Of a stretch of 64,000 nt of DNA, positions 1 through 64,000 are shown piece by piece. Within the stretch, counting starts at the first letter, position 1; the number at the start of each line of letters is the position of its first letter. The translations under genes and the position numbers were made by a program. Source of the stretch: Pseudomonadota bacterium (GTDB lineage Bacteria > Verrucomicrobiota > Verrucomicrobiia > Limisphaerales > SXTU01); NCBI GenBank assembly GCA_009924135.1, contig RFSE01000001.1:68518-132517 (forward strand), in the 5' to 3' direction. The notes under the pieces were generated by a model. The model made no database searches. It was not told the origin of the DNA and worked only from the letters and a program-made list of their open reading frames with translations.

Positions 1-121
1 TTGGCCTGACAATGCTGCGACTCCTTTTAACAAGTGCGGTCACTGTGCCCTAGGCGTCCTGAACCGTGACCAGGGTCGGTATGGCCCAACAGAGGCGGTG
101 AACGAGCCGGGCAGTAGCGGA

Positions 122-1507
122 CTAAATCAACTCCTCCACCGGCTTGCCACGGGTGAGGATGGGGACGGGCTGGCCGAAGGCGTTGTGGAAGACTTCGTCG
201 GTGGCCACGCCGAGCTGTCGGTAGATGGTGGCGAGGACGTCGTTGAAGTGGACGGGCCGCTCGAAGGGCAGGTCGCCGGCCTTGGTGCTGGAGCCGACGA
301 CCACGCCGCGCTTCAGCCCGCCCCCGGTGAGCATGACGGAGAAGACCTTTTCCCAGTGGTCACGGCCCGCGTTGGCGTTGATCTTGGGCGTGCGGCCGAA
401 TTCGCCGAACATCGCGACGAGCGTGGTGTCGAGCAGGCCGCGTTCTTCGAGGTCGTCGATCAGAGCGCTGACGGCGAGGTCCATGGGCGGGAGGAGCTTG
501 TCCCGCATCTGGTTGAAATTGTCCTCGTGGGTGTCCCAGTCCTGGCCGCGTTCCTGGTTGAGCGTGTAGTTGAGCAGGGTGAAGGGCACGCCCGCCTCGG
601 CGAGGCGGCGCGCCAGGATCGTCTGCTGACCCCATAGGTGCTGGCCGTAGCGTTCGCGTTGCTTCAGGGATTCGCTGGAAAGATCGAAGGCCCCGCCCGC
701 CGCGCCGCCGGAAAGGATTTCCAGCGCGTGCCGGTGGTATTTGTCCAAGCCGTCAACGGCGGCAGCGGAGGCCTGGCCGCCCAGGGCGTTGAGGAGCGTG
801 AGACGGTCTTCGAGGCGTTTGCCGGAGAGGGCTTGTTGCAGGCGTAAGTCCTGCGGTCCACCGAAGGGAGTACGGGCGTCGATCGGCGGGAGGCCGGATT
901 CGAGCGGTTCATACGACACGCCGAGCGGTCCGGCGGTGGCGTAGTGAACGCGGTTGCCGAGCTGGCCGGAGTGCGGGATGGCCACATAGGGCGGCAGCAA
1001 CGGGGCGCGGGCGCCGCACGCCCGGGCGATGACGGAGCCAATGCTCGGGTGCGCGAGATTGCGGTTCTTCGCTTCGACGGAGGCATCCGGCAGGTCGCCA
1101 CCGGTCAACGTCTGGTAGATCGCCACCGGGTGGCTGGGCGAATCGACGTACGCGCTGCGGATGAGGCTGAACTTGTGCGCGCGTTTGGCGAGGTGCGGCA
1201 GGTGCTCGGCGAAGTGAATGCCCGGCAGCGTGGTGGGAATGTCACCGAAGGTGCTGCGGTAGGCGGACGGAGCGTTGGGCTTGGGGTCGAAGCTTTCGTA
1301 GTGCGAGAGACCGCCCTGAAGATAAATGACAATGCAGGCACGGGCCGGCGCGTTCGTGGCTTTCTGGGCTTCCTTCGCGCGGAGAAGTTGCGGCCACAGC
1401 ATCGCGCCCGCCAGCGCGCCACCGCCTTGCAGCCAGCGTCGCCGGGTCATGCTGGCGAGAGGGTTCGGCTGGGTGCGGCTCACAGGTCGTTTCAAAAATT
1501 GGTGCAA
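122..1507 (-). CDS. DUF1501 domain-containing protein (Tat-exported, sulfatase-like fold)
   Basis: 461-aa ORF; RRRWLQGGGALAGA twin-arginine-like signal; YLQGGLSHYESFDPKP and FGEFGRTPKINANAGRDHW motifs typical of DUF1501. Confidence 0.9.
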   Translation of the reverse strand: MHQFLKRPVSRTQPNPLASMTRRRWLQGGGALAGAMLWPQLLRAKEAQKATNAPARACIVIYLQGGLSHYESFDPKPNAPSAYRSTFGDIPTTLPGIHFAEHLPHLAKRAHKFSLIRSAYVDSPSHPVAIYQTLTGGDLPDASVEAKNRNLAHPSIGSVIARACGARAPLLPPYVAIPHSGQLGNRVHYATAGPLGVSYEPLESGLPPIDARTPFGGPQDLRLQQALSGKRLEDRLTLLNALGGQASAAAVDGLDKYHRHALEILSGGAAGGAFDLSSESLKQRERYGQHLWGQQTILARRLAEAGVPFTLLNYTLNQERGQDWDTHEDNFNQMRDKLLPPMDLAVSALIDDLEERGLLDTTLVAMFGEFGRTPKINANAGRDHWEKVFSVMLTGGGLKRGVVVGSSTKAGDLPFERPVHFNDVLATIYRQLGVATDEVFHNAFGQPVPILTRGKPVEELI

Positions 1508-1567
1508 TTGATCGTGGGGGGTTCGACGGCATCAGGCCGGGGAAAAATTCGGCCAAGTAACAAAACG

Positions 1568-2875
1568 TCAGGGTATTTTGCTCCCCAGACACCACAAATG
1601 CCGGTGCGTGCGAATGAAAATGTTGCCATCGCTGATGGCGTGGGTGGAGTTCGCCAGTTCGCCGTCGAGCGGGTTTACCCGTACGAGTTCGAACTTCGGA
1701 CTGGCCTTGAGGACGATGGTTTCGCCGGATTGGTTGAGGCAGAGCAGGTGACCGTCCACCAGCACCATGGAGGACCATGAGTCGCCTTTTTTGCCCGTGC
1801 CTTTCACGCGCTCCTGCCAGCGGGATTCGCCAGTTTGAAGGTTCAGACATTCGGCGATGCCTTCGGTGTTAAGGACGTAACAGTGGCCATCGGCGATGAC
1901 CCCGGTGCCAAGGCGGTTCTTGGTGCGGACGGTTTGCCAGAGGCGATGCGAGCCGGTCACGTCGCCGGTTCCGCCGGTTTTGACCGCCAGGCTGGTGCCG
2001 AAGTAGCCACCCATCGCCACGAGCACGCCGTCGCCGGCTACGGGGGAGCAATAGATGAGCTCGTTCAATCCATCACAATGCCAGAGGGCGCGCCCCGTGC
2101 GCGGATCGAAGGCGCGGACAAACTGCGGAAAGGCTTGGATGAGCTCATCGCGCGGCCCACTGCGGGTGATGATGGGGGTGGCGAAAGTGCCGATGATCCC
2201 ACCGCGTTCATTGCCCTTGAAGCCGTCCGTGCGCGGACGTAATTCCGGCCGGGGCTCCTCGTATTCCCAGAGCGTCTTGCCGGACTGCTTGTCCAGACCG
2301 ATGAGCCGGGCGTTCAATCCGGGGCCGAAGTAGAGCACGCAGACATCACCATGAATGACCGGGGAGGCGGCGTAGGCCCATTCGTGTGATTGCGGGCCGA
2401 GTTCGCGGCGCCAAAGTTCCTTGCCGTCCATGTCCCAACAGAACAAGCCGGCCGAACCGAAGAAGGCAATGACGCGTCCTCCATCCGTAACCGGGGAGGC
2501 GGCGCAAAAGGGGTTCTTACCGTAACGCTTCTCGGCCTGCTTCCAGGTGGTGCCGGCCTTCCAGAGCAGCTTGCCGTCCCGGCGGTCATAGCACATCACG
2601 GTGCGGCCGCCTTCCTGTTCGAAGGCCTGCGTGAGGAATACCTTGCTGCCCCAGACGACGGGCGAAGAATCACCCGGCTCGGGAAGCGCGTTTTTCCAAC
2701 GGACATGCTCGGTGGCGCTCCATTGCAAGGGCACATTTTTTTCGGTTGTGGAACCGTCTCCGTTGGGGCCGCGCCACGAGGGCCAGTTGGCCGCCGGGAG
2801 CGCGGTGGCGAGCGCGGCGAGGCAGCCGGGGATCATGGCCGCAAGCCATTGCCGGCGCGGGTGCAGTGATGACAT
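1568..2875 (-). CDS. PQQ-binding-like beta-propeller repeat protein
   Basis: ORF track 1568..2962; internal start MSSLHPRRQWLAAMIPG gives a signal peptide; NWPSWRGPNGDG, GKLLWKAG and SGKTLWEYE propeller motifs. Confidence 0.85.
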   Translation of the reverse strand: MSSLHPRRQWLAAMIPGCLAALATALPAANWPSWRGPNGDGSTTEKNVPLQWSATEHVRWKNALPEPGDSSPVVWGSKVFLTQAFEQEGGRTVMCYDRRDGKLLWKAGTTWKQAEKRYGKNPFCAASPVTDGGRVIAFFGSAGLFCWDMDGKELWRRELGPQSHEWAYAASPVIHGDVCVLYFGPGLNARLIGLDKQSGKTLWEYEEPRPELRPRTDGFKGNERGGIIGTFATPIITRSGPRDELIQAFPQFVRAFDPRTGRALWHCDGLNELIYCSPVAGDGVLVAMGGYFGTSLAVKTGGTGDVTGSHRLWQTVRTKNRLGTGVIADGHCYVLNTEGIAECLNLQTGESRWQERVKGTGKKGDSWSSMVLVDGHLLCLNQSGETIVLKASPKFELVRVNPLDGELANSTHAISDGNIFIRTHRHLWCLGSKIP

Positions 2876-2985
2876 GGCCCGAGTATAGAAACGGGGGACG
2901 GCCCGCCAAGCGGAGATTCCCTTTTCCGATGCGCCGGTGCTCCGCTTGCCTTTTGGAGGCATTTCCCTATCGTCCGCCGAACCGG

Positions 2986-5787
2986 ATGCCGAGCCTAGCC
3001 GATAAGATCGAAGCCAGCGCTGCCAAACGCCTGACCCTGCCAGCAGGGCGTTTGCCAGCCCGCGAACTGCCGCGCTTCAAACAGTTCCTCAAAGTCGAAA
3101 CGGCGCGACTCAAGATGTTGCATCGCGCCGGGGGCGGCGGCCGCGAGGTCTGCCAGGCGCGGGCGGTGGTGTTGGACGCGCTGCACCGGCACATCCTGGA
3201 GGCGCTCGTCAACACGTTGCCGGAGGTTGAACGCCGCGGACTGCCGCGCTACGCGCTCATCGCCATCGGCGGTTACGGGCGGGGCGAACTGAATCCGCAT
3301 AGTGACATCGACATTCTCCTGCTGCACACCGGGGACACGGCGGCGGCGGCGCGCGGGCGCGTGCATCCGTTCATCAAGCTGCTCACCGAGCCGGACGGAT
3401 TACTTTACACGCTGTTTGATCTGGGGCTCAAGGTGGGATACTCGGTCCGCACGCTGGACGATTGCGTGACGGCCGCCAACGAGAACATCCAGTCCAAGAC
3501 CTCGCTCATCGAGGCGCGGTTGCTGTGCGGAGATGCGGAACTGTTCCGCGAAATGCAAGGGATCGTGATCGCGCGGTGCGTGCGGGGGCACGAGGAGCCG
3601 TACATCGCGGCGCGGTTGGCCGACCAGGAATCGCGTCGCCAGAAATATGGCAACACGCCCCTGATGCAGGAGCCGAACATCAAGAACGGCTGCGGGGGAT
3701 TGCGCGACTACCAGAATCTCCTGTGGATGGCGTTCTTTACCAAGGACCGGCCGCGTAATCTCGCTGATCTCCAGGCAAAGGATTTCATCAGCGACGCGGA
3801 GCGCCGCCAGCTGGATGCGGCGTATGATTTTCTCCTGCGGGCGCGCAATGAGCTGCACTACCTGACTAACCGCGCCGGCGACGTGCTGACCAAGAGCGTC
3901 CAGCCGGCCATCGCCTACAGCCTCGGCTACACGGACCGCTCGCCCAGCCGCCGGCTGGAGCGCTTCATGCGTGATTACTATCTCCATGCGCGCAACATCG
4001 ACATGATCACGCGCACGGTGGAGCGGCGGCTGGCGCTGCTGCACAAACCGCCGGCGCGGATGCCCTTCCTCTCCAAGTTCCTGCCCTCGCGCCGCAAGCA
4101 ACCGGAACCGGTCGTTGACGGTTTCCGCCTGGTTGAGGGCGAACTTTTGCACCAGTCGGCCAGCGTATTCCGCGACGATCCGTGCCGCATGATGCGGGTG
4201 TTTCTTTACGCCCAGCAACGTGGCGCGCGGCTCCATCCCGACACCGCCAAGCTGCTGCGCAACGAGCTGCGGTTGGTGGATTCAAAGTTCCTGGCCAACG
4301 AGCATGTCCACGAAAGCTTTCGCGAGATCCTCAGCCAGCGCGGGAACGTCGCGCCCGCCCTCCGGGCCATGCACGAGGTGGATTTCCTCGGCAAGTACCT
4401 GCCGGAGTTCGGCAAACTTACCTGCCTGGTCCAGCATGAGTTCTTCCATATCTACACGGCGGACGAGCACACGCTGATGTGCGTCCAAAAGCTGGATGAC
4501 ATCTGGGCCGGGCGCATCCCCAACGCGGCCCCGTACCAGGAGGTGTTTCAGAAGATCGAGCGCCCCTTCATCCTGTATTTGTCCCTGTTGCTCCATGACT
4601 CCGGCAAGGCCATGCAGGGCCGCCACCACGAAGTGGACAGCGCGCACTTTGCTGACCGGGTGGCCCGCCGCCTCCGCCTCGACGGGGCCACCACGCACGT
4701 CCTGCGCCTGCTGGTGGAGCATCACCTGGCCATCATTCAGATCTCGCAACGGCGCGATCTGGATGATCCGGAGGTGGTCCGGTATTTCGCCGCGCTGGTG
4801 CAGGCCCCGGACACTCTGAACAAGCTCGTTCTCCACACGCTGGCGGACTCGCTCGGGACCAGCGACAAGCTGTGGAATGGTTTCAAGGACATGCTGTTGT
4901 GGACGCTCTACCGCAAGACGCTGGCGGAGCTGACGGGCACCACCACCTTCATCAGGGCCGAGGAGAAGCAGCGGGAATTGCTGCTGCAGGAGGTGGTACG
5001 CCAGCTTCCCCGTGAACTCCAGCTGGGGGAGGCGCAGGCGCATTTCGGCACCCTGCCACCGCGTTACTTCCTCATCCACAACGCGGCGGACATCGTTGGT
5101 GACCTTGCACTCACCAACCGCTTCATGCGGAATCTCCTCAGCAATGATCCAGAGGTTTCCCTTGCTCCGGCGATTGAATGGAAGGACGAGCCCGACCGGG
5201 GCTGTTCGCGGGTGAAGGTTTGCACCTGGGACCGGGCCGGCCTCTTCAGCAAGCTCGCCGGTTCGTTCACCTCTGCCGGTCTGAACATCTTCAGTGCACA
5301 GATTTTTACCCGCAGCGACCGCGTGGTCCTCGACACCTTCGATGTCACCAGCGCCCGGTCCGGCGTGCTGGCCACAAAGGAGGAGAAGGAGAAGTTCGAC
5401 CAACTCCTGGCCAAGGCGCTGGTGGGGCACCTGGATTTCGACCCGCTCATCGCCAAGCAGAAGGTGGTGAACCCGCTCTACCAGTCACTCGAAGGCGAGC
5501 GCATTGCGACCGAGATTGTCTTCGACAACGAATCCTCGAACCGTTGCACGGTTGTTGACGTGCAGACGGAGGATCGCGTCGGCCTGCTCTATGCCATGTC
5601 CCAGACCCTGAGCGAACTGGGGCTGGACATCTCTGTGGCCAAGATCAGCACGGAGAAGGGGGCTGCGATGGACAGCTTCTACGTGACCGAATTGACCGGA
5701 GAAAAGATCGTGTCCCAACACCGGAAGAACCAGATCGAAGGCCGCCTCCGCCGGGCCTTGCTGAATCTGGACCAGCGCGCCAAGTAA
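2986..5787 (+). CDS. glnD: [protein-PII] uridylyltransferase / uridylyl-removing enzyme
   Basis: In-frame ATG at 2986 (MPSLADKIEAS); NT motif GGYGRGELNPHSDIDILLLH; HD motif LLHDSGKAMQGRHHEVDS; two C-terminal ACT-like domains. Confidence 0.92.
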   Translation: MPSLADKIEASAAKRLTLPAGRLPARELPRFKQFLKVETARLKMLHRAGGGGREVCQARAVVLDALHRHILEALVNTLPEVERRGLPRYALIAIGGYGRGELNPHSDIDILLLHTGDTAAAARGRVHPFIKLLTEPDGLLYTLFDLGLKVGYSVRTLDDCVTAANENIQSKTSLIEARLLCGDAELFREMQGIVIARCVRGHEEPYIAARLADQESRRQKYGNTPLMQEPNIKNGCGGLRDYQNLLWMAFFTKDRPRNLADLQAKDFISDAERRQLDAAYDFLLRARNELHYLTNRAGDVLTKSVQPAIAYSLGYTDRSPSRRLERFMRDYYLHARNIDMITRTVERRLALLHKPPARMPFLSKFLPSRRKQPEPVVDGFRLVEGELLHQSASVFRDDPCRMMRVFLYAQQRGARLHPDTAKLLRNELRLVDSKFLANEHVHESFREILSQRGNVAPALRAMHEVDFLGKYLPEFGKLTCLVQHEFFHIYTADEHTLMCVQKLDDIWAGRIPNAAPYQEVFQKIERPFILYLSLLLHDSGKAMQGRHHEVDSAHFADRVARRLRLDGATTHVLRLLVEHHLAIIQISQRRDLDDPEVVRYFAALVQAPDTLNKLVLHTLADSLGTSDKLWNGFKDMLLWTLYRKTLAELTGTTTFIRAEEKQRELLLQEVVRQLPRELQLGEAQAHFGTLPPRYFLIHNAADIVGDLALTNRFMRNLLSNDPEVSLAPAIEWKDEPDRGCSRVKVCTWDRAGLFSKLAGSFTSAGLNIFSAQIFTRSDRVVLDTFDVTSARSGVLATKEEKEKFDQLLAKALVGHLDFDPLIAKQKVVNPLYQSLEGERIATEIVFDNESSNRCTVVDVQTEDRVGLLYAMSQTLSELGLDISVAKISTEKGAAMDSFYVTELTGEKIVSQHRKNQIEGRLRRALLNLDQRAK

Positions 5788-5926
5788 GGCCCCGCTGCGG
5801 GATGGGCAGAAAGAACCCTGTGAGTACAACATGCAGCCAGGCTAACGTTTCCGCTCACTCGGGGGGCGTATGGGCGATGCTTTGTGCCGCAAATTCCGCC
5901 GGTGCCATGCGGAGTTGATGAGGTGA

Positions 5927-6319
5927 CTAATGGTGCGCAGCGGGCGCTGCAGCTTCGAGTGCTTCCAGGGAAAACCAATTACCCTCCGGATCGCAGCCGT
6001 CACAAACGTTTACGCCAGGAGCGGGAAATCGTTTTGGTCCGAGACGTACTCCTTTCGCGAGGAGTTCGCTTCGGGCCGCATCAAGATCGGTCACTCGAAA
6101 CACAAACTTCGGGGCATCATCGCCAAATTGGCCGGTGCCGCCTCCATGTAACGCGAGGGTGCAGCCGCCCGTGTCAAACGTGACCCAGTGCTCGGCAGAA
6201 TAGTTCGTGAGGTTGCTGGGAAACTGGACCGGCAAGGCGAGCACGTCCCGGTAAAAGCTTACTTGCGCCGCCATGTCGCGAACATAGAGGATGATTTCGC
6301 AAAGCGGTCCGAGCTTCAT
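5927..6319 (-). CDS. VOC family protein (glyoxalase/bleomycin-resistance fold)
   Basis: 130 aa; EIILYVRDMAAQVSFYRDVLALP N-terminus and CDPEGNWFSLEA C-terminus typical of VOC. Confidence 0.85.
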   Translation of the reverse strand: MKLGPLCEIILYVRDMAAQVSFYRDVLALPVQFPSNLTNYSAEHWVTFDTGGCTLALHGGGTGQFGDDAPKFVFRVTDLDAARSELLAKGVRLGPKRFPAPGVNVCDGCDPEGNWFSLEALEAAAPAAHH

Positions 6320-6323
6320 ATCC

Positions 6324-7295
6324 TTACTCCGCCGGCCACAGGCGCGCCAACCCCGCCGGCTGGAACTTCGCCTCTGTAGCCGACAGCGTGACCGAGACCT
6401 TGCACTCGCGCCCCTTGGTGGCGGCCGTGGTGACGGTGGCGGTGAGCGGCGCGGTGGTGGGCTTGCGATCCACCCCGGCGGGAGCGATCCGCACGGTCTG
6501 GCCGGCCTTGAGCTGTTTGGTGAGATCGCTGCCTTCGTTGAACAGCGTCAGGCGCAGTTCCTTGCCCGTGACTTCATTCACGTAGCCCGGCGCGCCTTCC
6601 TTGGTGATGCGGGCGGTGTGGACGGCCTTCTGTTCGGTCTGAAATTTCACCAGGCTTTCATCGTCGAGAAACACTTCCCACGCCATGCGGGTTTTACCTT
6701 TGCCGACGCCGTGGGTCTTCGTTCGGAGTTTGTCGCCCACCTTGATGTCGGCGAACTTCGCCGGCGCGCCCGCCTTCCAAAACCGCGTCTCGCCATCCGT
6801 CTCAATGATGACGTTGGTCTGGCGGATGAAGCTCTTGTCGAAGTTCGCCCAGGTGCAGTCCACCGAGTGCTTGGCCGAGTCGGTCTTGGCCACGTAGAAG
6901 TACTCCTTGTGGCCGTTCATCATGTTCATCTCATCTTGGATGTAGGTGAGCCAGACCCACTCGCCCTTGTCATTCTCGTGGAGGCGGAAGATCGCGCGCT
7001 CACCGACGCGGAAGTCCTGCAAATCACCAAGCGTGGCATGGTGCAACAGTTCGGCGTACGGCATCACGGTGAAGCTCATCACCGTGTCATCGCTTTCATT
7101 GCGGAACTTCCCGGTGCGGGTGGCGAGGTCGAGGCTGATGAGTTCGCCCCAGGGACGCCGCATCTCGCCGGGTCCGGTCGGCACGATGACTTGGCCGGGG
7201 ATGATTTTGAGCGTGGGTTTGGGCGGCGCGTCGGCGGCGCGCAGCGATGGACTACAAAGGGCAAGCAGGACGGTTAACAGGCAAAATCGTTTCAT
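6324..7295 (-). CDS. Secreted hypothetical protein, paralogous in layout to 9418..10587
   Basis: 323 aa with signal peptide MKRFCLLTVLLALCSPSLRA; GELISLDLATRTGKF and MPYAELLHHATLGDLQDFRVGE segments parallel the protein at 9418..10587. Confidence 0.7.
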   Translation of the reverse strand: MKRFCLLTVLLALCSPSLRAADAPPKPTLKIIPGQVIVPTGPGEMRRPWGELISLDLATRTGKFRNESDDTVMSFTVMPYAELLHHATLGDLQDFRVGERAIFRLHENDKGEWVWLTYIQDEMNMMNGHKEYFYVAKTDSAKHSVDCTWANFDKSFIRQTNVIIETDGETRFWKAGAPAKFADIKVGDKLRTKTHGVGKGKTRMAWEVFLDDESLVKFQTEQKAVHTARITKEGAPGYVNEVTGKELRLTLFNEGSDLTKQLKAGQTVRIAPAGVDRKPTTAPLTATVTTAATKGRECKVSVTLSATEAKFQPAGLARLWPAE

Positions 7296-7332
7296 ATCAA
7301 GGAGAGGACAAAACTTTACTGCGGGTGGTTTA

Positions 7333-9390
7333 TCATTTCTTCGGCACCGGCGGAAGCTGCTTCAGCCAGGCAAGGTTAAAGACGTAGTGGTTCTTGCTGC
7401 TCAGGAGTTGGATGCGGTCATCACGCGTCTGAGTCACGGCGAGGTACCCGGTGCGCTCAGCCATGGTATCGCTGACGATGAATTCACCGTTGTCGATTCC
7501 GACCACGGCGCGCTCAGGGCCGCCGGGCGTGATCAAGCGCCGCACCGGCCAGGTTTTACCGTCATCGAATGACAGCGCAGCGAAAAGTCCGAAGCCGGTG
7601 AACTCGCTCCCGTCGGACGCCTTGAACTTGAGGCCTTTGCGGTTCCGCCAATCGCGGCCCTGATCGGTGAACGAGCAGAGGAGCAAGGGACCTTCATGCA
7701 GTCGCACGAGCATGGCGCGTTGCGCACTGCTGATGGCCGGGAACTCGGATTCACTAAAGGTCCAGGTCTTGCCTTCGTCCAGCGAGATGCTGATGGGGGT
7801 TTTGAAATGGAAGCGCGCCTGATCGTCCGGTTGGTCCAGGCGGCTGATGGCCATGAGGCTGCCATCGGCAAGCTGGACGATGGGCGCATGGATGCCGGGT
7901 GGACGATGGCCCGTGCCGCCCGGACGCTGGTCGGTGGCGGGTTCGCGCTTCGACAACTCGATGGCCGTCCAAGTCTTTCCACCATCGCGGCTGCTCACCA
8001 AGCCGGTGGTGCGGGCGTCGTGCGTCAGGAACAAGTTGCCCTCGCGGGTGCGAAGGAGTTGGTTGCCGAATTCTCCGTGCGGGAAAAGGAGCTGCGCCTT
8101 CGACCAGGTGGCCCCGTTGTCCGTGGAAGTGCGAAGGATGTTTTCCGACAACCCACGCGCGAAGTGGAAGAGCTTCCGCTCACCGTCCCACCAAAGCTTG
8201 GGCGCATGATCGTTGACATCGGGGCCATCCCAAAAAGGCGAAGCGATCTCCCACTCCGTGGTGCCGTAACGCAGCCGGCTCGCGGCGTTGCACAGTTCAC
8301 TGCCGCCTTCATCCACGCACGAAAACCAAACGGCCAGCAGATCGCCATTGGGACACTCGGTGATGGCGGGGCTGTGATTATGCCGCGAGAAAAGCGGCCC
8401 GGCGGAGTTTGTGGGAACCTTCACAAACATGTTTGGTCCGGTGAAGTAAGGGACATCCGTCACCGGCTTTTCCAAACGGACCACGGATTGCGCGACGTTT
8501 TGTGCGTTCAACGGCGGGGTGGGCGGGGGCAGCAATTGCCCCTTGGGACGTTCACCTTGCACGATGCGAAATCCGATGGTCTCGCTGACCGCATCCGGCA
8601 GCCAGCCGCCGCGATTGGCTGAGCGCACGAGCCGGGTGAAGCCCGAATGCCAGCCGCCGCGAAAGACCCGGAAATCGCCGTCACTGCGCCCCAAGGGGTC
8701 GGTCTGTGCGCCTGCTTCGTACGGCCCGTACCAATCAGCACACCACTCGGCGACATTGCCATGCATGTCATGGAGGCCCCAGGTGTTCGGCGGGGTTTGC
8801 GCAACCCGTAGCGAGACCGGGCCGGCCACCACTTGATACTCGGGGGGCATCGCGAGATTGGTGAAGTAGAGCTGACGGCGGCCGGCGTCGCCGAACCAAC
8901 GGTGATGCCCGGTGGGCAGGGTGTCGCCGGTGTTGAACAACGTCTTCGTGCCCGCCCGGCAGGCATATTCCCATTCCGCCTCGGTGGGCAGGCGATACGG
9001 TTTGCCTTCCCGTTTCGCGAGCCAGTCGCAGAACGCCACCGCATCGTTCCAACTCACCCCCGTGGCGGCCTCATCATCCCCGCTGCGAATGCGATGTTTG
9101 GGTTTGAACTGCCGGTATTGGCCCAGCGTGACTTCCGTTGCCCCAAGGAGAAACGGCTGCGATATGGTGACTTGATGCGCCGGCTTCTCATCCCATTCAG
9201 AGCGGTCAAACTCAGCGGGATGCTTGTTCATCTGGTAGTCTGTCCCGGGTCCGTCCTGACCCATGGCAAAGGTGCCGGGAGCGATGGACACCAGCTTGAT
9301 CCCGATGGAGTTGGTGAGGTAATTCGGCGCATCCGCAGCAACGCAGGCAAAGGCCAGCGCGGTGGCGAACAACAAGACGAGCGGCTTCAA
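7333..9390 (-). CDS. SUMF1/FGE-sulfatase-domain protein fused to a BNR sialidase-like domain
   Basis: 685 aa; N-terminal YRLPTEAEWEYACRAGT, GLHDMHGNVAEWCADWYGPY and RVFRGGWHSG (SUMF1); C-terminal SRDGGKTWTAIEL and SLDEGKTWTF BNR-type repeats. Confidence 0.87.
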   Translation of the reverse strand: MKPLVLLFATALAFACVAADAPNYLTNSIGIKLVSIAPGTFAMGQDGPGTDYQMNKHPAEFDRSEWDEKPAHQVTISQPFLLGATEVTLGQYRQFKPKHRIRSGDDEAATGVSWNDAVAFCDWLAKREGKPYRLPTEAEWEYACRAGTKTLFNTGDTLPTGHHRWFGDAGRRQLYFTNLAMPPEYQVVAGPVSLRVAQTPPNTWGLHDMHGNVAEWCADWYGPYEAGAQTDPLGRSDGDFRVFRGGWHSGFTRLVRSANRGGWLPDAVSETIGFRIVQGERPKGQLLPPPTPPLNAQNVAQSVVRLEKPVTDVPYFTGPNMFVKVPTNSAGPLFSRHNHSPAITECPNGDLLAVWFSCVDEGGSELCNAASRLRYGTTEWEIASPFWDGPDVNDHAPKLWWDGERKLFHFARGLSENILRTSTDNGATWSKAQLLFPHGEFGNQLLRTREGNLFLTHDARTTGLVSSRDGGKTWTAIELSKREPATDQRPGGTGHRPPGIHAPIVQLADGSLMAISRLDQPDDQARFHFKTPISISLDEGKTWTFSESEFPAISSAQRAMLVRLHEGPLLLCSFTDQGRDWRNRKGLKFKASDGSEFTGFGLFAALSFDDGKTWPVRRLITPGGPERAVVGIDNGEFIVSDTMAERTGYLAVTQTRDDRIQLLSSKNHYVFNLAWLKQLPPVPKK

Positions 9391-9417
9391 GAAGGCAAGG
9401 AGAGCTGACCGCGTGGC

Positions 9418-10587
9418 TTATTGATAAAGCCGTTCCTCACGGGGCAGGTCATCGATTTTCCAGATGCCGGGCCAGATGCGGATGAAGCGTTTCGGACGGA
9501 AGCCTTCAAGCAGCAGCTCGGACTTGAACTTCACCTGCAGGCCGCTGCTGCCGGGCACGACCGGGACTTCCTTTGCTTCGAGCAGCGTGCCGCGTTTGCG
9601 GTCGTTGATCTGGTCGTAGGTGCGGAGGTTTTCCTCGGCACACGCGGCGGTGGCCGTGTCGTTCGTTGTCTGGGTCACGCGGAACATTTCCTTCAGCTTG
9701 GGATCGAAGGCGTTGAAAAGGGTGATGGTGACAATGCTCTGCTGGTTGTCCACTGCGTCGATCCATCCGGCGAAGCCGCGCTCGCGCAATGACTGCCGGT
9801 GTACTTCCGCCTGTTGGGCCGTGGCCACGGTGCGGCTCTCGGCATCCAGCCAGATGTCCGTGCACCGACCCGGTCCCTTAAGCGTGGCGTAAGTGAGGTT
9901 TAGCAACACGGTCTGGCCCTCCGCGAGATTCGTGAGACCGCCAAAGCCATGGCCCTTCCAAACGCGAGTCGCTGGCACCACCTGAAAGGCCGTAGCCTTG
10001 GCGTCAGCCTTGCCCGCCGTGAGGCCCGTGGCAGTCAAAACCCCCTTCTCCAAATCGACCGCGTCCACGCGCCACTCGCGCTTGAGCCCGACGCAATAGG
10101 TGAAGTCGTCTTCCAGTCGCAGTGCCAGGTTGTAGCTGGCTTCCAAGCCCAGCCGCTCATATCTGGGGACCGTATTTTTTGCGCCTTTCTTTCCTTTCAC
10201 TTCTTTCGACTCTTTAGGGGCGGCGGGCTCCTGGTAGAACCACCCGTGCAAGTGCGTGCCGATGGGAATGTCCCGCAGATCCGCCGCCGTGCCGTGGTAG
10301 CTGATCGACCCATAGGGCAGCAGGGTAAACGGGTGCGGGTAGTCCCAGTCGCCGCGGCGCTGGGCGTCGGTGCGGTCGGGACGCAACACGCCCGTGCGGT
10401 TGACATGATCGAACGCAATCAATTCGCCCGCGACATAATGCGCCGAACCCTCGGGCGGAAACTCGCCGGGGCGGAGCTGGAAGGGGGCGTCGGCGGCCGT
10501 TGACGAACTGACCACGACGAAGGATGACAGCAGCAACAGGGCGGCCAGCAAGCTGCACGGGCGGAAGCGGCGGGGATCAATAGTCAT
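9418..10587 (-). CDS. Secreted hypothetical protein, paralogous in layout to 6324..7295
   Basis: 389 aa; GELIAFDHVNRTGVL and LPYGSISYHGTAADLRDIPIGT correspond to segments of the 6324..7295 product. Confidence 0.7.
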   Translation of the reverse strand: MTIDPRRFRPCSLLAALLLLSSFVVVSSSTAADAPFQLRPGEFPPEGSAHYVAGELIAFDHVNRTGVLRPDRTDAQRRGDWDYPHPFTLLPYGSISYHGTAADLRDIPIGTHLHGWFYQEPAAPKESKEVKGKKGAKNTVPRYERLGLEASYNLALRLEDDFTYCVGLKREWRVDAVDLEKGVLTATGLTAGKADAKATAFQVVPATRVWKGHGFGGLTNLAEGQTVLLNLTYATLKGPGRCTDIWLDAESRTVATAQQAEVHRQSLRERGFAGWIDAVDNQQSIVTITLFNAFDPKLKEMFRVTQTTNDTATAACAEENLRTYDQINDRKRGTLLEAKEVPVVPGSSGLQVKFKSELLLEGFRPKRFIRIWPGIWKIDDLPREERLYQ

Positions 10588-10704
10588 TTGAATTCGGAAT
10601 CACTTCAAACCAGCGGGCCAATGAGGATTGAATCATCCCCGGTTGGCAACCAATTTGGATTCGGCTTGGCAGCGCCTGGCGTTCGACTTGCCGGGCAACG
10701 AGGA

Positions 10705-12189
10705 CTACTTCTCCTCTTTCTTGGCCGAGCCGCCGAGGGTTACGTCGATGCCGTAGATGAGCGAGAGGTCCTGATGCGCGCGTCCGGCCCAGGAGGTGTT
10801 CAGGTGGACTTTGCAGACCGTTTTGAGCGTGCGGATGGCGGCTTCCTTGTCGCCTTTGGCCGCGTAGTAGCCGGCGATCTTGTATTGCGCTTCGGGGGCG
10901 GAACTCTTGAAGAAGTTGAGCACGGTGACCAGCGACTGGATCGCAGCGTCCTGCTGTTTCATGGAGCTCTGGCACTCGGCGATGCGGAAGAGGGACTGCG
11001 GCTCGTGCTGGGATTGGTTGTAGGCGGCGATGGCCTCGGTGTATTTGCCGGTGCGTTGCAACACTTCGCCGAGCCGCCACTGGATCGCGTCGCTCTGCTT
11101 GGGATGCTTGTTCAACATCGTCTGGTAAGCCTCGATGCAGCTCTTCCAGTTGTTCTCCTCGCCGTACGTCTCGGCGATTTCGCGGTCGGCCACGTACTGG
11201 TCTTTCAGGTCGCGGTAAACGAGCCGGGCCTCGCCGCGCTTGCCGCTGGTGCGGAGGTAGGCGGCGTATTCGCCCCGGATGGTGTCGTCTTCCGGGCGTT
11301 TCTTGGTCAGGGCGGCAAAGCGTTCCGTGGCCTTCGCCGACTCGCCGGCATAGGCGTAGATGCGGGCGCACCAGTGCTCCATTGAAACCTTTTGGGTGTT
11401 ATCGGTCGTCGGCTGCTTCTCGATGAACGCGACGGCAGCATCAGCAATGGCACCGCGGGCCTTGGTGCCCTTCTCGCCGTAGTAGGTCGGGATGTAGTGG
11501 TTGTGCATGGACTCGGCGGTCCAGGAGGCAAACGTGGTCAGTGGGTCCTTCTTGTGGGTCTGCTCAATCAAGGAGTAGGCCTCGGCGGTCTTCTTCTCCA
11601 TGAGCCGGTGCATGAGCAGCCGGTGTTGGGCGGTGCTGTGCAGGTTCTGCGGGTCGGTGTAAGTGCCGGTGGCGAGGTATTCCATGTGCGGCACCCATTT
11701 CTCCGTCTTGCTGAGCCGCCAATAGATCTTGCAGACCTCACTGCGGGAGTAGGCTCCGAAGTCGTTCGTTGGCCACTTGGCGATGACCTTTTCGAAAGCC
11801 TTCACGGCCTCCTCGGCATCACCCGTCTGGGTCTGGCAGACGCCGATGGAATACTGCGCGCTGCCGGCGTCAATCGCTTCCGGGAAGTAATCGATCACGT
11901 TGCGGAACTCGTTGATCGCGGCGTTGATCTGGCCGAGCTGGCGGGTGCACTCGGCGAACATGAGCTGCGCGTAGGAGGCAACTTCGGACTTGGTGTGAAG
12001 CTGGAGGAAGAGCTCGTATTCCGAGCGGGCGGATTTCCAGCTTTGTTGCTCGGCATAACGCTCGGCGCGGGTGAGCTGGTGCCGTTCCTCCTCGGTGAGC
12101 CGGGTCCAACGGCCCGGGGCGAGCCGGGCGTGAGCCGTCAGGGTGAGGAAGCCACAGAGGATGAGCAGGAAACGCAGTTTCATAGGCAA
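10705..12189 (-). CDS. Tetratricopeptide repeat protein, exported
   Basis: 494 aa; signal peptide MPMKLRFLLILCGFLTLTAHA; repeated TPR-like helices (QYSIGVCQTQTGDAEEAVKAFEKVI etc.). Confidence 0.8.
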   Translation of the reverse strand: MPMKLRFLLILCGFLTLTAHARLAPGRWTRLTEEERHQLTRAERYAEQQSWKSARSEYELFLQLHTKSEVASYAQLMFAECTRQLGQINAAINEFRNVIDYFPEAIDAGSAQYSIGVCQTQTGDAEEAVKAFEKVIAKWPTNDFGAYSRSEVCKIYWRLSKTEKWVPHMEYLATGTYTDPQNLHSTAQHRLLMHRLMEKKTAEAYSLIEQTHKKDPLTTFASWTAESMHNHYIPTYYGEKGTKARGAIADAAVAFIEKQPTTDNTQKVSMEHWCARIYAYAGESAKATERFAALTKKRPEDDTIRGEYAAYLRTSGKRGEARLVYRDLKDQYVADREIAETYGEENNWKSCIEAYQTMLNKHPKQSDAIQWRLGEVLQRTGKYTEAIAAYNQSQHEPQSLFRIAECQSSMKQQDAAIQSLVTVLNFFKSSAPEAQYKIAGYYAAKGDKEAAIRTLKTVCKVHLNTSWAGRAHQDLSLIYGIDVTLGGSAKKEEK

Positions 12190-12199
12190 AAAATCATTT

Positions 12200-12340
12200 T
12201 AAGCCACTGATGAACACAGATGAAACTCAGATGGGGAAGGACATTGAATCAGGAAGGCAGGAAGGCAGGAAAAATGGCCGAGTTCCCAAGGCATTCTTCG
12301 CAATCTGTGTGCCATCTGTGTTTCATCTGTGGCCAAAAAC
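12200..12340. repeat. Inverted ~11-bp CACAGATGAAA-type repeat element with nested AGGAAGGC 8-bp repeats
   Basis: Left gccactgatgaacacagatgaaactcagatg; right catctgtgtttcatctgtggcc; nested aggaaggc-aggaaggc-aggaa between the arms. Confidence 0.85.
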
Positions 12341-12345
12341 AGGTC

Positions 12346-12753
12346 TTACTTGTCGACTTCCGTCGCGAGCACAATCGCCGCGTCGCACTGGTTGACGATG
12401 TCCATAAGCTTCACGGCACTGCCGTATTCCACACCGCGGTCGATGTTGATGACGACGGCGCGGTCCTTGGTGCCGACGAGCTTGGCGGTGATGCCGGCCT
12501 TGAGGTTGTCCCAGGTGGTCTTTTCACCGTTGAGGAAGACATCCTTCTGCATGTTGAGCTGCACGGTGACGCTCTTGCTCTCGGCGTTCTTGGCGGTGGT
12601 GGCCTTGGGGAGCTTGAGGTCGATGCCGGTGACGTTCACGAACGTCGTGGCGACCATGAAGATGATCAGCAGCACGAGGCTGATGTCGATCATCGGGATA
12701 AAGTTGATCGCGGCGATCGGTTCATCCGAGTCGTCCTGGACGTCCATTGCCAT
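12346..12753 (-). CDS. exbD: ExbD/TolR family biopolymer transport protein
   Basis: 135 aa; PIAAINFIPMIDISLVLLIIFMVATTF transmembrane signature of ExbD/TolR. Confidence 0.9.
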   Translation of the reverse strand: MAMDVQDDSDEPIAAINFIPMIDISLVLLIIFMVATTFVNVTGIDLKLPKATTAKNAESKSVTVQLNMQKDVFLNGEKTTWDNLKAGITAKLVGTKDRAVVINIDRGVEYGSAVKLMDIVNQCDAAIVLATEVDK

Positions 12754-12773
12754 AGGTTTGATCTTTCGACTGA

Positions 12774-13400
12774 CTACTTCTTAACCGGCGAGAGCTGTTG
12801 CCGCAGGTCGCGATACGCCTGAAAGGCCTGCGACTCCAGCTCCAAGGCCATGTTTGAAATGGCCTTGCTGAAATAGTTGTAAAACATGAGCGCCGGAATG
12901 GCGACGAGCAGGCCGGTCGCAGTGGACACGAGCGCTTCAGAGATGCCCGCCGCAATGACGCTCGGGCCGCCCATGCCCTGGGTGGCAATGTCCGAGAAGG
13001 CGGCAATGATGCCTTTGCAGGTGCCGAACAGTCCGACGAACGGGGCGATGGAGGCGATGGTCGCGAGGATGGGGAGGTATTGCTTCAGCCGGGCCATTTC
13101 GCCGCGCATGGTGAGCGTCATGACGCGCTCGGCGTCGGCACTCTCGGCGTCGAGCCCGGAAGCGGCCTCGGCGAGGATCATCGCGGCGAGCGGTGACTCG
13201 CTCTGCCGGCAGCGTTCCAGGACCAGATCACCCTGTTTCTTGTCGAGCGCCTCCTTGATGGCCGTGCGCAACTCGCCGGTGGCCAGGCGCACCTGTTTGA
13301 AGAAGGCCAGCCGCTCCAGCACCACGCCGATGCTGATGATCGACAGCAAAATCAACGTGGCCATCGTCATGCCACCCGCAACAATCCATTCCCACAACAT
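12774..13400 (-). CDS. exbB: MotA/TolQ/ExbB proton channel family protein
   Basis: 208 aa; LPILATIASIAPFVGLFGTCKGIIAAF and GISEALVSTATGLLVAIPALMFYNYF signatures. Confidence 0.92.
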   Translation of the reverse strand: MLWEWIVAGGMTMATLILLSIISIGVVLERLAFFKQVRLATGELRTAIKEALDKKQGDLVLERCRQSESPLAAMILAEAASGLDAESADAERVMTLTMRGEMARLKQYLPILATIASIAPFVGLFGTCKGIIAAFSDIATQGMGGPSVIAAGISEALVSTATGLLVAIPALMFYNYFSKAISNMALELESQAFQAYRDLRQQLSPVKK

Positions 13401-13475
13401 ATCGGTATCCTATTGGTTAACGGTTATCTGACGTATTTCGAGTCGCTTGACTCCAAAGCAAAAAATTCAGGGTGT

Positions 13476-14531
13476 TCACTTCTTTCCCTTTCCTTCGAGC
13501 ATCATCTTCCACTCGCTGTAGCCGGCCATGGCCTGGGCGAGGATGTTCACGCCGAGCTGATACGCCTGCTCGGCGGACTCCGCACTGGTGCCGCCATGGG
13601 TGTCTTTCCACGCGTCCGAAATGGAGCCTTGATGGTAGAAGGCGACCCAACGGCCGTCCTTCTTCCAGCCGAGCGCCCGCGTGCCGCTGTGCGCCCAGAG
13701 CGGGGGACAACCATTCAGCGGGTAGGGGGCCTGGTAGACCGGATCATCGTCGGGAATTTCCACGGCGGCGACTTCCGGCAACGCGGACTGCATCAGCCGG
13801 ATGAACGCGCTGTGGAACTGGTTTCCGCCGTTGTCGGCGAAGATCATGCCCCGGTTTTCCAACAGGTAATTGCGCACCGCCTTAATCTCCCGGGTGTCGA
13901 AACGGAAGGGATAGCTGCCGCAGAAGAACACCACCGGAGGCGCCCGGCCCTTCACGTAACGGCCCAGCTCGGCCAGCGTCACGTCCTGGGGAATGGTCGA
14001 GACCGGCATCTTGGCGCGGCGGCCGAACTCCTTCGTCATGTTCTCGTCTGCGCCGTTCCGCATGTTGAAGTCCCAGTTGCCGCCGTCATAGCGCACGCGC
14101 ACGAAGATGAAACGCGCGCCTTCGCGGCCGGCGGCGTAACCGGCCGGACCGGCCCCTTCGCCCTGGCCAATTTTGTATTCGTTGGCCGTGACTTCCTTGA
14201 GGTTGAGCGGCGTGAGTTCGAGCGGTGGCACCTCGAAGACGATGGGACTGTTGGCATTCACCAGCACCCGCTTGCGCTGGACCTTCTTCACTTCGACCTT
14301 CATCTGCTTGATCATCGCCTTGGGCTTGCCGGAGCCCTTGACGAGGTCATAGGTCTTCTTGCAGCCCGGGATGTGCATCGAGAGCATCGTCACCAGGATG
14401 ATGGAGGCGTGGCCGAAGAAGGACCGGGTGATGAACCGGCGGAGCCGCCCGTGCTTGCCCTGCCAATACACTGCGTCACGCCGGAAGGGATTCCAGACGC
14501 GCGCGGTGGGAGATGGCGGGGTAGGGGGCAT
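13476..14531 (-). CDS. DUF4159 domain-containing protein
   Basis: 351 aa; FIFVRVRYDGGNWDFNMRNGADENM, FFCGSYPFRFDTREIKAVRNYLLENRGMIFADN and HSGTRALGWKKDGRWVAFYHQGSISDAWKD. Confidence 0.82.
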   Translation of the reverse strand: MPPTPPSPTARVWNPFRRDAVYWQGKHGRLRRFITRSFFGHASIILVTMLSMHIPGCKKTYDLVKGSGKPKAMIKQMKVEVKKVQRKRVLVNANSPIVFEVPPLELTPLNLKEVTANEYKIGQGEGAGPAGYAAGREGARFIFVRVRYDGGNWDFNMRNGADENMTKEFGRRAKMPVSTIPQDVTLAELGRYVKGRAPPVVFFCGSYPFRFDTREIKAVRNYLLENRGMIFADNGGNQFHSAFIRLMQSALPEVAAVEIPDDDPVYQAPYPLNGCPPLWAHSGTRALGWKKDGRWVAFYHQGSISDAWKDTHGGTSAESAEQAYQLGVNILAQAMAGYSEWKMMLEGKGKK

Positions 14532-14607
14532 CGAAGGCGAAACGACCGGCGCTCAAATACCTGCAGCCGACTTCGCAAGGCGACCGCCGGAGCGGGGGCC
14601 GGGTCCT

Positions 14608-14642
14608 GAACGTTGAAGGTGGAACGCTGAACGTGGGACGCT
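14608..14642. repeat. Heptamer array (GAACGYT-like word x5)
   Basis: gaacgtt-gaaggtg-gaacgct-gaacgtg-ggacgct, abutting the stop codon of the 14642..15067 gene. Confidence 0.7.
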
Positions 14643-15067
14643 CATTTCAAATCCTTGAGCAGATCGTCGCCATTCTTGGAAAACGGGCTTTTCGGGATCT
14701 CGTTGGGCTTGGCGACCTTGTCGATGCCGAGCAGCTTCTCCGCCTGTGCCTGGCGGTTGGTGGATTCGGTGGCCGCAGGGGGCGGGGTGAGCGCCGTTTT
14801 ATCCGGGGCGGCATTGGTCGCGGTCGCGGGCGGAGCGTTGGTGTTCTTGGCGGCCTTGGCGGCGTCCTCCGCTTCCTTTTTCTTCAAGATGGCTTCATCG
14901 GCGGCGGCCTTGGCCTTGCTGGCGGCTTCCCTTTGCTGGTGGCCCCAGTAGCTAAAGCCGCACAGCAGCGCGATGATGAGGGTATGGATGACGGCGCTGA
15001 CCCCGGTCCATTTCCACAGGACCTTCAGCGGAACTTCAGCGCGTACTTTTTCAGGTTTCGGTTGCAT
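14642..15067 (-). CDS. Small single-TM Ala/Lys-rich protein (TonB-like position in an ExbBD cluster)
   Basis: 141 aa; one TM segment (SAVIHTLIIALLCGFSYW) then a charged coiled-coil-like stretch KAKAAADEAILKKKEAEDAAKAAKN. Confidence 0.65.
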   Translation of the reverse strand: MQPKPEKVRAEVPLKVLWKWTGVSAVIHTLIIALLCGFSYWGHQQREAASKAKAAADEAILKKKEAEDAAKAAKNTNAPPATATNAAPDKTALTPPPAATESTNRQAQAEKLLGIDKVAKPNEIPKSPFSKNGDDLLKDLK

Positions 15068-15093
15068 TATGGTGCAGGAAATTCTGGAGAGAA

Positions 15094-15176
15094 ATTATCA
15101 GGAAAGCAGGAAGGCAGGAAGGAATCTTGAAGGCAGATTCGTCGATTCTTCCTGCATTCCTGAATTCCTGATTAAT
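15094..15176. repeat. Inverted pair of 8-bp tandem repeats (TCAGGAAN word)
   Basis: Left attatcaggaaagcaggaaggcaggaaggaatc; right gattcttcctgcattcctgaattcctgattaat. Confidence 0.88.
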
Positions 15177-15189
15177 AGGCCCCGGGCTT

Positions 15190-18100
15190 TTATTGCTGTG
15201 CCTGGGCGGTGTCGCTGTCGGCGACGTTGACCATCTCGGGGAGCACGAGTTTGCCGCGCGCGAACTTCGCCGCGTCGCTCTCCGGGTAATCCCAGGTGAC
15301 GCGCTTGTAGCGGCGATAGGCGGGCACGAGCTGGCCGCCGCTGCGATAGGACTCGCCAGCCCAGAAGGCCGCGTCCGGGCGGAACTTGCTGCGCGGATAA
15401 TTGTCCACCAGCAGGTCGAATTCCTTGCCGGCCTTGGCGAACTGCTCCGCCTTGTACCAGCACTGGCCCGCGCGGAAGAGCATGCGCTCGGCCCATTCGT
15501 GCTGCGGGAAGCGCTCGACGAACTTCTTGGAGACTTCCGCCGCCGTCGGATACTCCTTCTTGTTGTAGAAGTACTCCGCGATGCGGACGACGACGTTGGC
15601 GACGAGCGGATTCTCCGGCCAGGTGTAGGCGAGCGTCACGTATTCCGCGCTGGCGGTGTCCATGTCGTTCTTCTCCTCATAACACTGGCCGAGCTTGTAC
15701 TGCGCATCCGGCGCGAGCGGGTGATCGGAGTGGTTCTGGACGATGCGCTTGTAGTAGCTCACGGCTTCGTCGTACTTCTTCAACTCCTGCGCGAACTGCC
15801 CGAGCAGGTAGTCCGTGCGGGCCTCGTATTGCTTGCTCGGGTAGTCGTTGCTCAATTCCTTGAGCAACTGCATCCCTTCGTTCAGAGCATTGGTCGCGGC
15901 GGGCAACTGCTTCAACGCCCGGAAGTTCTTGAACAGTTCGAAGTAGGCTTCCGCCATGCGGAACTGGGATTCGATGGCCACGCGCTCGGTCGCGTATTTC
16001 TTCTCGAAGACGAGCAGGTTGCCGTCGGTGCCCTTCACCACGTTGATGGTCTTTTCGAACTTCACGCTGGCGTCGGTCTTGCTGGCGTAGGTGAGCGTGA
16101 TGGCGTCACCGAACCAGGCTTCCATCTTGTCGTCGCCAGGCGTGGGCTTCTCGCCCGCCACAAGGGCGAGGCTGCCGCTGAACTCGCCGCTGTGGCTCAA
16201 GGTCTCCTGCAACTTGGCCGTGTATTTCTCGCCCCGCTGGCTGGTCAGGATGACCTCAACGCTGTCGCGCTCCGAGGTGGCGTCGGCCGTGAGGTCCTTC
16301 ACGACGATGAAGATCTTGTCGCCGATGTAGAGGTTGGAGACGGCCTTGTCGTAGCCGCTGTCGGTGAACTCCACGCTGGCGGGCACCGCGAGCCGGGCCT
16401 GGTCCTTGAACTCCTTGCCCTGCGCCTTGTAGGTCACGGTGATGACGTCCTGACCGTTGAGGTTCAAGACGGGGACGACGTTGGCGAGTTGTTGCTCCTG
16501 CACCACGGAAGGGTTGCGGCGTGACGCGAGTGTGCGCGTGTCGCCGGGCTCGAGCACCGTGGTGGGCGGCGAGTCCTTGTCGCCGAGGTTCATGAAGATC
16601 TGGCCGACGAAGCGACCAATCTCCAACGCGTCGTCGGAGACCTTGCGCTTGGCCTGCTTGCCGCCGGCCACATCGGACAGCGGGCAGATCACCTCGACGG
16701 TGCTGCCGCCGGACGTTGTCAGCGTGGCCTTCACCTCGCTGAACGAATCCTTGGCCGCTGCCGGATCAATGATCTCAAAGGTGAGCGGCGGGCGGAACGC
16801 AACTGACTTGATGGGCGGTGCGTTGTTCGTATCGATGGTCGAGGTATAGGTGAAGGTCTCCTGTCCATCCGCACGCAACTTCACGGTCGAGGTAACGAAG
16901 CCAACCTTCACCTCGCCGGGGGTCGCCGGTTCCAGATGGGTGGTGCGGATGGCAGGGGCACCGGGATCGGTGTTTTGTTCATCCAGGTAATGCGCTTCCA
17001 GCGTCACGCCTTCGGCGAGCTTGAAGCCGTTCGTCCGTTGCGGCGACCAGATGTCCAGTTCCTTGGTGAAGACACCGCTGAACGGCTCGGTCTCCGTCGC
17101 TTCGAGCTTCTGCTCCTGACCGTCGCTGGTCTTGAGCGAGAACTTCACCTTGTCGCGCTTGTCGGTGATATCCGCGTCGTAATCCGTGATGCGCACGATG
17201 ACCCGCTGACCGGGGTCTACGCGACGGACCTGCTTCACGTAGGTCTCAGGGATGGCCTGGCCGGCCTGGGCCTTGAAGTCATAGGCGATGAAGCCAATGG
17301 TCGCATTGTAGTACGTCGCCGACATCGACTGCGAGAGGCTGCGGGGCTTGCCCTGGGAGATCATGCTGGTCTCGTCCTCGTAAACGGCCGTGACCCGGTC
17401 GCTCGGGGTCAACCGCAACGAATCGCCGGCGGCCACTTCGGCCTCGCCGCGCGTCGGGAGCAGCAGTGTGCCCGCCGCGTCCGTGACTTCGAGTTCGGCG
17501 ATGCGCGGGGCGGTGCCGCTGAACTTCTCGATGAACAGCCGCACATAGCGGCCCGAGGCGTTCGTGAGCTGGATCGAGGCCCCGGCGAAGTTGCCCGAGT
17601 TGGTCGAGACAATGCGCGAGCGCTGTTCAGCGGTGGAGCCGGTGAAGTTCGTGGTCGCCGCCACCGTGGTCCAGTCGGTCAGGTTCGTGGAAACCTGGAT
17701 CGCATAATCCACCGGCTTCTTGTCCTTGAAGAAGCCGTCCGTGCTCCACTTCAACAAACCGAGCTTCGTGGACTGCTTCAGGTCCACCACGAGATACTTG
17801 GGCGCGCGGCCGTCATTCAACCCTTCCCAGGCCGTCTTGGGGTTGTTGTCGATGGCCCGGACCGCCTCGTTGCCGACGGAACGGTCGCTGGCGAAGATGT
17901 TCGCGGCGATTTCGACCGTCTTGAGCGTGCCCCGGAAGATGCCTGTGTGCGGGCCGGTTTCGGTGAGGGTGGCCGTCACCTTGCTGCCGCTGGCGGCGGA
18001 CACGAGCACCTTGATGGTGTCGGCGTCCTTGCTCACGTCCCGGTCGGAGTCCTTGACCTGGAGGTAGATGTTGTTGCCCGGCTTGAGGGAATTGCCGTTG

Positions 18101-21100
18101 CGGAACTCCTGGCGGAACTCCAGGCCGGCCTGCTTGCCGGCCTGCTGCCGCTGCTGGCGCAGCCGCTCCTCGAAGCTGACCTCTTCCTCGTCCTTGATTT
18201 CCGTGGCCGAAATCTTGAACTCGCCATCCGACGCGAGGCGGATGTTCGAGCGGGGCGGGGCGATGGCAGTGAACTGCTTCTTGAATTCCTCGGGGTAGTC
18301 GTAAGTGATGGTGTCGGAGCCTTTGACCTGAAGGATGCCGTCGCCGGGTTTGGCGTCGCCCAGTTCGGTCGGCAGCTCGGCGCGGAAGAAGCCCTTGCCG
18401 GCGCTGCCGCTCTCCAGCCGTACCACTTCGCGGTCGCCGCTGCTCGTGGTGACGACGACGGGCACGTAGCTCTGGCCACGGCTCACGCCGAGGTCGGCAT
18501 CCTGAATGACGATGTTGAGCGGGAGGCCCGGCGGATGCCATTGCTTGGCACTGCTGCCGATGAGGCCGATGCTGCGGAGCAGCAGCAGCTCATCCCGGAA
18601 GCGGTTCTCCTGGCCGTACAGTTCCGAGAGGCGGTAAAGGATGCCGTCGGCCACGTCGCTTGACGGCGCGAGATCCATCACGTTGCGGAAGCGGGCCTTC
18701 GCATCGTCCACGTCGCCGCGCTGCTGGGCGAGCACGCCGAGCAGGAACTCACCACGGCTGGCGCTGAGCTTGTCCTTGGACTTGGCCATCTTCTCGAAGA
18801 CCTTCGCCGCGTCCACGTACATCTTCTGGTTCAGGTAGCACTCACCGATGCGGAACTGCGCATCCACGGCTTCGGAGGTGTTCGGGAAGCGGTTGATGAG
18901 CGACGTGCACTCCGAGCGGGAGAGGTCATAGCGCAACGTCTTGAAGTAGAAGTCCGCCAACGCGAGCTGCGTCTTGGCCTTTTCTTCGATGGGGACGGCG
19001 GTGGAGTTTTCGTTGGCAATGACCCAGCGGCGCAAAATCTTTTCGGCCAGGTCACGGGAAGCTTCGTCATCCCGCTGGAGCAGGCGGTCGGAAACCCAGC
19101 GCAGGTAATCGGCGGGCAGCTTGTCCTCGTGTTTCGCGAACAGCGGCTCGTTGGCCTGGAAGGCTTTCCAGGCTGCGATGGGGTCGCCGAGCCGGAAACT
19201 GGCGGCGGACTTGAGCAAGGGTGCCCATTCGAGCTTCTCGTCGATCTCGGCGGCGGGGAAGCCGTTCTTGTTGCTCAGGCTGAAGAGCGCCTGGGAGGCC
19301 TGGGCCCGGAGCTTCGGGTCCACGCCGGTGAAGCGGTTCACGGCAGCGCGGAGGATCAGGCCGGACAATTCGGGTTTGCCGAGCGAGGCGACCTGTTGTG
19401 ACCAGGGGATGTAATAATTGGCGAGCCAGTTCCCGTCATTGGGGTTCATGCCGACGGTGATGCGGTTGACGGTGTGGGAGAAGTCCAGGCCATGGTTGAG
19501 CTGGGCCTGACGCACGAGCATGGCCGGCATCCAGTGCGACTGCACGGGCCCGAGCGACCTGATGATGTCGGACAACAACGTCACATCGGCGGGTTTGGCA
19601 TCTTCCACCTTGGCGCTGGCGACAGTCTGCAGGAGCGTCTCACCCCATTGCCAGGGAACCGTGGCAGTCGTCCACGCGAGATCGCCGGGACGTGCCGCCG
19701 CGAGCTGGATGGATTTGATGGCTCCGTTCGTATCCTGCTTTTCCGTAAGCAACAGATTGCCGCGCAGGAGCTGGATGCCACCCTGCTGCGGACCGCGCGT
19801 GGGACGGGCCAGATAGGCGTCGAGCAGCGGTAGCGCCCAGTTCGCCGCGTTGGTGAACGAGGTGGCAATGACATGCAGCGTGGCCGGCTCGGAGGCCGTA
19901 GGCTGGGCGGACTTGAGCGCAGCGAGCAGCGTCTGCTTGGCCGCGTCAAACTGTCCGGCCGCCGCCTGCGCCGCACCGATGCGGCGCTGATAGTCATGGG
20001 CCTCGCTGCTGCCGGGGTTGAGTGTCGCGAGGTGCTTGAACTCCGCCAGCATCACGTCCGGCTGCCGGTTTTGCTCGGCGACGGTGAAGGTGTAGGTGCG
20101 CACGTTGCTCCAGCCGTCGTACGGCCAGTAGCTCCCACCCGACTGGGCGACCGTGGCGTCCACGAGGGCGACAACGTCGCGGTTCTTGGGCGCGCCCAAC
20201 TGGTTGGCGCAGAGTGAGAGATAATACAGCGTTCCAGCGGAGGCCGGGTATTTGGCGAGGATGAGCTTGGCAGCGGCGATGCCTTTTTCGTACTGGCCGC
20301 CGTTATACATCGCGGTCAACACGGCATTGCCGCCTTCCAGTGCCAGCGCCGGTCCGGCCTCGAGGAACTTGGGCAGCAAGGCTTCGCCCGAGGTGCCGGC
20401 CCGCGCCCATTGACCCGCGGCGCGGGCGGTTTGGAACCCGGCCATCGAGGCTTTCACCAGATCATTCTGGCGCACGCGGTTCATGGTTTCATTGAGCCGC
20501 TTCGCCTCGCCCGACATGGATTTGACGGTGAGGTAGGGCTTGAAGGTGTCATCCACCGAGGCGATCGCGCCGGCCCAGGCAATCGTGCGGGTGAGATACT
20601 TTTCGAGCGAAGGCAGAAGCGCATCGAACTTCGCAATGGACTTGGCGCGGGTCTCGTCGAGCTTCGCTTGGGCGGCATCCGCCTTGGTCTGCGCCTGGTC
20701 GAGCGCGTCCTTTGCGGTGGCGAGCGCCTTCTCGGCGGCTTCCTTGGCGGCGGGCGGGGCCTGGGTCTTCTTCGCTTCGCCATTGGCCTTCTGGTGGTTG
20801 GCCTTGGCGGTTTTCAAAGCCTCCGTTGAGACCTCGACCGCTTTGGCGGCCTCGGCCAGCCCGACGAAGCAGGTGTCGGCGGCGAACTTGATCACCTGCG
20901 AGCCGTAGCCGGACAAGCCATCAGATTCGAGGAAGCTGCGGGCGTGCTTGGCCGTGGCGTCGTAGTCATTGCGGCTCCATGCCAGCGAGGTGAGCCGGTA
21001 AACGATCTGGCCCTGCGCGGCGAGGCGGAGACTGAGGTTCTTCTGCGAGGGCAGGGCGGCCAGGGCTTGCTCCAGCAACTTCACATGGGCCTCCGGGCGC

Positions 21101-22167
21101 TTGAGCTGGCCGGTGACTTCCGAGTGGCGGTCCCAGGCGGTGCTGTTGGACGGGTCAAGGGCGAGCAGGGCCACGAACTGCTTCTCGGTTTCCTCGAAGT
21201 TGTTCACCCGGCGCAGGGCGTTGGCATAAGCGAGGCGGATGCGCGGTCCCCAGGCGGTGTTCGCGAGCTTGGGCAGCAGTTGGCCACCCAGGGTGACGGC
21301 TTGATTGGTCAGCGCGAGGTCCGGGAGATATTCGAGCGCGGCCACTTGATACTGGGGATCACCGGTCAGCGTGGCGAACTCCGTCGCCAGCGGCTCGATC
21401 AAGGCGTAGCCGTTCGTGTGGCGGCGCATCGCCTCGATGGCGTAGGAGGCGACGCTGGAGGTAAGCGTAAAGGTCGGGAGCTTGCGCTCGACCTGGAACG
21501 CCGCGACGGCCGCCCCGTAATCGCCAGCGGAGGAAAGATGGTAGAACTCATGGAATGCCGCACCGGCCGGGTCCTGCGGGAAGGCGGCCTTGAAGCGGTG
21601 CGCCGTCTCGGCCGCGCCGCGATGATCACTCTGGCCCGCGCGCTGGCGGTAGAGCTTCAGCAGGAACTCGCGCGTGCGCGGGTCCTGCGGGAAGGACTCG
21701 GTGAACTCGGCGAGGCAGCGCTCCACCATGCTGGCATTGCTCAGCAGGGAAGCGGCCCGCGCGCAGTCGGCCAGCGCTTCCGCGCGCTCGGGCACGGCGG
21801 GGGATTGCTCCGCAATGGTGCGATAGAGCGAGACGGCGTCGGCGATGTTGCCGCCGGCTTCGCGCAGCCGCGCGCTGAGGTAGGTCATCTCGTTCTTCTG
21901 GGGCGCGGTGGGCGACTCACGCAGGAACCGGTCAACGGTCACCTGGGCGGAGATCAACCGGCCGGCGGCGAGCTGGGTGCGGGCCAGTTCCACGGCGATG
22001 GCGGGCTTGTCCGCCGCGCCGGAGCGGAAGGCGGATTCCAGTTTGGTGATGGCTTCGTCGAACTTGCCGGCCTGGACGAGCGCCTTTGCGTCATCCAGCG
22101 CGGCACCCCGGCTGACGAGGCACACCGCGAGCAACAGGGCGGAGGAAAGGAGGAAACGGTTTTTCAT
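15190..22167 (-). CDS. Giant exported TPR / discoidin-like (F5/8C) / Ig-like-module envelope protein
   Basis: 2325-aa uninterrupted ORF with signal peptide; N- and C-terminal TPRs; discoidin-like segment (RAIDNNPKTAWEGLNDGRAPKYLVVDL); recurring D-x-D-x-D ... ETxxHTGxFxG modules. Confidence 0.85.
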   Translation of the reverse strand: MKNRFLLSSALLLAVCLVSRGAALDDAKALVQAGKFDEAITKLESAFRSGAADKPAIAVELARTQLAAGRLISAQVTVDRFLRESPTAPQKNEMTYLSARLREAGGNIADAVSLYRTIAEQSPAVPERAEALADCARAASLLSNASMVERCLAEFTESFPQDPRTREFLLKLYRQRAGQSDHRGAAETAHRFKAAFPQDPAGAAFHEFYHLSSAGDYGAAVAAFQVERKLPTFTLTSSVASYAIEAMRRHTNGYALIEPLATEFATLTGDPQYQVAALEYLPDLALTNQAVTLGGQLLPKLANTAWGPRIRLAYANALRRVNNFEETEKQFVALLALDPSNSTAWDRHSEVTGQLKRPEAHVKLLEQALAALPSQKNLSLRLAAQGQIVYRLTSLAWSRNDYDATAKHARSFLESDGLSGYGSQVIKFAADTCFVGLAEAAKAVEVSTEALKTAKANHQKANGEAKKTQAPPAAKEAAEKALATAKDALDQAQTKADAAQAKLDETRAKSIAKFDALLPSLEKYLTRTIAWAGAIASVDDTFKPYLTVKSMSGEAKRLNETMNRVRQNDLVKASMAGFQTARAAGQWARAGTSGEALLPKFLEAGPALALEGGNAVLTAMYNGGQYEKGIAAAKLILAKYPASAGTLYYLSLCANQLGAPKNRDVVALVDATVAQSGGSYWPYDGWSNVRTYTFTVAEQNRQPDVMLAEFKHLATLNPGSSEAHDYQRRIGAAQAAAGQFDAAKQTLLAALKSAQPTASEPATLHVIATSFTNAANWALPLLDAYLARPTRGPQQGGIQLLRGNLLLTEKQDTNGAIKSIQLAAARPGDLAWTTATVPWQWGETLLQTVASAKVEDAKPADVTLLSDIIRSLGPVQSHWMPAMLVRQAQLNHGLDFSHTVNRITVGMNPNDGNWLANYYIPWSQQVASLGKPELSGLILRAAVNRFTGVDPKLRAQASQALFSLSNKNGFPAAEIDEKLEWAPLLKSAASFRLGDPIAAWKAFQANEPLFAKHEDKLPADYLRWVSDRLLQRDDEASRDLAEKILRRWVIANENSTAVPIEEKAKTQLALADFYFKTLRYDLSRSECTSLINRFPNTSEAVDAQFRIGECYLNQKMYVDAAKVFEKMAKSKDKLSASRGEFLLGVLAQQRGDVDDAKARFRNVMDLAPSSDVADGILYRLSELYGQENRFRDELLLLRSIGLIGSSAKQWHPPGLPLNIVIQDADLGVSRGQSYVPVVVTTSSGDREVVRLESGSAGKGFFRAELPTELGDAKPGDGILQVKGSDTITYDYPEEFKKQFTAIAPPRSNIRLASDGEFKISATEIKDEEEVSFEERLRQQRQQAGKQAGLEFRQEFRNGNSLKPGNNIYLQVKDSDRDVSKDADTIKVLVSAASGSKVTATLTETGPHTGIFRGTLKTVEIAANIFASDRSVGNEAVRAIDNNPKTAWEGLNDGRAPKYLVVDLKQSTKLGLLKWSTDGFFKDKKPVDYAIQVSTNLTDWTTVAATTNFTGSTAEQRSRIVSTNSGNFAGASIQLTNASGRYVRLFIEKFSGTAPRIAELEVTDAAGTLLLPTRGEAEVAAGDSLRLTPSDRVTAVYEDETSMISQGKPRSLSQSMSATYYNATIGFIAYDFKAQAGQAIPETYVKQVRRVDPGQRVIVRITDYDADITDKRDKVKFSLKTSDGQEQKLEATETEPFSGVFTKELDIWSPQRTNGFKLAEGVTLEAHYLDEQNTDPGAPAIRTTHLEPATPGEVKVGFVTSTVKLRADGQETFTYTSTIDTNNAPPIKSVAFRPPLTFEIIDPAAAKDSFSEVKATLTTSGGSTVEVICPLSDVAGGKQAKRKVSDDALEIGRFVGQIFMNLGDKDSPPTTVLEPGDTRTLASRRNPSVVQEQQLANVVPVLNLNGQDVITVTYKAQGKEFKDQARLAVPASVEFTDSGYDKAVSNLYIGDKIFIVVKDLTADATSERDSVEVILTSQRGEKYTAKLQETLSHSGEFSGSLALVAGEKPTPGDDKMEAWFGDAITLTYASKTDASVKFEKTINVVKGTDGNLLVFEKKYATERVAIESQFRMAEAYFELFKNFRALKQLPAATNALNEGMQLLKELSNDYPSKQYEARTDYLLGQFAQELKKYDEAVSYYKRIVQNHSDHPLAPDAQYKLGQCYEEKNDMDTASAEYVTLAYTWPENPLVANVVVRIAEYFYNKKEYPTAAEVSKKFVERFPQHEWAERMLFRAGQCWYKAEQFAKAGKEFDLLVDNYPRSKFRPDAAFWAGESYRSGGQLVPAYRRYKRVTWDYPESDAAKFARGKLVLPEMVNVADSDTAQAQQ

Positions 22168-22197
22168 AGGGCGATGGAAAAAGGAATTGAAGGTGGC

Positions 22198-24411
22198 TTA
22201 GTTCGCGGTGCCGGCGGAGGCTTTGCGCTTCTCGATGGCTTCGACGATTTTCTGGGCGTTGCCGACCATCTTGCTGTTCGGGTAAGTGGAGATGAGCTGG
22301 TTGAACTTCTCCACGGCGTTGTCGAGCTTCTTCATCTTCACCAGGCAGCGGCCGTAGTTGTAGAGCACCACGTCGATGAACTTGCTGTCCTGATACTGCT
22401 GGAGCGCTTCCTCGTAGAGGTCGAGCGCGCGGGTAAAGTCTTCCTTGCTGTAATAGTACTCGGCCATCTTCGACAGGGCGTCACCGGCCTGGTTCGAGTT
22501 CGGGAACTTTTCAAAGCAGACCTTGAACGCGAGGAACGCCTCGTCGTAGTAGATCTTGTTCTTCTGCGTCGTGCCCAGTTCTTCGTAGCACTCGCCGATG
22601 GCGTAGGCGGCGGCGGGGGCGAGCGGGGAGTTCTTCAGGGCCACGAGCCGGCGGTACACGCCGATGGCTTCCTGGAACTTGCCCTGCTTCTGGCTGACCT
22701 GGCCCATCAGCAGGAGCGCGTCATCCACGAACGGGCTGTCCGGGAAACGCCGCTGGAGTTCGAGGCACATCTGGGCCGCGCGACCGAGGTCATCCATCGC
22801 GTAATAAATCTTCCACATCTGGACGTAGGTCTGTTCGAGGAGGCGCTGGTTGAGCGCGCCGTAACTGCGGGCGACCTGCTCGGTCTCGACGAGCGCCTGC
22901 TTGTACTTGTCCGTGGCCTGCTTGGTGAGGCCGAGGTCCTTGTAGATGTTGCCGATGTTCTTGAGCGCCTCGCTGGTCTTGAGCGCGGTTTTGAACTTCA
23001 GTTCCTCGTCGTTGATTTTTGCGTTGGCGACCTGGAGCGGGTTCAAGTTGCCTTCGATCACCTTCGCGATGGTCTTGCGGGCGACCGGCTTGGAATCGAG
23101 GCTCACTTCGTCGAGGTATTCAATCTCGAGGATGTCGTTGACCTGGGCGACGATGGCGGCGGGGTTCGGGGTGTCAGACTGCCGCGCGAGGGAGATGGTG
23201 CCAATGAAGACGCCGGTGTGGACGGCCGCTCCCGGAGCCGCGCCGTCGGCGGGCTTTTCAACCAGCTTGACGCGCTTCTCGTCGATGACCTTGAAAACCG
23301 GTTCGGCTTTCTCGGCGGCTTCGAGCGCGGCGGCGATGGTGTTCGCCGGTTTCTCGGCCTTCTCGCTTTCGGGATTCTCCTCGATGACGCGCTTGGTGCG
23401 GACGATGACTTCGATCTCATCGGACTTGGCGGAGATGTCGCGGTCGGAGTCCTGCACGAGCAGGAAGGTCGGCTTGTCCAGCACCACGGCGCCGACGGCT
23501 TCGGCGAACGCGCCGTCCACGACCTTCACGCGGGCATTGCCGACCACGAGGATTTGCTTGGAGCGCGGCACATTGAGCTGCGCGTCGGCGGTCTGCTTGT
23601 CCACGTAGGTGACCTTGATCTTGTCCGTGCCGATGAGCTGGAGGATGCCGTCGCCGGCCTTGGCCTCGCCGAGTTGCGTGCGGATGCTGCCCATGAGGAT
23701 GGGCGCGCCGGGCGTGACGGCGAAACAGGTCACGGATTCCTTGTCGCCGGAAGTCGTCTCCACAGTGACTACCACGCCAGCCTCGCTCGCCTGGGCGGAC
23801 AGGTCCTTGTCGTCGATCTTCACGAAGAGCCGCTTGCCGGCGTCGAGCTTCTCGGCTTCCTGGGCGGAAGGATCGATCGAGGTGCCGACGTTCTTGAACG
23901 CCTCGATGGCATTGCCGTAGCGGCCGAGTTTGAAGTGCGCCTGGCCGATGTAGTAATAGGCGTCGTTGGAGTAGGGCGTGCCGGGGTGCAGCTTGATGAC
24001 CTTGCGCAACTCGCCGAAGGCCTCCTCGAACTTGCCCATCTCAAAGAAGCAGATGCCCACCTGCAGGCTGGAGTCGCCGCGTTGGTCGGCGTCCTTGTTG
24101 TCCTCGACGGCGACCCGGCGGAACTGATCAAGCGCGAGGTCGAACTTCTTCTCCTTGAGGAACTGCTTGCCCATCTTGAGCCGAGCGAGGAAGCGCCAGC
24201 GGGAAACCGGATAGCGGTCGAGCACGGCCTTGTAGAGGTCCATGGCGGCCGGCAGTTCGCCGGCCTCGAAGCGCGCATCGCCCGCGTCGAGCAGCGCCTT
24301 GGCCTTCTTGTCATCAACAAGGTTGGCGGCCCCGCCAGCCACCTGGGCTGACGTCGCGGGTCCGGTCCAACAAATCGCCGCACAGGCGACCAAACAAAAC
24401 AATCTCTTCAT
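22198..24411 (-). CDS. Exported TPR protein sharing the D-x-D ... HTGxFxG modules of its neighbour
   Basis: ORF 22198..24456; internal start MKRLFCLVACAAICWTGPATSAQ gives a signal peptide; many TPR-like repeats; DSDRDISAKSDEIEVIV and AVHTGVFIGTISL modules. Confidence 0.82.
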   Translation of the reverse strand: MKRLFCLVACAAICWTGPATSAQVAGGAANLVDDKKAKALLDAGDARFEAGELPAAMDLYKAVLDRYPVSRWRFLARLKMGKQFLKEKKFDLALDQFRRVAVEDNKDADQRGDSSLQVGICFFEMGKFEEAFGELRKVIKLHPGTPYSNDAYYYIGQAHFKLGRYGNAIEAFKNVGTSIDPSAQEAEKLDAGKRLFVKIDDKDLSAQASEAGVVVTVETTSGDKESVTCFAVTPGAPILMGSIRTQLGEAKAGDGILQLIGTDKIKVTYVDKQTADAQLNVPRSKQILVVGNARVKVVDGAFAEAVGAVVLDKPTFLLVQDSDRDISAKSDEIEVIVRTKRVIEENPESEKAEKPANTIAAALEAAEKAEPVFKVIDEKRVKLVEKPADGAAPGAAVHTGVFIGTISLARQSDTPNPAAIVAQVNDILEIEYLDEVSLDSKPVARKTIAKVIEGNLNPLQVANAKINDEELKFKTALKTSEALKNIGNIYKDLGLTKQATDKYKQALVETEQVARSYGALNQRLLEQTYVQMWKIYYAMDDLGRAAQMCLELQRRFPDSPFVDDALLLMGQVSQKQGKFQEAIGVYRRLVALKNSPLAPAAAYAIGECYEELGTTQKNKIYYDEAFLAFKVCFEKFPNSNQAGDALSKMAEYYYSKEDFTRALDLYEEALQQYQDSKFIDVVLYNYGRCLVKMKKLDNAVEKFNQLISTYPNSKMVGNAQKIVEAIEKRKASAGTAN

Positions 24412-24594
24412 AAAACTCAATTCACCAAACACCAGCCACCTGTCGGAAAAGCTCAATGGAGACTGGAGGCTGTCTCCGGATATTCACCAAACGACTTCGG
24501 CGTACTGCCGGCTGCGGCGGCTTTTGCTCTTTTTAGCGGGGCGGCCTCCCTTGGTCCGGGCGAATTTCGCCGGTCGCATTCGCGTCGGGAAATC

Positions 24595-27500
24595 GTGCCT
24601 GACAACTGTCACCTCTCCCGTTTTCTTCCGCGCGCCATCCTGAGCCTGATCGTGGCGTTAACGAGCCTGCGTGCATTCTCCGCGCCTTTTCCGGCGGCGG
24701 TGTCCGAGGCGGTGATGGACTTTGACGCCTGCCGGGTGTTGAGCGAACGCTCGGCTGAACCGGTTGAGGCCGCCGCCATCCGGGAACTTCTTGGCTTGGG
24801 TCAGGCGGGGGAACCGGCCGCTGCTGCCAAGCTGGCCCGGTCCAGAAAATCCGGCGAAGTGCTCCAGTACCTGCTCGTCTTCAAGCAGCCCGTCGTCCTC
24901 GGCACCGTGCTCGGGGGAAGCGGTGAACTGCGGGTGCTGCAACCGGCGGCCAGCCTGCCGCCCGAACCGGGCCGGGCCGCCGACTGGCTGACAGTGGAGG
25001 TCCAGCCGAACCAATCCTCACCGCGCTTTGCCCCGTTACCCGCGGGAACCAAGACCCGCGCGCTGCTGGTCACCGTGACCGCGCCGCGCGATTCCCGGCA
25101 GTCGCCGTTTCTGCGGCTGCTCACTCCGCGCCTCGCGAACCACACGCCCGCCGCCGTCGCCAATGCCGAATCGGACTACACGACCCGGCCCACCGCCAGT
25201 CCGCCCTACACGTATGACCCTGGCCACCTTACGCGCGGCTACGGCGAGTGGATCAGCTCGGGCAAGGACGAGAAAGGCATCAACTCCCGCGCGCCCATCA
25301 CGGACTTGCAGCCGACGTGGTTCATCCTCTCGTGGGCGGAGGCCCGCCGGGTGGACGGCGTGTTGTTGCAGGACAATTTTGGTGGGTTCGAATTGCAGGC
25401 CTTCACCGGTCCACCTGGCATCAATGCTGTGGCCGCCACCGAGCAGGAGTGGAAGGCCATCCGGAAGTTTAAGCCGACCCAGGATGGGCAACGCCGCTGG
25501 CTCAATTTTGAACCGGTCCAGACGCGTGCGCTCCGGCTGCACATCACCAAGACCGACGAAGGCCCCGTCGCCCGACTCGCGGGCTTTTCGGTGTTCACCG
25601 ATCTCGGCGAGCAACCGGTCCCGGCCATCGTGAAACCCCTCTCCGCCGAACCGCCGTTGGAGATCGGTTACGAGCTGGCCCAAGCCGGCAAGGTCACGCT
25701 GGTCGTGGACCGCGCCGACGGCACGCGCGTCCGCAATCTTCTCGCCAACACCACCCAGGTGGCCGGGAAGAACTCAGTGGCCTGGGACCTCAAGGACGAG
25801 CAGGGCAACTATGTGCCGCCGGGCGACTATCGGTGGAAGGCCATCACGCACCCGCCGCTGGAGTTGCGCTACGAAATGACGGCCTACCCGAACCACGGCA
25901 GTTACTTCCCTGAACGGCCCGCGTGGCTCACGGGAGCAAGTGGTTCCGGCGGCTGGCTCGCAGACCATTCGCCCCCGCGCTCGGCGTGTGTGGCGGGTGA
26001 CCGGGTCTTCCTCGGGGCACCGGTTTCCGAGAGCGGCGTGTCCCTGATCGAGTGCGATCTCGAAGGCCGCAAGCAATGGGGGCACTCGTCCTTCGAGGCT
26101 TTCACCGGCTCGTGGCTGTTGGCCAGCGATGGCAAGACCGTGTTCAACCTCGCACCGGCCCACAACTTCGCCCGGGCCGGCATGGACAAAAACACCGAAG
26201 CCATCTGGGCCGTGGACATCGCGACCAAAAAGGTGCGCACGTTGGCGATGCTTCAGCCCACGGCCGAACGCAAGCGCGGCGCGCAGGGACTCGCGGCGCA
26301 CGATGGCAAGGTCTTCGTCGCGATCCATGGCGCGGAGAACTGGTTCCAAAATGCCGCCGGAGCGTCGGACGTGGACTTGCAGAATTCCCTGCCGACTTAT
26401 CCGGTCGCGCGCAAACCCCGTGCTGCCTATGAGATGGTGCCGGACCAGCGCACGGACTTCCTCCGCCTCTTCCGCCTCAAGGATCAGCCGCCCGGCTTCG
26501 GGCCGAACCACGGTCTTGTCCATCTCGAGACCACGAAGAACCCCACGCGTCAGCAGCACGTCGTGCTCGCTTTCACCAAACCAGTCTCCATCGGCAGCCT
26601 GGTGTTCCCGCCGCCGCCCAAGGAGGACAAGATGCAGTTCACGCTCTCCGTGCTGAAGTCCGCCGCGCCGTATCCGCCGCGGCCCGACGAGCGGGCGGAC
26701 TGGGTAAATGTCCCGCTCACGGACACGAACGCCTGGGCGGTTTTACCGCTTCCTGCCGGCACCAGCACGCGGGCGTTGCGCATCACCTTCACACGTGGCG
26801 GGGGCGGAGCGAACGATGATTTGCTCTCCGACATCGAAGACAAGAAAGGTGCTCCGGCGCTGGATCTCGCCGACAAACCGACGACCAAAAAATCTGGCTT
26901 CGCCGCAGCCGATGATGGCCTGTGGCAGCGCCGGCTTGAAGGCATGAAGTTGCTGGGCCGTCGCTTTGAGAACGCTTTCTCCACGGCCACGGTTCGGTTT
27001 AACTCCGGCAAAATCCTCCCCGATGGCACCTGGGACGCACAACGTACCGAACCCCTCAGCGCGGCGGACCCCGGCATCTATGCGCTCGAATGGAAAGCTC
27101 CCCAGTCGCTCCGGGGCCTCGCCTTGCGCGAGGTGGACGGCGCAGTGACCGAGGTGGATGTCTTTACTGGTCCCGCCAATGCGCCCGTGGACATCAAGTC
27201 GGACGCGGGCTGGGAAAAGGTCGCCACCTACCGGCAGGCGTTGCGTGATTACTACAGCGGTCGCGAGAGCAACAACGGTTACGCGAGGTATCTCGATGGC
27301 TACGTGGACTTCGGTCGCGAGGTCAGCACGCGCGCCGTGCGGTTGCGCGTGATCAAGCAGTGGGACAGCAAGGACCATTATCCCAGCGGCATCCGTGAGG
27401 ACCTCGGCGGGCAGACGCTCGATACGAAGCGTTGCCGCGTCTTCGGCGTGGCGGCGTTGCGCTACCTCGGCGGTGAACCGGTGGTGAACCCCCTGGTGAC

Positions 27501-29895
27501 CGAGCGTGTGGAGATGATCGACGGTGAGACCGGCAAGGTGCTCAAGGAAGTTCACGTGCCGCGCATCGCCGAGGCCGGGGGCGACTGGTCGCGCGGCAAT
27601 CTGCTCGCCGTGAATCAACGCGGCGAGGTCTTCACCATCGCGGACGAGAAGCTCGTGCAGGTGGACTTCAACGGCGCCGCGCTCCGCCCGTTGGTCACCG
27701 ACTTGCAGAAGCCTTCCGCGCTGGCTTGCGACCGTGCGGGCAACTTCTACGTTTTCGATTCCGCCAAGGAGCGGAAGAACATCCGCGTGTACGATGCGAC
27801 CGGGAAATTCCTCCGCAGCATCGGCGAGCCCGGCGGCTACCAGCGCGGCCCGTGGAATCAAAACCGCATGGATCACATCACCGCCCTCGCGGTCGATGCC
27901 CGCGACCAGGTCTGGGCCGTGGATTGGAATTACTGGCCCAAGCGCATCAGCCTCTGGAGCGCAGACGGGAAGTTTCAAAAGGAGTTCCTCGGCCCGACCG
28001 AATACGGCGGGGCCGGCCAGCTTGATCCCGGCGACAAACGCCGCCTGTTCTACGGTCCGCTGGAGTTCGAATTGGACTGGGCCAGCGGCAAGTCACGCCT
28101 GAAGAACCTCCTGTCCCTCGACGGTCATGGTGCGAGCGACTCCCCGATCTACGTCGGCAAGCAGCTCTATCTCGTCAACACCCGGCCCGGAGGGCATGGC
28201 CCCTCGCAGCAGTGCGGCGTGGTGTATCGCCACGACGGCGACCGCGCCAAGCTCGTCGCCGCGGTCGGTCTCGCCGGGCAGTTCAAGCCGCTGCTCGACC
28301 CGCGGCTGGTGAAGGCCTTCGGTGGCAAGGTGCTCATGGATTACATCTGCACCTGGAGCGACTTGAATGGCGACGAACAGGTGCAGCCCGAGGAAGTCCA
28401 GCTCTGGCCCAAACCCAAGAACGTGCGCGTGGTCTTCGACTCGCAGCTCGGCGTGCAGATGGGCCCGCTCGGCTTCCGCGTGAAGGAGTTCCGCTCCGTT
28501 GGCGTGCCCGTCTATGAACGCGTCGAGCTGCCGGGCATTTGGGACGGCGTGGCGCTGCGGCTCAACGACGGTAACTACTATCACTTCGAGGACGAATCCG
28601 CCTTGCGCAATGCCTGTGCGGTGCAGCGGCCGGACGGCAAGGTCCTCTGGACTTACCAGACGGAAGGTGCGGGCGTTCAGGCGCTCACCCGGGCCAAGCC
28701 CTGGCACCCGGCGCAGATCGTCTGCCAGTTTGGCTTTGCCGGTCACGCCACCGCGCATGCGGGCGATCTCGGCGAGTTCCTCGTCTTCAATTCCAACGTC
28801 GGCATCTTCAACATCATGACCGCTGACGGCATGTTCGCGGGCCAGATCTTCCGCGACATCCGCGATCCCAAGGCCTTGCCCTGGAGCGGCACGAACAACG
28901 CGCGCGGCATGCGGCTGGACGACATCACGCCGGGACAGGAGCATTTCCAAGGCTACTTCACGCGCACCTCGGACAATAAGTATTACGCGGTGGCCGGGCA
29001 CAACCACGCCAGTGTCGTAGAAGTCGTGGGTATGGATCGCTTCAAGCGCTTCGAGGGCAATGTCGCCATCGGAGCGAAGGAACTCGCCGCCGCTCAAAAC
29101 TGGGAGCGTTCCCGCGAGGCCCGCGTCCTCTACGCCCGAGCGCCGGTGCTCGACGCCTACCTGATGTCCGCGCCCAAGCTCGACGGCAAGCTCAACGACT
29201 GGGGCCCGGTCAGCGCCGAGCAGGATCGCGACGCGAAGTTCCGCATCGGTTACGACGAGCAAAACCTCTACCTCGCCTTCGAAGTCTCCCGGCGTGGCCC
29301 GCTCAAGAACCAGGGCCAGCAGTGGGACCGCCTGTTCAAGACCGGCGCGAGCGTGGATCTCCAGATTGCCGTTGACCCCGGAGCGAATCCCGACCGCAAG
29401 GCCCCGGCTCCCGGCGACCAGCGCCTGCTGCTCACGATTATGGGCGACAAACCTACCGCCGTGCTCTATCAGGCCGTCGTCCCCGGCACGCCGCCGGACA
29501 AGGCCTGGCAGGTCGTGAGCCCCGTTCACTCCGTCACCTTCGACCGGGTGACCAAGCTTGACTCCGTGCGCTTCGCCGTGGAGGACAACGACAACGGCTA
29601 CGTGCTCGAAGCCGCCGTCCCGCTCGCCGCCCTCGGCCTGAAGATTACGCCAGGCCTGCGTCTCAAGATGGACTGGGGTATTTTGGTGAGCGGACCCGAT
29701 GGCACCGAAGTGCTGCGCCGTGAGTATTGGGCGAACAAGGTCACGCAGATCACCGCCGACGCGCCGAGCGAAGCCGAGCTGCATCCCGAACTCTGGGGCC
29801 ACGTCCGCTTCCACTCCGAACGCCTCGCCGCCCTTGATCCCACCGCGAAGAAGAAGGACAAGGCCGTGGAGGATTTGTTGAATGATTTGAAGTGA
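24595..29895 (+). CDS. Giant secreted protein: FlgD-Ig-like, NHL-like propeller and C-terminal CBM9-like domain
   Basis: 1766 aa; KVTLVVDRADGTRVRNLLANTTQVAGKNSVAWDLKDEQGNYVPPGDYRWKA (FlgD Ig-like); ALACDRAGNFYVFDSAKERKNIRVYDATGKFLRSIG (NHL-like); PKLDGKLNDWGP...FRIGYDEQNLYLAFEV (CBM9-like). Confidence 0.8.
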   Translation: MPDNCHLSRFLPRAILSLIVALTSLRAFSAPFPAAVSEAVMDFDACRVLSERSAEPVEAAAIRELLGLGQAGEPAAAAKLARSRKSGEVLQYLLVFKQPVVLGTVLGGSGELRVLQPAASLPPEPGRAADWLTVEVQPNQSSPRFAPLPAGTKTRALLVTVTAPRDSRQSPFLRLLTPRLANHTPAAVANAESDYTTRPTASPPYTYDPGHLTRGYGEWISSGKDEKGINSRAPITDLQPTWFILSWAEARRVDGVLLQDNFGGFELQAFTGPPGINAVAATEQEWKAIRKFKPTQDGQRRWLNFEPVQTRALRLHITKTDEGPVARLAGFSVFTDLGEQPVPAIVKPLSAEPPLEIGYELAQAGKVTLVVDRADGTRVRNLLANTTQVAGKNSVAWDLKDEQGNYVPPGDYRWKAITHPPLELRYEMTAYPNHGSYFPERPAWLTGASGSGGWLADHSPPRSACVAGDRVFLGAPVSESGVSLIECDLEGRKQWGHSSFEAFTGSWLLASDGKTVFNLAPAHNFARAGMDKNTEAIWAVDIATKKVRTLAMLQPTAERKRGAQGLAAHDGKVFVAIHGAENWFQNAAGASDVDLQNSLPTYPVARKPRAAYEMVPDQRTDFLRLFRLKDQPPGFGPNHGLVHLETTKNPTRQQHVVLAFTKPVSIGSLVFPPPPKEDKMQFTLSVLKSAAPYPPRPDERADWVNVPLTDTNAWAVLPLPAGTSTRALRITFTRGGGGANDDLLSDIEDKKGAPALDLADKPTTKKSGFAAADDGLWQRRLEGMKLLGRRFENAFSTATVRFNSGKILPDGTWDAQRTEPLSAADPGIYALEWKAPQSLRGLALREVDGAVTEVDVFTGPANAPVDIKSDAGWEKVATYRQALRDYYSGRESNNGYARYLDGYVDFGREVSTRAVRLRVIKQWDSKDHYPSGIREDLGGQTLDTKRCRVFGVAALRYLGGEPVVNPLVTERVEMIDGETGKVLKEVHVPRIAEAGGDWSRGNLLAVNQRGEVFTIADEKLVQVDFNGAALRPLVTDLQKPSALACDRAGNFYVFDSAKERKNIRVYDATGKFLRSIGEPGGYQRGPWNQNRMDHITALAVDARDQVWAVDWNYWPKRISLWSADGKFQKEFLGPTEYGGAGQLDPGDKRRLFYGPLEFELDWASGKSRLKNLLSLDGHGASDSPIYVGKQLYLVNTRPGGHGPSQQCGVVYRHDGDRAKLVAAVGLAGQFKPLLDPRLVKAFGGKVLMDYICTWSDLNGDEQVQPEEVQLWPKPKNVRVVFDSQLGVQMGPLGFRVKEFRSVGVPVYERVELPGIWDGVALRLNDGNYYHFEDESALRNACAVQRPDGKVLWTYQTEGAGVQALTRAKPWHPAQIVCQFGFAGHATAHAGDLGEFLVFNSNVGIFNIMTADGMFAGQIFRDIRDPKALPWSGTNNARGMRLDDITPGQEHFQGYFTRTSDNKYYAVAGHNHASVVEVVGMDRFKRFEGNVAIGAKELAAAQNWERSREARVLYARAPVLDAYLMSAPKLDGKLNDWGPVSAEQDRDAKFRIGYDEQNLYLAFEVSRRGPLKNQGQQWDRLFKTGASVDLQIAVDPGANPDRKAPAPGDQRLLLTIMGDKPTAVLYQAVVPGTPPDKAWQVVSPVHSVTFDRVTKLDSVRFAVEDNDNGYVLEAAVPLAALGLKITPGLRLKMDWGILVSGPDGTEVLRREYWANKVTQITADAPSEAELHPELWGHVRFHSERLAALDPTAKKKDKAVEDLLNDLK

Positions 29896-29929
29896 GGCGG
29901 GCCGAATGAACCTGTTGGTACGAACCTGC

Positions 29930-30125
29930 GGCAGGTAGGGCGCGGTGTCCTCACCGCGCCGCCGGGGGGCTGGGGCGTCCGGGTGGATACGGGAGTGCGC
30001 GCGGGAGTCCGGGCGTCACGGACAAAGCGGTGGAGGGCCACCGCACTCCAGGACGCTGGCGCGAAGCCGGTGGCCCTCGAGGTCGCGGCAGCGTCCTGGA
30101 GTGCGCCAGTCCTCTGGCGCTTTTT
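29930..30125. repeat. Cluster of REP-like palindromes
   Basis: Hairpin ggcgcggtg-tcct-caccgcgcc (29939-29960); perfect 16-bp inverted repeat gcactccaggacgctg (30043-30058) / cagcgtcctggagtgc (30089-30104); third hairpin at 30103-30120. Confidence 0.75.
30103..30125 (+). terminator. Intrinsic terminator-like hairpin
   Basis: gcgccag-tcct-ctggcgc followed by ttttt. Confidence 0.5.
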
Positions 30126-30287
30126 CCGGACCGTGTGACAACGACTCATGCCGAGGGGGCAAAGCCCAACATGCTGTTGGAACCATTCTCACTCTGTTGA
30201 GGATGGAGCAGGCGGGTGCGGGTTTTGTGGGTTTGGTCGGTTGATTTCTTTATGTCCTTTGCGTTCGCCCGTGGCTAAATCTTTTCC

Positions 30288-31415
30288 ATGCTGACATCTG
30301 CCACCCGCCATCGCGATTTCCCCGCGCTGGATTCGATGACGTATTTGAACACGGCTGCCGAGAGCATTCCGCCGCTCTGCGTGGGCGAGGCATTGCAAAC
30401 CTACTGGCACGACAAACTGCGCGGCATGAAGGGGCGCGATTTTCACTTCAAGCAGGTCGAGGATTGTCGCGAAGTGGCGGCGCGGATGATCGGTTTGAAG
30501 CCGACGGAAGTCTCCTTCTGCTCGTGCAGCTCGGAGGCTTACAATCTCCTGGCCACCGCTCTGAACCTCCAGCCGGCCGATGAGGTTGTGGTCACGAACC
30601 TCGACTTTCCGGCCGGCGCGACGCCCTGGCTCACGGCGGTGACTCGGCCGCAAACGCGCGTGTGGAAGGCGGCGGGCGGCGAGCTGCGCGTGGATGATTT
30701 GCCGCCGTTGCTGAACGCGCACACGCAGTTGGTGCAGGTCTCCCTCGTGAGTTTTTACAACGGGCATCGCCTCGCGTGGGCCCCGTTCCGTAATGCCGTG
30801 CGGCGGCTGGCCCCGAACGCACTCATCTCCGTGGACGTGACGCAGGCGCTTGGGCGGGTGGAACTGGATTGTTTCGACGCCGATTGCGTCATCAGCAGCA
30901 CGCACAAGTGGTCGCTGGGTGTGCACGGCGGCTGTATCGTGGGCATTCCGGAGCGTGCGGCGGCGCGGCTGACGACGCATGCGGGTGGCTGGTTCCATCT
31001 GCGCAATGCCTTCGATGCCGACCGTTTTCAACGGGCGGAGTCGAAGGCCGGGGCCGCGAGTTTCTCGGTGGGCATGCCAAATTTCGCTGCGATTTACGCG
31101 CTGAACGCGGCGTTGCGTTACGTGGAAGGCGTCGGGGTGGCGGCCATCGCGCGTCATGCGGACCCGCTGGTGGCGCAGGTCCACGCCGGTTTGCGCGAGC
31201 TGGGCTTGCAGCCGATGGCTCCCGCTCAGCCCGCGAATCCGACCGGCATTCTGGCTTTTCAACACCCGAACACCGCCGGCATCCAGGCTGTCCTGGAGCG
31301 TGAGAACATCCACGTGATGCACCATGCCGGGCGCATCCGCATCGCGGTGCACGGGTACAACACGGCGGAGGACATTGACCGGCTGCTGGCCGGGTTGGCG
31401 GCGGCTGTGAAGTAA
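30288..31415 (+). CDS. Class V aminotransferase-fold PLP enzyme
   Basis: 375 aa; DSMTYLNTAAESIPPL, SVDVTQALGRVELDCFDADCVISSTHKWSLGVHGG (PLP-lysine region). Confidence 0.88.
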   Translation: MLTSATRHRDFPALDSMTYLNTAAESIPPLCVGEALQTYWHDKLRGMKGRDFHFKQVEDCREVAARMIGLKPTEVSFCSCSSEAYNLLATALNLQPADEVVVTNLDFPAGATPWLTAVTRPQTRVWKAAGGELRVDDLPPLLNAHTQLVQVSLVSFYNGHRLAWAPFRNAVRRLAPNALISVDVTQALGRVELDCFDADCVISSTHKWSLGVHGGCIVGIPERAAARLTTHAGGWFHLRNAFDADRFQRAESKAGAASFSVGMPNFAAIYALNAALRYVEGVGVAAIARHADPLVAQVHAGLRELGLQPMAPAQPANPTGILAFQHPNTAGIQAVLERENIHVMHHAGRIRIAVHGYNTAEDIDRLLAGLAAAVK

Positions 31416-31486
31416 CAAGTGTTCAGTGTTCAGTAACCAGTGTTCAGTGGTTGGCGTATCCGCATACTGAACACTGAATACTGAAT
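31411..31486. repeat. Inverted pair of heptamer tandem repeats (AGTGTTC / ACTGAAC word)
   Basis: Left arm agtaaca-agtgttc-agtgttc-agtaacc-agtgttc (31411-31445); right arm actgaac-actgaat-actgaat (31466-31486). The left arm overlaps the TAA stop (31413-31415) of the upstream gene. Confidence 0.9.
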
Positions 31487-31545
31487 ACTTTCCCCCTTTT
31501 TTTCCGGCGCGACAGTTTTCACCGATCCTGCTATTCACTGCCCGC

Positions 31546-32391
31546 ATGGACATCAAACGCGCCATCATCACCGCCGCCGGGAAGAGCCAGCGGACGTTGC
31601 CGCTGCAATCGCTCGTGGACCGGGACGGGCAGACCAAGACGGCCCTCGCCATCATCATTGAGGAGGTCCTCGCGGCGGGCATCGAGGAGCTTTGCGTCGT
31701 CATCTTTCCGGGAGATGAACCGGCCTATCGCGCTGCGGCGGGCGAGCACGCAAAACGGTTGGTCTTTGTCAAACAGCGGCAGCCGTTGGGCTACGGGCAT
31801 GCGGTGTCGTGCGCCGAGGAGTTCGCCGGGAAGAAGCCGTTCCTTCTGCTGGTCGGCGACCATCTGTACGTGAGCGGGGAAACCCGGCGGTGCGCGCAGC
31901 AGCTCGTCGAGACGGCGGCGGCGGAGAACTGCGCGGTGTCCGCCGTGCAGGCCACGCACGAGAGCAAGCTGCCTTACTACGGCGCGGTCGGTGGCCGGCT
32001 CGCGGCGGCCCGGAAGGGGCTTTACGAAATCACCGAGGTGGCCGAGAAACCCACGCCTACGGAGGCGGAACAACGGTTGATTGTGCCTGGTCTGCGTGCG
32101 GGGCATTACCTTTGTTTCTTCGGGATGCACGTGCTTACCCCGTCGGTCATGGCAATGCTGGCCGAGGAAGTGGCGGCGACGGGGTCGCGTGGGGGCGTTC
32201 ACCTGTCCGCCACGCTGGCGAAGCTGGCACGTCGGGAGCGTTACCTCGCCGCCGAACTGACCGGCCGGCGCTACGACATCGGCGCGCGTTATGGCCTGCT
32301 CACGGCACAGATGGCCCTCGCCCTGAGCGGCAAGGACCGGGATGAGGTGTTGACGGGGCTGGTGGAGCTTTTGGCGCAGCGAATCCGATGA
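31546..32391 (+). CDS. Sugar nucleotidyltransferase family protein (GalU-like)
   Basis: 281 aa; [47 protein letters not shown]; overall GalU-like organisation with an altered signature loop. Confidence 0.75.
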
Positions 32392-32413
32392 TTTCCCGTC
32401 TAACTTTCCAATT

Positions 32414-33151
32414 ATGAAAAACTATCTGCTCCTCGGTTTCATTGTTGGCACTGTTCTTCTCACTGGCTGCGAGACCCGATCCATATCGGACTCCGGTTAT
32501 CGTGATCGCCGCAACTACTATGGCGGTGGAACTGTCAGTCCGCAGATTCGTGAACTCAACGAACTCGATGTCTTGGGGATTCGTCCGGCGGACAAACCCA
32601 CTGAGGAGGAGATTCGCAGTGCGGCCGCCCAGCGGACCCGCCTCGAAGTCAAACGCGGGGCGCGTGTCATGTTGATTCAATCCGGCGCCCAGTATCCCGA
32701 TGCGCCGATGGTTGAGGAGGTAGAGAAGTATTTCGCCGTCACTCCGTTCAGTGGCGTACCTACCCAGCTAGGTGTCCAGAGTTCCGCCGACGAGGCATTG
32801 TCGGCCCGGCTGCGGCTTGCCGCCGCGCGGGGCGGGGTCGATGCCATCATCTGTTATTGGGGCGTGTTGGAGTCCGGCCGGGTGGATCATGTCACCAAGA
32901 CCATCTCCTGGGTTCCCGTCGTCAGTTGGTTTACGCCCGACGAAACGCAGCAAATGCGTATCCGACTTAAGGCGGCCGTGGTGGAGGTGAAGTCCGGCAA
33001 CTGGACGATGCTGACGCCGGCGGCGTTCGAGGATGAGGCTTTGAGCACGCGTGAGTCACGGGCGCGGTCGGATCAGAAACAGGTCGAGAAGCTCAAGGCG
33101 AAGGGCTACGCCGCGCTCGCCAAGGCATTGGTGGGTTCTTTGAGCAACTGA
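32414..33151 (+). CDS. Predicted lipoprotein
   Basis: 245 aa; signal MKNYLLLGFIVGTVLLTGC with LTGC lipobox. Confidence 0.8.
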   Translation: MKNYLLLGFIVGTVLLTGCETRSISDSGYRDRRNYYGGGTVSPQIRELNELDVLGIRPADKPTEEEIRSAAAQRTRLEVKRGARVMLIQSGAQYPDAPMVEEVEKYFAVTPFSGVPTQLGVQSSADEALSARLRLAAARGGVDAIICYWGVLESGRVDHVTKTISWVPVVSWFTPDETQQMRIRLKAAVVEVKSGNWTMLTPAAFEDEALSTRESRARSDQKQVEKLKAKGYAALAKALVGSLSN

Positions 33152-33312
33152 CATGCGATGTTTGCTGCTTCCACCATCTCAGGCGAAAACACGCGGACAT
33201 AGTCATGAGCGAGTTTGTCGAACTCTACTTCAACACGAAGCTGACCTGTTGCGTGAGCACTGTTTCGACGACGTGCCTTTCTGAGTGGTGACTTTTTCGT
33301 CCCTTCTTCCCC

Positions 33313-36300
33313 ATGCTCGTTGACCTCATTACCTCCCGCGACGCCGACCGACGCAATGCCTCGCTCGATGCCTATTGCGGCGACCTGACTTCCGCCCAGC
33401 TCCTTGCCGAGTGCGATGAGTTGGATGTCTTCCGCCGCCGGGCGGATAATCTCTACGAGCGCGTCCGTGCCCTTTTTTTCCTCTACGCCATTCACCGGTT
33501 TCATTTGCCGGGGAGAATTAAGGAATCGGAAGCCGGGAGTGAGAAGACTGCCGGACTGATTCCTTTCGCAGGCTATGAGCAGTTGTTGCATCGGCGCTTT
33601 GAGGAGGCGATTGATACTTTCCTCGCTGCGCAGGCCAAGGACGGGCCAAGTGACGGCCTTTGTTCCGCCCTGGCCAATGCATACCACCGGCTCGCGTTTC
33701 AGACGCTTGCCGATCAGGTGCGCCGCAGCGTGCGCAGCGTGCGTGGCAACCAGTGGATGTTCCGCGTGGGGCATCCGGCGGACCAGCCGCTGCGCATCCG
33801 GACCGAGTTGCTTCAGCGGTCGGCTGACGGCACGTATCCGATCCTGTGCGAGCAGACGCCGGTGAGGATGGACCTGACGCACTCGGCGTGGAGCGACATC
33901 TTCTTCCTCGGCATGGATTTCCCCGAAGGGGCGAAGGTCCTCAACATCTCCGTGGACCTCGGCGTACATGGCCGCGATGCCAGGCCGCGTCCGCCGGTCA
34001 GCGCGTGGCTGCGGGCATTGGATGAACCCGTGCTGCGCCTCACCTCGGTGGACCTCGGTGCGTCGGCGGACATTACGGCGCTGTCAGATGTGTTCGACTT
34101 TGCGAAGGATTATCTCGGGTTGCTGAAAGCGGCCGTGATTGCGGCGGGAATTGTGCCGCCGGGCATTGAAGGCAGCGGGCAAAACCTGGCGGAATTATTG
34201 GCGCGCATTGTTGGTCCGGGGCGCGGGCTGGAACTGGTCTCCAGCGTGAATGACATTCCCAAGGGGTCGCGGCTGGCCGTGAGCACTAATTTGCTTGGGT
34301 CGCTGGTCAGCGTGCTGATGCGGGCGACGGGGCAGGCGACTTCGCTCACCGGCGAGTTGCAGGAAAACGAGCGCCGGATCGTCCTCGCCCGGGCTTTGTT
34401 GGGTGAATGGTTGGGCGGTTCCGGTGGTGGCTGGCAGGATAGCGGCGGCGTTTGGCCGGGGATGAAGCTCATCGAGGGTGTCATCGCGGGTGAAGGTGAT
34501 CCTGAGTTCGGCATTTCGCGGGGCCGGTTGATGCCGCAGCACCGCATCCTTAACCTCGACGATGCCTCGGCCGAAACGCGGCGGAAGCTGCAGGCGTCCC
34601 TCGTGTTGGTGCATGGCGGCATGGCGCAAAACGTCGGGCCGATTCTGGAGATGGTCACGGAGAAGTATTTATTGCGTTGCGAAGCCGAGTGGCGCGGGCG
34701 ACAGGACGCGCTCCGCATTATGGACGAAGTACTCGCCGCATTAAAATCCGGCGACATCCGCGCCCTCGGGGCGGCCACGACCCGCAATTTCCGCGAGCCG
34801 ATCCAGGCGATCATTCCGTGGGCTTCCACGTATTTCACCGAGCAGCTCATCGAACGTGTGGGCCGGGAATTTGGCGACGATTTCTGGGGCTTCTGGATGC
34901 TCGGAGGGATGAGCGGCGGCGGCATGGGCTTTATCTTTGCGCCGCACCGGAAGATCGAAGGACAGCGACGGCTACAGGAAATCATGTCGGCGGCGAAGCA
35001 CGAGCTGCAGCACGCCTTGCCCTTCGCGATGGAGCCGGTGGTCTTCGACTACGCCATCAACGAACGCGGCACCTGGGCGGACTTGCTCGCCGGCGACGCG
35101 GCGCTCATGCCGTCGGGCTACTACTCACTGACGGTGCCGCAACTGCTGCGTACGGAGCGGCAGGACCTCCCGCCGGCCCGCCGGGCCGAACTGGACAAGT
35201 TCGCCACGGCGTGCCGGGCCAAGCCGGAGCTGCGGGGGATGGTGCAGACGCTCTTTGACCGGATGTTTCCGCGACTCAAGGAGGAAGCTGCCGGGGCGCA
35301 GAATTTGGATGAATTGCTCGCAGCCAACGGCTTTGACCGTGAGGCCCATGAAATCATTCGTGCGGATCTGAAAGGCGGGCGGATAGGCCTGGCGCAGAAC
35401 CGCCTGCCGGCGAACCTGGTCATTGAGGATGTGCGGCCTGGCGATGTGACCCATACTTCGCGTCCGGCCCACAAATCCATTGCTGAACTTGGTCTTACCG
35501 CGCTCCGCAATGGTGAGGCGGCTGTAATAACCCTCGCTGCAGGAGCGGCCAGCCGGTGGACCCAGGGAGCTGGGGTGGTCAAGTCGTTGCACCCTTTCTG
35601 CAAGCTGGGTGGGCGGCACCGGACGTTTCTCGAAGTACACCTTGCCAAATCGCGTCAGGTCGCCCGTCAGGTGGGGCTGTCTGTGCCCCATGTGGTCACG
35701 ACCAGCTACCTGACGCACGGACCTTTAACGGATTTTCTGGCGACGAACCGAAACTACGGCTACGAGGGGTCGTTGTTGTTGAGCCGGGGCGCTAGTGTGG
35801 GGTTGCGGCTGGTCCCGATGGCGCGCGACCTGCGTTTTGCCTGGGAGGAGATGCCGCAGCAGGTGCTCGACGAGCAGCAGCAGAAGGTGCGCGATTCTCT
35901 GCGCGCCGCGCTGTTGCGCTGGGCGACATCGGCAGGCGAGGCCACGGATTACCGCGATAATCTGGCGCTCCAGTGCCTTCACCCAGTTGGACATTTCTTC
36001 GAAGTGCCCAACCTCCTGCGCAACGGCACGCTGGCCGCGTTGCTCCGCGAGCGTCCGCAGCTCAAGACCCTGCTGCTCCACAACATCGACACCACGGGGG
36101 CAAACCTGGACGCGGCCTTGCTCGGACAGCATCTTGCGAGCGGGGCGACGTTGTCCTTCGAGGTCATTCCGCGTCGGCTGGATGATCGCGGCGGTGGACT
36201 GGCGCGCGTGGACGGACGCGTGCGTCTGGTTGAGGGCCTGGCGATGCCGCACGAGGAACTGGAGTTCGGCCTCAGCTATTACAACAGCCTGACCACGTGG

Positions 36301-36648
36301 ATCGATGTGGACGGGTTTCTGCGCGCCTTGCAGCTCACGCGCGAGGACGTGCTGGCGGGCCACGAGGCGAAGATCGCGGCCGGCATCCGGGCCCTCGCGG
36401 CGAAGGTGCCGACTTACATTACCTTGAAGGACGTGAAGAAGCGCTGGGGGCATGGGCAGGAGGACGTGTTTCCGGTGGCGCAGTTCGAGAAGCTCTGGGG
36501 TGATCTCACGGCGGTGCCGGAGATTGATTCACGGTTTTTGGTCGTGGACCGCCCGCGCGGCCAGCAGCTCAAGGACCAGGCGCAACTCGATGGCTGGTTG
36601 CGGGATGGTTCGGCGGCCTACGTCGAAAGTTTGTGCGCTTGGGAATGA
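33313..36648 (+). CDS. GHMP-kinase-like / eukaryotic-type UTP-glucose-1-phosphate uridylyltransferase-like fusion protein
   Basis: 1111 aa; kinase-like [15 protein letters not shown]...[50 protein letters not shown]-terminal UGPase-like [70 protein letters not shown]. Confidence 0.72.
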
Positions 36649-36689
36649 GCGGCCTTGCTTCGGCCGGGGTTGCGGCCTACGTTGTCGGC

Positions 36690-37087
36690 GGCTTCGGAAG
36701 GGTGGAGGATCGCTCCCGGTTCATCCGGGGGAGGAAAGTCCGAACACCATGGAGCGCGGTGCCGCGTAACTCCGGTTAGGCCGGAGATACACGCGGGCGG
36801 TTCGCCGTGAGGCGGACCGACGGACAGTGCCACAGAAAATCAGACCGCCTGGCCGGGCAACCGGCCGGGTAAGGGTGAAAAGGTGCGGTAAAAGCGCACC
36901 GCCCCAAGCGCAAGCGCGGGGGCACGGCAAACCCCACCGGGTGCAAGGTCCAATAGGGAACCAACGGCGCGGCTCGTGCCAGTTTCCGTGAAAGCGGAAT
37001 GGGTTCCGGGTATTGACCGCTCAGACAAATGATTCTCTCCGTCCGCAAGGGCGATGACAGAATTCGGCTTACAGCCCTTCCGAAGCC
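36690..37087 (+). ncRNA. rnpB: RNase P RNA, bacterial type A
   Basis: P1 helix GGCTTCGGAAGGG (36690-) pairing with CCCTTCCGAAGCC (to 37087); conserved GAGGAAAGTCCGAACACC, GGGTAAGGGTGAAAAGGTGCGGTAAAAGCGCACCG, GGCAAACCCC, AGGTCCAATAGGG, AGACAAATGA and ACAGAATTCGGCTTACA. Confidence 0.95.
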
Positions 37088-37145
37088 CTCTTTGTCGCTG
37101 GATAATCCTTTACTCGCCCTCTGCTGTTTTCCAAATTCACCCCGC

Positions 37146-39152
37146 ATGTCAGTTGCTACCCATACCGGACGCGTCGTATCGCCGTCCCCGTCCATCACCG
37201 CCGGTGAGCCGTCGGCCCCCGCCGTCGCTGCGGCGATCAAACAATCGCAGGACTACCTGTTCAGCGTGCTGCATCCGGAAGGTTACTGGGTGGGCGAGCT
37301 GCTCGTGGACGCCACGCTCGTGTCGGACATGGTGGCCTATCACCACTGGTCCAACACCGTGGACCCGGAGTGGCAGCGGCGTGCGGTGAACCACATTTTC
37401 GAACGGCAGCTGGAGGATGGCGGCTGGAACATCTATCCGCATGGCCCGTCCGAGGTGAACGCCACCATCAAGGCCTATCTGGCGTTGAAACTCGCCGGGG
37501 TGGCGGTCACCGACCCCCGAATGCTCAAGGCGCGTGAAATGGCCCGCAACCTTGGTGGCGTGCCGCGGATGAACACGTTCTCAAAGCTCTATCTGGCGCT
37601 TCTGGGGTTGGTGGGCTGGAACCACGTCCCCTCGATTCCCTGCGAAGTGCTGCTAATCGGCAAGTGGTTTCACGTGAACTTCTGGGACATGTCCAACTGG
37701 TCCCGCGCCATGCTCGTGCCGCTGGCCATCATCAACCACTTCCGGCCCACGCGGCAGTTGAAGAACGGCGTGACGCTGGATGAACTTTATCCCAACGGGA
37801 AATGGGAGCTGGACGAGGCTCTCCGCCCGCGTTACTTCGATTTTGGCCTGCGCAACGCCTTCCTCTGGCTCGACCGGCTGCACAAGCTGGCCGAGTGGGT
37901 CGCCCGGCACAGCTTCCATCCCTTCCGCAAACGCGCGCTCAAGAAATGCGAGCAGTGGATGCTCGAGCGTTATGAAGGCAGCGATGGTCTTGCTGCCATT
38001 TTCCCCGCGATGCTAAACAGCGTTATCGCGCTCGAAGTGCTCGGCTACGAGAAGGACCACCCGATTTTTGCCCGCGAGTACATGCAGCTCAAGAAGCTGG
38101 AGCATCACACGCCGGACTCCATGCGGATCGAACCGTGTTTTTCCCCCGTCTGGGATACCGCCATTGTGAGCATCGCCATGCGCGAATCCGGCGTGCCTGC
38201 CGAAGACCCGCGCATGAAGCGGGCTGCGGAGTGGCTGATCGACCGGGAGATTCGCTTCCGAGGTGACTGGTATCACAAGAATCCCGTGGACGTGGAGCCC
38301 AGCGGCTGGGTCTTCGAGTTCAACAACAAGTGGAATCCGGACGTGGACGACACGGCGATGGTGCTGCTCGCGTTGCGCCAAATTGCTACCGACAACCCGA
38401 AGCGGCGCGATGAATGTTTCCGGCGTGGCTACAACTGGATGCTGGCCTTCCAGTGCAAGGACGGCGGCTGGGCAGCCTTTGACAAGGACTGCACCAAGAG
38501 CATTCTTGAAAAGGTTCCCTTCGCCGACCACAACGCGATGCTGGACCCCGAGTGCGTGGACATCACCGCCCGCATTCTGGAAGTGATGGGGCTGGAGGGC
38601 GTGCCGATCACCAACCCGCAGGTGCAACGCGGGCTGGCGTTCATTAAAAAGATGCAGGAGGAGGATGGCTCCTTCTACGGGCGGTGGGGCGTGAATTACA
38701 TCTACGGCACCTGGCAGGTGCTGCGTGGGTTGAAGACCTTCAACTACAATATGCACGAGGCCTGGCTGATCCGGGCGCACGACTGGCTGGTCAGCGTACA
38801 GCATGCCGACGGTGGTTGGGGCGAGCGGTGCAACACCTACGATGACCCGGTCCACAAGGGACTGGGACCGAGCACTGCGTCCCAGACTGCCTGGGCCGTC
38901 ATGGCCCTCTGTACGTATGGCGATCCGGGCATGGCAACACTCAGGCGTGGTGTCGAATACCTATGCCGGACGCAAAATTCCGACGGTTCGTGGACCGAGG
39001 ACGAGATCACCGGGACGGGCTTTCCGTGTGTGTTCTATTTGAAATACGACATGTATCGGAATTCCTGGCCGCTCCTCGCCTTGGCCACGTACGATCAGTT
39101 GTGCCGTAGCAAGGCCAAGGTGCAGAGCAACGGTCATCCGGCCACGCGCTAG
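37146..39152 (+). CDS. shc: Squalene--hopene cyclase
   Basis: ORF 37029..39152, start ATG 37146 (MSVATHTG; the longer ORF start lies inside rnpB); DVDDTAMVLLAL catalytic DXDD motif; multiple QW motifs (QLEDGGWNIYP, QCKDGGWAAFDKD, QHADGGWGE, QNSDGSWTE). Confidence 0.96.
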   Translation: MSVATHTGRVVSPSPSITAGEPSAPAVAAAIKQSQDYLFSVLHPEGYWVGELLVDATLVSDMVAYHHWSNTVDPEWQRRAVNHIFERQLEDGGWNIYPHGPSEVNATIKAYLALKLAGVAVTDPRMLKAREMARNLGGVPRMNTFSKLYLALLGLVGWNHVPSIPCEVLLIGKWFHVNFWDMSNWSRAMLVPLAIINHFRPTRQLKNGVTLDELYPNGKWELDEALRPRYFDFGLRNAFLWLDRLHKLAEWVARHSFHPFRKRALKKCEQWMLERYEGSDGLAAIFPAMLNSVIALEVLGYEKDHPIFAREYMQLKKLEHHTPDSMRIEPCFSPVWDTAIVSIAMRESGVPAEDPRMKRAAEWLIDREIRFRGDWYHKNPVDVEPSGWVFEFNNKWNPDVDDTAMVLLALRQIATDNPKRRDECFRRGYNWMLAFQCKDGGWAAFDKDCTKSILEKVPFADHNAMLDPECVDITARILEVMGLEGVPITNPQVQRGLAFIKKMQEEDGSFYGRWGVNYIYGTWQVLRGLKTFNYNMHEAWLIRAHDWLVSVQHADGGWGERCNTYDDPVHKGLGPSTASQTAWAVMALCTYGDPGMATLRRGVEYLCRTQNSDGSWTEDEITGTGFPCVFYLKYDMYRNSWPLLALATYDQLCRSKAKVQSNGHPATR

Positions 39153-39158
39153 GCGTTC

Positions 39159-39803
39159 ATGAGTGGCCCAGCCTCAGGCCCAGTGCTCGTCTGCTTCGCT
39201 GTTCCGGAGGAGGCGGTTCCTTTGCGCAAAGCTTTGCCTCCCGGAGTCGAAGTGGTTGTCAGTGGGATGGGGGCGGCGGCGGCGGAGCGGGCGGTGAAAT
39301 GCAAGCTGGCCGAACGCAATTGGCGGCTGGTTCTGACCTGTGGTTTCGCCGGCGGATTAAGCCCTGACCTGCCGGCGGAGAAAGTTGTCTTCGATGCCGA
39401 TGAGAATTTCCCCCTGCGCCTAGCTTTGACCAGCGCAGGAGCGGTGCCCGCGCGCTTCCATTGCGCCGAACGGGTCGCGGTGACGGCACGGGAGAAGGCC
39501 GCACTGCGCGAACGCACCGGAGCCGAGGTCGTGGAAATGGAGTCCGGCGTGATCCGGCGACTGTGCCGGGAGCGGGGCATTCCCAGTGCAACGGTGCGGG
39601 TGATCTCTGACGCCGCGCATGAGGACCTGCCGCTGGATTTCAATGCCCTGATGCAAGCCGATGGCCGGCTAAATGTGGCCCGGCTTGCCCTCGCCGTACT
39701 CAGTCGGCCGCAAAAAATCCCCGCGCTGATGGCGTTGGGGCGACGATCAAAGGCAGCGGCGGCAAGATTGGCTTCCGTGTTGGAAACGGTATTGCGTGGC
39801 TAA
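39159..39803 (+). CDS. hpnG: Hopanoid-associated phosphorylase/nucleosidase (HpnG-like, PNP/UDP phosphorylase superfamily)
   Basis: 214 aa; VVVSGMGAAAAERAV, LVLTCGFAGGLSPDL, GAEVVEMESGVIRRLCRERGIPSATVRVISDAAHEDLPLDF; immediately downstream of shc. Confidence 0.82.
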   Translation: MSGPASGPVLVCFAVPEEAVPLRKALPPGVEVVVSGMGAAAAERAVKCKLAERNWRLVLTCGFAGGLSPDLPAEKVVFDADENFPLRLALTSAGAVPARFHCAERVAVTAREKAALRERTGAEVVEMESGVIRRLCRERGIPSATVRVISDAAHEDLPLDFNALMQADGRLNVARLALAVLSRPQKIPALMALGRRSKAAAARLASVLETVLRG

Positions 39804-40090
39804 GCCAACGAGGGCGGGGATCTCCACGAGATGTGGGAAGGAGCACTTTGCGGCATGGGCTTTAACCCGAAACAGAAAGCTGAGACTTTCACCGGTTCCT
39901 GGTTGTCAGCATCGGCGACGTGTGCGGGGCCGGTTTCCTTCGTGCACTCGCTGGCGTTCTCATTCTCGCCTTCCTGCTGTTTTACCTCGCTGCAAATTTC
40001 CTGGGCGATTGAAGATTGAAAGTGTGTGGGAAGGCCCTTAGCCTCCCAATTCAGCCAGCCTGCGGGCCGGCGGAAAATCAACCGCTCACC

Positions 40091-41284
40091 ATGATGAAAT
40101 CTCTCTCCACGCACTGCGGCGTTCTGGCCGCGCTTACCCTGGCCACCGGTGTCCTCCTAACGGGTTGCAAGAAACCAGACGAGTCGGCTTCCGGGATTGG
40201 CAAGCCGGGTGAAGGGAAGGCAGGCGACCTCATCAAGGTAGGCGAGTTCGCCTCGCTCACCGGCAAGGAAGCCACCTTCGGCCAGTCGTCGCATAAAGGC
40301 ACGCTCCTGGCCATCGAGGAACTCAACGCGGCCGGCGGCGTGCTGGGCCGGAAGTTTGACCTCATCACTGAGGACACGCAGTCCAAACAGGGCGAGTCCG
40401 CCGCCGTGGTGCGCAAGCTGGTTTCGCGGGACAAGGCCATCGCGATCCTCGGGGAAGTCGCCTCGGGACGTTCGCTCGAGGCCGCCCCCATCTGCCAGAA
40501 CGCCAAGGTGCCGATGATTTCCCCCAGCTCGACGAATCCCAAGGTCACCGAGGTCGGGGACTTCGTCTTCCGCGTGTGTTTCATTGATCCCTTCCAAGGC
40601 ACGGTAATGGCGCTCTTTGCCAAGAACACTCTCAAGGCCAAGAACGTCGCGGTGCTGACCGATGCCGCCGCGCCCTATAGCGTCGGTTTAGCCACGTTTT
40701 TCAAGGAGAAGTTTGTCGCTGACGGCGGAAAGATTTCCGTGGAGCAGAAGTTCAGCAGCGGCGACAAGGATTTCAAGGCCCAGCTCACCGCGATCAAGGC
40801 CGTGAATCCCGATGCGATCTTTGCCCCGTGTTACTACACGGAGGCTGGCCTGATCGCGCAACAGGCACGGCAACTCGGCATCAACCTGCCCATCTTCGGC
40901 GGCGACGGCTGGGAGGCTCCGGAGCTGGTCACCATCGGCGGCAAGGCGATGGACGGCACTTTCTACTCCACGCACTACTCGCCTGAGGACAAGACCGAGA
41001 TGGTTCAGACCTTTGTGAAGAAGTTTAAGGCGCGCTGGAACAACGAAGTGCCCGACGCCATGGCCGCGCTGGGCTATGATTCCGCCCTGGTCCTCGCCGA
41101 CGCCATCAAGCGCGCCGGTGGCACGGATGGCCAGAAGCTTCGCGACGCCATCGCCGCCACCAAGGACTTCGTGGGCGTCACCGGCAAGACCACGCTCGAT
41201 GACAAACGCAACGCCACGAAGCCGGCCGTCATCATCGAGGTGAAAGACGGGAAGTTTGTGTACAAGGAAACGGTGAATCCGTAG
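40091..41284 (+). CDS. livK: Branched-chain amino-acid-type ABC transporter substrate-binding protein
   Basis: ORF 40016..41284, internal start MMKSLSTHCGVLAALTLATGVLLTGCKK (lipobox); IKVGEFASLTGKEATFGQSSHKGTLLAIEELNAAGG typical of Leu/Ile/Val-binding proteins. Confidence 0.9.
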   Translation: MMKSLSTHCGVLAALTLATGVLLTGCKKPDESASGIGKPGEGKAGDLIKVGEFASLTGKEATFGQSSHKGTLLAIEELNAAGGVLGRKFDLITEDTQSKQGESAAVVRKLVSRDKAIAILGEVASGRSLEAAPICQNAKVPMISPSSTNPKVTEVGDFVFRVCFIDPFQGTVMALFAKNTLKAKNVAVLTDAAAPYSVGLATFFKEKFVADGGKISVEQKFSSGDKDFKAQLTAIKAVNPDAIFAPCYYTEAGLIAQQARQLGINLPIFGGDGWEAPELVTIGGKAMDGTFYSTHYSPEDKTEMVQTFVKKFKARWNNEVPDAMAALGYDSALVLADAIKRAGGTDGQKLRDAIAATKDFVGVTGKTTLDDKRNATKPAVIIEVKDGKFVYKETVNP

Positions 41285-41760
41285 GGGAGAGTTGATAGGT
41301 TGGGAGTTGATGGTTGATAGACTACTGCTACCTCGGGCGCGACATGTTCAATTTTGAGAAACTTGACGTTTGGCAGCGGGCAAATGAGCTTGCTGACCTT
41401 GTTTACAAGGTGACCAGAACGTTTTCCGAAGACGAACGGTTCGGGCTGACCAACCAGATGCGTCGGGCAGCGGTGTCTGTATCCTCCAATATAGCGGAGG
41501 GTAGCGCCCGGTCGTCGCGCAACGACAATGCTCGTTTCCTAGAAATCGCCACCGGTTCTTTGTTTGAAGTCGTAGCTCAGCGCTTCATCGGTCGCCGCCA
41601 AGGTTTTCTGACCGAACCTGATTTCAAACCCTCTACGCAAGTGCCGATGAACTGGGCCGGATGCTCAGTGGCCTCCGCCGCTCCCTCTTGGAATCTGCGC
41701 CCCGTAGTTAAAGGGCATCTATCAACCATCAACTCCCCAACTATCAACTTCCTCCTCCCC
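41284..41760. mobile_element. Putative mobile cassette: IVP-like gene bracketed by heptamer-built terminal inverted repeats
   Basis: Left arm ggggagagttgataggttgggagttgatggttgatag (41284-41320); right arm ctatcaaccatcaactccccaactatcaacttcctcctcccc (41719-41760) is its imperfect reverse complement, with 18 nt identical at the inner end. Inserted between livK and livH. Confidence 0.7.
41344..41711 (+). pseudogene. Four-helix-bundle protein (23S rRNA intervening-sequence protein family), frameshifted near the C-terminus
   Basis: MFNFEKLDVWQRANELADLVYKVTRTFSEDERFGLTNQMRRAAVSVSSNIAEGSARSSRNDNARFLEIATGSLFE is family-typical. At the CCC run 41629-41631, restoring one C gives ...DFKPLYASADELGRMLSGLRRSLLESAPRS-stop (TAA 41709-41711), the expected C-terminus. 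Confidence 0.85.
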
Positions 41761-42689
41761 TGACCGAATTCCTCCAACAGCTCATTAACGGCCTCTCGCT
41801 TGGCGCGATTTACGCGCTCATTGCCCTGGGCTACACCATGGTTTACGGCGTGCTGCGGTTCATCAACTTCGCGCATAGCGATGTGTTCATGGTTGGATCG
41901 TTCGTCGGGTATTACATCGCAAACCCTCCCGGGTTGTTTCAAAAGCTGTTGCCACACTTCCCCAAGCTTCCGCTGGAGTCCGTTGGAGGTGGTTTGTTTA
42001 CCCTGGCATTCGCCATGGTGGTTTGCGCGGTCCTTGGAGTCACGATTGAGCGGCTGGCTTACCGGCCGCTGCGCAACCGCTCCAAGCTTACGGTGCTTAT
42101 CACGGCCATCGGCGTTTCGCTGCTGTTGGAAAACACCGGGCAATTCATGTTCGGCGCGGCACCGAAGGCGTTTCCCACCCTCTTTCCCGTCCACACGTTC
42201 AACGTGGGCGGACTGGTCATTGGCTCCAACCAGATTGTCGTTCTGGTCGTTGCACTCGCACTGCTGGGTGCGTTGCAATACATCGTGCTGCGGACCAAGG
42301 TCGGCACCGCCATGCGCGCCGTGTCGTTCAATCCCCAGGCCGCTTCCCTCGTCGGCATCAACAACGACCGCATCATCTCCTTCACCTTCGCCCTCGGCTC
42401 GGCGCTCGCCGCGGCGGGTGGCATTCTCTACTCGTTGAACTATCAGGCCATCGATCCCCTCATGGGCGTTCTGCCCGGACTGAAAGCCTTTGTCGCGGCG
42501 GTGCTCGGGGGCATCGGAAACATCCCCGGCGCGGCGCTGGGCGGGCTGCTGCTGGGCGTGGTCGAAACCTTCGTGAACGGCAGCCGCTTCAGCACCTTCA
42601 CCGATGCCATTGCCTTTGCCATCCTGATCGCCATCCTGCTCTTCCGCCCGGCCGGCTTGCTGGGGAAGATGCAGGTCGAAAAGGTTTAG
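41760..42689 (+). CDS. livH: Branched-chain amino-acid ABC transporter permease, apparent CTG start
   Basis: ORF track starts at ATG 41838, but the in-frame upstream sequence encodes (L)TEFLQQLINGLSLGAIYALIALGYTMVYGVLRFINFAHSD, the conserved LivH N-terminus. No ATG/GTG/TTG between the in-frame stop 41709-41711 and 41838. Confidence 0.85.
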   Translation: MTEFLQQLINGLSLGAIYALIALGYTMVYGVLRFINFAHSDVFMVGSFVGYYIANPPGLFQKLLPHFPKLPLESVGGGLFTLAFAMVVCAVLGVTIERLAYRPLRNRSKLTVLITAIGVSLLLENTGQFMFGAAPKAFPTLFPVHTFNVGGLVIGSNQIVVLVVALALLGALQYIVLRTKVGTAMRAVSFNPQAASLVGINNDRIISFTFALGSALAAAGGILYSLNYQAIDPLMGVLPGLKAFVAAVLGGIGNIPGAALGGLLLGVVETFVNGSRFSTFTDAIAFAILIAILLFRPAGLLGKMQVEKV

Positions 42690-42859
42690 CCACAGATTCA
42701 CACAGATTGAACACAGATAATCAAAGCGGGCAAGATTGGCAGCGGGCAGAAGCAATGATAGCCCAGCGTGCTTTGCGGGCCATGCCTGCCTTCCGACACA
42801 TCAACTGTTCCCCATCTGTGTATCATCTGTGTTTCATCTGTGTTTCATCTGTGGCTAAA
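42686..42859. repeat. Inverted pair of ~11-bp tandem repeats (CACAGATGAAA word) between livH and livM
   Basis: Left tttagccacagattcacacagattgaacacagata; right catctgtgtatcatctgtgtttcatctgtgtttcatctgtggctaaa. The left arm overlaps the livH stop TAG (42687-42689). Confidence 0.9.
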
Positions 42860-42864
42860 GAATA

Positions 42865-43872
42865 ATGCTACCAAAGTCACAAATCGTTCTCGTATCCACC
42901 GTCATCCTAGCGGGTGTGGTGAACGCCTGCTCGTCCCGATTGGATCCCTACTTCGCGCTGATCATCTCGAACATCGGGATCAACGTGATCCTCGCCGTCA
43001 GTTTGAACCTCATCAATGGCTACACCGGGCAGTTCTCGCTCGGGCACGCGGGCTTCATGGCCGTGGGGGCCTACGCGACGGCGGCCATCACAATGTTTGC
43101 CGCGCCGAAGTTCGCCCCGGCGCTCACGCAGGGCGCGGGTGTGCACCTGTTGTTCCCGACCGCACTCCTCGGCGGCGGACTGGTCGCTGCCCTGGCCGGA
43201 ATTCTCGTGGGCGCGCCGTCACTGCGGCTTAAGGGCGATTACCTCGCGATCGTCACCCTGGGCTTCGGTGAAATCATCCGTGTGCTTCTGCGCAATGTGG
43301 ATTCGCTGGGCGGCGCATTGGGACTCAACGGGATACCGGCCTACACGAACCTCTTCTGGGTCTATGCCTTCGCCGCGCTGACCGTCTATGTCGTCGTCAG
43401 CATGGTGAACTCGACCTACGGGCGTGGCTTCCTGGCCGTGCACGACGACGAGATCGCCGCGGAGGCGATGGGCATCAACACCACGCGTTACAAGATCACC
43501 GCGTTCGTGGTCGGTGCGTTTTTCGCCGGCGTGGCTGGCGGGTTGTACGGGCACTCGATCCTCACCATCGCACCGACGGGCTTCGACTTCATGCGGTCCA
43601 TCGAGATCGTGGTGATGGTGATCCTTGGGGGCATGGGCAACACCACCGGCGTTATCATCGCGGCCGTGCTGCTGACCTTGCTGCCGGAGGGCCTGCGGAT
43701 GCTGGCGGGAGCCCCGGTGTCACTGCCGTTTTCCGCCCCGTTCAACAATCTCAAGTGGATCGCCGACACGCGGATGATCATCTACTCCCTGCTGGTCATC
43801 GGCCTGATGCTGGCCCGCCCGCAAGGGTTGTTCACCTGGGCCAACCGCAGTGCGACGAAGCCGAAGGTCTGA
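42865..43872 (+). CDS. livM: Branched-chain amino-acid ABC transporter permease
   Basis: 335 aa; NLINGYTGQFSLGHAGFMAVGAYATA, AIVTLGFGEIIRVLLRN and EIVVMVILGGMGNTTGVIIAAVLL. Confidence 0.92.
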   Translation: MLPKSQIVLVSTVILAGVVNACSSRLDPYFALIISNIGINVILAVSLNLINGYTGQFSLGHAGFMAVGAYATAAITMFAAPKFAPALTQGAGVHLLFPTALLGGGLVAALAGILVGAPSLRLKGDYLAIVTLGFGEIIRVLLRNVDSLGGALGLNGIPAYTNLFWVYAFAALTVYVVVSMVNSTYGRGFLAVHDDEIAAEAMGINTTRYKITAFVVGAFFAGVAGGLYGHSILTIAPTGFDFMRSIEIVVMVILGGMGNTTGVIIAAVLLTLLPEGLRMLAGAPVSLPFSAPFNNLKWIADTRMIIYSLLVIGLMLARPQGLFTWANRSATKPKV

Positions 43873-43883
43873 CCGGACCACCA

Positions 43884-44036
43884 GGAGCGCGGACGCCCAC
43901 GTCCGCAGCCAAGCAGCGATCGCCACCGTCTGTGTGAAAACTCACCTGCGGCTGGCTGACATTGCTACCCGATGGGACAATCGAGTTTTCACCCTGCCTG
44001 GTCGCCACCGACTGCGGACGTGGGCGTCCGCGCTCC
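43884..44036. repeat. 153-bp MITE-like palindromic element with perfect 25-bp terminal inverted repeats
   Basis: ggagcgcggacgcccacgtccgcag (43884-43908) and its exact reverse complement ctgcggacgtgggcgtccgcgctcc (44012-44036). Confidence 0.85.
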
Positions 44037-44050
44037 GGACTCGGCAATTC

Positions 44051-44284
44051 TCACTCCGCCCGCACCACTCGTGGGGCTGGCGCGGGTGCGGCGGGGAGCA
44101 ATTCAGCGTTCTTGATCAACCGGCAGAATTCCTTTTTGGTGACCTGAATGTTTTTGCCGCCCTTGCTGGCGGGGGCCGTCGTGAGCTTGTATTCCACCGC
44201 GAGCCGTTCGAGCTTCACGATGCGGAGGAACTGCTCGCCTTGTTTCCAGACCTGACCTTGTTGGAGTTTGAGAGGTTTTGCCAT
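44051..44284 (-). CDS. Small conserved-looking hypothetical protein
   Basis: Internal start MAKPLKLQQGQVWKQGEQFLRIVKLERLAVEYKLTTAP within ORF 44051..44314. Confidence 0.55.
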   Translation of the reverse strand: MAKPLKLQQGQVWKQGEQFLRIVKLERLAVEYKLTTAPASKGGKNIQVTKKEFCRLIKNAELLPAAPAPAPRVVRAE

Positions 44285-44360
44285 GGGGAAAGTACTGTCT
44301 TCGGGGGATCGCACAACCAGTCCCTCCCGGGTTCAAATCGGGAGGGACGGTTGCGGCGGA

Positions 44361-44483
44361 CTACTTCTTCTTGACCGCCTGCTTCGCGGCTACGGCCTGC
44401 TGCTTCTTCTGGTTGGCGCTGCTGGCCTTGGACTCCTTTTGGGAGGACTTCTTCTGCGTGGCTTTGGGGGATTTATCGCCCAT
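44361..44483 (-). CDS. 40-aa highly basic small protein MGDKSPKATQKKSSQKESKASSANQKKQQAVAAKQAVKKK
   Basis: ATG...TAG ORF on the minus strand, below the ORF-track length cutoff. The MGDKSPK...QKK...KK pattern resembles a recurrent small basic protein family I recall from Planctomycetes/Verrucomicrobia-like genomes. Confidence 0.75.
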   Translation of the reverse strand: MGDKSPKATQKKSSQKESKASSANQKKQQAVAAKQAVKKK

Positions 44484-44660
44484 GGTATTGGTTTGTTACT
44501 GCGTTGACCCGTCGCCTGAATCGTAGTTTCTCCGGCGACTTGGACATACTGCCCATTTTTAGGAAACGTGTAAATGACGGACGCGGCATCAACAAGTCCC
44601 AGCTCCCCAGCCGTCACGTTGCAGTTGCCTTCATACCCGGCTTGCGCATCATGTCGCCCC

Positions 44661-46025
44661 ATGAATCCGACTGCTTCGGCTGAGACCTTGAATGACTTGA
44701 ACCGCCGTTCGTTTGTGCAACGCAGTTCCTTCGCCGCGATGCTCGCGGCGCTCGGGGCGGTGGAGTTGCGGGCGCAGACGCCTCCGGCTCCGGTGGAGAA
44801 GAAGGCGGCGTTCACGGTGAACATTGCCGTCATCGGACTCGGGCCTTGGGGGCGCGAGATTGTGAACGCGCTCGGGCGGATCAAGGAGGCGAAGGTCGTC
44901 GCCATCTGCGACACTTATCCGGCGATGCTCAAGCGTACCGGGGAGAACGCGCCTGCCGCAGCCAAGGAAAGCGATTACAAGAAGGTGCTCGCGGACAAAA
45001 ACGTGCAGGCCGTGGTCATCGCCACCCCCACGCACCAGCACAAGCAGCTCGTGACCGAGGCGCTGGCGGCCGGGAAGCACGTTTACTGCGAAGCCCCGCT
45101 GGCCCACACGGTGGAGGATGCGCGGGCCATCGCCGCCGCTGCGAAGGCCGCTCCCACTTCCGTCTTTCAGGCCGGGCTCCAGCTCCGCTCCGATACGCAG
45201 CGCCATTTCCTCATGCAGTTCATCCGCAGCGGTGCGATTGGCAAATACGTCTGCGCCCGCGCGCAGTGGCACAAGAAGCAAAGCTGGCGCCGGACCTCGC
45301 CCAACCACGATCGCGAAGAGGAGATCAACTGGCACCTCCGCCAGGAGCAAAGCGCCGGCCTCATCGGCGAGATTGGCATCCATCAGGTGGACAACAATTC
45401 GTGGTTTTTTCACGAGCTGCCGGTCGCCGTCACCGGCTTCGGCGGCGTCCTGAAATGGGAGGACGGTCGCACGGTGCCCGATACCGCGCAGTGCGTTTTC
45501 GAGTACGGGCACGGCGTGAACTTCATCTACGATGCCACGCTGGCCAACTCGTTCGACTCCGACTACGAAATGATCTACGGCGAGGATGCCGCCGTGATGA
45601 TGCGCGGGGGCAAGGCGTGGATGTTCAAGGAGTCCGATGCGCCCCTGCTCGGCTGGGAGGTTTATGCGCGCAAGGACAACTTCCACAAGGAGACCGGCAT
45701 CGCGCTCGTGGCGAATGCGACCAAACTCGTCGCCCAAGGCGATCAGGCGGAAGACAACACGCCCGCAATGACCACCTCCTTGCAGTCCGCGCTGGAAAGT
45801 TTCCTGACGAACGCCAACGAAGTCACCAACGCGGTTGAGGATTTCAAGGCCACGTTCGGTGACGCCGACAAGGCTGCCCTCACCAAGCACCTCGCCACCG
45901 TGCCGCGCCAGCCCGCCGCCGGCGCGCAGGAAGGCTTCGAGGCCACCGTCAGCGTGCTTAAGGCCAGCGAGGCCGTCGCCAAGAAGACGCGCATCGTTTA
46001 CTCGAAGGAGTGGTTCCAAATCTGA
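44661..46025 (+). CDS. Gfo/Idh/MocA family oxidoreductase (Tat-exported)
   Basis: Start ATG 44661 (MNPTASAETLNDLNRRSFVQRSSFAAMLAALG); NIAVIGLGPWGREIVNALG Rossmann motif; HVYCEAPLAHTVEDARAI. Confidence 0.88.
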   Translation: MNPTASAETLNDLNRRSFVQRSSFAAMLAALGAVELRAQTPPAPVEKKAAFTVNIAVIGLGPWGREIVNALGRIKEAKVVAICDTYPAMLKRTGENAPAAAKESDYKKVLADKNVQAVVIATPTHQHKQLVTEALAAGKHVYCEAPLAHTVEDARAIAAAAKAAPTSVFQAGLQLRSDTQRHFLMQFIRSGAIGKYVCARAQWHKKQSWRRTSPNHDREEEINWHLRQEQSAGLIGEIGIHQVDNNSWFFHELPVAVTGFGGVLKWEDGRTVPDTAQCVFEYGHGVNFIYDATLANSFDSDYEMIYGEDAAVMMRGGKAWMFKESDAPLLGWEVYARKDNFHKETGIALVANATKLVAQGDQAEDNTPAMTTSLQSALESFLTNANEVTNAVEDFKATFGDADKAALTKHLATVPRQPAAGAQEGFEATVSVLKASEAVAKKTRIVYSKEWFQI

Positions 46026-46035
46026 TGGGTTTTTG

Positions 46036-46266
46036 ATGCCGACCGGAGCCATCCATCCTGGCGGGTTGCCGCCGCAGACGGAGCGCAAGATTGCACTGCG
46101 GCTGGAGGCGTTGCTCGCCGAGAACGCCGTCGTACTGGCAAAGGCCGGCTGGTTCAAGCGACGGCGGCTCCAGTCCACCTTGGAGGCACAGGCTTTTCAG
46201 GAAGTGACCGGCTGTGACCGGCTGCAGTGGAATGCCACGCGCGTCGGAGGTTCAGTGATTCACTGA
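46036..46266 (+). CDS. Hypothetical small protein
   Basis: 76-aa ORF starting MPTGAIHPGGLPPQTERKIALRLEALLAENAVVLAKAGWFKRRRLQ; in-frame portion of ORF 45835..46266. Confidence 0.35.
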   Translation: MPTGAIHPGGLPPQTERKIALRLEALLAENAVVLAKAGWFKRRRLQSTLEAQAFQEVTGCDRLQWNATRVGGSVIH

Positions 46267-46343
46267 CTGCGGCCTTTCGCCGGAATCGAATTCGGCGAAG
46301 CCGGGGCCAGCTCAAGGCGTCAGAACAGTTGTCAGCCGAAGCC

Positions 46344-47858
46344 ATGCATAATAACTCGCCCTTCCACCGGATCGCGCCGCAGTGGCCGCGCTCACGTCGC
46401 GAGTTCCTCTGGCAGAGCGGTGGCGGCCTCGGCGGCCTCGCCCTCGCGAGCCTGCTGGCTTCGGAAAAACCTGTGGGTGGCGAAGTCGCTTCCTCCATTC
46501 CGCATTCCGAATTCCGCACTCCGCATTTCCCGGCCAGGGCCAAACGCGTCGTCCAGCTCTTCATGGCCGGGGCGGCGAGCCACCTTGATCTCTTCGACTA
46601 CAAGCCCGAGCTGGTGAAACGCGATGGGCAGGCGAGCGATTTTGGCGAGTCGGTGGAGGCCTTTCAAAATGGCCTTGGCCCATGGAAGAAGCCGGTGTGG
46701 GAATTCCGGCCCTACGGGCAGTCAGGCAAGATGTTGAGCGATGCCGTCGCCGACCTCGGCCACGTCGCGGACGAACTGGCCTTCATCCACAACCTTGTGG
46801 GCAAGACCGGCGTCCATTCGCAGGCCACGCTGCTCCAGGCCACCGGCTTCAACCTTCCCGGGTTTCCCGGCGTAGGCAGTTGGGTCAGCTACGGACTCGG
46901 CACCGAGAACGAGAACCTCCCGACCTTTGTCGTGCTGCCGGACCACCGTGGTCTGGCCAGCAACGGCACGAAGAATTGGGACGCTGCATTTCTCCCGCAG
47001 CAGCACAGCGGCACGGTGATTTATCCTGGCACGGAGACGCCGATCGCCGACCTGTTTCCGCACAAGAACGGCGGGTTCGTCACCCGTGACAGTGAGGCCG
47101 CCGCGCACGCCGTGATGGCGCAGTTGAACCAGGCCCACGCGGCCGCACGCGAGGGCGATGGCCGGCTGGAGTCGCGCATCCGCAGCTACGAACTCGCCGC
47201 CCGGATGCAGCTTGCCGCGCCCGAGGCCCTCGATATTTCGAAGGAGCCGGAATACCTGTTGCGCGCCTACGGCATCAACAACTCCCGCAAGGAATGGCCC
47301 AAGGAGATCAACGCCGAGGAAGAGGCGGACATCTTCGGCCGCAAATGCCTGGTCGCCCGCCGGCTGTTGGAACGCGGCGTGCGGTTCGTGCAAATCTGGA
47401 GCGGCAACGACAACGGTTTTCCGCGTCGCAACTGGGATTCGCACGAGGACATCGAGCGCGACCACGGCCCGCTAGCCCGCGGCATGGCCCGTGGTGCCTC
47501 GGCGCTCATTCAGGACCTGAAACAGCGCGGTCTGCTGGAGGACACGATCATCCTCTGGACCACCGAGTTTGGCCGGATGCCCAGCACGCAAGGGGGCAGG
47601 GGACGAGATCATAATCCCTTCGTCTTCACCAACTGGCTCTGCGGCGGCGGCATCAAGCGCGGCACCACGCACGGCGAGAGCGACCAGTGGGGCTACAAGC
47701 CGCTGCATCGTAACGCCCCGACGACCTGCTACGACATCCACGCCACGATGCTCCATCTCCTCGGCATGGATCATACGAAGCTGACCTTCCGGCATAACGG
47801 CATCGACCGCCGGCTCACGGATGTTCACGGCGAGATCATCAAGGAATTGCTGGCGTGA
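46344..47858 (+). CDS. DUF1501 domain-containing protein (Tat-exported)
   Basis: Start MHNNSPFHRIAPQWPRSRREFLWQSGGGLGGLALASLL; FMAGAASHLDLFDYKPEL; TTEFGRMPSTQGGRGRDHNPFVFTNWLCGGGIKRG. Confidence 0.92.
   Translation: MHNNSPFHRIAPQWPRSRREFLWQSGGGLGGLALASLLASEKPVGGEVASSIPHSEFRTPHFPARAKRVVQLFMAGAASHLDLFDYKPELVKRDGQASDFGESVEAFQNGLGPWKKPVWEFRPYGQSGKMLSDAVADLGHVADELAFIHNLVGKTGVHSQATLLQATGFNLPGFPGVGSWVSYGLGTENENLPTFVVLPDHRGLASNGTKNWDAAFLPQQHSGTVIYPGTETPIADLFPHKNGGFVTRDSEAAAHAVMAQLNQAHAAAREGDGRLESRIRSYELAARMQLAAPEALDISKEPEYLLRAYGINNSRKEWPKEINAEEEADIFGRKCLVARRLLERGVRFVQIWSGNDNGFPRRNWDSHEDIERDHGPLARGMARGASALIQDLKQRGLLEDTIILWTTEFGRMPSTQGGRGRDHNPFVFTNWLCGGGIKRGTTHGESDQWGYKPLHRNAPTTCYDIHATMLHLLGMDHTKLTFRHNGIDRRLTDVHGEIIKELLA
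46497..46524 (+). repeat. Heptamer array (ATTCCGC word x4) inside a DUF1501 gene
   Basis: attccgc-attccga-attccgc-actccgc. Confidence 0.85.
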
Positions 47859-47892
47859 GGGCAGGTCTCACACCTCGCGATCAGGCTCAATT

Positions 47893-49302
47893 ATGAAGGG
47901 AATTTCACTCACCCGCCGGGACTGGCTGACCACGACCGCGCTCGGGACCACCGCACTGGCCACCGCGCGGTTTTCCTTCGCCGCCGAACCCGCTCAACCG
48001 CTCCCGCTCGGTTCACGTCGCGAGCTGTTTCTGGACGATTACCTCATTGCGAAGCTCGATGGCGCGGCGCTGCACGCCCACCAGCCCGAGCCGCGTGACG
48101 TGGTCATCACCTGTGACGCGCCGTGGGAGGGAAACACCTCGGCCTACTTCACGATCTTCGCCGATGATGACCGGTTCCGGATGTATTATCGGGGCGCGCA
48201 CTGGAACGAGACGGCGAAGAAGGAGGCGCATCCGGAGTTTGCGTGTTACGCGGAAAGCCGCGATGGACTGACCTTTACCAAACCCAAACTCGGCCTCCAT
48301 GAGTTCAATGGTGCGAAGGAGAACAACATCGTCCTCACCGGTACCGGAACGCACTGCTTCTCGGCGTTCAAGGACGGCAATCCCGCCGCCCCCGCAGCGG
48401 CGCGCTACAAGGCGGTGTCCGCCGTGTTTAAGAAGGGGCTGTACGCCTACCAATCGCCCGATGGGGTCCAGTGGTCGTGGGTGAAGCAGACCCCGGTCAT
48501 CACGGACGGTGCGTTTGATTCGCAGAACCTCGCGTTTTGGGACGCCGCGCGCGGCGAGTACCGGGCCTATTGGCGCATCTTCGCCAACGGCGTACGGGCC
48601 ATCCGCACCGCGACTTCGAGGGACTTTCTGGTCTGGGAGAACCAGGCCGACCTGCGGTTCGTGGATTCACCGGCCGAGCATCTTTACACCAACGCGGTGA
48701 TGCCGTACGCGCGTGCGCCGCATCTGTTCATCGGCTTTCCCACGCGCTTCCAACCGAAGCATGAGCAGGTCGAGCCGGTGTTCATGAGCAGCCGCGACGG
48801 CGTGCTGTTCAAGCGCTGGCCGGAACCGCTCATCCCCATCACCGCCCCCAAGGATCGCGACGGCAATCGCAGCAACTACATGACCTGGGCCCTGCTGCAA
48901 CTGCCCGGACAGGATCGCGAATTGTCAGTGTATGCCACCGAGGCCTACTACACCGGCCCCGGCAGCCGCGTGCGACGTTTCGTGTTTCGCACGGATGGTT
49001 TCGTCTCGGTGCGGTCCAGTGCCGGGGGCGGGACTCTGCTCACCAAGCCGTTCACTTTTACCGGCGCGAAGCTGGCGCTCAACCTCGCCAGCAAAGGTGC
49101 GACGCGGGTCGAATTGCAGGACGCAGACGGCAAGCCACTGCCGGGTTTTGGACTGGCCGATTGTGCTCCCATCACCGGCGACTTCATTGACCATACGGTG
49201 AGCTGGCGCGGAGGCACTCTGGCTGCGCACGCCGGCCGGCCGGTTCGCCTGAAATTTGAACTCAAGGACGCCGATTTGTTTGCGATAAAGTTTAACGCGT
49301 AA
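47893..49302 (+). CDS. Tat-exported glycosidase-like (GH32/43-like propeller) protein
   Basis: Start MKGISLTRRDWLTTTALGTTALATARFSFAAEP; AKEnNIVLTGTGTHCFSAFKDGNP-type region; C-terminal beta-sandwich-like ELKDADLFAIKF. Confidence 0.65.
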   Translation: MKGISLTRRDWLTTTALGTTALATARFSFAAEPAQPLPLGSRRELFLDDYLIAKLDGAALHAHQPEPRDVVITCDAPWEGNTSAYFTIFADDDRFRMYYRGAHWNETAKKEAHPEFACYAESRDGLTFTKPKLGLHEFNGAKENNIVLTGTGTHCFSAFKDGNPAAPAAARYKAVSAVFKKGLYAYQSPDGVQWSWVKQTPVITDGAFDSQNLAFWDAARGEYRAYWRIFANGVRAIRTATSRDFLVWENQADLRFVDSPAEHLYTNAVMPYARAPHLFIGFPTRFQPKHEQVEPVFMSSRDGVLFKRWPEPLIPITAPKDRDGNRSNYMTWALLQLPGQDRELSVYATEAYYTGPGSRVRRFVFRTDGFVSVRSSAGGGTLLTKPFTFTGAKLALNLASKGATRVELQDADGKPLPGFGLADCAPITGDFIDHTVSWRGGTLAAHAGRPVRLKFELKDADLFAIKFNA

Positions 49303-49304
49303 CC

Positions 49305-50159
49305 ATGCCCACCCACCCTGATGACGCCGCGCGCCGCGCCTACTGGGCGGAGCAAATGGAACTCGGCTACGAACTGGTCCAACGCGCCCTGACGTTCGAA
49401 GTCCAAGAATGCGGGGAGGGTTTTGCCTCGCTGCCGGAGGCGGCCCAGTCCGCCGGCATCGAGATGCTGTTCTCGCAATCCAAGATTGCCGGGGACCTTG
49501 ACCGCGTGTTTTTTATGCGGGAGCGCTTGGTGCGCGACGTAATGGCCGTGGGCCGGGCCATGAACGAGCGCGGCTGGATTCTGAAAATCGAGGATGCTTA
49601 CCGTTCGTTGGAGATGCAGGGCCAGCTCGTGCGCAAGCCCGAGGTCTTTGATGCCGTGTTGCGCAAGTGCATCTGGGAAAATGGCGGCGTCATGCCGACG
49701 GTTGAGTTTATTGCCCGGCGTGCGCTGGTCCTGGTCGCCAACGTCCCCAAGATCGGCACCCACATGTCCGGCTCGGCCATTGACGTTTCGGTCTTCCGTC
49801 GCGAGGACGGTTCCGAAGTCTGGCGCGGCAATGCTTATCTCGAAATGAGCGAACGCACCCCGATGCGTTCGCCCTTCATTGCTCCAGCGGATTTGGCGAA
49901 CCGGCTCGAAATCACCGCGATGCTGGAGGCGCAGGGGTTCATTCACTTTCCGTTCGAGTTCTGGCACTTCAACCAGGGCGATGCCCTTGGGCATCTCGTG
50001 CGCGGCCTGCCCGCGCCCGTGCGTTACGGGGCCGTCCACTGGGATGCGAAGACCAACCGCGTGACGCCGTGTGAGAATCCGCTGACGCCGCTGAACCCGC
50101 TCGACGCCTTCGAGCGCGAGATCACTGCCGCGATGGAACGTGCGGAGAGGCAGCAATAA
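49305..50159 (+). CDS. M15-family (VanX/VanY-like) D-Ala-D-Ala dipeptidase/carboxypeptidase
   Basis: 284 aa; zinc-site-like IGTHMSGSAIDVSVF and GFIHFPFEFWHFNQGD motifs. Confidence 0.75.
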   Translation: MPTHPDDAARRAYWAEQMELGYELVQRALTFEVQECGEGFASLPEAAQSAGIEMLFSQSKIAGDLDRVFFMRERLVRDVMAVGRAMNERGWILKIEDAYRSLEMQGQLVRKPEVFDAVLRKCIWENGGVMPTVEFIARRALVLVANVPKIGTHMSGSAIDVSVFRREDGSEVWRGNAYLEMSERTPMRSPFIAPADLANRLEITAMLEAQGFIHFPFEFWHFNQGDALGHLVRGLPAPVRYGAVHWDAKTNRVTPCENPLTPLNPLDAFEREITAAMERAERQQ

Positions 50160-50172
50160 TCTGTTCGTCTCG

Positions 50173-51486
50173 ATGAAACTAAGTCTTCTCCTCCTCGCCG
50201 CCTTAGGGCTCATCGCGACGTCCAGCTTCGCGGCGGCTCCGGTTCCGTTGGAATTCACGGTGAAGCTGGAAACGGTGCTGAAGCACGACGACGGCAAGTT
50301 CCTCTGGTTTCATCCGCGTGCTGCCGCCATCCCCGGTCCCGATGCAGCCTCTCCGGGAGCCGTGATGACGATCCAAAAGCATCTCAAGGTCTCAGACTAC
50401 TATTCGGGCCTGCATGTGATGACTCGGGCGACGCCCACCGCGCCGTGGCTGGGACCGTTGCTGCCGCCCGAGCTGGACTGGAAACAGCAGCCTGATGGGG
50501 TGACGATCAGCGTGGCGGATGTGACCCCGGGCTGGCATGCGCCGACGGGCCGGCTCCTCGCCATCGGCTGCCAGGTTCGCTACAGTTTGAAGGGCAAACA
50601 GCTTGATGACGTCAAGCGGGCGCACCAGACGGTCTATGCCGTGCTCGAACCGAAGTCGGGCAAGTGGTCGCCGTGGCAGGTGTTGGAAATGCCGGAGGCC
50701 GAAGAATTCAATTTCGCCCGCAACGCCTGCGCCCAATGGCTGGTGCGGGCCGGCGGCAGCTTGCTCGTGCCGCTCTACATCGGGCGGAGTGCGAAGGACC
50801 GGTTCAGCACGACGGTGGCAGAGTGTCGGTTCGACGGAACGAAGCTGACTTACCAGCGCCACGGCACGGTACTGCGGCTGCCCGTTGCACGCGGGCTTTA
50901 CGAACCATCGCTCGTCGCGTTTCAAGGACGTTACTTCCTCACCCTGCGCAACGATGTGCGCGGCTACGTGAGTGTGAGTGAGGACGGCCTCAATTTTGCC
51001 GAGCCAAAGCCGTGGCTCTTCGATGACGGCGCCGAATTGGGCAGCTACAACACGCAGGCGCACTGGCTCGCGCACAGCGACGGGCTTTTCCTCGTTTACA
51101 CCCGGCGGGGCGCGAACAACGACCACATCATCCGCCACCGTGCCCCGCTGTTCATCGCACAGGTGGACCCCGCCACACTCCGGGTCGTGCGGGCCACTGA
51201 AAAGGTGGTCGTGCCTGAACGGGGCGCAGAACTCGGCAACTTTGGCTGCAACCCGTTTAGTGCAACTGAATCCTGGGTAACCGTGTCCGAGGGGTTGTTC
51301 ATGAAGGATTCGAAGCAACGCGGCGCTGAAGGTGCGACCTTTGTGGCCCGCATCCTCTGGGCGAAGCCGAACCGGCTCGTCAGCGCGACTTCCGGACCCG
51401 CAGACCACCGTGCTTCGACCGCACGCGCCGATCTTAAGCCCCGTATTCCAGATCCAACCATTGCTGAGGCTTCGATCCGCCCATGA
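50173..51486 (+). CDS. Exported sialidase/BNR-like exo-glycosidase family protein
   Basis: Start [23 protein letters not shown]; propeller-like repeats; [35 protein letters not shown]. Confidence 0.7.
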
Positions 51487-53789
51487 AATATATAAACCTT
51501 TTCACCGGACTGCTGCTTTGTCTCGTCAGCCACTGCGCCCTGGCGGCCAGTCAAACCTACGATCTGGTCATTTATGGTGGTACATCGGCGGGCGTTGCGG
51601 CAGCGGTGCAGGCCAAGCGCATGGGCAAGACCGTGGTGTTGATCGAACCGACCCGCCGGATTGGGGGCCTGAGCACGGGCGGTCTGGGCCAGACCGACAT
51701 TGGCAACAAGGCAGCCATCGGTGGCATCGCCCGCGAATTTTATCAGGGCATCAAGCGCCACTACGACGATCCCGCCGCTTGGAAATGGCAGGCCCAGGTA
51801 CTTTACCGCGATGGTGGACAAACGCGCACTGACACCGGCGAAGCGACCCGCTGGACGTTCGAGCCTAGTGCTGCCCTGCGCGTATTTTCGGACTGGGTCC
51901 GCACCAACCAGATCGAAGTCATCTATGGCGAGCGACTCGAACGGGCCGCCGGGGTGACCCTTTCGAAGTCTTCCCCGCCTCGCATCGAAGTCATCCGCAT
52001 GGAGTCCGGCAAGGCCTTTCACGGACGTATGTTCATGGATGCCACTTACGAGGGCGACTTGATGGCCTCCGCCAAAGTCACTTATACCGTCGGGCGGGAG
52101 GCCAATGCCCGTTATGGCGAGACCCTGAACGGCATTCAGCCTGCTCAAGCCCGCTTTCATCAACTCGTCAAAGGGGTGAGCCCTTACGTAAAACCCGGCG
52201 ATCCCGCCAGTGGTTTACTGCCGCATATCAATCTCAACGGCCCTGGGAAGGAAGGCGACGGTGATCAGCGGGTCCAAGCCTATTGCTTCCGCATGTGCCT
52301 CACCGACCATCCGGACAATCGCATTCCCTTCCACAAGCCCGAAGGCTATGTCGAGCTTTGGTACGAGCTGCTGTTACGCAATTACGAGGCAGGTGAAAAG
52401 GCGCCCCCTTGGATTAATGCCTCCATGCCCAATCGTAAAACAGACACGAACAACCGCCTGGGCGTTTCTACCGACTTCATCGGCCAGAACTATGGTTACC
52501 CCGAAGCCACGTACGCCGAGCGCGAACGGATCGCCGCCCAGCACCGTCTCTATCAGCAGGGCTTGATGTGGACGCTCGCGAATCATCCCCGTATTCCTGA
52601 AGCCATCCGGCACGAAGTGGGGCGATCGGGCATGTGCAAGGATGAGTTCAAGGAGGGCAATGGCTGGCAGGAGCAACTTTACATCCGCGAGGCCCGTCGC
52701 ATGGTCGCCGACTTGGTCATGACGCAACACCACTGCCAGGGCCGTGAGGTTGCCGCTCAGCCAGTCGGCCTTGCCGCGTACACCATGGATTCGCACCACC
52801 AGCAGCGTTACATCGACGCCGATGGCCACGTCCGCAACGAAGGGGATGTCGAAGTTGGCGGGTTCCCGCCTTATCCCATTGGTTTCCGGGCCATCGTGCC
52901 GAAAGCAGCAGAGTGTGCCAACCTGCTCGTGCCCGCCTGCCTCTCCGCTTCGCACATTGCCTTCGGCAGCATCCGGATGGAACCGGTCTTCATGGTTCTG
53001 GGCCAGTCTGCCGCCACCGCTGCGGCCCACGCGATTGATGAAAATGTTGCGGTGCAGCAGATCAACCAGCCCAAGTTTCGCGCCCGGCTGGAAGCCGACC
53101 ACCAGGTGCTCGCGTGGGCCAGTCCAGTCAAGCCCGCCTCGACGCCCGTTCCTGCACCTAAAAAGTTTCGGGTCGTCACGCTGGGCGATTCGATCACCAA
53201 GGGCGTGCGCCCCGGTGTGAAGGCTGCCGAAACCTTTGCCGCAAGGTTGGAGTCGGGCTTGCGTGCGGATGGGATTGAGGCATCGGTGGTGAATGTCGGC
53301 ATCGGCGGTGAGCGGACGGACCAGGCCTTGCGTCGGCTGGCCAAGGATGTCCTCGCGCAGCAACCATCCCTCGTCACCATCATGTATGGCACCAACGACA
53401 GCTACGTGGATCAGGGCAAAAGCGCCACGCGCATCACCGTGGAAGAGTATCGGGCCAACCTCGTCCGGCTGGTGGCTGAATTGCGCGCCGCCGGAGTCAC
53501 GCCCGTGCTGATGACCGAACCGCGTTGGGGCAAAACCGCGAAATTGAACGGCGTTGGCGAGCATCCCAACGTGCGACTTGAGGCCTATGTCGCTGCTTGT
53601 CGCTCCGTCGCTCAGGAAAAGCAGGTGCCGCTGGTGGACCACTACCAGCACTGGAACACTGCTGAAAAGAAGGGCGCTGACATCGGAGCCTGGACCACCG
53701 ATCAGTGCCATCCGAATCCGCAGGGACACCGTGTACTTGCTGAACTCATGCTGCCGGTGGTTCGCACGGCGCTGCCCAAACCCCGTTGA
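51483..53789 (+). CDS. FAD-dependent oxidoreductase fused to SGNH/GDSL hydrolase
   Basis: 768 aa; N-terminal [48 protein letters not shown]-terminal [47 protein letters not shown] blocks. Confidence 0.9.
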
Positions 53790-53796
53790 TTCACCG

Positions 53797-54651
53797 ATGC
53801 TTCGTGCCAGACAACGAATCGGACCTTTGATCCTGCTCAGCTGGGTGCTGGGCGGATTGCTCATTTCAACTGCCTCCGCCGCGCATCTAAAACTTTTTGT
53901 CCTCACCGGCCAGTCCAACTCACTCGGTACGACGGATGGCGATGGGGCTGATTCTTCGCCGGGCGCTGATCCTGCCGACAGGGAAGTCCGCTTCTATTGG
54001 CACAACCTCGCAAACGCCGCCCGATCACTGGGCGACTCGGGCGGTGAATTCACCACCCTTCGCGAGCAGCAGGGTGGGTATTACAAGGGCAGCGCCACGC
54101 ACTGGGGACCGGAGTTCGGTTTTGGGCGGCGGTTGTACCGAGCGGGAGTTCGTGATTTTGGCATCATCAAGGCCAGCCGCGGTGGTGGTGGAAATTCGCT
54201 CTGGTCCAAGGCTGCCCCAGATCGCCACATGTATGACCATGTCGTGAAGACTGTGGCGTCGGCCGCTGCGGACCTCGGGAAGCACGGGGATACTTTTGAA
54301 ATTGTCGGCTTGCTCTACCTTCAAGGCGAGAGCGATTCCCCGGCAGAAGCCATGGTGGCGGACACGCGTATCCGCGAACTAGCAGAAAACCTTCGCCGCG
54401 ATCTCCCCAATGCCAAGTGTCTCCATACCGTCATCGCTGGCATTGCCGCCGTCGGAGCTGCGCGTGACACGGTTCGGGCGAAACATGCCGGTATGGCGCC
54501 GGATGCGACTCAGTTCAGCTTTTTCAGCACCACCGACCTGCGCGATCAGCTCCCGGACAAGCTGCACTTCAACAAATCCGCCAAGCTCGCCATTGGCGAG
54601 CGTTTCGCCGACACTTGGCTGAAGAAATTCGCCTCGCGACCTGCGCCATGA
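53797..54651 (+). CDS. Sialate O-acetylesterase-like (SASA) carbohydrate esterase
   Basis: Start MLRARQRIGPLILLSWVLGGLLIS; LFVLTGQSNSLGTTDG; IVGLLYLQGESDS; DKLHFN. Confidence 0.82.
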   Translation: MLRARQRIGPLILLSWVLGGLLISTASAAHLKLFVLTGQSNSLGTTDGDGADSSPGADPADREVRFYWHNLANAARSLGDSGGEFTTLREQQGGYYKGSATHWGPEFGFGRRLYRAGVRDFGIIKASRGGGGNSLWSKAAPDRHMYDHVVKTVASAAADLGKHGDTFEIVGLLYLQGESDSPAEAMVADTRIRELAENLRRDLPNAKCLHTVIAGIAAVGAARDTVRAKHAGMAPDATQFSFFSTTDLRDQLPDKLHFNKSAKLAIGERFADTWLKKFASRPAP

Positions 54652-57542
54652 CGCCCCGATTTTTCATCGCTTGCTGGCTCGCCTTGACTGCGGGGGCGGT
54701 CGCAACTGACTCAAAGACCAACAACGACGCTGTTCCGCATTGGTCCTACCAACCGGTCGTCCGTCCCGCGTTGCCGACAGTCAAAAACTCCGCGTGGGGT
54801 CGCAACGACCTGGACCGGTTCATTCTGGCGAAGCTGGAAGGGCAGGGGCTTCAGCCATCACCCGCAGCCGATCCGCGCACTTTGATTCGCCGGCTTTACT
54901 TCGACCTGATCGGGCTTCCGCCAACACCTGAAGAGGTCGAGGCGTTTGCTAAAGAATGCGGAATGGCCAAGGGGGTGCGACCGACGGATTCCGCATTCCG
55001 CATTCCGCATTCCGCAGTGGAACGGCTCGTGGACAAACTGCTCGCCAGTCCGCACTACGGCGAACGCTGGGCGCGCCACTGGCTGGACATCGCCCACTAT
55101 GCGGACACTCACGGTTTCGAACGTGACCAGCTCCGGCCCAATGCCTGGCGCTACCGCGACTACGTCATCGGCGCGCTCAATTCCGACAAGCCGTATGACC
55201 AGTTCCTCCGCGAACAAATCGCTGGCGACGTACTCGTCGAAGGGTCCAAAGTCCAAAGCCCAAAGTCCAAAGTCACCGACGCCGCTCAGACCAATGGAAC
55301 CGGCTCTCAACTCTCAACTTTCAACTCTCAACTCCTTTCCGCCACCGGTTTTCTCGCCGCCGGCCCATGGGATTACGTCGGTCAGATCGAGACCAAGAGC
55401 GATGTCCTGCGTCGTCAGGCCCGGGCCGATGATTTGGATGACATCGTCACACAGGTCCTCACTTCCACGATGGGTGTGACCATCAACTGTGCCCGTTGCC
55501 ACGATCACAAACTGGACCCCATTTCGCAGCGGGAATATTACAGCCTTTGGTCGGTCTTTGCCGGCGTGAAGCGGGGCGAGCGTGAGTTGGACCCCGCAGC
55601 CACGACCCGCCGCGAAACCGAACGCAAGCAACTCCAGGCGCGCCTCCGGGAGGTCGCCGCAGAGCTTGGCCGCCTCACCGGTGCGGGCCTCGACCTCGCG
55701 GACATGGTGGGTGGCGGCAACGGTCGTGGCACGGGCGTCAAGGGTGCCGGGCTTGATCTCCGTAATGGCAACGTGGTGAAGGACAAGCTCGGTTACCACC
55801 GCGACATCCAGTTGAACCGTTTGCAAAAAGCGGAGTGGCCAGACGCAAACACACCGAAATTCGTACAGTGGATTTTCGTGCCGGATGGCAAATCCCCTGT
55901 GCCAGTCGCCAGCCAGGTGATCGTCAGCAATCTTCCGCCGACATCGGGTTACGCCTGGGATGCGATTCGCAATGGTCCACTGAACGCACAGGTTTCCACC
56001 AAACTCGATGGAGTGGACTACGCGGCGGAAGGACACTCGCTGCTCGGATTGCACGCCAACGCGGGCATCACCTTGAATCTGGTCGAAATCCGCAAGGCCA
56101 GTGGCTTTTCCAAGTTGCGTCTTACGGCCATGCTCGGTTTTGGTGCGGCCCCCGGCGCCGCTTCGAGTCGTGCTGATTTCAGCGTCTTTGCCGGTCGGGA
56201 GCTGGTCTTCCAAAAACTCAAACTGCGCAAGGACGATTCGGCCCGCGTGGATGTAGTAGTTCCTGACACTGCTGAGACACTCACGCTGGTCGCTACCGAT
56301 GGAGGCGACGGCATCGGCAGCGATCTGCTTTTCCTGGGTGATGCGCGTCTCTCCATGGATGCGGATTTGCAAAAGCTCGCAGATGCCGATCGCGCGCGCA
56401 TCGAGTCGTTGCGGGCCGAGGAGAAGCAGTTGAAGGCCGCGCTCGCTGCGAAGACCGAAGGCGACAAGGTCTATGCCATCAACAGCACTGAGCCACCAGT
56501 AGTGAAAGTGCTCCGCCGGGGCAATCCTGAGGATGCTCTGGAAGAAGTCGGTCCTGGCGTCCTTGCCTGCGTTAAGCATATCTCAGCTGACTTCACCGGG
56601 GCCAAGTCTGAAGGGGACCGCCGCCTCGCGCTGGCCGATTGGATTGTGCAACCAGCCAACCCGCTCACCCGCCGCGTTTTGGTCAACCGCCTCTGGCACC
56701 ATCACTTCGGGGTCGGTCTGGTGGACACGCCCAGCGATTTTGGCAAGGGCGGTGGCCGGCCTTCGCATCCCGAATTGCTGGACTGGCTGGCCGAGGAATT
56801 TCTCGCCAGCGGTTGGTCTGTAAAGGCGATGCATCGGCGCATTTGCACGAGCGCGACTTACGGACAGTGTTCAGTGTTCAGTGTTCAGTATTCTGATGCC
56901 AGTGGGGTATCAACCGATGTTTCACGAAGGTCCGGCCCCTCACTGAACACTGAAAACTGGAAACTGAATACTTTCCTTGCCCAACGCATTGATTCCGCCA
57001 ACCGCCTCCTCTGGCGTCAAAACCCCCGGCGTCTCGACGCCGAATCCACGCGGGACTCCGTGCTCGCCATCAGCGGCAAATTGAACTTTGCCGCCGCCGG
57101 CCCGGGTTACCGCGACTTCAAGTACACCGAAGCGTACGCACCGATTTACCAGTACATCGCTGCCGACACACCCGAACTGTGGCGACGCAGCATCTACCGT
57201 TTCGTCGTGCGCACCACGCCGCAGCAGTTCATGACCACGCTGGATTGCCCGAACCCGGCGAATCTTACTCCGGCGCGCACCAGTACGACCACGGCCCTGC
57301 AGGCGCTCGCGTTGTCGAACAACGAGTTCATGCTGCAACAAGCCCGTTATCTCGCCGCCCGCATCGAACGCGAAGCCGGTGCCGACCCTGCTGCCCAGGT
57401 GGTCCGCGCCTTTCAGCTCTCATTCGCGCGTTCGCCGAGCCAGCTCGAATTGTCCGCCGCGCGTGACCTCGTGCGCACGGAAAGCGTCTTTGCCTTATGC
57501 CGCATGCTGCTTAATGCCAATGAATTCGTATATGTTGACTAG
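54648..57542 (+). CDS. PSD1/DUF1549-DUF1553 family protein with several in-frame repeat-element insertions
   Basis: Start MTPRFFIACWLALTAG; LIRRLYFDLIGLPPTPEEVEAF; ERWARHWLDIAHYADTHGFE; TMGVTINCARCHDHKLDPI; TRRVLVNRLWHHHFGVGLVDTPSDFGKGG. Confidence 0.9.
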   Translation: MTPRFFIACWLALTAGAVATDSKTNNDAVPHWSYQPVVRPALPTVKNSAWGRNDLDRFILAKLEGQGLQPSPAADPRTLIRRLYFDLIGLPPTPEEVEAFAKECGMAKGVRPTDSAFRIPHSAVERLVDKLLASPHYGERWARHWLDIAHYADTHGFERDQLRPNAWRYRDYVIGALNSDKPYDQFLREQIAGDVLVEGSKVQSPKSKVTDAAQTNGTGSQLSTFNSQLLSATGFLAAGPWDYVGQIETKSDVLRRQARADDLDDIVTQVLTSTMGVTINCARCHDHKLDPISQREYYSLWSVFAGVKRGERELDPAATTRRETERKQLQARLREVAAELGRLTGAGLDLADMVGGGNGRGTGVKGAGLDLRNGNVVKDKLGYHRDIQLNRLQKAEWPDANTPKFVQWIFVPDGKSPVPVASQVIVSNLPPTSGYAWDAIRNGPLNAQVSTKLDGVDYAAEGHSLLGLHANAGITLNLVEIRKASGFSKLRLTAMLGFGAAPGAASSRADFSVFAGRELVFQKLKLRKDDSARVDVVVPDTAETLTLVATDGGDGIGSDLLFLGDARLSMDADLQKLADADRARIESLRAEEKQLKAALAAKTEGDKVYAINSTEPPVVKVLRRGNPEDALEEVGPGVLACVKHISADFTGAKSEGDRRLALADWIVQPANPLTRRVLVNRLWHHHFGVGLVDTPSDFGKGGGRPSHPELLDWLAEEFLASGWSVKAMHRRICTSATYGQCSVFSVQYSDASGVSTDVSRRSGPSLNTENWKLNTFLAQRIDSANRLLWRQNPRRLDAESTRDSVLAISGKLNFAAAGPGYRDFKYTEAYAPIYQYIAADTPELWRRSIYRFVVRTTPQQFMTTLDCPNPANLTPARTSTTTALQALALSNNEFMLQQARYLAARIEREAGADPAAQVVRAFQLSFARSPSQLELSAARDLVRTESVFALCRMLLNANEFVYVD
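54954..55019. repeat. ATTCCGC heptamer x4 with short inverted arm, inside a CDS
   Basis: Four perfect attccgc copies at 54988-55015; inverted gaatgcggaatgg at 54954-54966. Confidence 0.88.
55244..55334. repeat. Two adjacent heptamer arrays (TCCAAAG x4 and CTCTCAA x4) inside a CDS
   Basis: tccaaag-tccaaag-cccaaag-tccaaag and ctctcaa-ctctcaa-ctttcaa-ctctcaa. Confidence 0.88.
56866..56969. repeat. Inverted pair of AGTGTTC/ACTGAAC heptamer arrays inside a CDS
   Basis: agtgttc x3 + agtattc (56866-56893); actgaac-actgaaa-actggaa-actgaat (56942-56969). Confidence 0.9.
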
Positions 57543-58395
57543 CTCCATCACCCGCGCCATCGCCTTGCTCGCAACCGCATGGTTGCCGTTCACCAGCCCG
57601 GCTCAAAGCACCGCCGGTCTGAGCCAGGCGCTCAGTCTTCACGCTTCGTTCGACCGCAGCCTCGACGCGGACTTCTCGCGCGGCGACAAAGCCTGCCTCT
57701 TTCGCACCAAGCAGGGGGTTGGTCCTGCGGCGGTCAACGAGGAGCTTAAGCTTGTGCCCGATGGCGGAAGATTCGGCGGAGGCCTCCACTTCACCAAGAA
57801 AGGCACTACGCAACCGCGCTTCAAAGGACCGGGGGCGCTTGGCTACAACGACAAACGCTGGAGTGCGTCCGTGTCCGTGTGGTTGAAGCTCGACCCGGAC
57901 AAGGACTTGGAGCCGGGCTACTGCGACCCGGTGCAGATCGTCGGTGATGACACCAAGAAGGGGTTCATCTTCATGGAGTGGTCGAAGGATGAATCGCCCC
58001 GGCATTTCCGTTTCGCCATCCGGCCGCTGTTCAATCTGTGGAATCCTAACAACCTCGACTGGGGGAAAATGCCCTCTGAGCAGCGCCCCGCTGTCCAGGT
58101 AACCAAAGCCGTCTTCTCCCGCGACCATTGGACCCATGCCGTTTTTACGTTCGAGAACATCAACGATAAATCGAACAAGCCAGTCGGTTGTCTGTACCTG
58201 AATGGGGAGTTGCAGGGCAAAATCGAAAACCGCGACCTGACGATCGGCTGGAATCCCGATGCCGTTCAACTCGTGCTGGGCGCCTCCTACGTGGGGTATC
58301 TGGATGACCTGGCCGTTTTCGATCGTGCGCTCACGGGAGCCGAAGTGAAGTTGTTGAATGGTCTGAAAAATGGAGTGCGGGAACTGCATCCTTGA
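57532..58395 (+). CDS. LamG/concanavalin A-like domain protein
   Basis: Start MLTSSITRAIALLATAW; LSLHASFDRSLDADFSRG, YVGYLDDLAVFDRALTGAEVKLL. Confidence 0.85.
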   Translation: MLTSSITRAIALLATAWLPFTSPAQSTAGLSQALSLHASFDRSLDADFSRGDKACLFRTKQGVGPAAVNEELKLVPDGGRFGGGLHFTKKGTTQPRFKGPGALGYNDKRWSASVSVWLKLDPDKDLEPGYCDPVQIVGDDTKKGFIFMEWSKDESPRHFRFAIRPLFNLWNPNNLDWGKMPSEQRPAVQVTKAVFSRDHWTHAVFTFENINDKSNKPVGCLYLNGELQGKIENRDLTIGWNPDAVQLVLGASYVGYLDDLAVFDRALTGAEVKLLNGLKNGVRELHP

Positions 58396-58420
58396 TCAAC
58401 CGTTCAACTCCGTTGTGACC

Positions 58421-60352
58421 ATGAAGAAACTTTTCGCCGCGCTCCTGTTTTGCCTGGCCGGCGCTGTCGGTTTCGCCGCGCCCACGCAGCCGAACATTCT
58501 GTTCATCCTCTGCGATGACCTCGGCGCGCATGACGTGGGTTGCTTCGGCAGCACGTATCACGAGACGCCTAACGTCGACCGGCTCGCAACACGGGGCGTG
58601 AAGTTCACCCAGGCCTATGCCGCGAGTCCGCTCTGTTCACCGACGCGCAGCAGCATTTTGGCGGGCGTGTATCCAGCTCGTTCCGGCATCACGGCCCCGG
58701 TGTGCCATGTGCCGCAGGTGCAGCTCGTGAAGAAACTCGCGGCGGGAAATCCCAATACCCGGGCGCTGAATGCGGACAGCCTCACGCGCTTGAAATCGGA
58801 TTACTTCACGCTTGCCGAGACGTTGCGCACGGCGGGCTATGCGACCGCGCATTTCGGCAAGTGGCACCTCGGCCACAACCTGACACCAGAAGACCACTAC
58901 GAGCCCAGAGACCAGGGCTTTGATTCTGACTTTCCCCACGCACCGACAGCGGCCGGACCGGGCGGTGGCTACCTGGCGCCGTGGAAGTTCATCAAGGACC
59001 CAAACATCACCGGCAAGCCCGGCGAACACATTGAGGACCGCATGTCAGACGAAGCCGCGAAGTACATCCGCGCCCACAAGGACAAGCCCTTCTTCGTGAA
59101 CTACTGGGCGTACTCGGTGCATTCGCCCTGGAACGCCCGCAAAGACTACATCGAGTATTTCAAGCCCAAGGCGGACCCGAAGAATCCCCAACACAACCCG
59201 CTCTACGCCGCCATGGTGCGCAGTCTCGACGACGGGGTGGGACATTTGCTGAAAGCCATTGATGACGCGGGTGTGGCGGACAACACCATCATCGTGTTCT
59301 TTTCCGACAACGGCGGCTGGTCCTACCCGCCAAAGACGACCGACCCCGAGGGTTTCGCTGACATGCCGGCAACGAGCAATCTGCCGCAGCGCAGCGGCAA
59401 AGCCTCGCTTTACGAAGGCGGCACGCGGGAGCCCTGTATCATCGTCTGGCCTGGCAAGGCAAAGCCCGGCACGGTGAACGACGCGCTTTTCCACAGCACG
59501 GATTTCTACCCCACGCTGCTCACGATGTGCGGACTCAAGCCACGTGCTGATGTGAAGCTGGACGGGCTTGACCAGACCGGCACACTGCTCGGCCAGCCGT
59601 CACCCCGTGACCGGGTGTTCTGTCACTTTCCGCATGGTTCGCCAAACCAAGCGCAAAGCATTCCCGGCTTCTTGCCCGGCACCTATGTGCGTAAAGGCGA
59701 CTGGAAGCTCATCCGCTTTTACGCCGACAATGAGGACGGCAGCGACCGCTTCGAGCTGTACGACCTGAAACACGACGAGGGTGAGTCGAAAAATCTCGCC
59801 ACCGATAAACCGGAACTCGTGCGCGAGCTGAACGAACTCATCAACGGGTTCCTCAAGGACACGGAAGCGGTCGTTCCGGTGCGCAACCCAAGTTACGTCA
59901 AGGTCGCCTTCGCACAGCCGGGCGAGAAGTCAGCCCCCAAAGGAAAGGGCAAGGGAGCCGACGATGAGTTCCCCGGCCTCCAAGGCTGGAAGGCACGCAG
60001 CTGCACGGCGACCGCGAAGGACGGGATCGTGACGGTCACGGGCAAGGGCGAGGCCCCCTTCCTGGGTGTCGGAGCAGGGTTAAATGGTCCGGCGGAATTG
60101 AAGCTCAGGGCTCGTTCCCAAGGCGGTGGCGCGGGCAAAATCGAATGGCTGTCCGCCCCTGCCGCGCAGGCAGATGCAAAGTCAGTGCCCTACACGCTCA
60201 CCGGAGGCGGCTGGCAGGAGATCAGTGTGAAAATCCCCGCCGAAGGTCCGCTGGGCATTCTCCGCGTTTACGTGCCCGCGCAGCAGCAGCCGGTGGAGTT
60301 GGAATGGATCGAACTCAAGTCCGGTGACAAAACCAAGCGCTGGAAGTTTTGA
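58421..60352 (+). CDS. Sulfatase (arylsulfatase family)
   Basis: Start MKKLFAALLFCLAGAVGFA; QPNILFILCDDLGAHDVGCFGS; CSPTRSSILAGVYPARSGI (C-x-P-x-R formylglycine site); GYATAHFGKWHLGH. Confidence 0.95.
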   Translation: MKKLFAALLFCLAGAVGFAAPTQPNILFILCDDLGAHDVGCFGSTYHETPNVDRLATRGVKFTQAYAASPLCSPTRSSILAGVYPARSGITAPVCHVPQVQLVKKLAAGNPNTRALNADSLTRLKSDYFTLAETLRTAGYATAHFGKWHLGHNLTPEDHYEPRDQGFDSDFPHAPTAAGPGGGYLAPWKFIKDPNITGKPGEHIEDRMSDEAAKYIRAHKDKPFFVNYWAYSVHSPWNARKDYIEYFKPKADPKNPQHNPLYAAMVRSLDDGVGHLLKAIDDAGVADNTIIVFFSDNGGWSYPPKTTDPEGFADMPATSNLPQRSGKASLYEGGTREPCIIVWPGKAKPGTVNDALFHSTDFYPTLLTMCGLKPRADVKLDGLDQTGTLLGQPSPRDRVFCHFPHGSPNQAQSIPGFLPGTYVRKGDWKLIRFYADNEDGSDRFELYDLKHDEGESKNLATDKPELVRELNELINGFLKDTEAVVPVRNPSYVKVAFAQPGEKSAPKGKGKGADDEFPGLQGWKARSCTATAKDGIVTVTGKGEAPFLGVGAGLNGPAELKLRARSQGGGAGKIEWLSAPAAQADAKSVPYTLTGGGWQEISVKIPAEGPLGILRVYVPAQQQPVELEWIELKSGDKTKRWKF

Positions 60353-60364
60353 TGTCGTGATCCT

Positions 60365-61450
60365 ATGACCGCGAAAATTGTTACCAGTCCCGCAACCCGT
60401 CGGGAATTTCTGACCAACGCCTGCGCCTTGGTGGCTGCCGCTGGAGTGCCCTCGCTTGTCCACGGGGCGGAGGTTGCGGCGGTTCCGGCCTGGCCGAAGC
60501 CCACACTGCACGCTTACGCCAGCTACGGGTGGCTGCGTGGCTTCAGCGTGGTGCCTTCGTGGGGTGCTCGGATTGAGGATGCTTGGTGGCTCTATGATGC
60601 GGCGCGAATGCGGGAGGAAGTCGCGCTGGCCAAGCAGGTTCACGCGAACTGCATCCGGCTCTGGATCGAGTTCAGCGCGTGGATGGCCGACCCGGACAAG
60701 GTGACCGCGAGCTTCCTTGATGCCGTTGCGGCCATTGGGGAGAACGGCATGAAGGTCATGCCCTGCCTCTTCAATCGCTGGCACGACTCGAAGTTCGATT
60801 ACGGTGGGACGTACGTGGAGAACCTGAAGCCGGGCTGGAAGCAGCCGCTCGATTACGTGAAGGCGCTCGTCACGCCGTTCGCGCAGGACGACCGCGTGCT
60901 CATCTGGGACCTGTGCAACGAACCTCAGGCCCACGATCTCAACAATGATGCGAACAAACGCGAGTTTGCCTGGCTGAGCGAAATCGCCGCGACCGTGCGC
61001 GCGTGCGGAGCGCGACAGCCCATCACCATCGGCACGATGAACGGCGGGAACATCGAGACCTACGCCCCGTTGATGGACGTGCTCTGCGCTCACCCATACG
61101 CCCGCACCAAGCCAGATTTGGAGAAGTTCATCGCAGGCTATAAGGCCCTGCAGACGAAGCATCAGAAGCCGCTGCTGGTGAACGAGACCATCCCCGGTGC
61201 GCTCGACGACATTGTTCGCGCCGAAGTGGCCCGTTACTACACCGAGTCGCTCGCGGAGGCGGGCTTCGGCTGGCAGGGCTGGGCATTGCGCGAAGGCAAA
61301 GCCATCTCCACCCGCCGGGACCGCTACGATGGCAATGGCATCAACGGCCAGGGCTTTCATCCCTATTTTACAAAGGAAGGCAAATTGCGCGGCGGTTTGG
61401 AATTTATGACGGAGAAACCCAAGCATCGCGCTCCGTGGGCAAAGGCCTAG
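60365..61450 (+). CDS. GH5-like (cellulase-fold) glycoside hydrolase, Tat-exported
   Basis: 361 aa; TRREFLTNACALVAAAG signal; LIWDLCNEPQ (acid/base) and KPLLVNETIPG (nucleophile candidate). Confidence 0.75.
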   Translation: MTAKIVTSPATRREFLTNACALVAAAGVPSLVHGAEVAAVPAWPKPTLHAYASYGWLRGFSVVPSWGARIEDAWWLYDAARMREEVALAKQVHANCIRLWIEFSAWMADPDKVTASFLDAVAAIGENGMKVMPCLFNRWHDSKFDYGGTYVENLKPGWKQPLDYVKALVTPFAQDDRVLIWDLCNEPQAHDLNNDANKREFAWLSEIAATVRACGARQPITIGTMNGGNIETYAPLMDVLCAHPYARTKPDLEKFIAGYKALQTKHQKPLLVNETIPGALDDIVRAEVARYYTESLAEAGFGWQGWALREGKAISTRRDRYDGNGINGQGFHPYFTKEGKLRGGLEFMTEKPKHRAPWAKA

Positions 61451-61484
61451 TCTGGCAACCACAACGAACGCAAATCACTGATCA

Positions 61485-62087
61485 ATGAAAACACTCATCG
61501 CACTCCTCACCCTCGTCGCCCTTTCAGCCTCGGGCCAGACGGATAAGCCGCTGCTTCAGGAACGGGCGTTACCCTCGGTCGCCGCTCCCAGTTTCAAAGA
61601 ACCGCTCGCTGCCCCCTTCAGCACCATCAAGGGCAAATGGACGATCGAAGAGGGCGTGATGAAGGTCACGAATCTTCCGGAGGAGAAGCACATTCCCGTG
61701 CTGCACCACACCGTGGGACTGGCGTCTGCCGTCATCGAATGTGAGTTCCGTTTCGATGGTCCCGGGCCGTTTCTGATCGGGTGCGACGGCACCAAGCACG
61801 TGGGCCGCGTCGTGGTCACGGCGACGGCCTTGAGCATCGCCGAAGATTCCGTTGCCCCGTCACACACCGTCGCCAAGCTCCCGCTGACCGTGAAGGCGGA
61901 GGAATGGCATCAGCTCCGGGTCGAGTGGAAGGGTGACCAGATGGCCGCGCGGCTCGATGGTCAGGAACTTCGTGCCCGGCACGAATATCTCGCTTCGCCC
62001 AAGGCGCGCAGTTGGCTCGCGGCGGGGCAGAACGTCAAGGTGCGCAACCTGAAGATCAGCGGGGAACCGGCGGCCGCCAAACCATGA
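61485..62087 (+). CDS. Exported hypothetical protein, DUF1080/ConA-like beta-sandwich
   Basis: 200 aa; signal MKTLIALLTLVALSASG; APFSTIKGKWTIEEGVMKV, WHQLRVEWKGDQMAARLDGQEL. Confidence 0.65.
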   Translation: MKTLIALLTLVALSASGQTDKPLLQERALPSVAAPSFKEPLAAPFSTIKGKWTIEEGVMKVTNLPEEKHIPVLHHTVGLASAVIECEFRFDGPGPFLIGCDGTKHVGRVVVTATALSIAEDSVAPSHTVAKLPLTVKAEEWHQLRVEWKGDQMAARLDGQELRARHEYLASPKARSWLAAGQNVKVRNLKISGEPAAAKP

Positions 62088-63577
62088 GCCTGAATTACTC
62101 CTGCGGACGCCACGGGCGGGTTGCCTCGCGGCGTGACTTCCTGCAAACCGCCGCCGGCGGCCTTGGGGGCGTCGCCCTGACCGCGATGCTCGCAAGGCAC
62201 GCCACCCACGCCGCGACTCCCCAGACCCCAGAGCCTAGACCCCAAAGCCTCTCCCCACTCTCCGTCAAGCCCTCGCCGCAGCCCGCCTCCGCCCGCGCGG
62301 TCATTCAGATTTTCTGTCCGGGTGGCCTGAGCCATGTGGATTCGTGGGATTGGAAACCGGAACTGGCCGCCCGCACGGGCAAGCCCTTCGACACCACGGG
62401 GACGGTGCAGTTCTTCGCCTCGAAGCCGGGCAATTGCCAGGGCAGCTACTGGCCGTTCCGCCAGCATGGCCAGTGTGGTCGCTGGATCAGCGATTTGTTT
62501 CCCAAGTTCGCCAACTGCGTTGATGACGTTGCGTTCATCCACTCGATGCAGAGCAAGTCCGCGTTGCACGGTCCGGCGATGTTCATGGCCAACAGCGGCT
62601 TCATCCTGCCGGGCTTTCCCAGCATGGGCGCGTGGGTCACTTACGGTCTGGGCAGCGAAAGCGAGAATCTGCCCGCCTTCGTGGTGCTGCCCGATCCACG
62701 CGGCCTCCCGCCTGGTGGGGTCATCAACTGGGGCGCGGGCTTCCTTCCCGCCGTCCATCAAGGCACGACGTTGAACACGGACGCCGAACTGCCGCCCATT
62801 GCTGATCTGTTCCCGCCGAAGGGTTTTGCCGGCATCACGCCGCAGGGTGAGCAGGCCGGGCGCAACTTCCTCCAGACGTTGAACCGCCAGCACGCCGCCG
62901 CACATGCGGGAAATACGGAACTGGATGCCCGCATCGCCGCCTACGAACTGGCCGCCCGGTTACAGCTCAGTGCCCCGGAAGTCACCGACCTGCGCGGCGA
63001 GACGGCGGCCACGAAAGCGCTCTACACACTGGAGGACGAGGACATCGGGCCATTCGGCCGCCAATGCCTCCTTGCGCGCCGGCTCGTCGAGCGCGGCGTG
63101 CGTTTCGTGCAGATTTATTGTGGGGCGGAAAACACCGTGGCGAAAAAGGTCCGGCCGAACTGGGACAGCCACGAAGACCTCGTGCGCGATCATGGTTACT
63201 GGGGCCGCGTGTTGGACTCCGGGGCCGCAGCCCTGCTGCATGACCTGAAGGCGCGCGGCCTGCTGGACTCGACCCTGGTGATTTGCACCTCCGAGTTCGG
63301 CCGGCAACCGGGTGCCCAGGGCAAAGGCCGCGATCACAATGCCGGGGCCTTCACCGCCTGGCTTGCCGGTGGCGGCATCAAGGGTGGCACCAGCTACGGC
63401 ACCACGGATGAACTGGGCTTCAAGGCGGAGGAACATCCGGCCTACAGCTACGACCTGCACGCCACCGCGCTCCACCTGCTCGGCGTGAACCACGAGCGAC
63501 TGAGTTTCTACCACAATGGCGTCCCGCGCCGGCTCACGGACGTACATGGGCATGTGGTCCGGGAAATTTTGTCGTGA
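62084..63577 (+). CDS. DUF1501 domain-containing protein (Tat-exported)
   Basis: Start ATG 62084 (MSLNYSCGRHGRVASRRDFLQTAAGGLGGVALTAML); FCPGGLSHVDSWDWKPEL; TSEFGRQPGAQGKGRDHNAGAFTAWLAGGGIKGG. Confidence 0.92.
   Translation: MSLNYSCGRHGRVASRRDFLQTAAGGLGGVALTAMLARHATHAATPQTPEPRPQSLSPLSVKPSPQPASARAVIQIFCPGGLSHVDSWDWKPELAARTGKPFDTTGTVQFFASKPGNCQGSYWPFRQHGQCGRWISDLFPKFANCVDDVAFIHSMQSKSALHGPAMFMANSGFILPGFPSMGAWVTYGLGSESENLPAFVVLPDPRGLPPGGVINWGAGFLPAVHQGTTLNTDAELPPIADLFPPKGFAGITPQGEQAGRNFLQTLNRQHAAAHAGNTELDARIAAYELAARLQLSAPEVTDLRGETAATKALYTLEDEDIGPFGRQCLLARRLVERGVRFVQIYCGAENTVAKKVRPNWDSHEDLVRDHGYWGRVLDSGAAALLHDLKARGLLDSTLVICTSEFGRQPGAQGKGRDHNAGAFTAWLAGGGIKGGTSYGTTDELGFKAEEHPAYSYDLHATALHLLGVNHERLSFYHNGVPRRLTDVHGHVVREILS
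62219..62253 (+). repeat. Imperfect heptamer array (CCCCAGA word) inside a DUF1501 gene
   Basis: ccccaga-ccccaga-gcctaga-ccccaaa-gcctctc. Confidence 0.65.
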
Positions 63578-64000
63578 GCGTGCCTCCTCCAATCCCAAAT
63601 GGACGAACGCGGCGCTGGGTGCTCTTGGGGGTTGTAATTGTGGGATTGGGGGCGGTGGTATTGTGGTTTCAATTCCCGGTCTACAACCGACTACATGCTT
63701 CGGCTCGCAAGACTTGGAAGGAGACGGCCATTTCAACCATCGAACGCCATCTCGCGGATACGTCGTGGCTGCCAAAGGAAATGGCCTTGATTAAAGCGAA
63801 GATTGAGTCGCGGGGGGAGGATGACGGCGGATGGTTTACGTCGGACCTGCTCGTGTTTAAGAACGGTGACTGGATTGCCTACGGGGCCAAGTGCAGCAAA
63901 GAGGATATTCGCATACACGACATTTTCGTTGGCCGGGCATCGGACGGAAAATGGTATTACAGCACGTTCCACTTCTGCATAGGGATGCTGGACCTGCGCG
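63574..64000 (+). CDS. Single-TM hypothetical protein, GTG start, truncated by window end
   Basis: GTG at 63574 overlaps the DUF1501 stop; VSVPPPIPNGRTRRWVLLGVVIVGLGAVVLWFQFPVYNRL... open to the window end. Confidence 0.65.
   Translation, partial: MSVPPPIPNGRTRRWVLLGVVIVGLGAVVLWFQFPVYNRLHASARKTWKETAISTIERHLADTSWLPKEMALIKAKIESRGEDDGGWFTSDLLVFKNGDWIAYGAKCSKEDIRIHDIFVGRASDGKWYYSTFHFCIGMLDLR

What the first reader, a model, noticed from the sequence alone, without database searches (positions are those of the whole stretch)
41284..41760. IVP-like four-helix-bundle gene bracketed by heptamer-built terminal inverted repeats, inserted between livK and livH
The gene is enclosed by ~37-42 bp arms that are imperfect reverse complements (ctatcaaccatcaactcc is identical for 18 nt). 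The arms are built from near-heptamers GTTGATA/GTTGGGA/GTTGATG/GTTGATA. The left arm begins at the last base of the livK stop and the right arm ends at the apparent livH start, so the whole interval is the cassette. Established: S23/IVP four-helix-bundle proteins are encoded in 23S rRNA intervening sequences, and the DGR accessory protein Avd has the same fold. Inference: this is a non-autonomous mobile cassette built around an IVP protein, and the helical bundle may bind the hairpin RNA/DNA of its own arms.
Basis: partly seen in the sequence, partly recalled or inferred. Interest (0 to 1): 0.9.

Follow-up and report, generated by a model that had tools for sequence, protein, structure and literature searches.

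The report
Protein-coding hairpin that spawns repeat families
A small gene of unknown function sits inside a DNA hairpin made of 7-letter repeats; across many bacterial phyla the gene and the repeat sequence change together, and in one order each genome's scattered copies of such hairpins match the repeat around its own gene, which suggests an overlooked class of mobile hairpins that also includes the old 'intervening sequences' of ribosomal RNA.

Summary
The window's IVP/S23 gene (frameshifted here) lies in a hairpin with 39-nt arms, 87% complementary, filling the livK-livH gap. Five same-genus and about 13 same-order relatives have that gap empty. Of 196 IVP loci across phyla, 83% have own-matching inverted arms, against 3% for mismatched pairs. 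Arms are tandem repeats of period 7, sometimes 8. Arm sequence tracks the protein lineage even at unrelated sites where synonymous positions are saturated. In Xanthomonadales, dispersed heptamer hairpins match the arms of the genome's IVP and are absent from eight genomes listed without IVP. A 23S rRNA intervening sequence has the same arms. A second gene, GxxExxY (PF13366), sits in a different hairpin family. Best explanation: IVP is the dedicated recognition protein of a REPIN-like family of mobile hairpins, and the IVP-bearing copy is the master copy. The gene-arm link is shown; IVP-driven mobility and its chemistry are inferred. The RT/Avd machinery idea is not supported: no RVT_1 in this genome. 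I found no paper linking these parts (open-access library only).

The parts
41283..41321 (+). left (5') arm, GTTGATA-type heptamers
   Evidence: 39 nt, 87% complementary to the right arm; period-7 units
41344..41707 (+). IVP/S23 four-helix-bundle gene (PF05635, TIGR02436), frameshifted near 41626-41629
   Evidence: frameshift seen against G008/G009 orthologues
41718..41756 (+). right (3') arm, reverse complement of the left
   Evidence: the 30 nt CTATCAACCATCAACTCCCCAACTATCAAC also occur unchanged in G008 and G009
40091..41284 (+). livK (upstream neighbour, site context)
   Evidence: empty/filled comparison
41760..42689 (+). livH (downstream neighbour; apparent CTG start where empty relatives have ATG)
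42692..42858 (.). gene-free hairpin in the livH-livM gap, CACAGAT boxes (the arm type seen around GxxExxY genes); relatives carry different hairpins here
31410..31490 (.). gene-free heptamer hairpin (AGTGTTC units)
56865..56966 (.). gene-free heptamer hairpin (CAGTGTT units)
12213..12331 (.). gene-free hairpin with CACAGATGA boxes (GxxExxY-type arms)
15097..15172 (.). gene-free hairpin with GCAGGAAG boxes (like the GxxExxY arms of L251)

Best explanation
The interval is one IVP-bearing copy of a hairpin element: two inverted arms of imperfect heptamer repeats with an IVP gene in the loop. IVP, a ring-forming four-helix bundle (X. campestris homologue pentameric, PMC4990558), most likely recognises the folded arm (ssDNA or RNA) of its own lineage in a sequence- and strand-specific way. 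That recognition would drive or protect copying of cognate hairpins to new intergenic sites, using host enzymes for the strand chemistry. The IVP-bearing hairpin would be the master copy, and gene-free hairpins with the same heptamer its dependants, as REPINs depend on a RAYT. The 23S rRNA intervening sequences would be the same element in rRNA. Shown by computation: arm-gene association, period 7/8, inward polarity with a C-poor 5' arm, arm-protein co-variation beyond neutral expectation, the match between IVP arms and dispersed families in Xanthomonadales, presence/absence turnover, strong constraint on IVP. Inferred: direct binding, mobility, IVP's role in it, the nucleic-acid form, the catalytic partner.
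For: Arms flank 83% of 196 IVP loci (score >= 13.5) against 3.2% of cross pairs and 2.5% of random segments. Arm autocorrelation is 0.62 at lag 7 and 0.58 at lag 14, control 0.27; best lag is 7 in 120 and 8 in 35 of 163. For pairs without shared flanks, arm 5-mer sharing rises from 0.07 (protein identity < 0.45) to 0.18 (0.55-0.65), 0.29 (0.65-0.75) and 0.39 (0.75-0.9), and stays under 0.02 in flipped orientation. Four-fold sites at identity 0.55-0.75 are only 0.31-0.32 identical while arm similarity is 0.33-0.45 against 0.23-0.26 for shuffled arms; permutation test 0 of 999. Exact double-heptamer counts in 19 Xanthomonadales genomes: GGGATTC 69, 56, 116 and 151 in G318, G308, G319 and G364, all with an IVP with GGGATTC arms at accB-accC; GGGACCG 291, 17 and 25 in G056, G317 and G364, with such arms at carA-carB; AGGGCTG 73 only in G094, whose IVP has those arms; 0 in the eight genomes listed without IVP. 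Close arrays in G318 are convergent 11 to 1. Empty livK-livH sites and at least five hairpin types at livH-livM among relatives. IVP dN/dS about 0.02.
Against: No transposition or excision was observed, and no target duplication was found. IVP has no recognised catalytic domain. Within-genome IVP copies are old (highest identity 0.75). One exception in the matrix: G056 has 76 GGGATTC matches but only one IVP hit, with GGGACCG arms. In the window's own genome a relaxed search for the GTTGATA repeat found 14 matches against 12 for the control, so the cognate relation is not shown there. About 17% of loci lack arms at the threshold. The window's copy is frameshifted. Sense orientation in operons (63 to 8 where both neighbours agree) would also fit an RNA-level regulatory role.
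Confidence: 0.62

Rival explanations
1. Regulatory rather than mobile: IVP is an RNA-binding regulator, and the dispersed hairpins are its binding sites on operon mRNAs, controlling processing (for example by RNase III) or translation of downstream genes.
For: Hairpins lie between operon genes, and IVP is co-directional with both neighbours in 63 of 71 loci where the two neighbours agree; Coxiella 23S IVS excision is mediated by RNase III (PMC4990558); IVP is under strong purifying selection; conserved addresses at carA-carB and accB-accC.
Against: Gene-free hairpins turn over quickly: relatives carry different hairpins or none at livH-livM, and long arrays are not at the same genes in two Xanthomonas species (PMC4692102). 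A regulon would be expected to conserve targets.
Confidence: 0.2
2. Another mobile system (RAYT/Y1, IS transposase, integrase) moves the hairpins, and IVP is a passenger or target of opportunity.
For: Hairpins of similar design also surround the unrelated GxxExxY gene, so a common external machinery is conceivable. RAYT/Y1 was not searched here.
Against: Arm sequence tracks the IVP lineage across unrelated sites, and the dispersed families tested match IVP arms and are absent from eight genomes listed without IVP. A passenger would not show this.
Confidence: 0.1
3. Heptamer arrays arise by ordinary replication slippage and template switching; IVP genes merely survive well in such places.
For: Heptamers are the commonest long simple repeats in many bacteria and a polymerase footprint was proposed (cited in PMC4679880); in L039 and L040 arrays lie inside coding sequence with no matching inverted partner.
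Against: Zero counts in eight genomes listed without IVP, and zero of a given heptamer in genomes whose IVP has other arms, apart from G056 and one match in G317; conserved arm-protein matching past synonymous saturation.
Confidence: 0.06
4. DGR-related: IVP acts like Avd with a reverse transcriptase.
For: Same fold: the AlphaFold model matches Avd 4dwl at TM 0.75-0.78 after the IVP structures 2gsc and 2rld.
Against: No RVT_1 match in the window's genome, about 90% complete; Avd models score about 26 bits, below cut-offs of 80 and 40.
Confidence: 0.02

Closest known systems
23S rRNA intervening sequence with S23p/IVP ORF (Coxiella, Leptospira, Brucella)
   Same: Hairpin with an IVP ORF in the loop; the Coxiella IVS has tandem GACAGAT heptamers before the ORF (PMC4990558); the Azospirillum p2 IVP locus reads as 23S rRNA and has 7-nt-unit arms
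   Different: The window element lies between protein-coding operon genes, not in rRNA; IVP is under strong purifying selection in the window's genus, while the Coxiella ORF is reported to be decaying and not translated
REPIN/RAYT systems (PMC3116915)
   Same: Dispersed intergenic inverted hairpins whose sequence matches the flanks of a one- or few-copy gene in that genome; lineage-specific sequences; gene at conserved addresses
   Different: The protein is a four-helix bundle, not a Y1 transposase; arms are tandem heptamers or octamers, and the gene lies inside the hairpin
Heptameric SSRs of Xanthomonas/Nostoc (PMC4692102) and TAACTGA repeats of Beggiatoaceae (PMC4679880)
   Same: Intergenic heptamer arrays, many as convergent inverted pairs (70 in X. 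campestris), at different genes in related species
   Different: Those reports make no link to IVP/S23; the Beggiatoaceae repeats are mostly direct
MITEs
   Same: Short intergenic inverted-repeat elements, with or without a gene
   Different: Arms differ between copies of one genome and are tandem repeats; no target duplication or transposase seen
DGR accessory protein Avd
   Same: Fold (TM 0.75-0.79)
   Different: No RT in this genome; sequence scores below the Avd cut-offs

Membership tests
IVP/S23 protein family (PF05635, TIGR02436) | Profile match above curated cut-off | tested here: met
   Window fragment 111 bits against 33.8 and 98.9 against 24
23S rRNA intervening sequence | Location inside a 23S rRNA gene | tested here: not met
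   The window copy lies between livK and livH
23S rRNA intervening sequence | Inverted-repeat stem enclosing the IVP ORF | tested here: met
23S rRNA intervening sequence | Excision of the hairpin by RNase III | not testable with these tools
   Needs RNA work
REPIN/RAYT | Dispersed hairpins matching the flanks of a one- or few-copy gene in the same genome | tested here: met
   Met for Xanthomonadales, with one exception (G056); not shown for the window's own genome
REPIN/RAYT | Partner gene encodes a Y1 (HUH) transposase | tested here: not met
   The gene is PF05635; its structural neighbours are 2gsc, 2rld and Avd
MITE / insertion sequence | Target-site duplication at the insertion point | tested here: inconclusive
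   No duplication visible between filled and empty livK-livH sites, but no near-identical pair was available
DGR with Avd | Reverse transcriptase in the system | tested here: not met
   No PF00078 hit in the genome
DGR with Avd | Avd profile above cut-off | tested here: not met
   26.1 against 80 and 26.4 against 40 bits, for the orthologue L075

The most novel reading that the evidence does not exclude
A widespread, unrecognised class of mobile genetic element in bacteria: self-matching hairpins of heptamer or octamer repeats, spread by a small helical-bundle ring protein with no known transposase or RT domain that reads its own arm repeat, with rRNA intervening sequences as one niche of the same element and GxxExxY nuclease-like hairpins as a second, independent class of similar design.
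Probability: 0.45. Interest if true: 0.95.

Novelty: new variant of a known kind. Interest (0 to 1): 0.86.

Why it matters
It would tie together things left unexplained: what the S23/IVP family (solved structures 2gsc and 2rld, no function) is for, why some bacteria are full of heptameric repeats, and what the intervening sequences of 23S rRNA are. It makes each testable at once: the protein's target should be the repeat that surrounds its own gene. If IVP drives copying without a known transposase or RT, the mechanism would be new.

Tried and rejected
A relaxed pattern search for the window's own repeat gave 14 matches against 12 for the control and was not informative. The broad alignment A1 was too diverse for the contig scan; a narrower one (A2) worked. 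No IVP in phage records at the sensitivity used. RT/DGR idea rejected for this genome. Simple vertical descent of the livK-livH copy does not fit G010: IVP dS 1.7-2.0 while livK dS is 0.2-0.6, so that allele was probably replaced. The pair L019/L087 with protein identity 1.0 and no shared arm k-mers is probably an alignment artefact and was disregarded. Same-genome arm divergence could not be tested (5 pairs).

Full report
OBSERVATION. The window carries livK (40091-41284), then a 475-nt interval, then livH. The interval holds a PF05635/TIGR02436 (IVP/S23) gene between arms 41283-41321 and 41718-41756 that are 87% complementary over 39 nt. The frame breaks near 41626-41629, where the G008 and G009 orthologues have one more A. 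The pair scores 27 against a mean of 9.0 and a maximum of 11 when the left arm is matched with right flanks of the genome's other IVP genes, and it is the strongest inverted pair in 64 kb by that scoring.

THE SAME DESIGN AT NEARLY EVERY IVP GENE OF THE GENOME. The genome (6.7 Mb, 90% complete) has 16 IVP genes. All were fetched. Fourteen have own-matching arms scoring 13.5 to 53.5; one is weak (10.5) and one is cut by a contig end. Cross pairs average 9.2 with a 99th percentile of 13. Each copy has its own repeat: GTCCAAA, GATTGCC, TGAAAAG, ATTTACG, AGCTCCA and so on. By sequence inspection the neighbours look like operon partners such as livG/livF, sdhA/sdhB, argB/argD, metK/ahcY and cysD/cysN (inference).

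BREADTH. I collected 199 distinct IVP elements: own genome, 40 relatives, 80 named loci from many phyla and 8 plasmid loci. Of 196 with both flanks, 83% reach score 13.5 against 3.2% of cross pairs and 2.5% of random segments. The arms have period 7 (120 of 163) or 8 (35 of 163). The 5' arm is C-poor: G 36%, A 30%, T 25%, C 10%. Cyanobacterial, Bacteroidota, Planctomycetota, Pseudomonadota and candidate-phylum loci all show it. The Azospirillum plasmid copy reads as a 23S rRNA intervening sequence (recognised from sequence, not by a model) and has 7-nt-unit arms; Coxiella's IVS has GACAGAT heptamers (PMC4990558).

ARMS AND PROTEIN BELONG TOGETHER. Among pairs without shared flanks, arm 5-mer sharing rises with protein identity: 0.07 below 0.45, then 0.11, 0.18, 0.29 and 0.39. 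In flipped orientation it never exceeds 0.02. At protein identity 0.55-0.75 four-fold sites are 0.31-0.32 identical, close to saturation, yet arms are clearly more alike than shuffled arms (0.33-0.45 against 0.23-0.26; permutation 0 of 999). At livK-livH, G000 and G008/G009 share an unchanged 30-nt stretch of right arm while their IVP genes differ by dS about 1.9-2.0. So the arm sequence looks selected together with the protein, which is what direct recognition predicts. Relatedness of the sequences makes the permutation count only indicative; the four-fold comparison is the stronger control.

EMPTY SITES AND TURNOVER. livK-livH is filled in G000, G007, G008, G009, G010 and in G035 of another family. 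It is empty (gap 3-78 nt) in five congeners and about 13 other members of the order. G010 has another IVP allele and GTTGAGA arms; its IVP differs from G008's by dS 1.7 while livK differs by 0.22, so the copy was probably replaced. At livH-livM relatives carry different gene-free hairpins: CACAGAT boxes (G000, G004), CACGGAT boxes (G007, G010), CCAATGA (G002), GCGAACT (G008, G009), AGCTCCA (G005, G035). G016 has GATGCTG repeats followed by an IVP gene, G001 a single leftover box, and many relatives nothing.

DISPERSED FAMILIES MATCH THE LOCAL IVP. In Xanthomonadales 158 of 399 genomes have IVP, mostly one or two copies. Of 40 IVP loci (mostly this order), 97.5% have arms of at least 15 under a looser scoring, against 17% of cross pairs. 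They sit mainly at carA-carB or accB-accC. Exact double-heptamer counts in 19 genomes follow the IVP arm type: GGGATTC 69/56/116/151 in G318/G308/G319/G364; GGGACCG 291/17/25 in G056/G317/G364; AGGGCTG 73 in G094 only; zero in the eight genomes listed without IVP. One exception is G056, with 76 GGGATTC matches and a single GGGACCG-type IVP. Array pairs in G318 are convergent 11 to 1 and the IVP copy has the same layout. A paper on X. campestris had already described 186 GGGAATC-type arrays, 70 convergent pairs, mostly intergenic (PMC4692102) without naming a partner gene. The solved IVP structure 2gsc (XCC0516) is closely related in sequence to the accB-accC IVPs with GGGATTC arms.

A SECOND HAIRPIN CLASS. 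PF13366 (GxxExxY, PD-(D/E)XK-like) has 10 copies in this genome. Of 38 loci in it and relatives, 79% have own-matching arms against 5.6% of cross pairs, often three boxes such as AACCACGGAT GGACACGGAT GAACACGGAT. Residues D62 and K74 of the nuclease motif are at least 95% conserved. Gene-free versions occur in the window at 12213-12331 and 42692-42858.

MECHANISM. I take IVP as the recognition protein of a REPIN-like hairpin family. The analogy with REPIN/RAYT (PMC3116915) rests on dispersed intergenic hairpins whose sequence matches the flanks of a one- or few-copy gene at conserved addresses. The membership claim fails because IVP is no Y1 transposase. How strands are cut and joined is unknown. 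No RT was found in this genome, so an Avd-like RT partner is unlikely here although the folds agree. A regulatory role of IVP on hairpin mRNAs is the main rival, and the two roles can coexist.

LIMITS. Genomes are mostly drafts or MAGs. Mobility was not observed. Three heptamers in 19 genomes is a small matrix. In the window's own genome the cognate relation was not shown. The paper search covers open-access papers only, so earlier description elsewhere cannot be excluded. RAYT genes were not searched.

Noticed in passing
L247-L285: GxxExxY (PF13366) genes sit in hairpins with box-type arms (for example CACGGATGAA), a second gene-bearing hairpin class of similar design
   Followed up: partly
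L048 (G003), livK-livH gap: In one congener the livK-livH gap holds what looks like a toxin-antitoxin pair instead of an IVP hairpin (read by eye)
   Followed up: no
L101 1480-1848; L103 1483-1839: IVP genes with repeat arms lie inside CRISPR operons of cyanobacterial plasmids (cas6-cas4 and cas10-cmr3)
   Followed up: no
window 43884-44036: Perfect 25-nt GC-rich inverted repeat with a 103-nt loop just after livM, of another type than the heptamer hairpins
   Followed up: no
L037 (G000 C19), about 1900-4560: Dense region of nested heptamer arrays (GTTGATA, GTCGAGG, GCTGACG) in both orientations around small ORFs
   Followed up: no
L038, L039, L040: Heptamer arrays lying inside protein-coding sequence (L040 in an RHS/YD-repeat-like gene), some without an inverted partner
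   Followed up: no
L127: Record titled Klebsiella pneumoniae MAG carries livK about 97% identical to this Verrucomicrobial one, so the label is probably wrong
   Followed up: no
window 41760 and L060: Where the IVP hairpin fills the gap, livH loses its ATG start and appears to begin with CTG or ATC supplied at the arm's end
   Followed up: no
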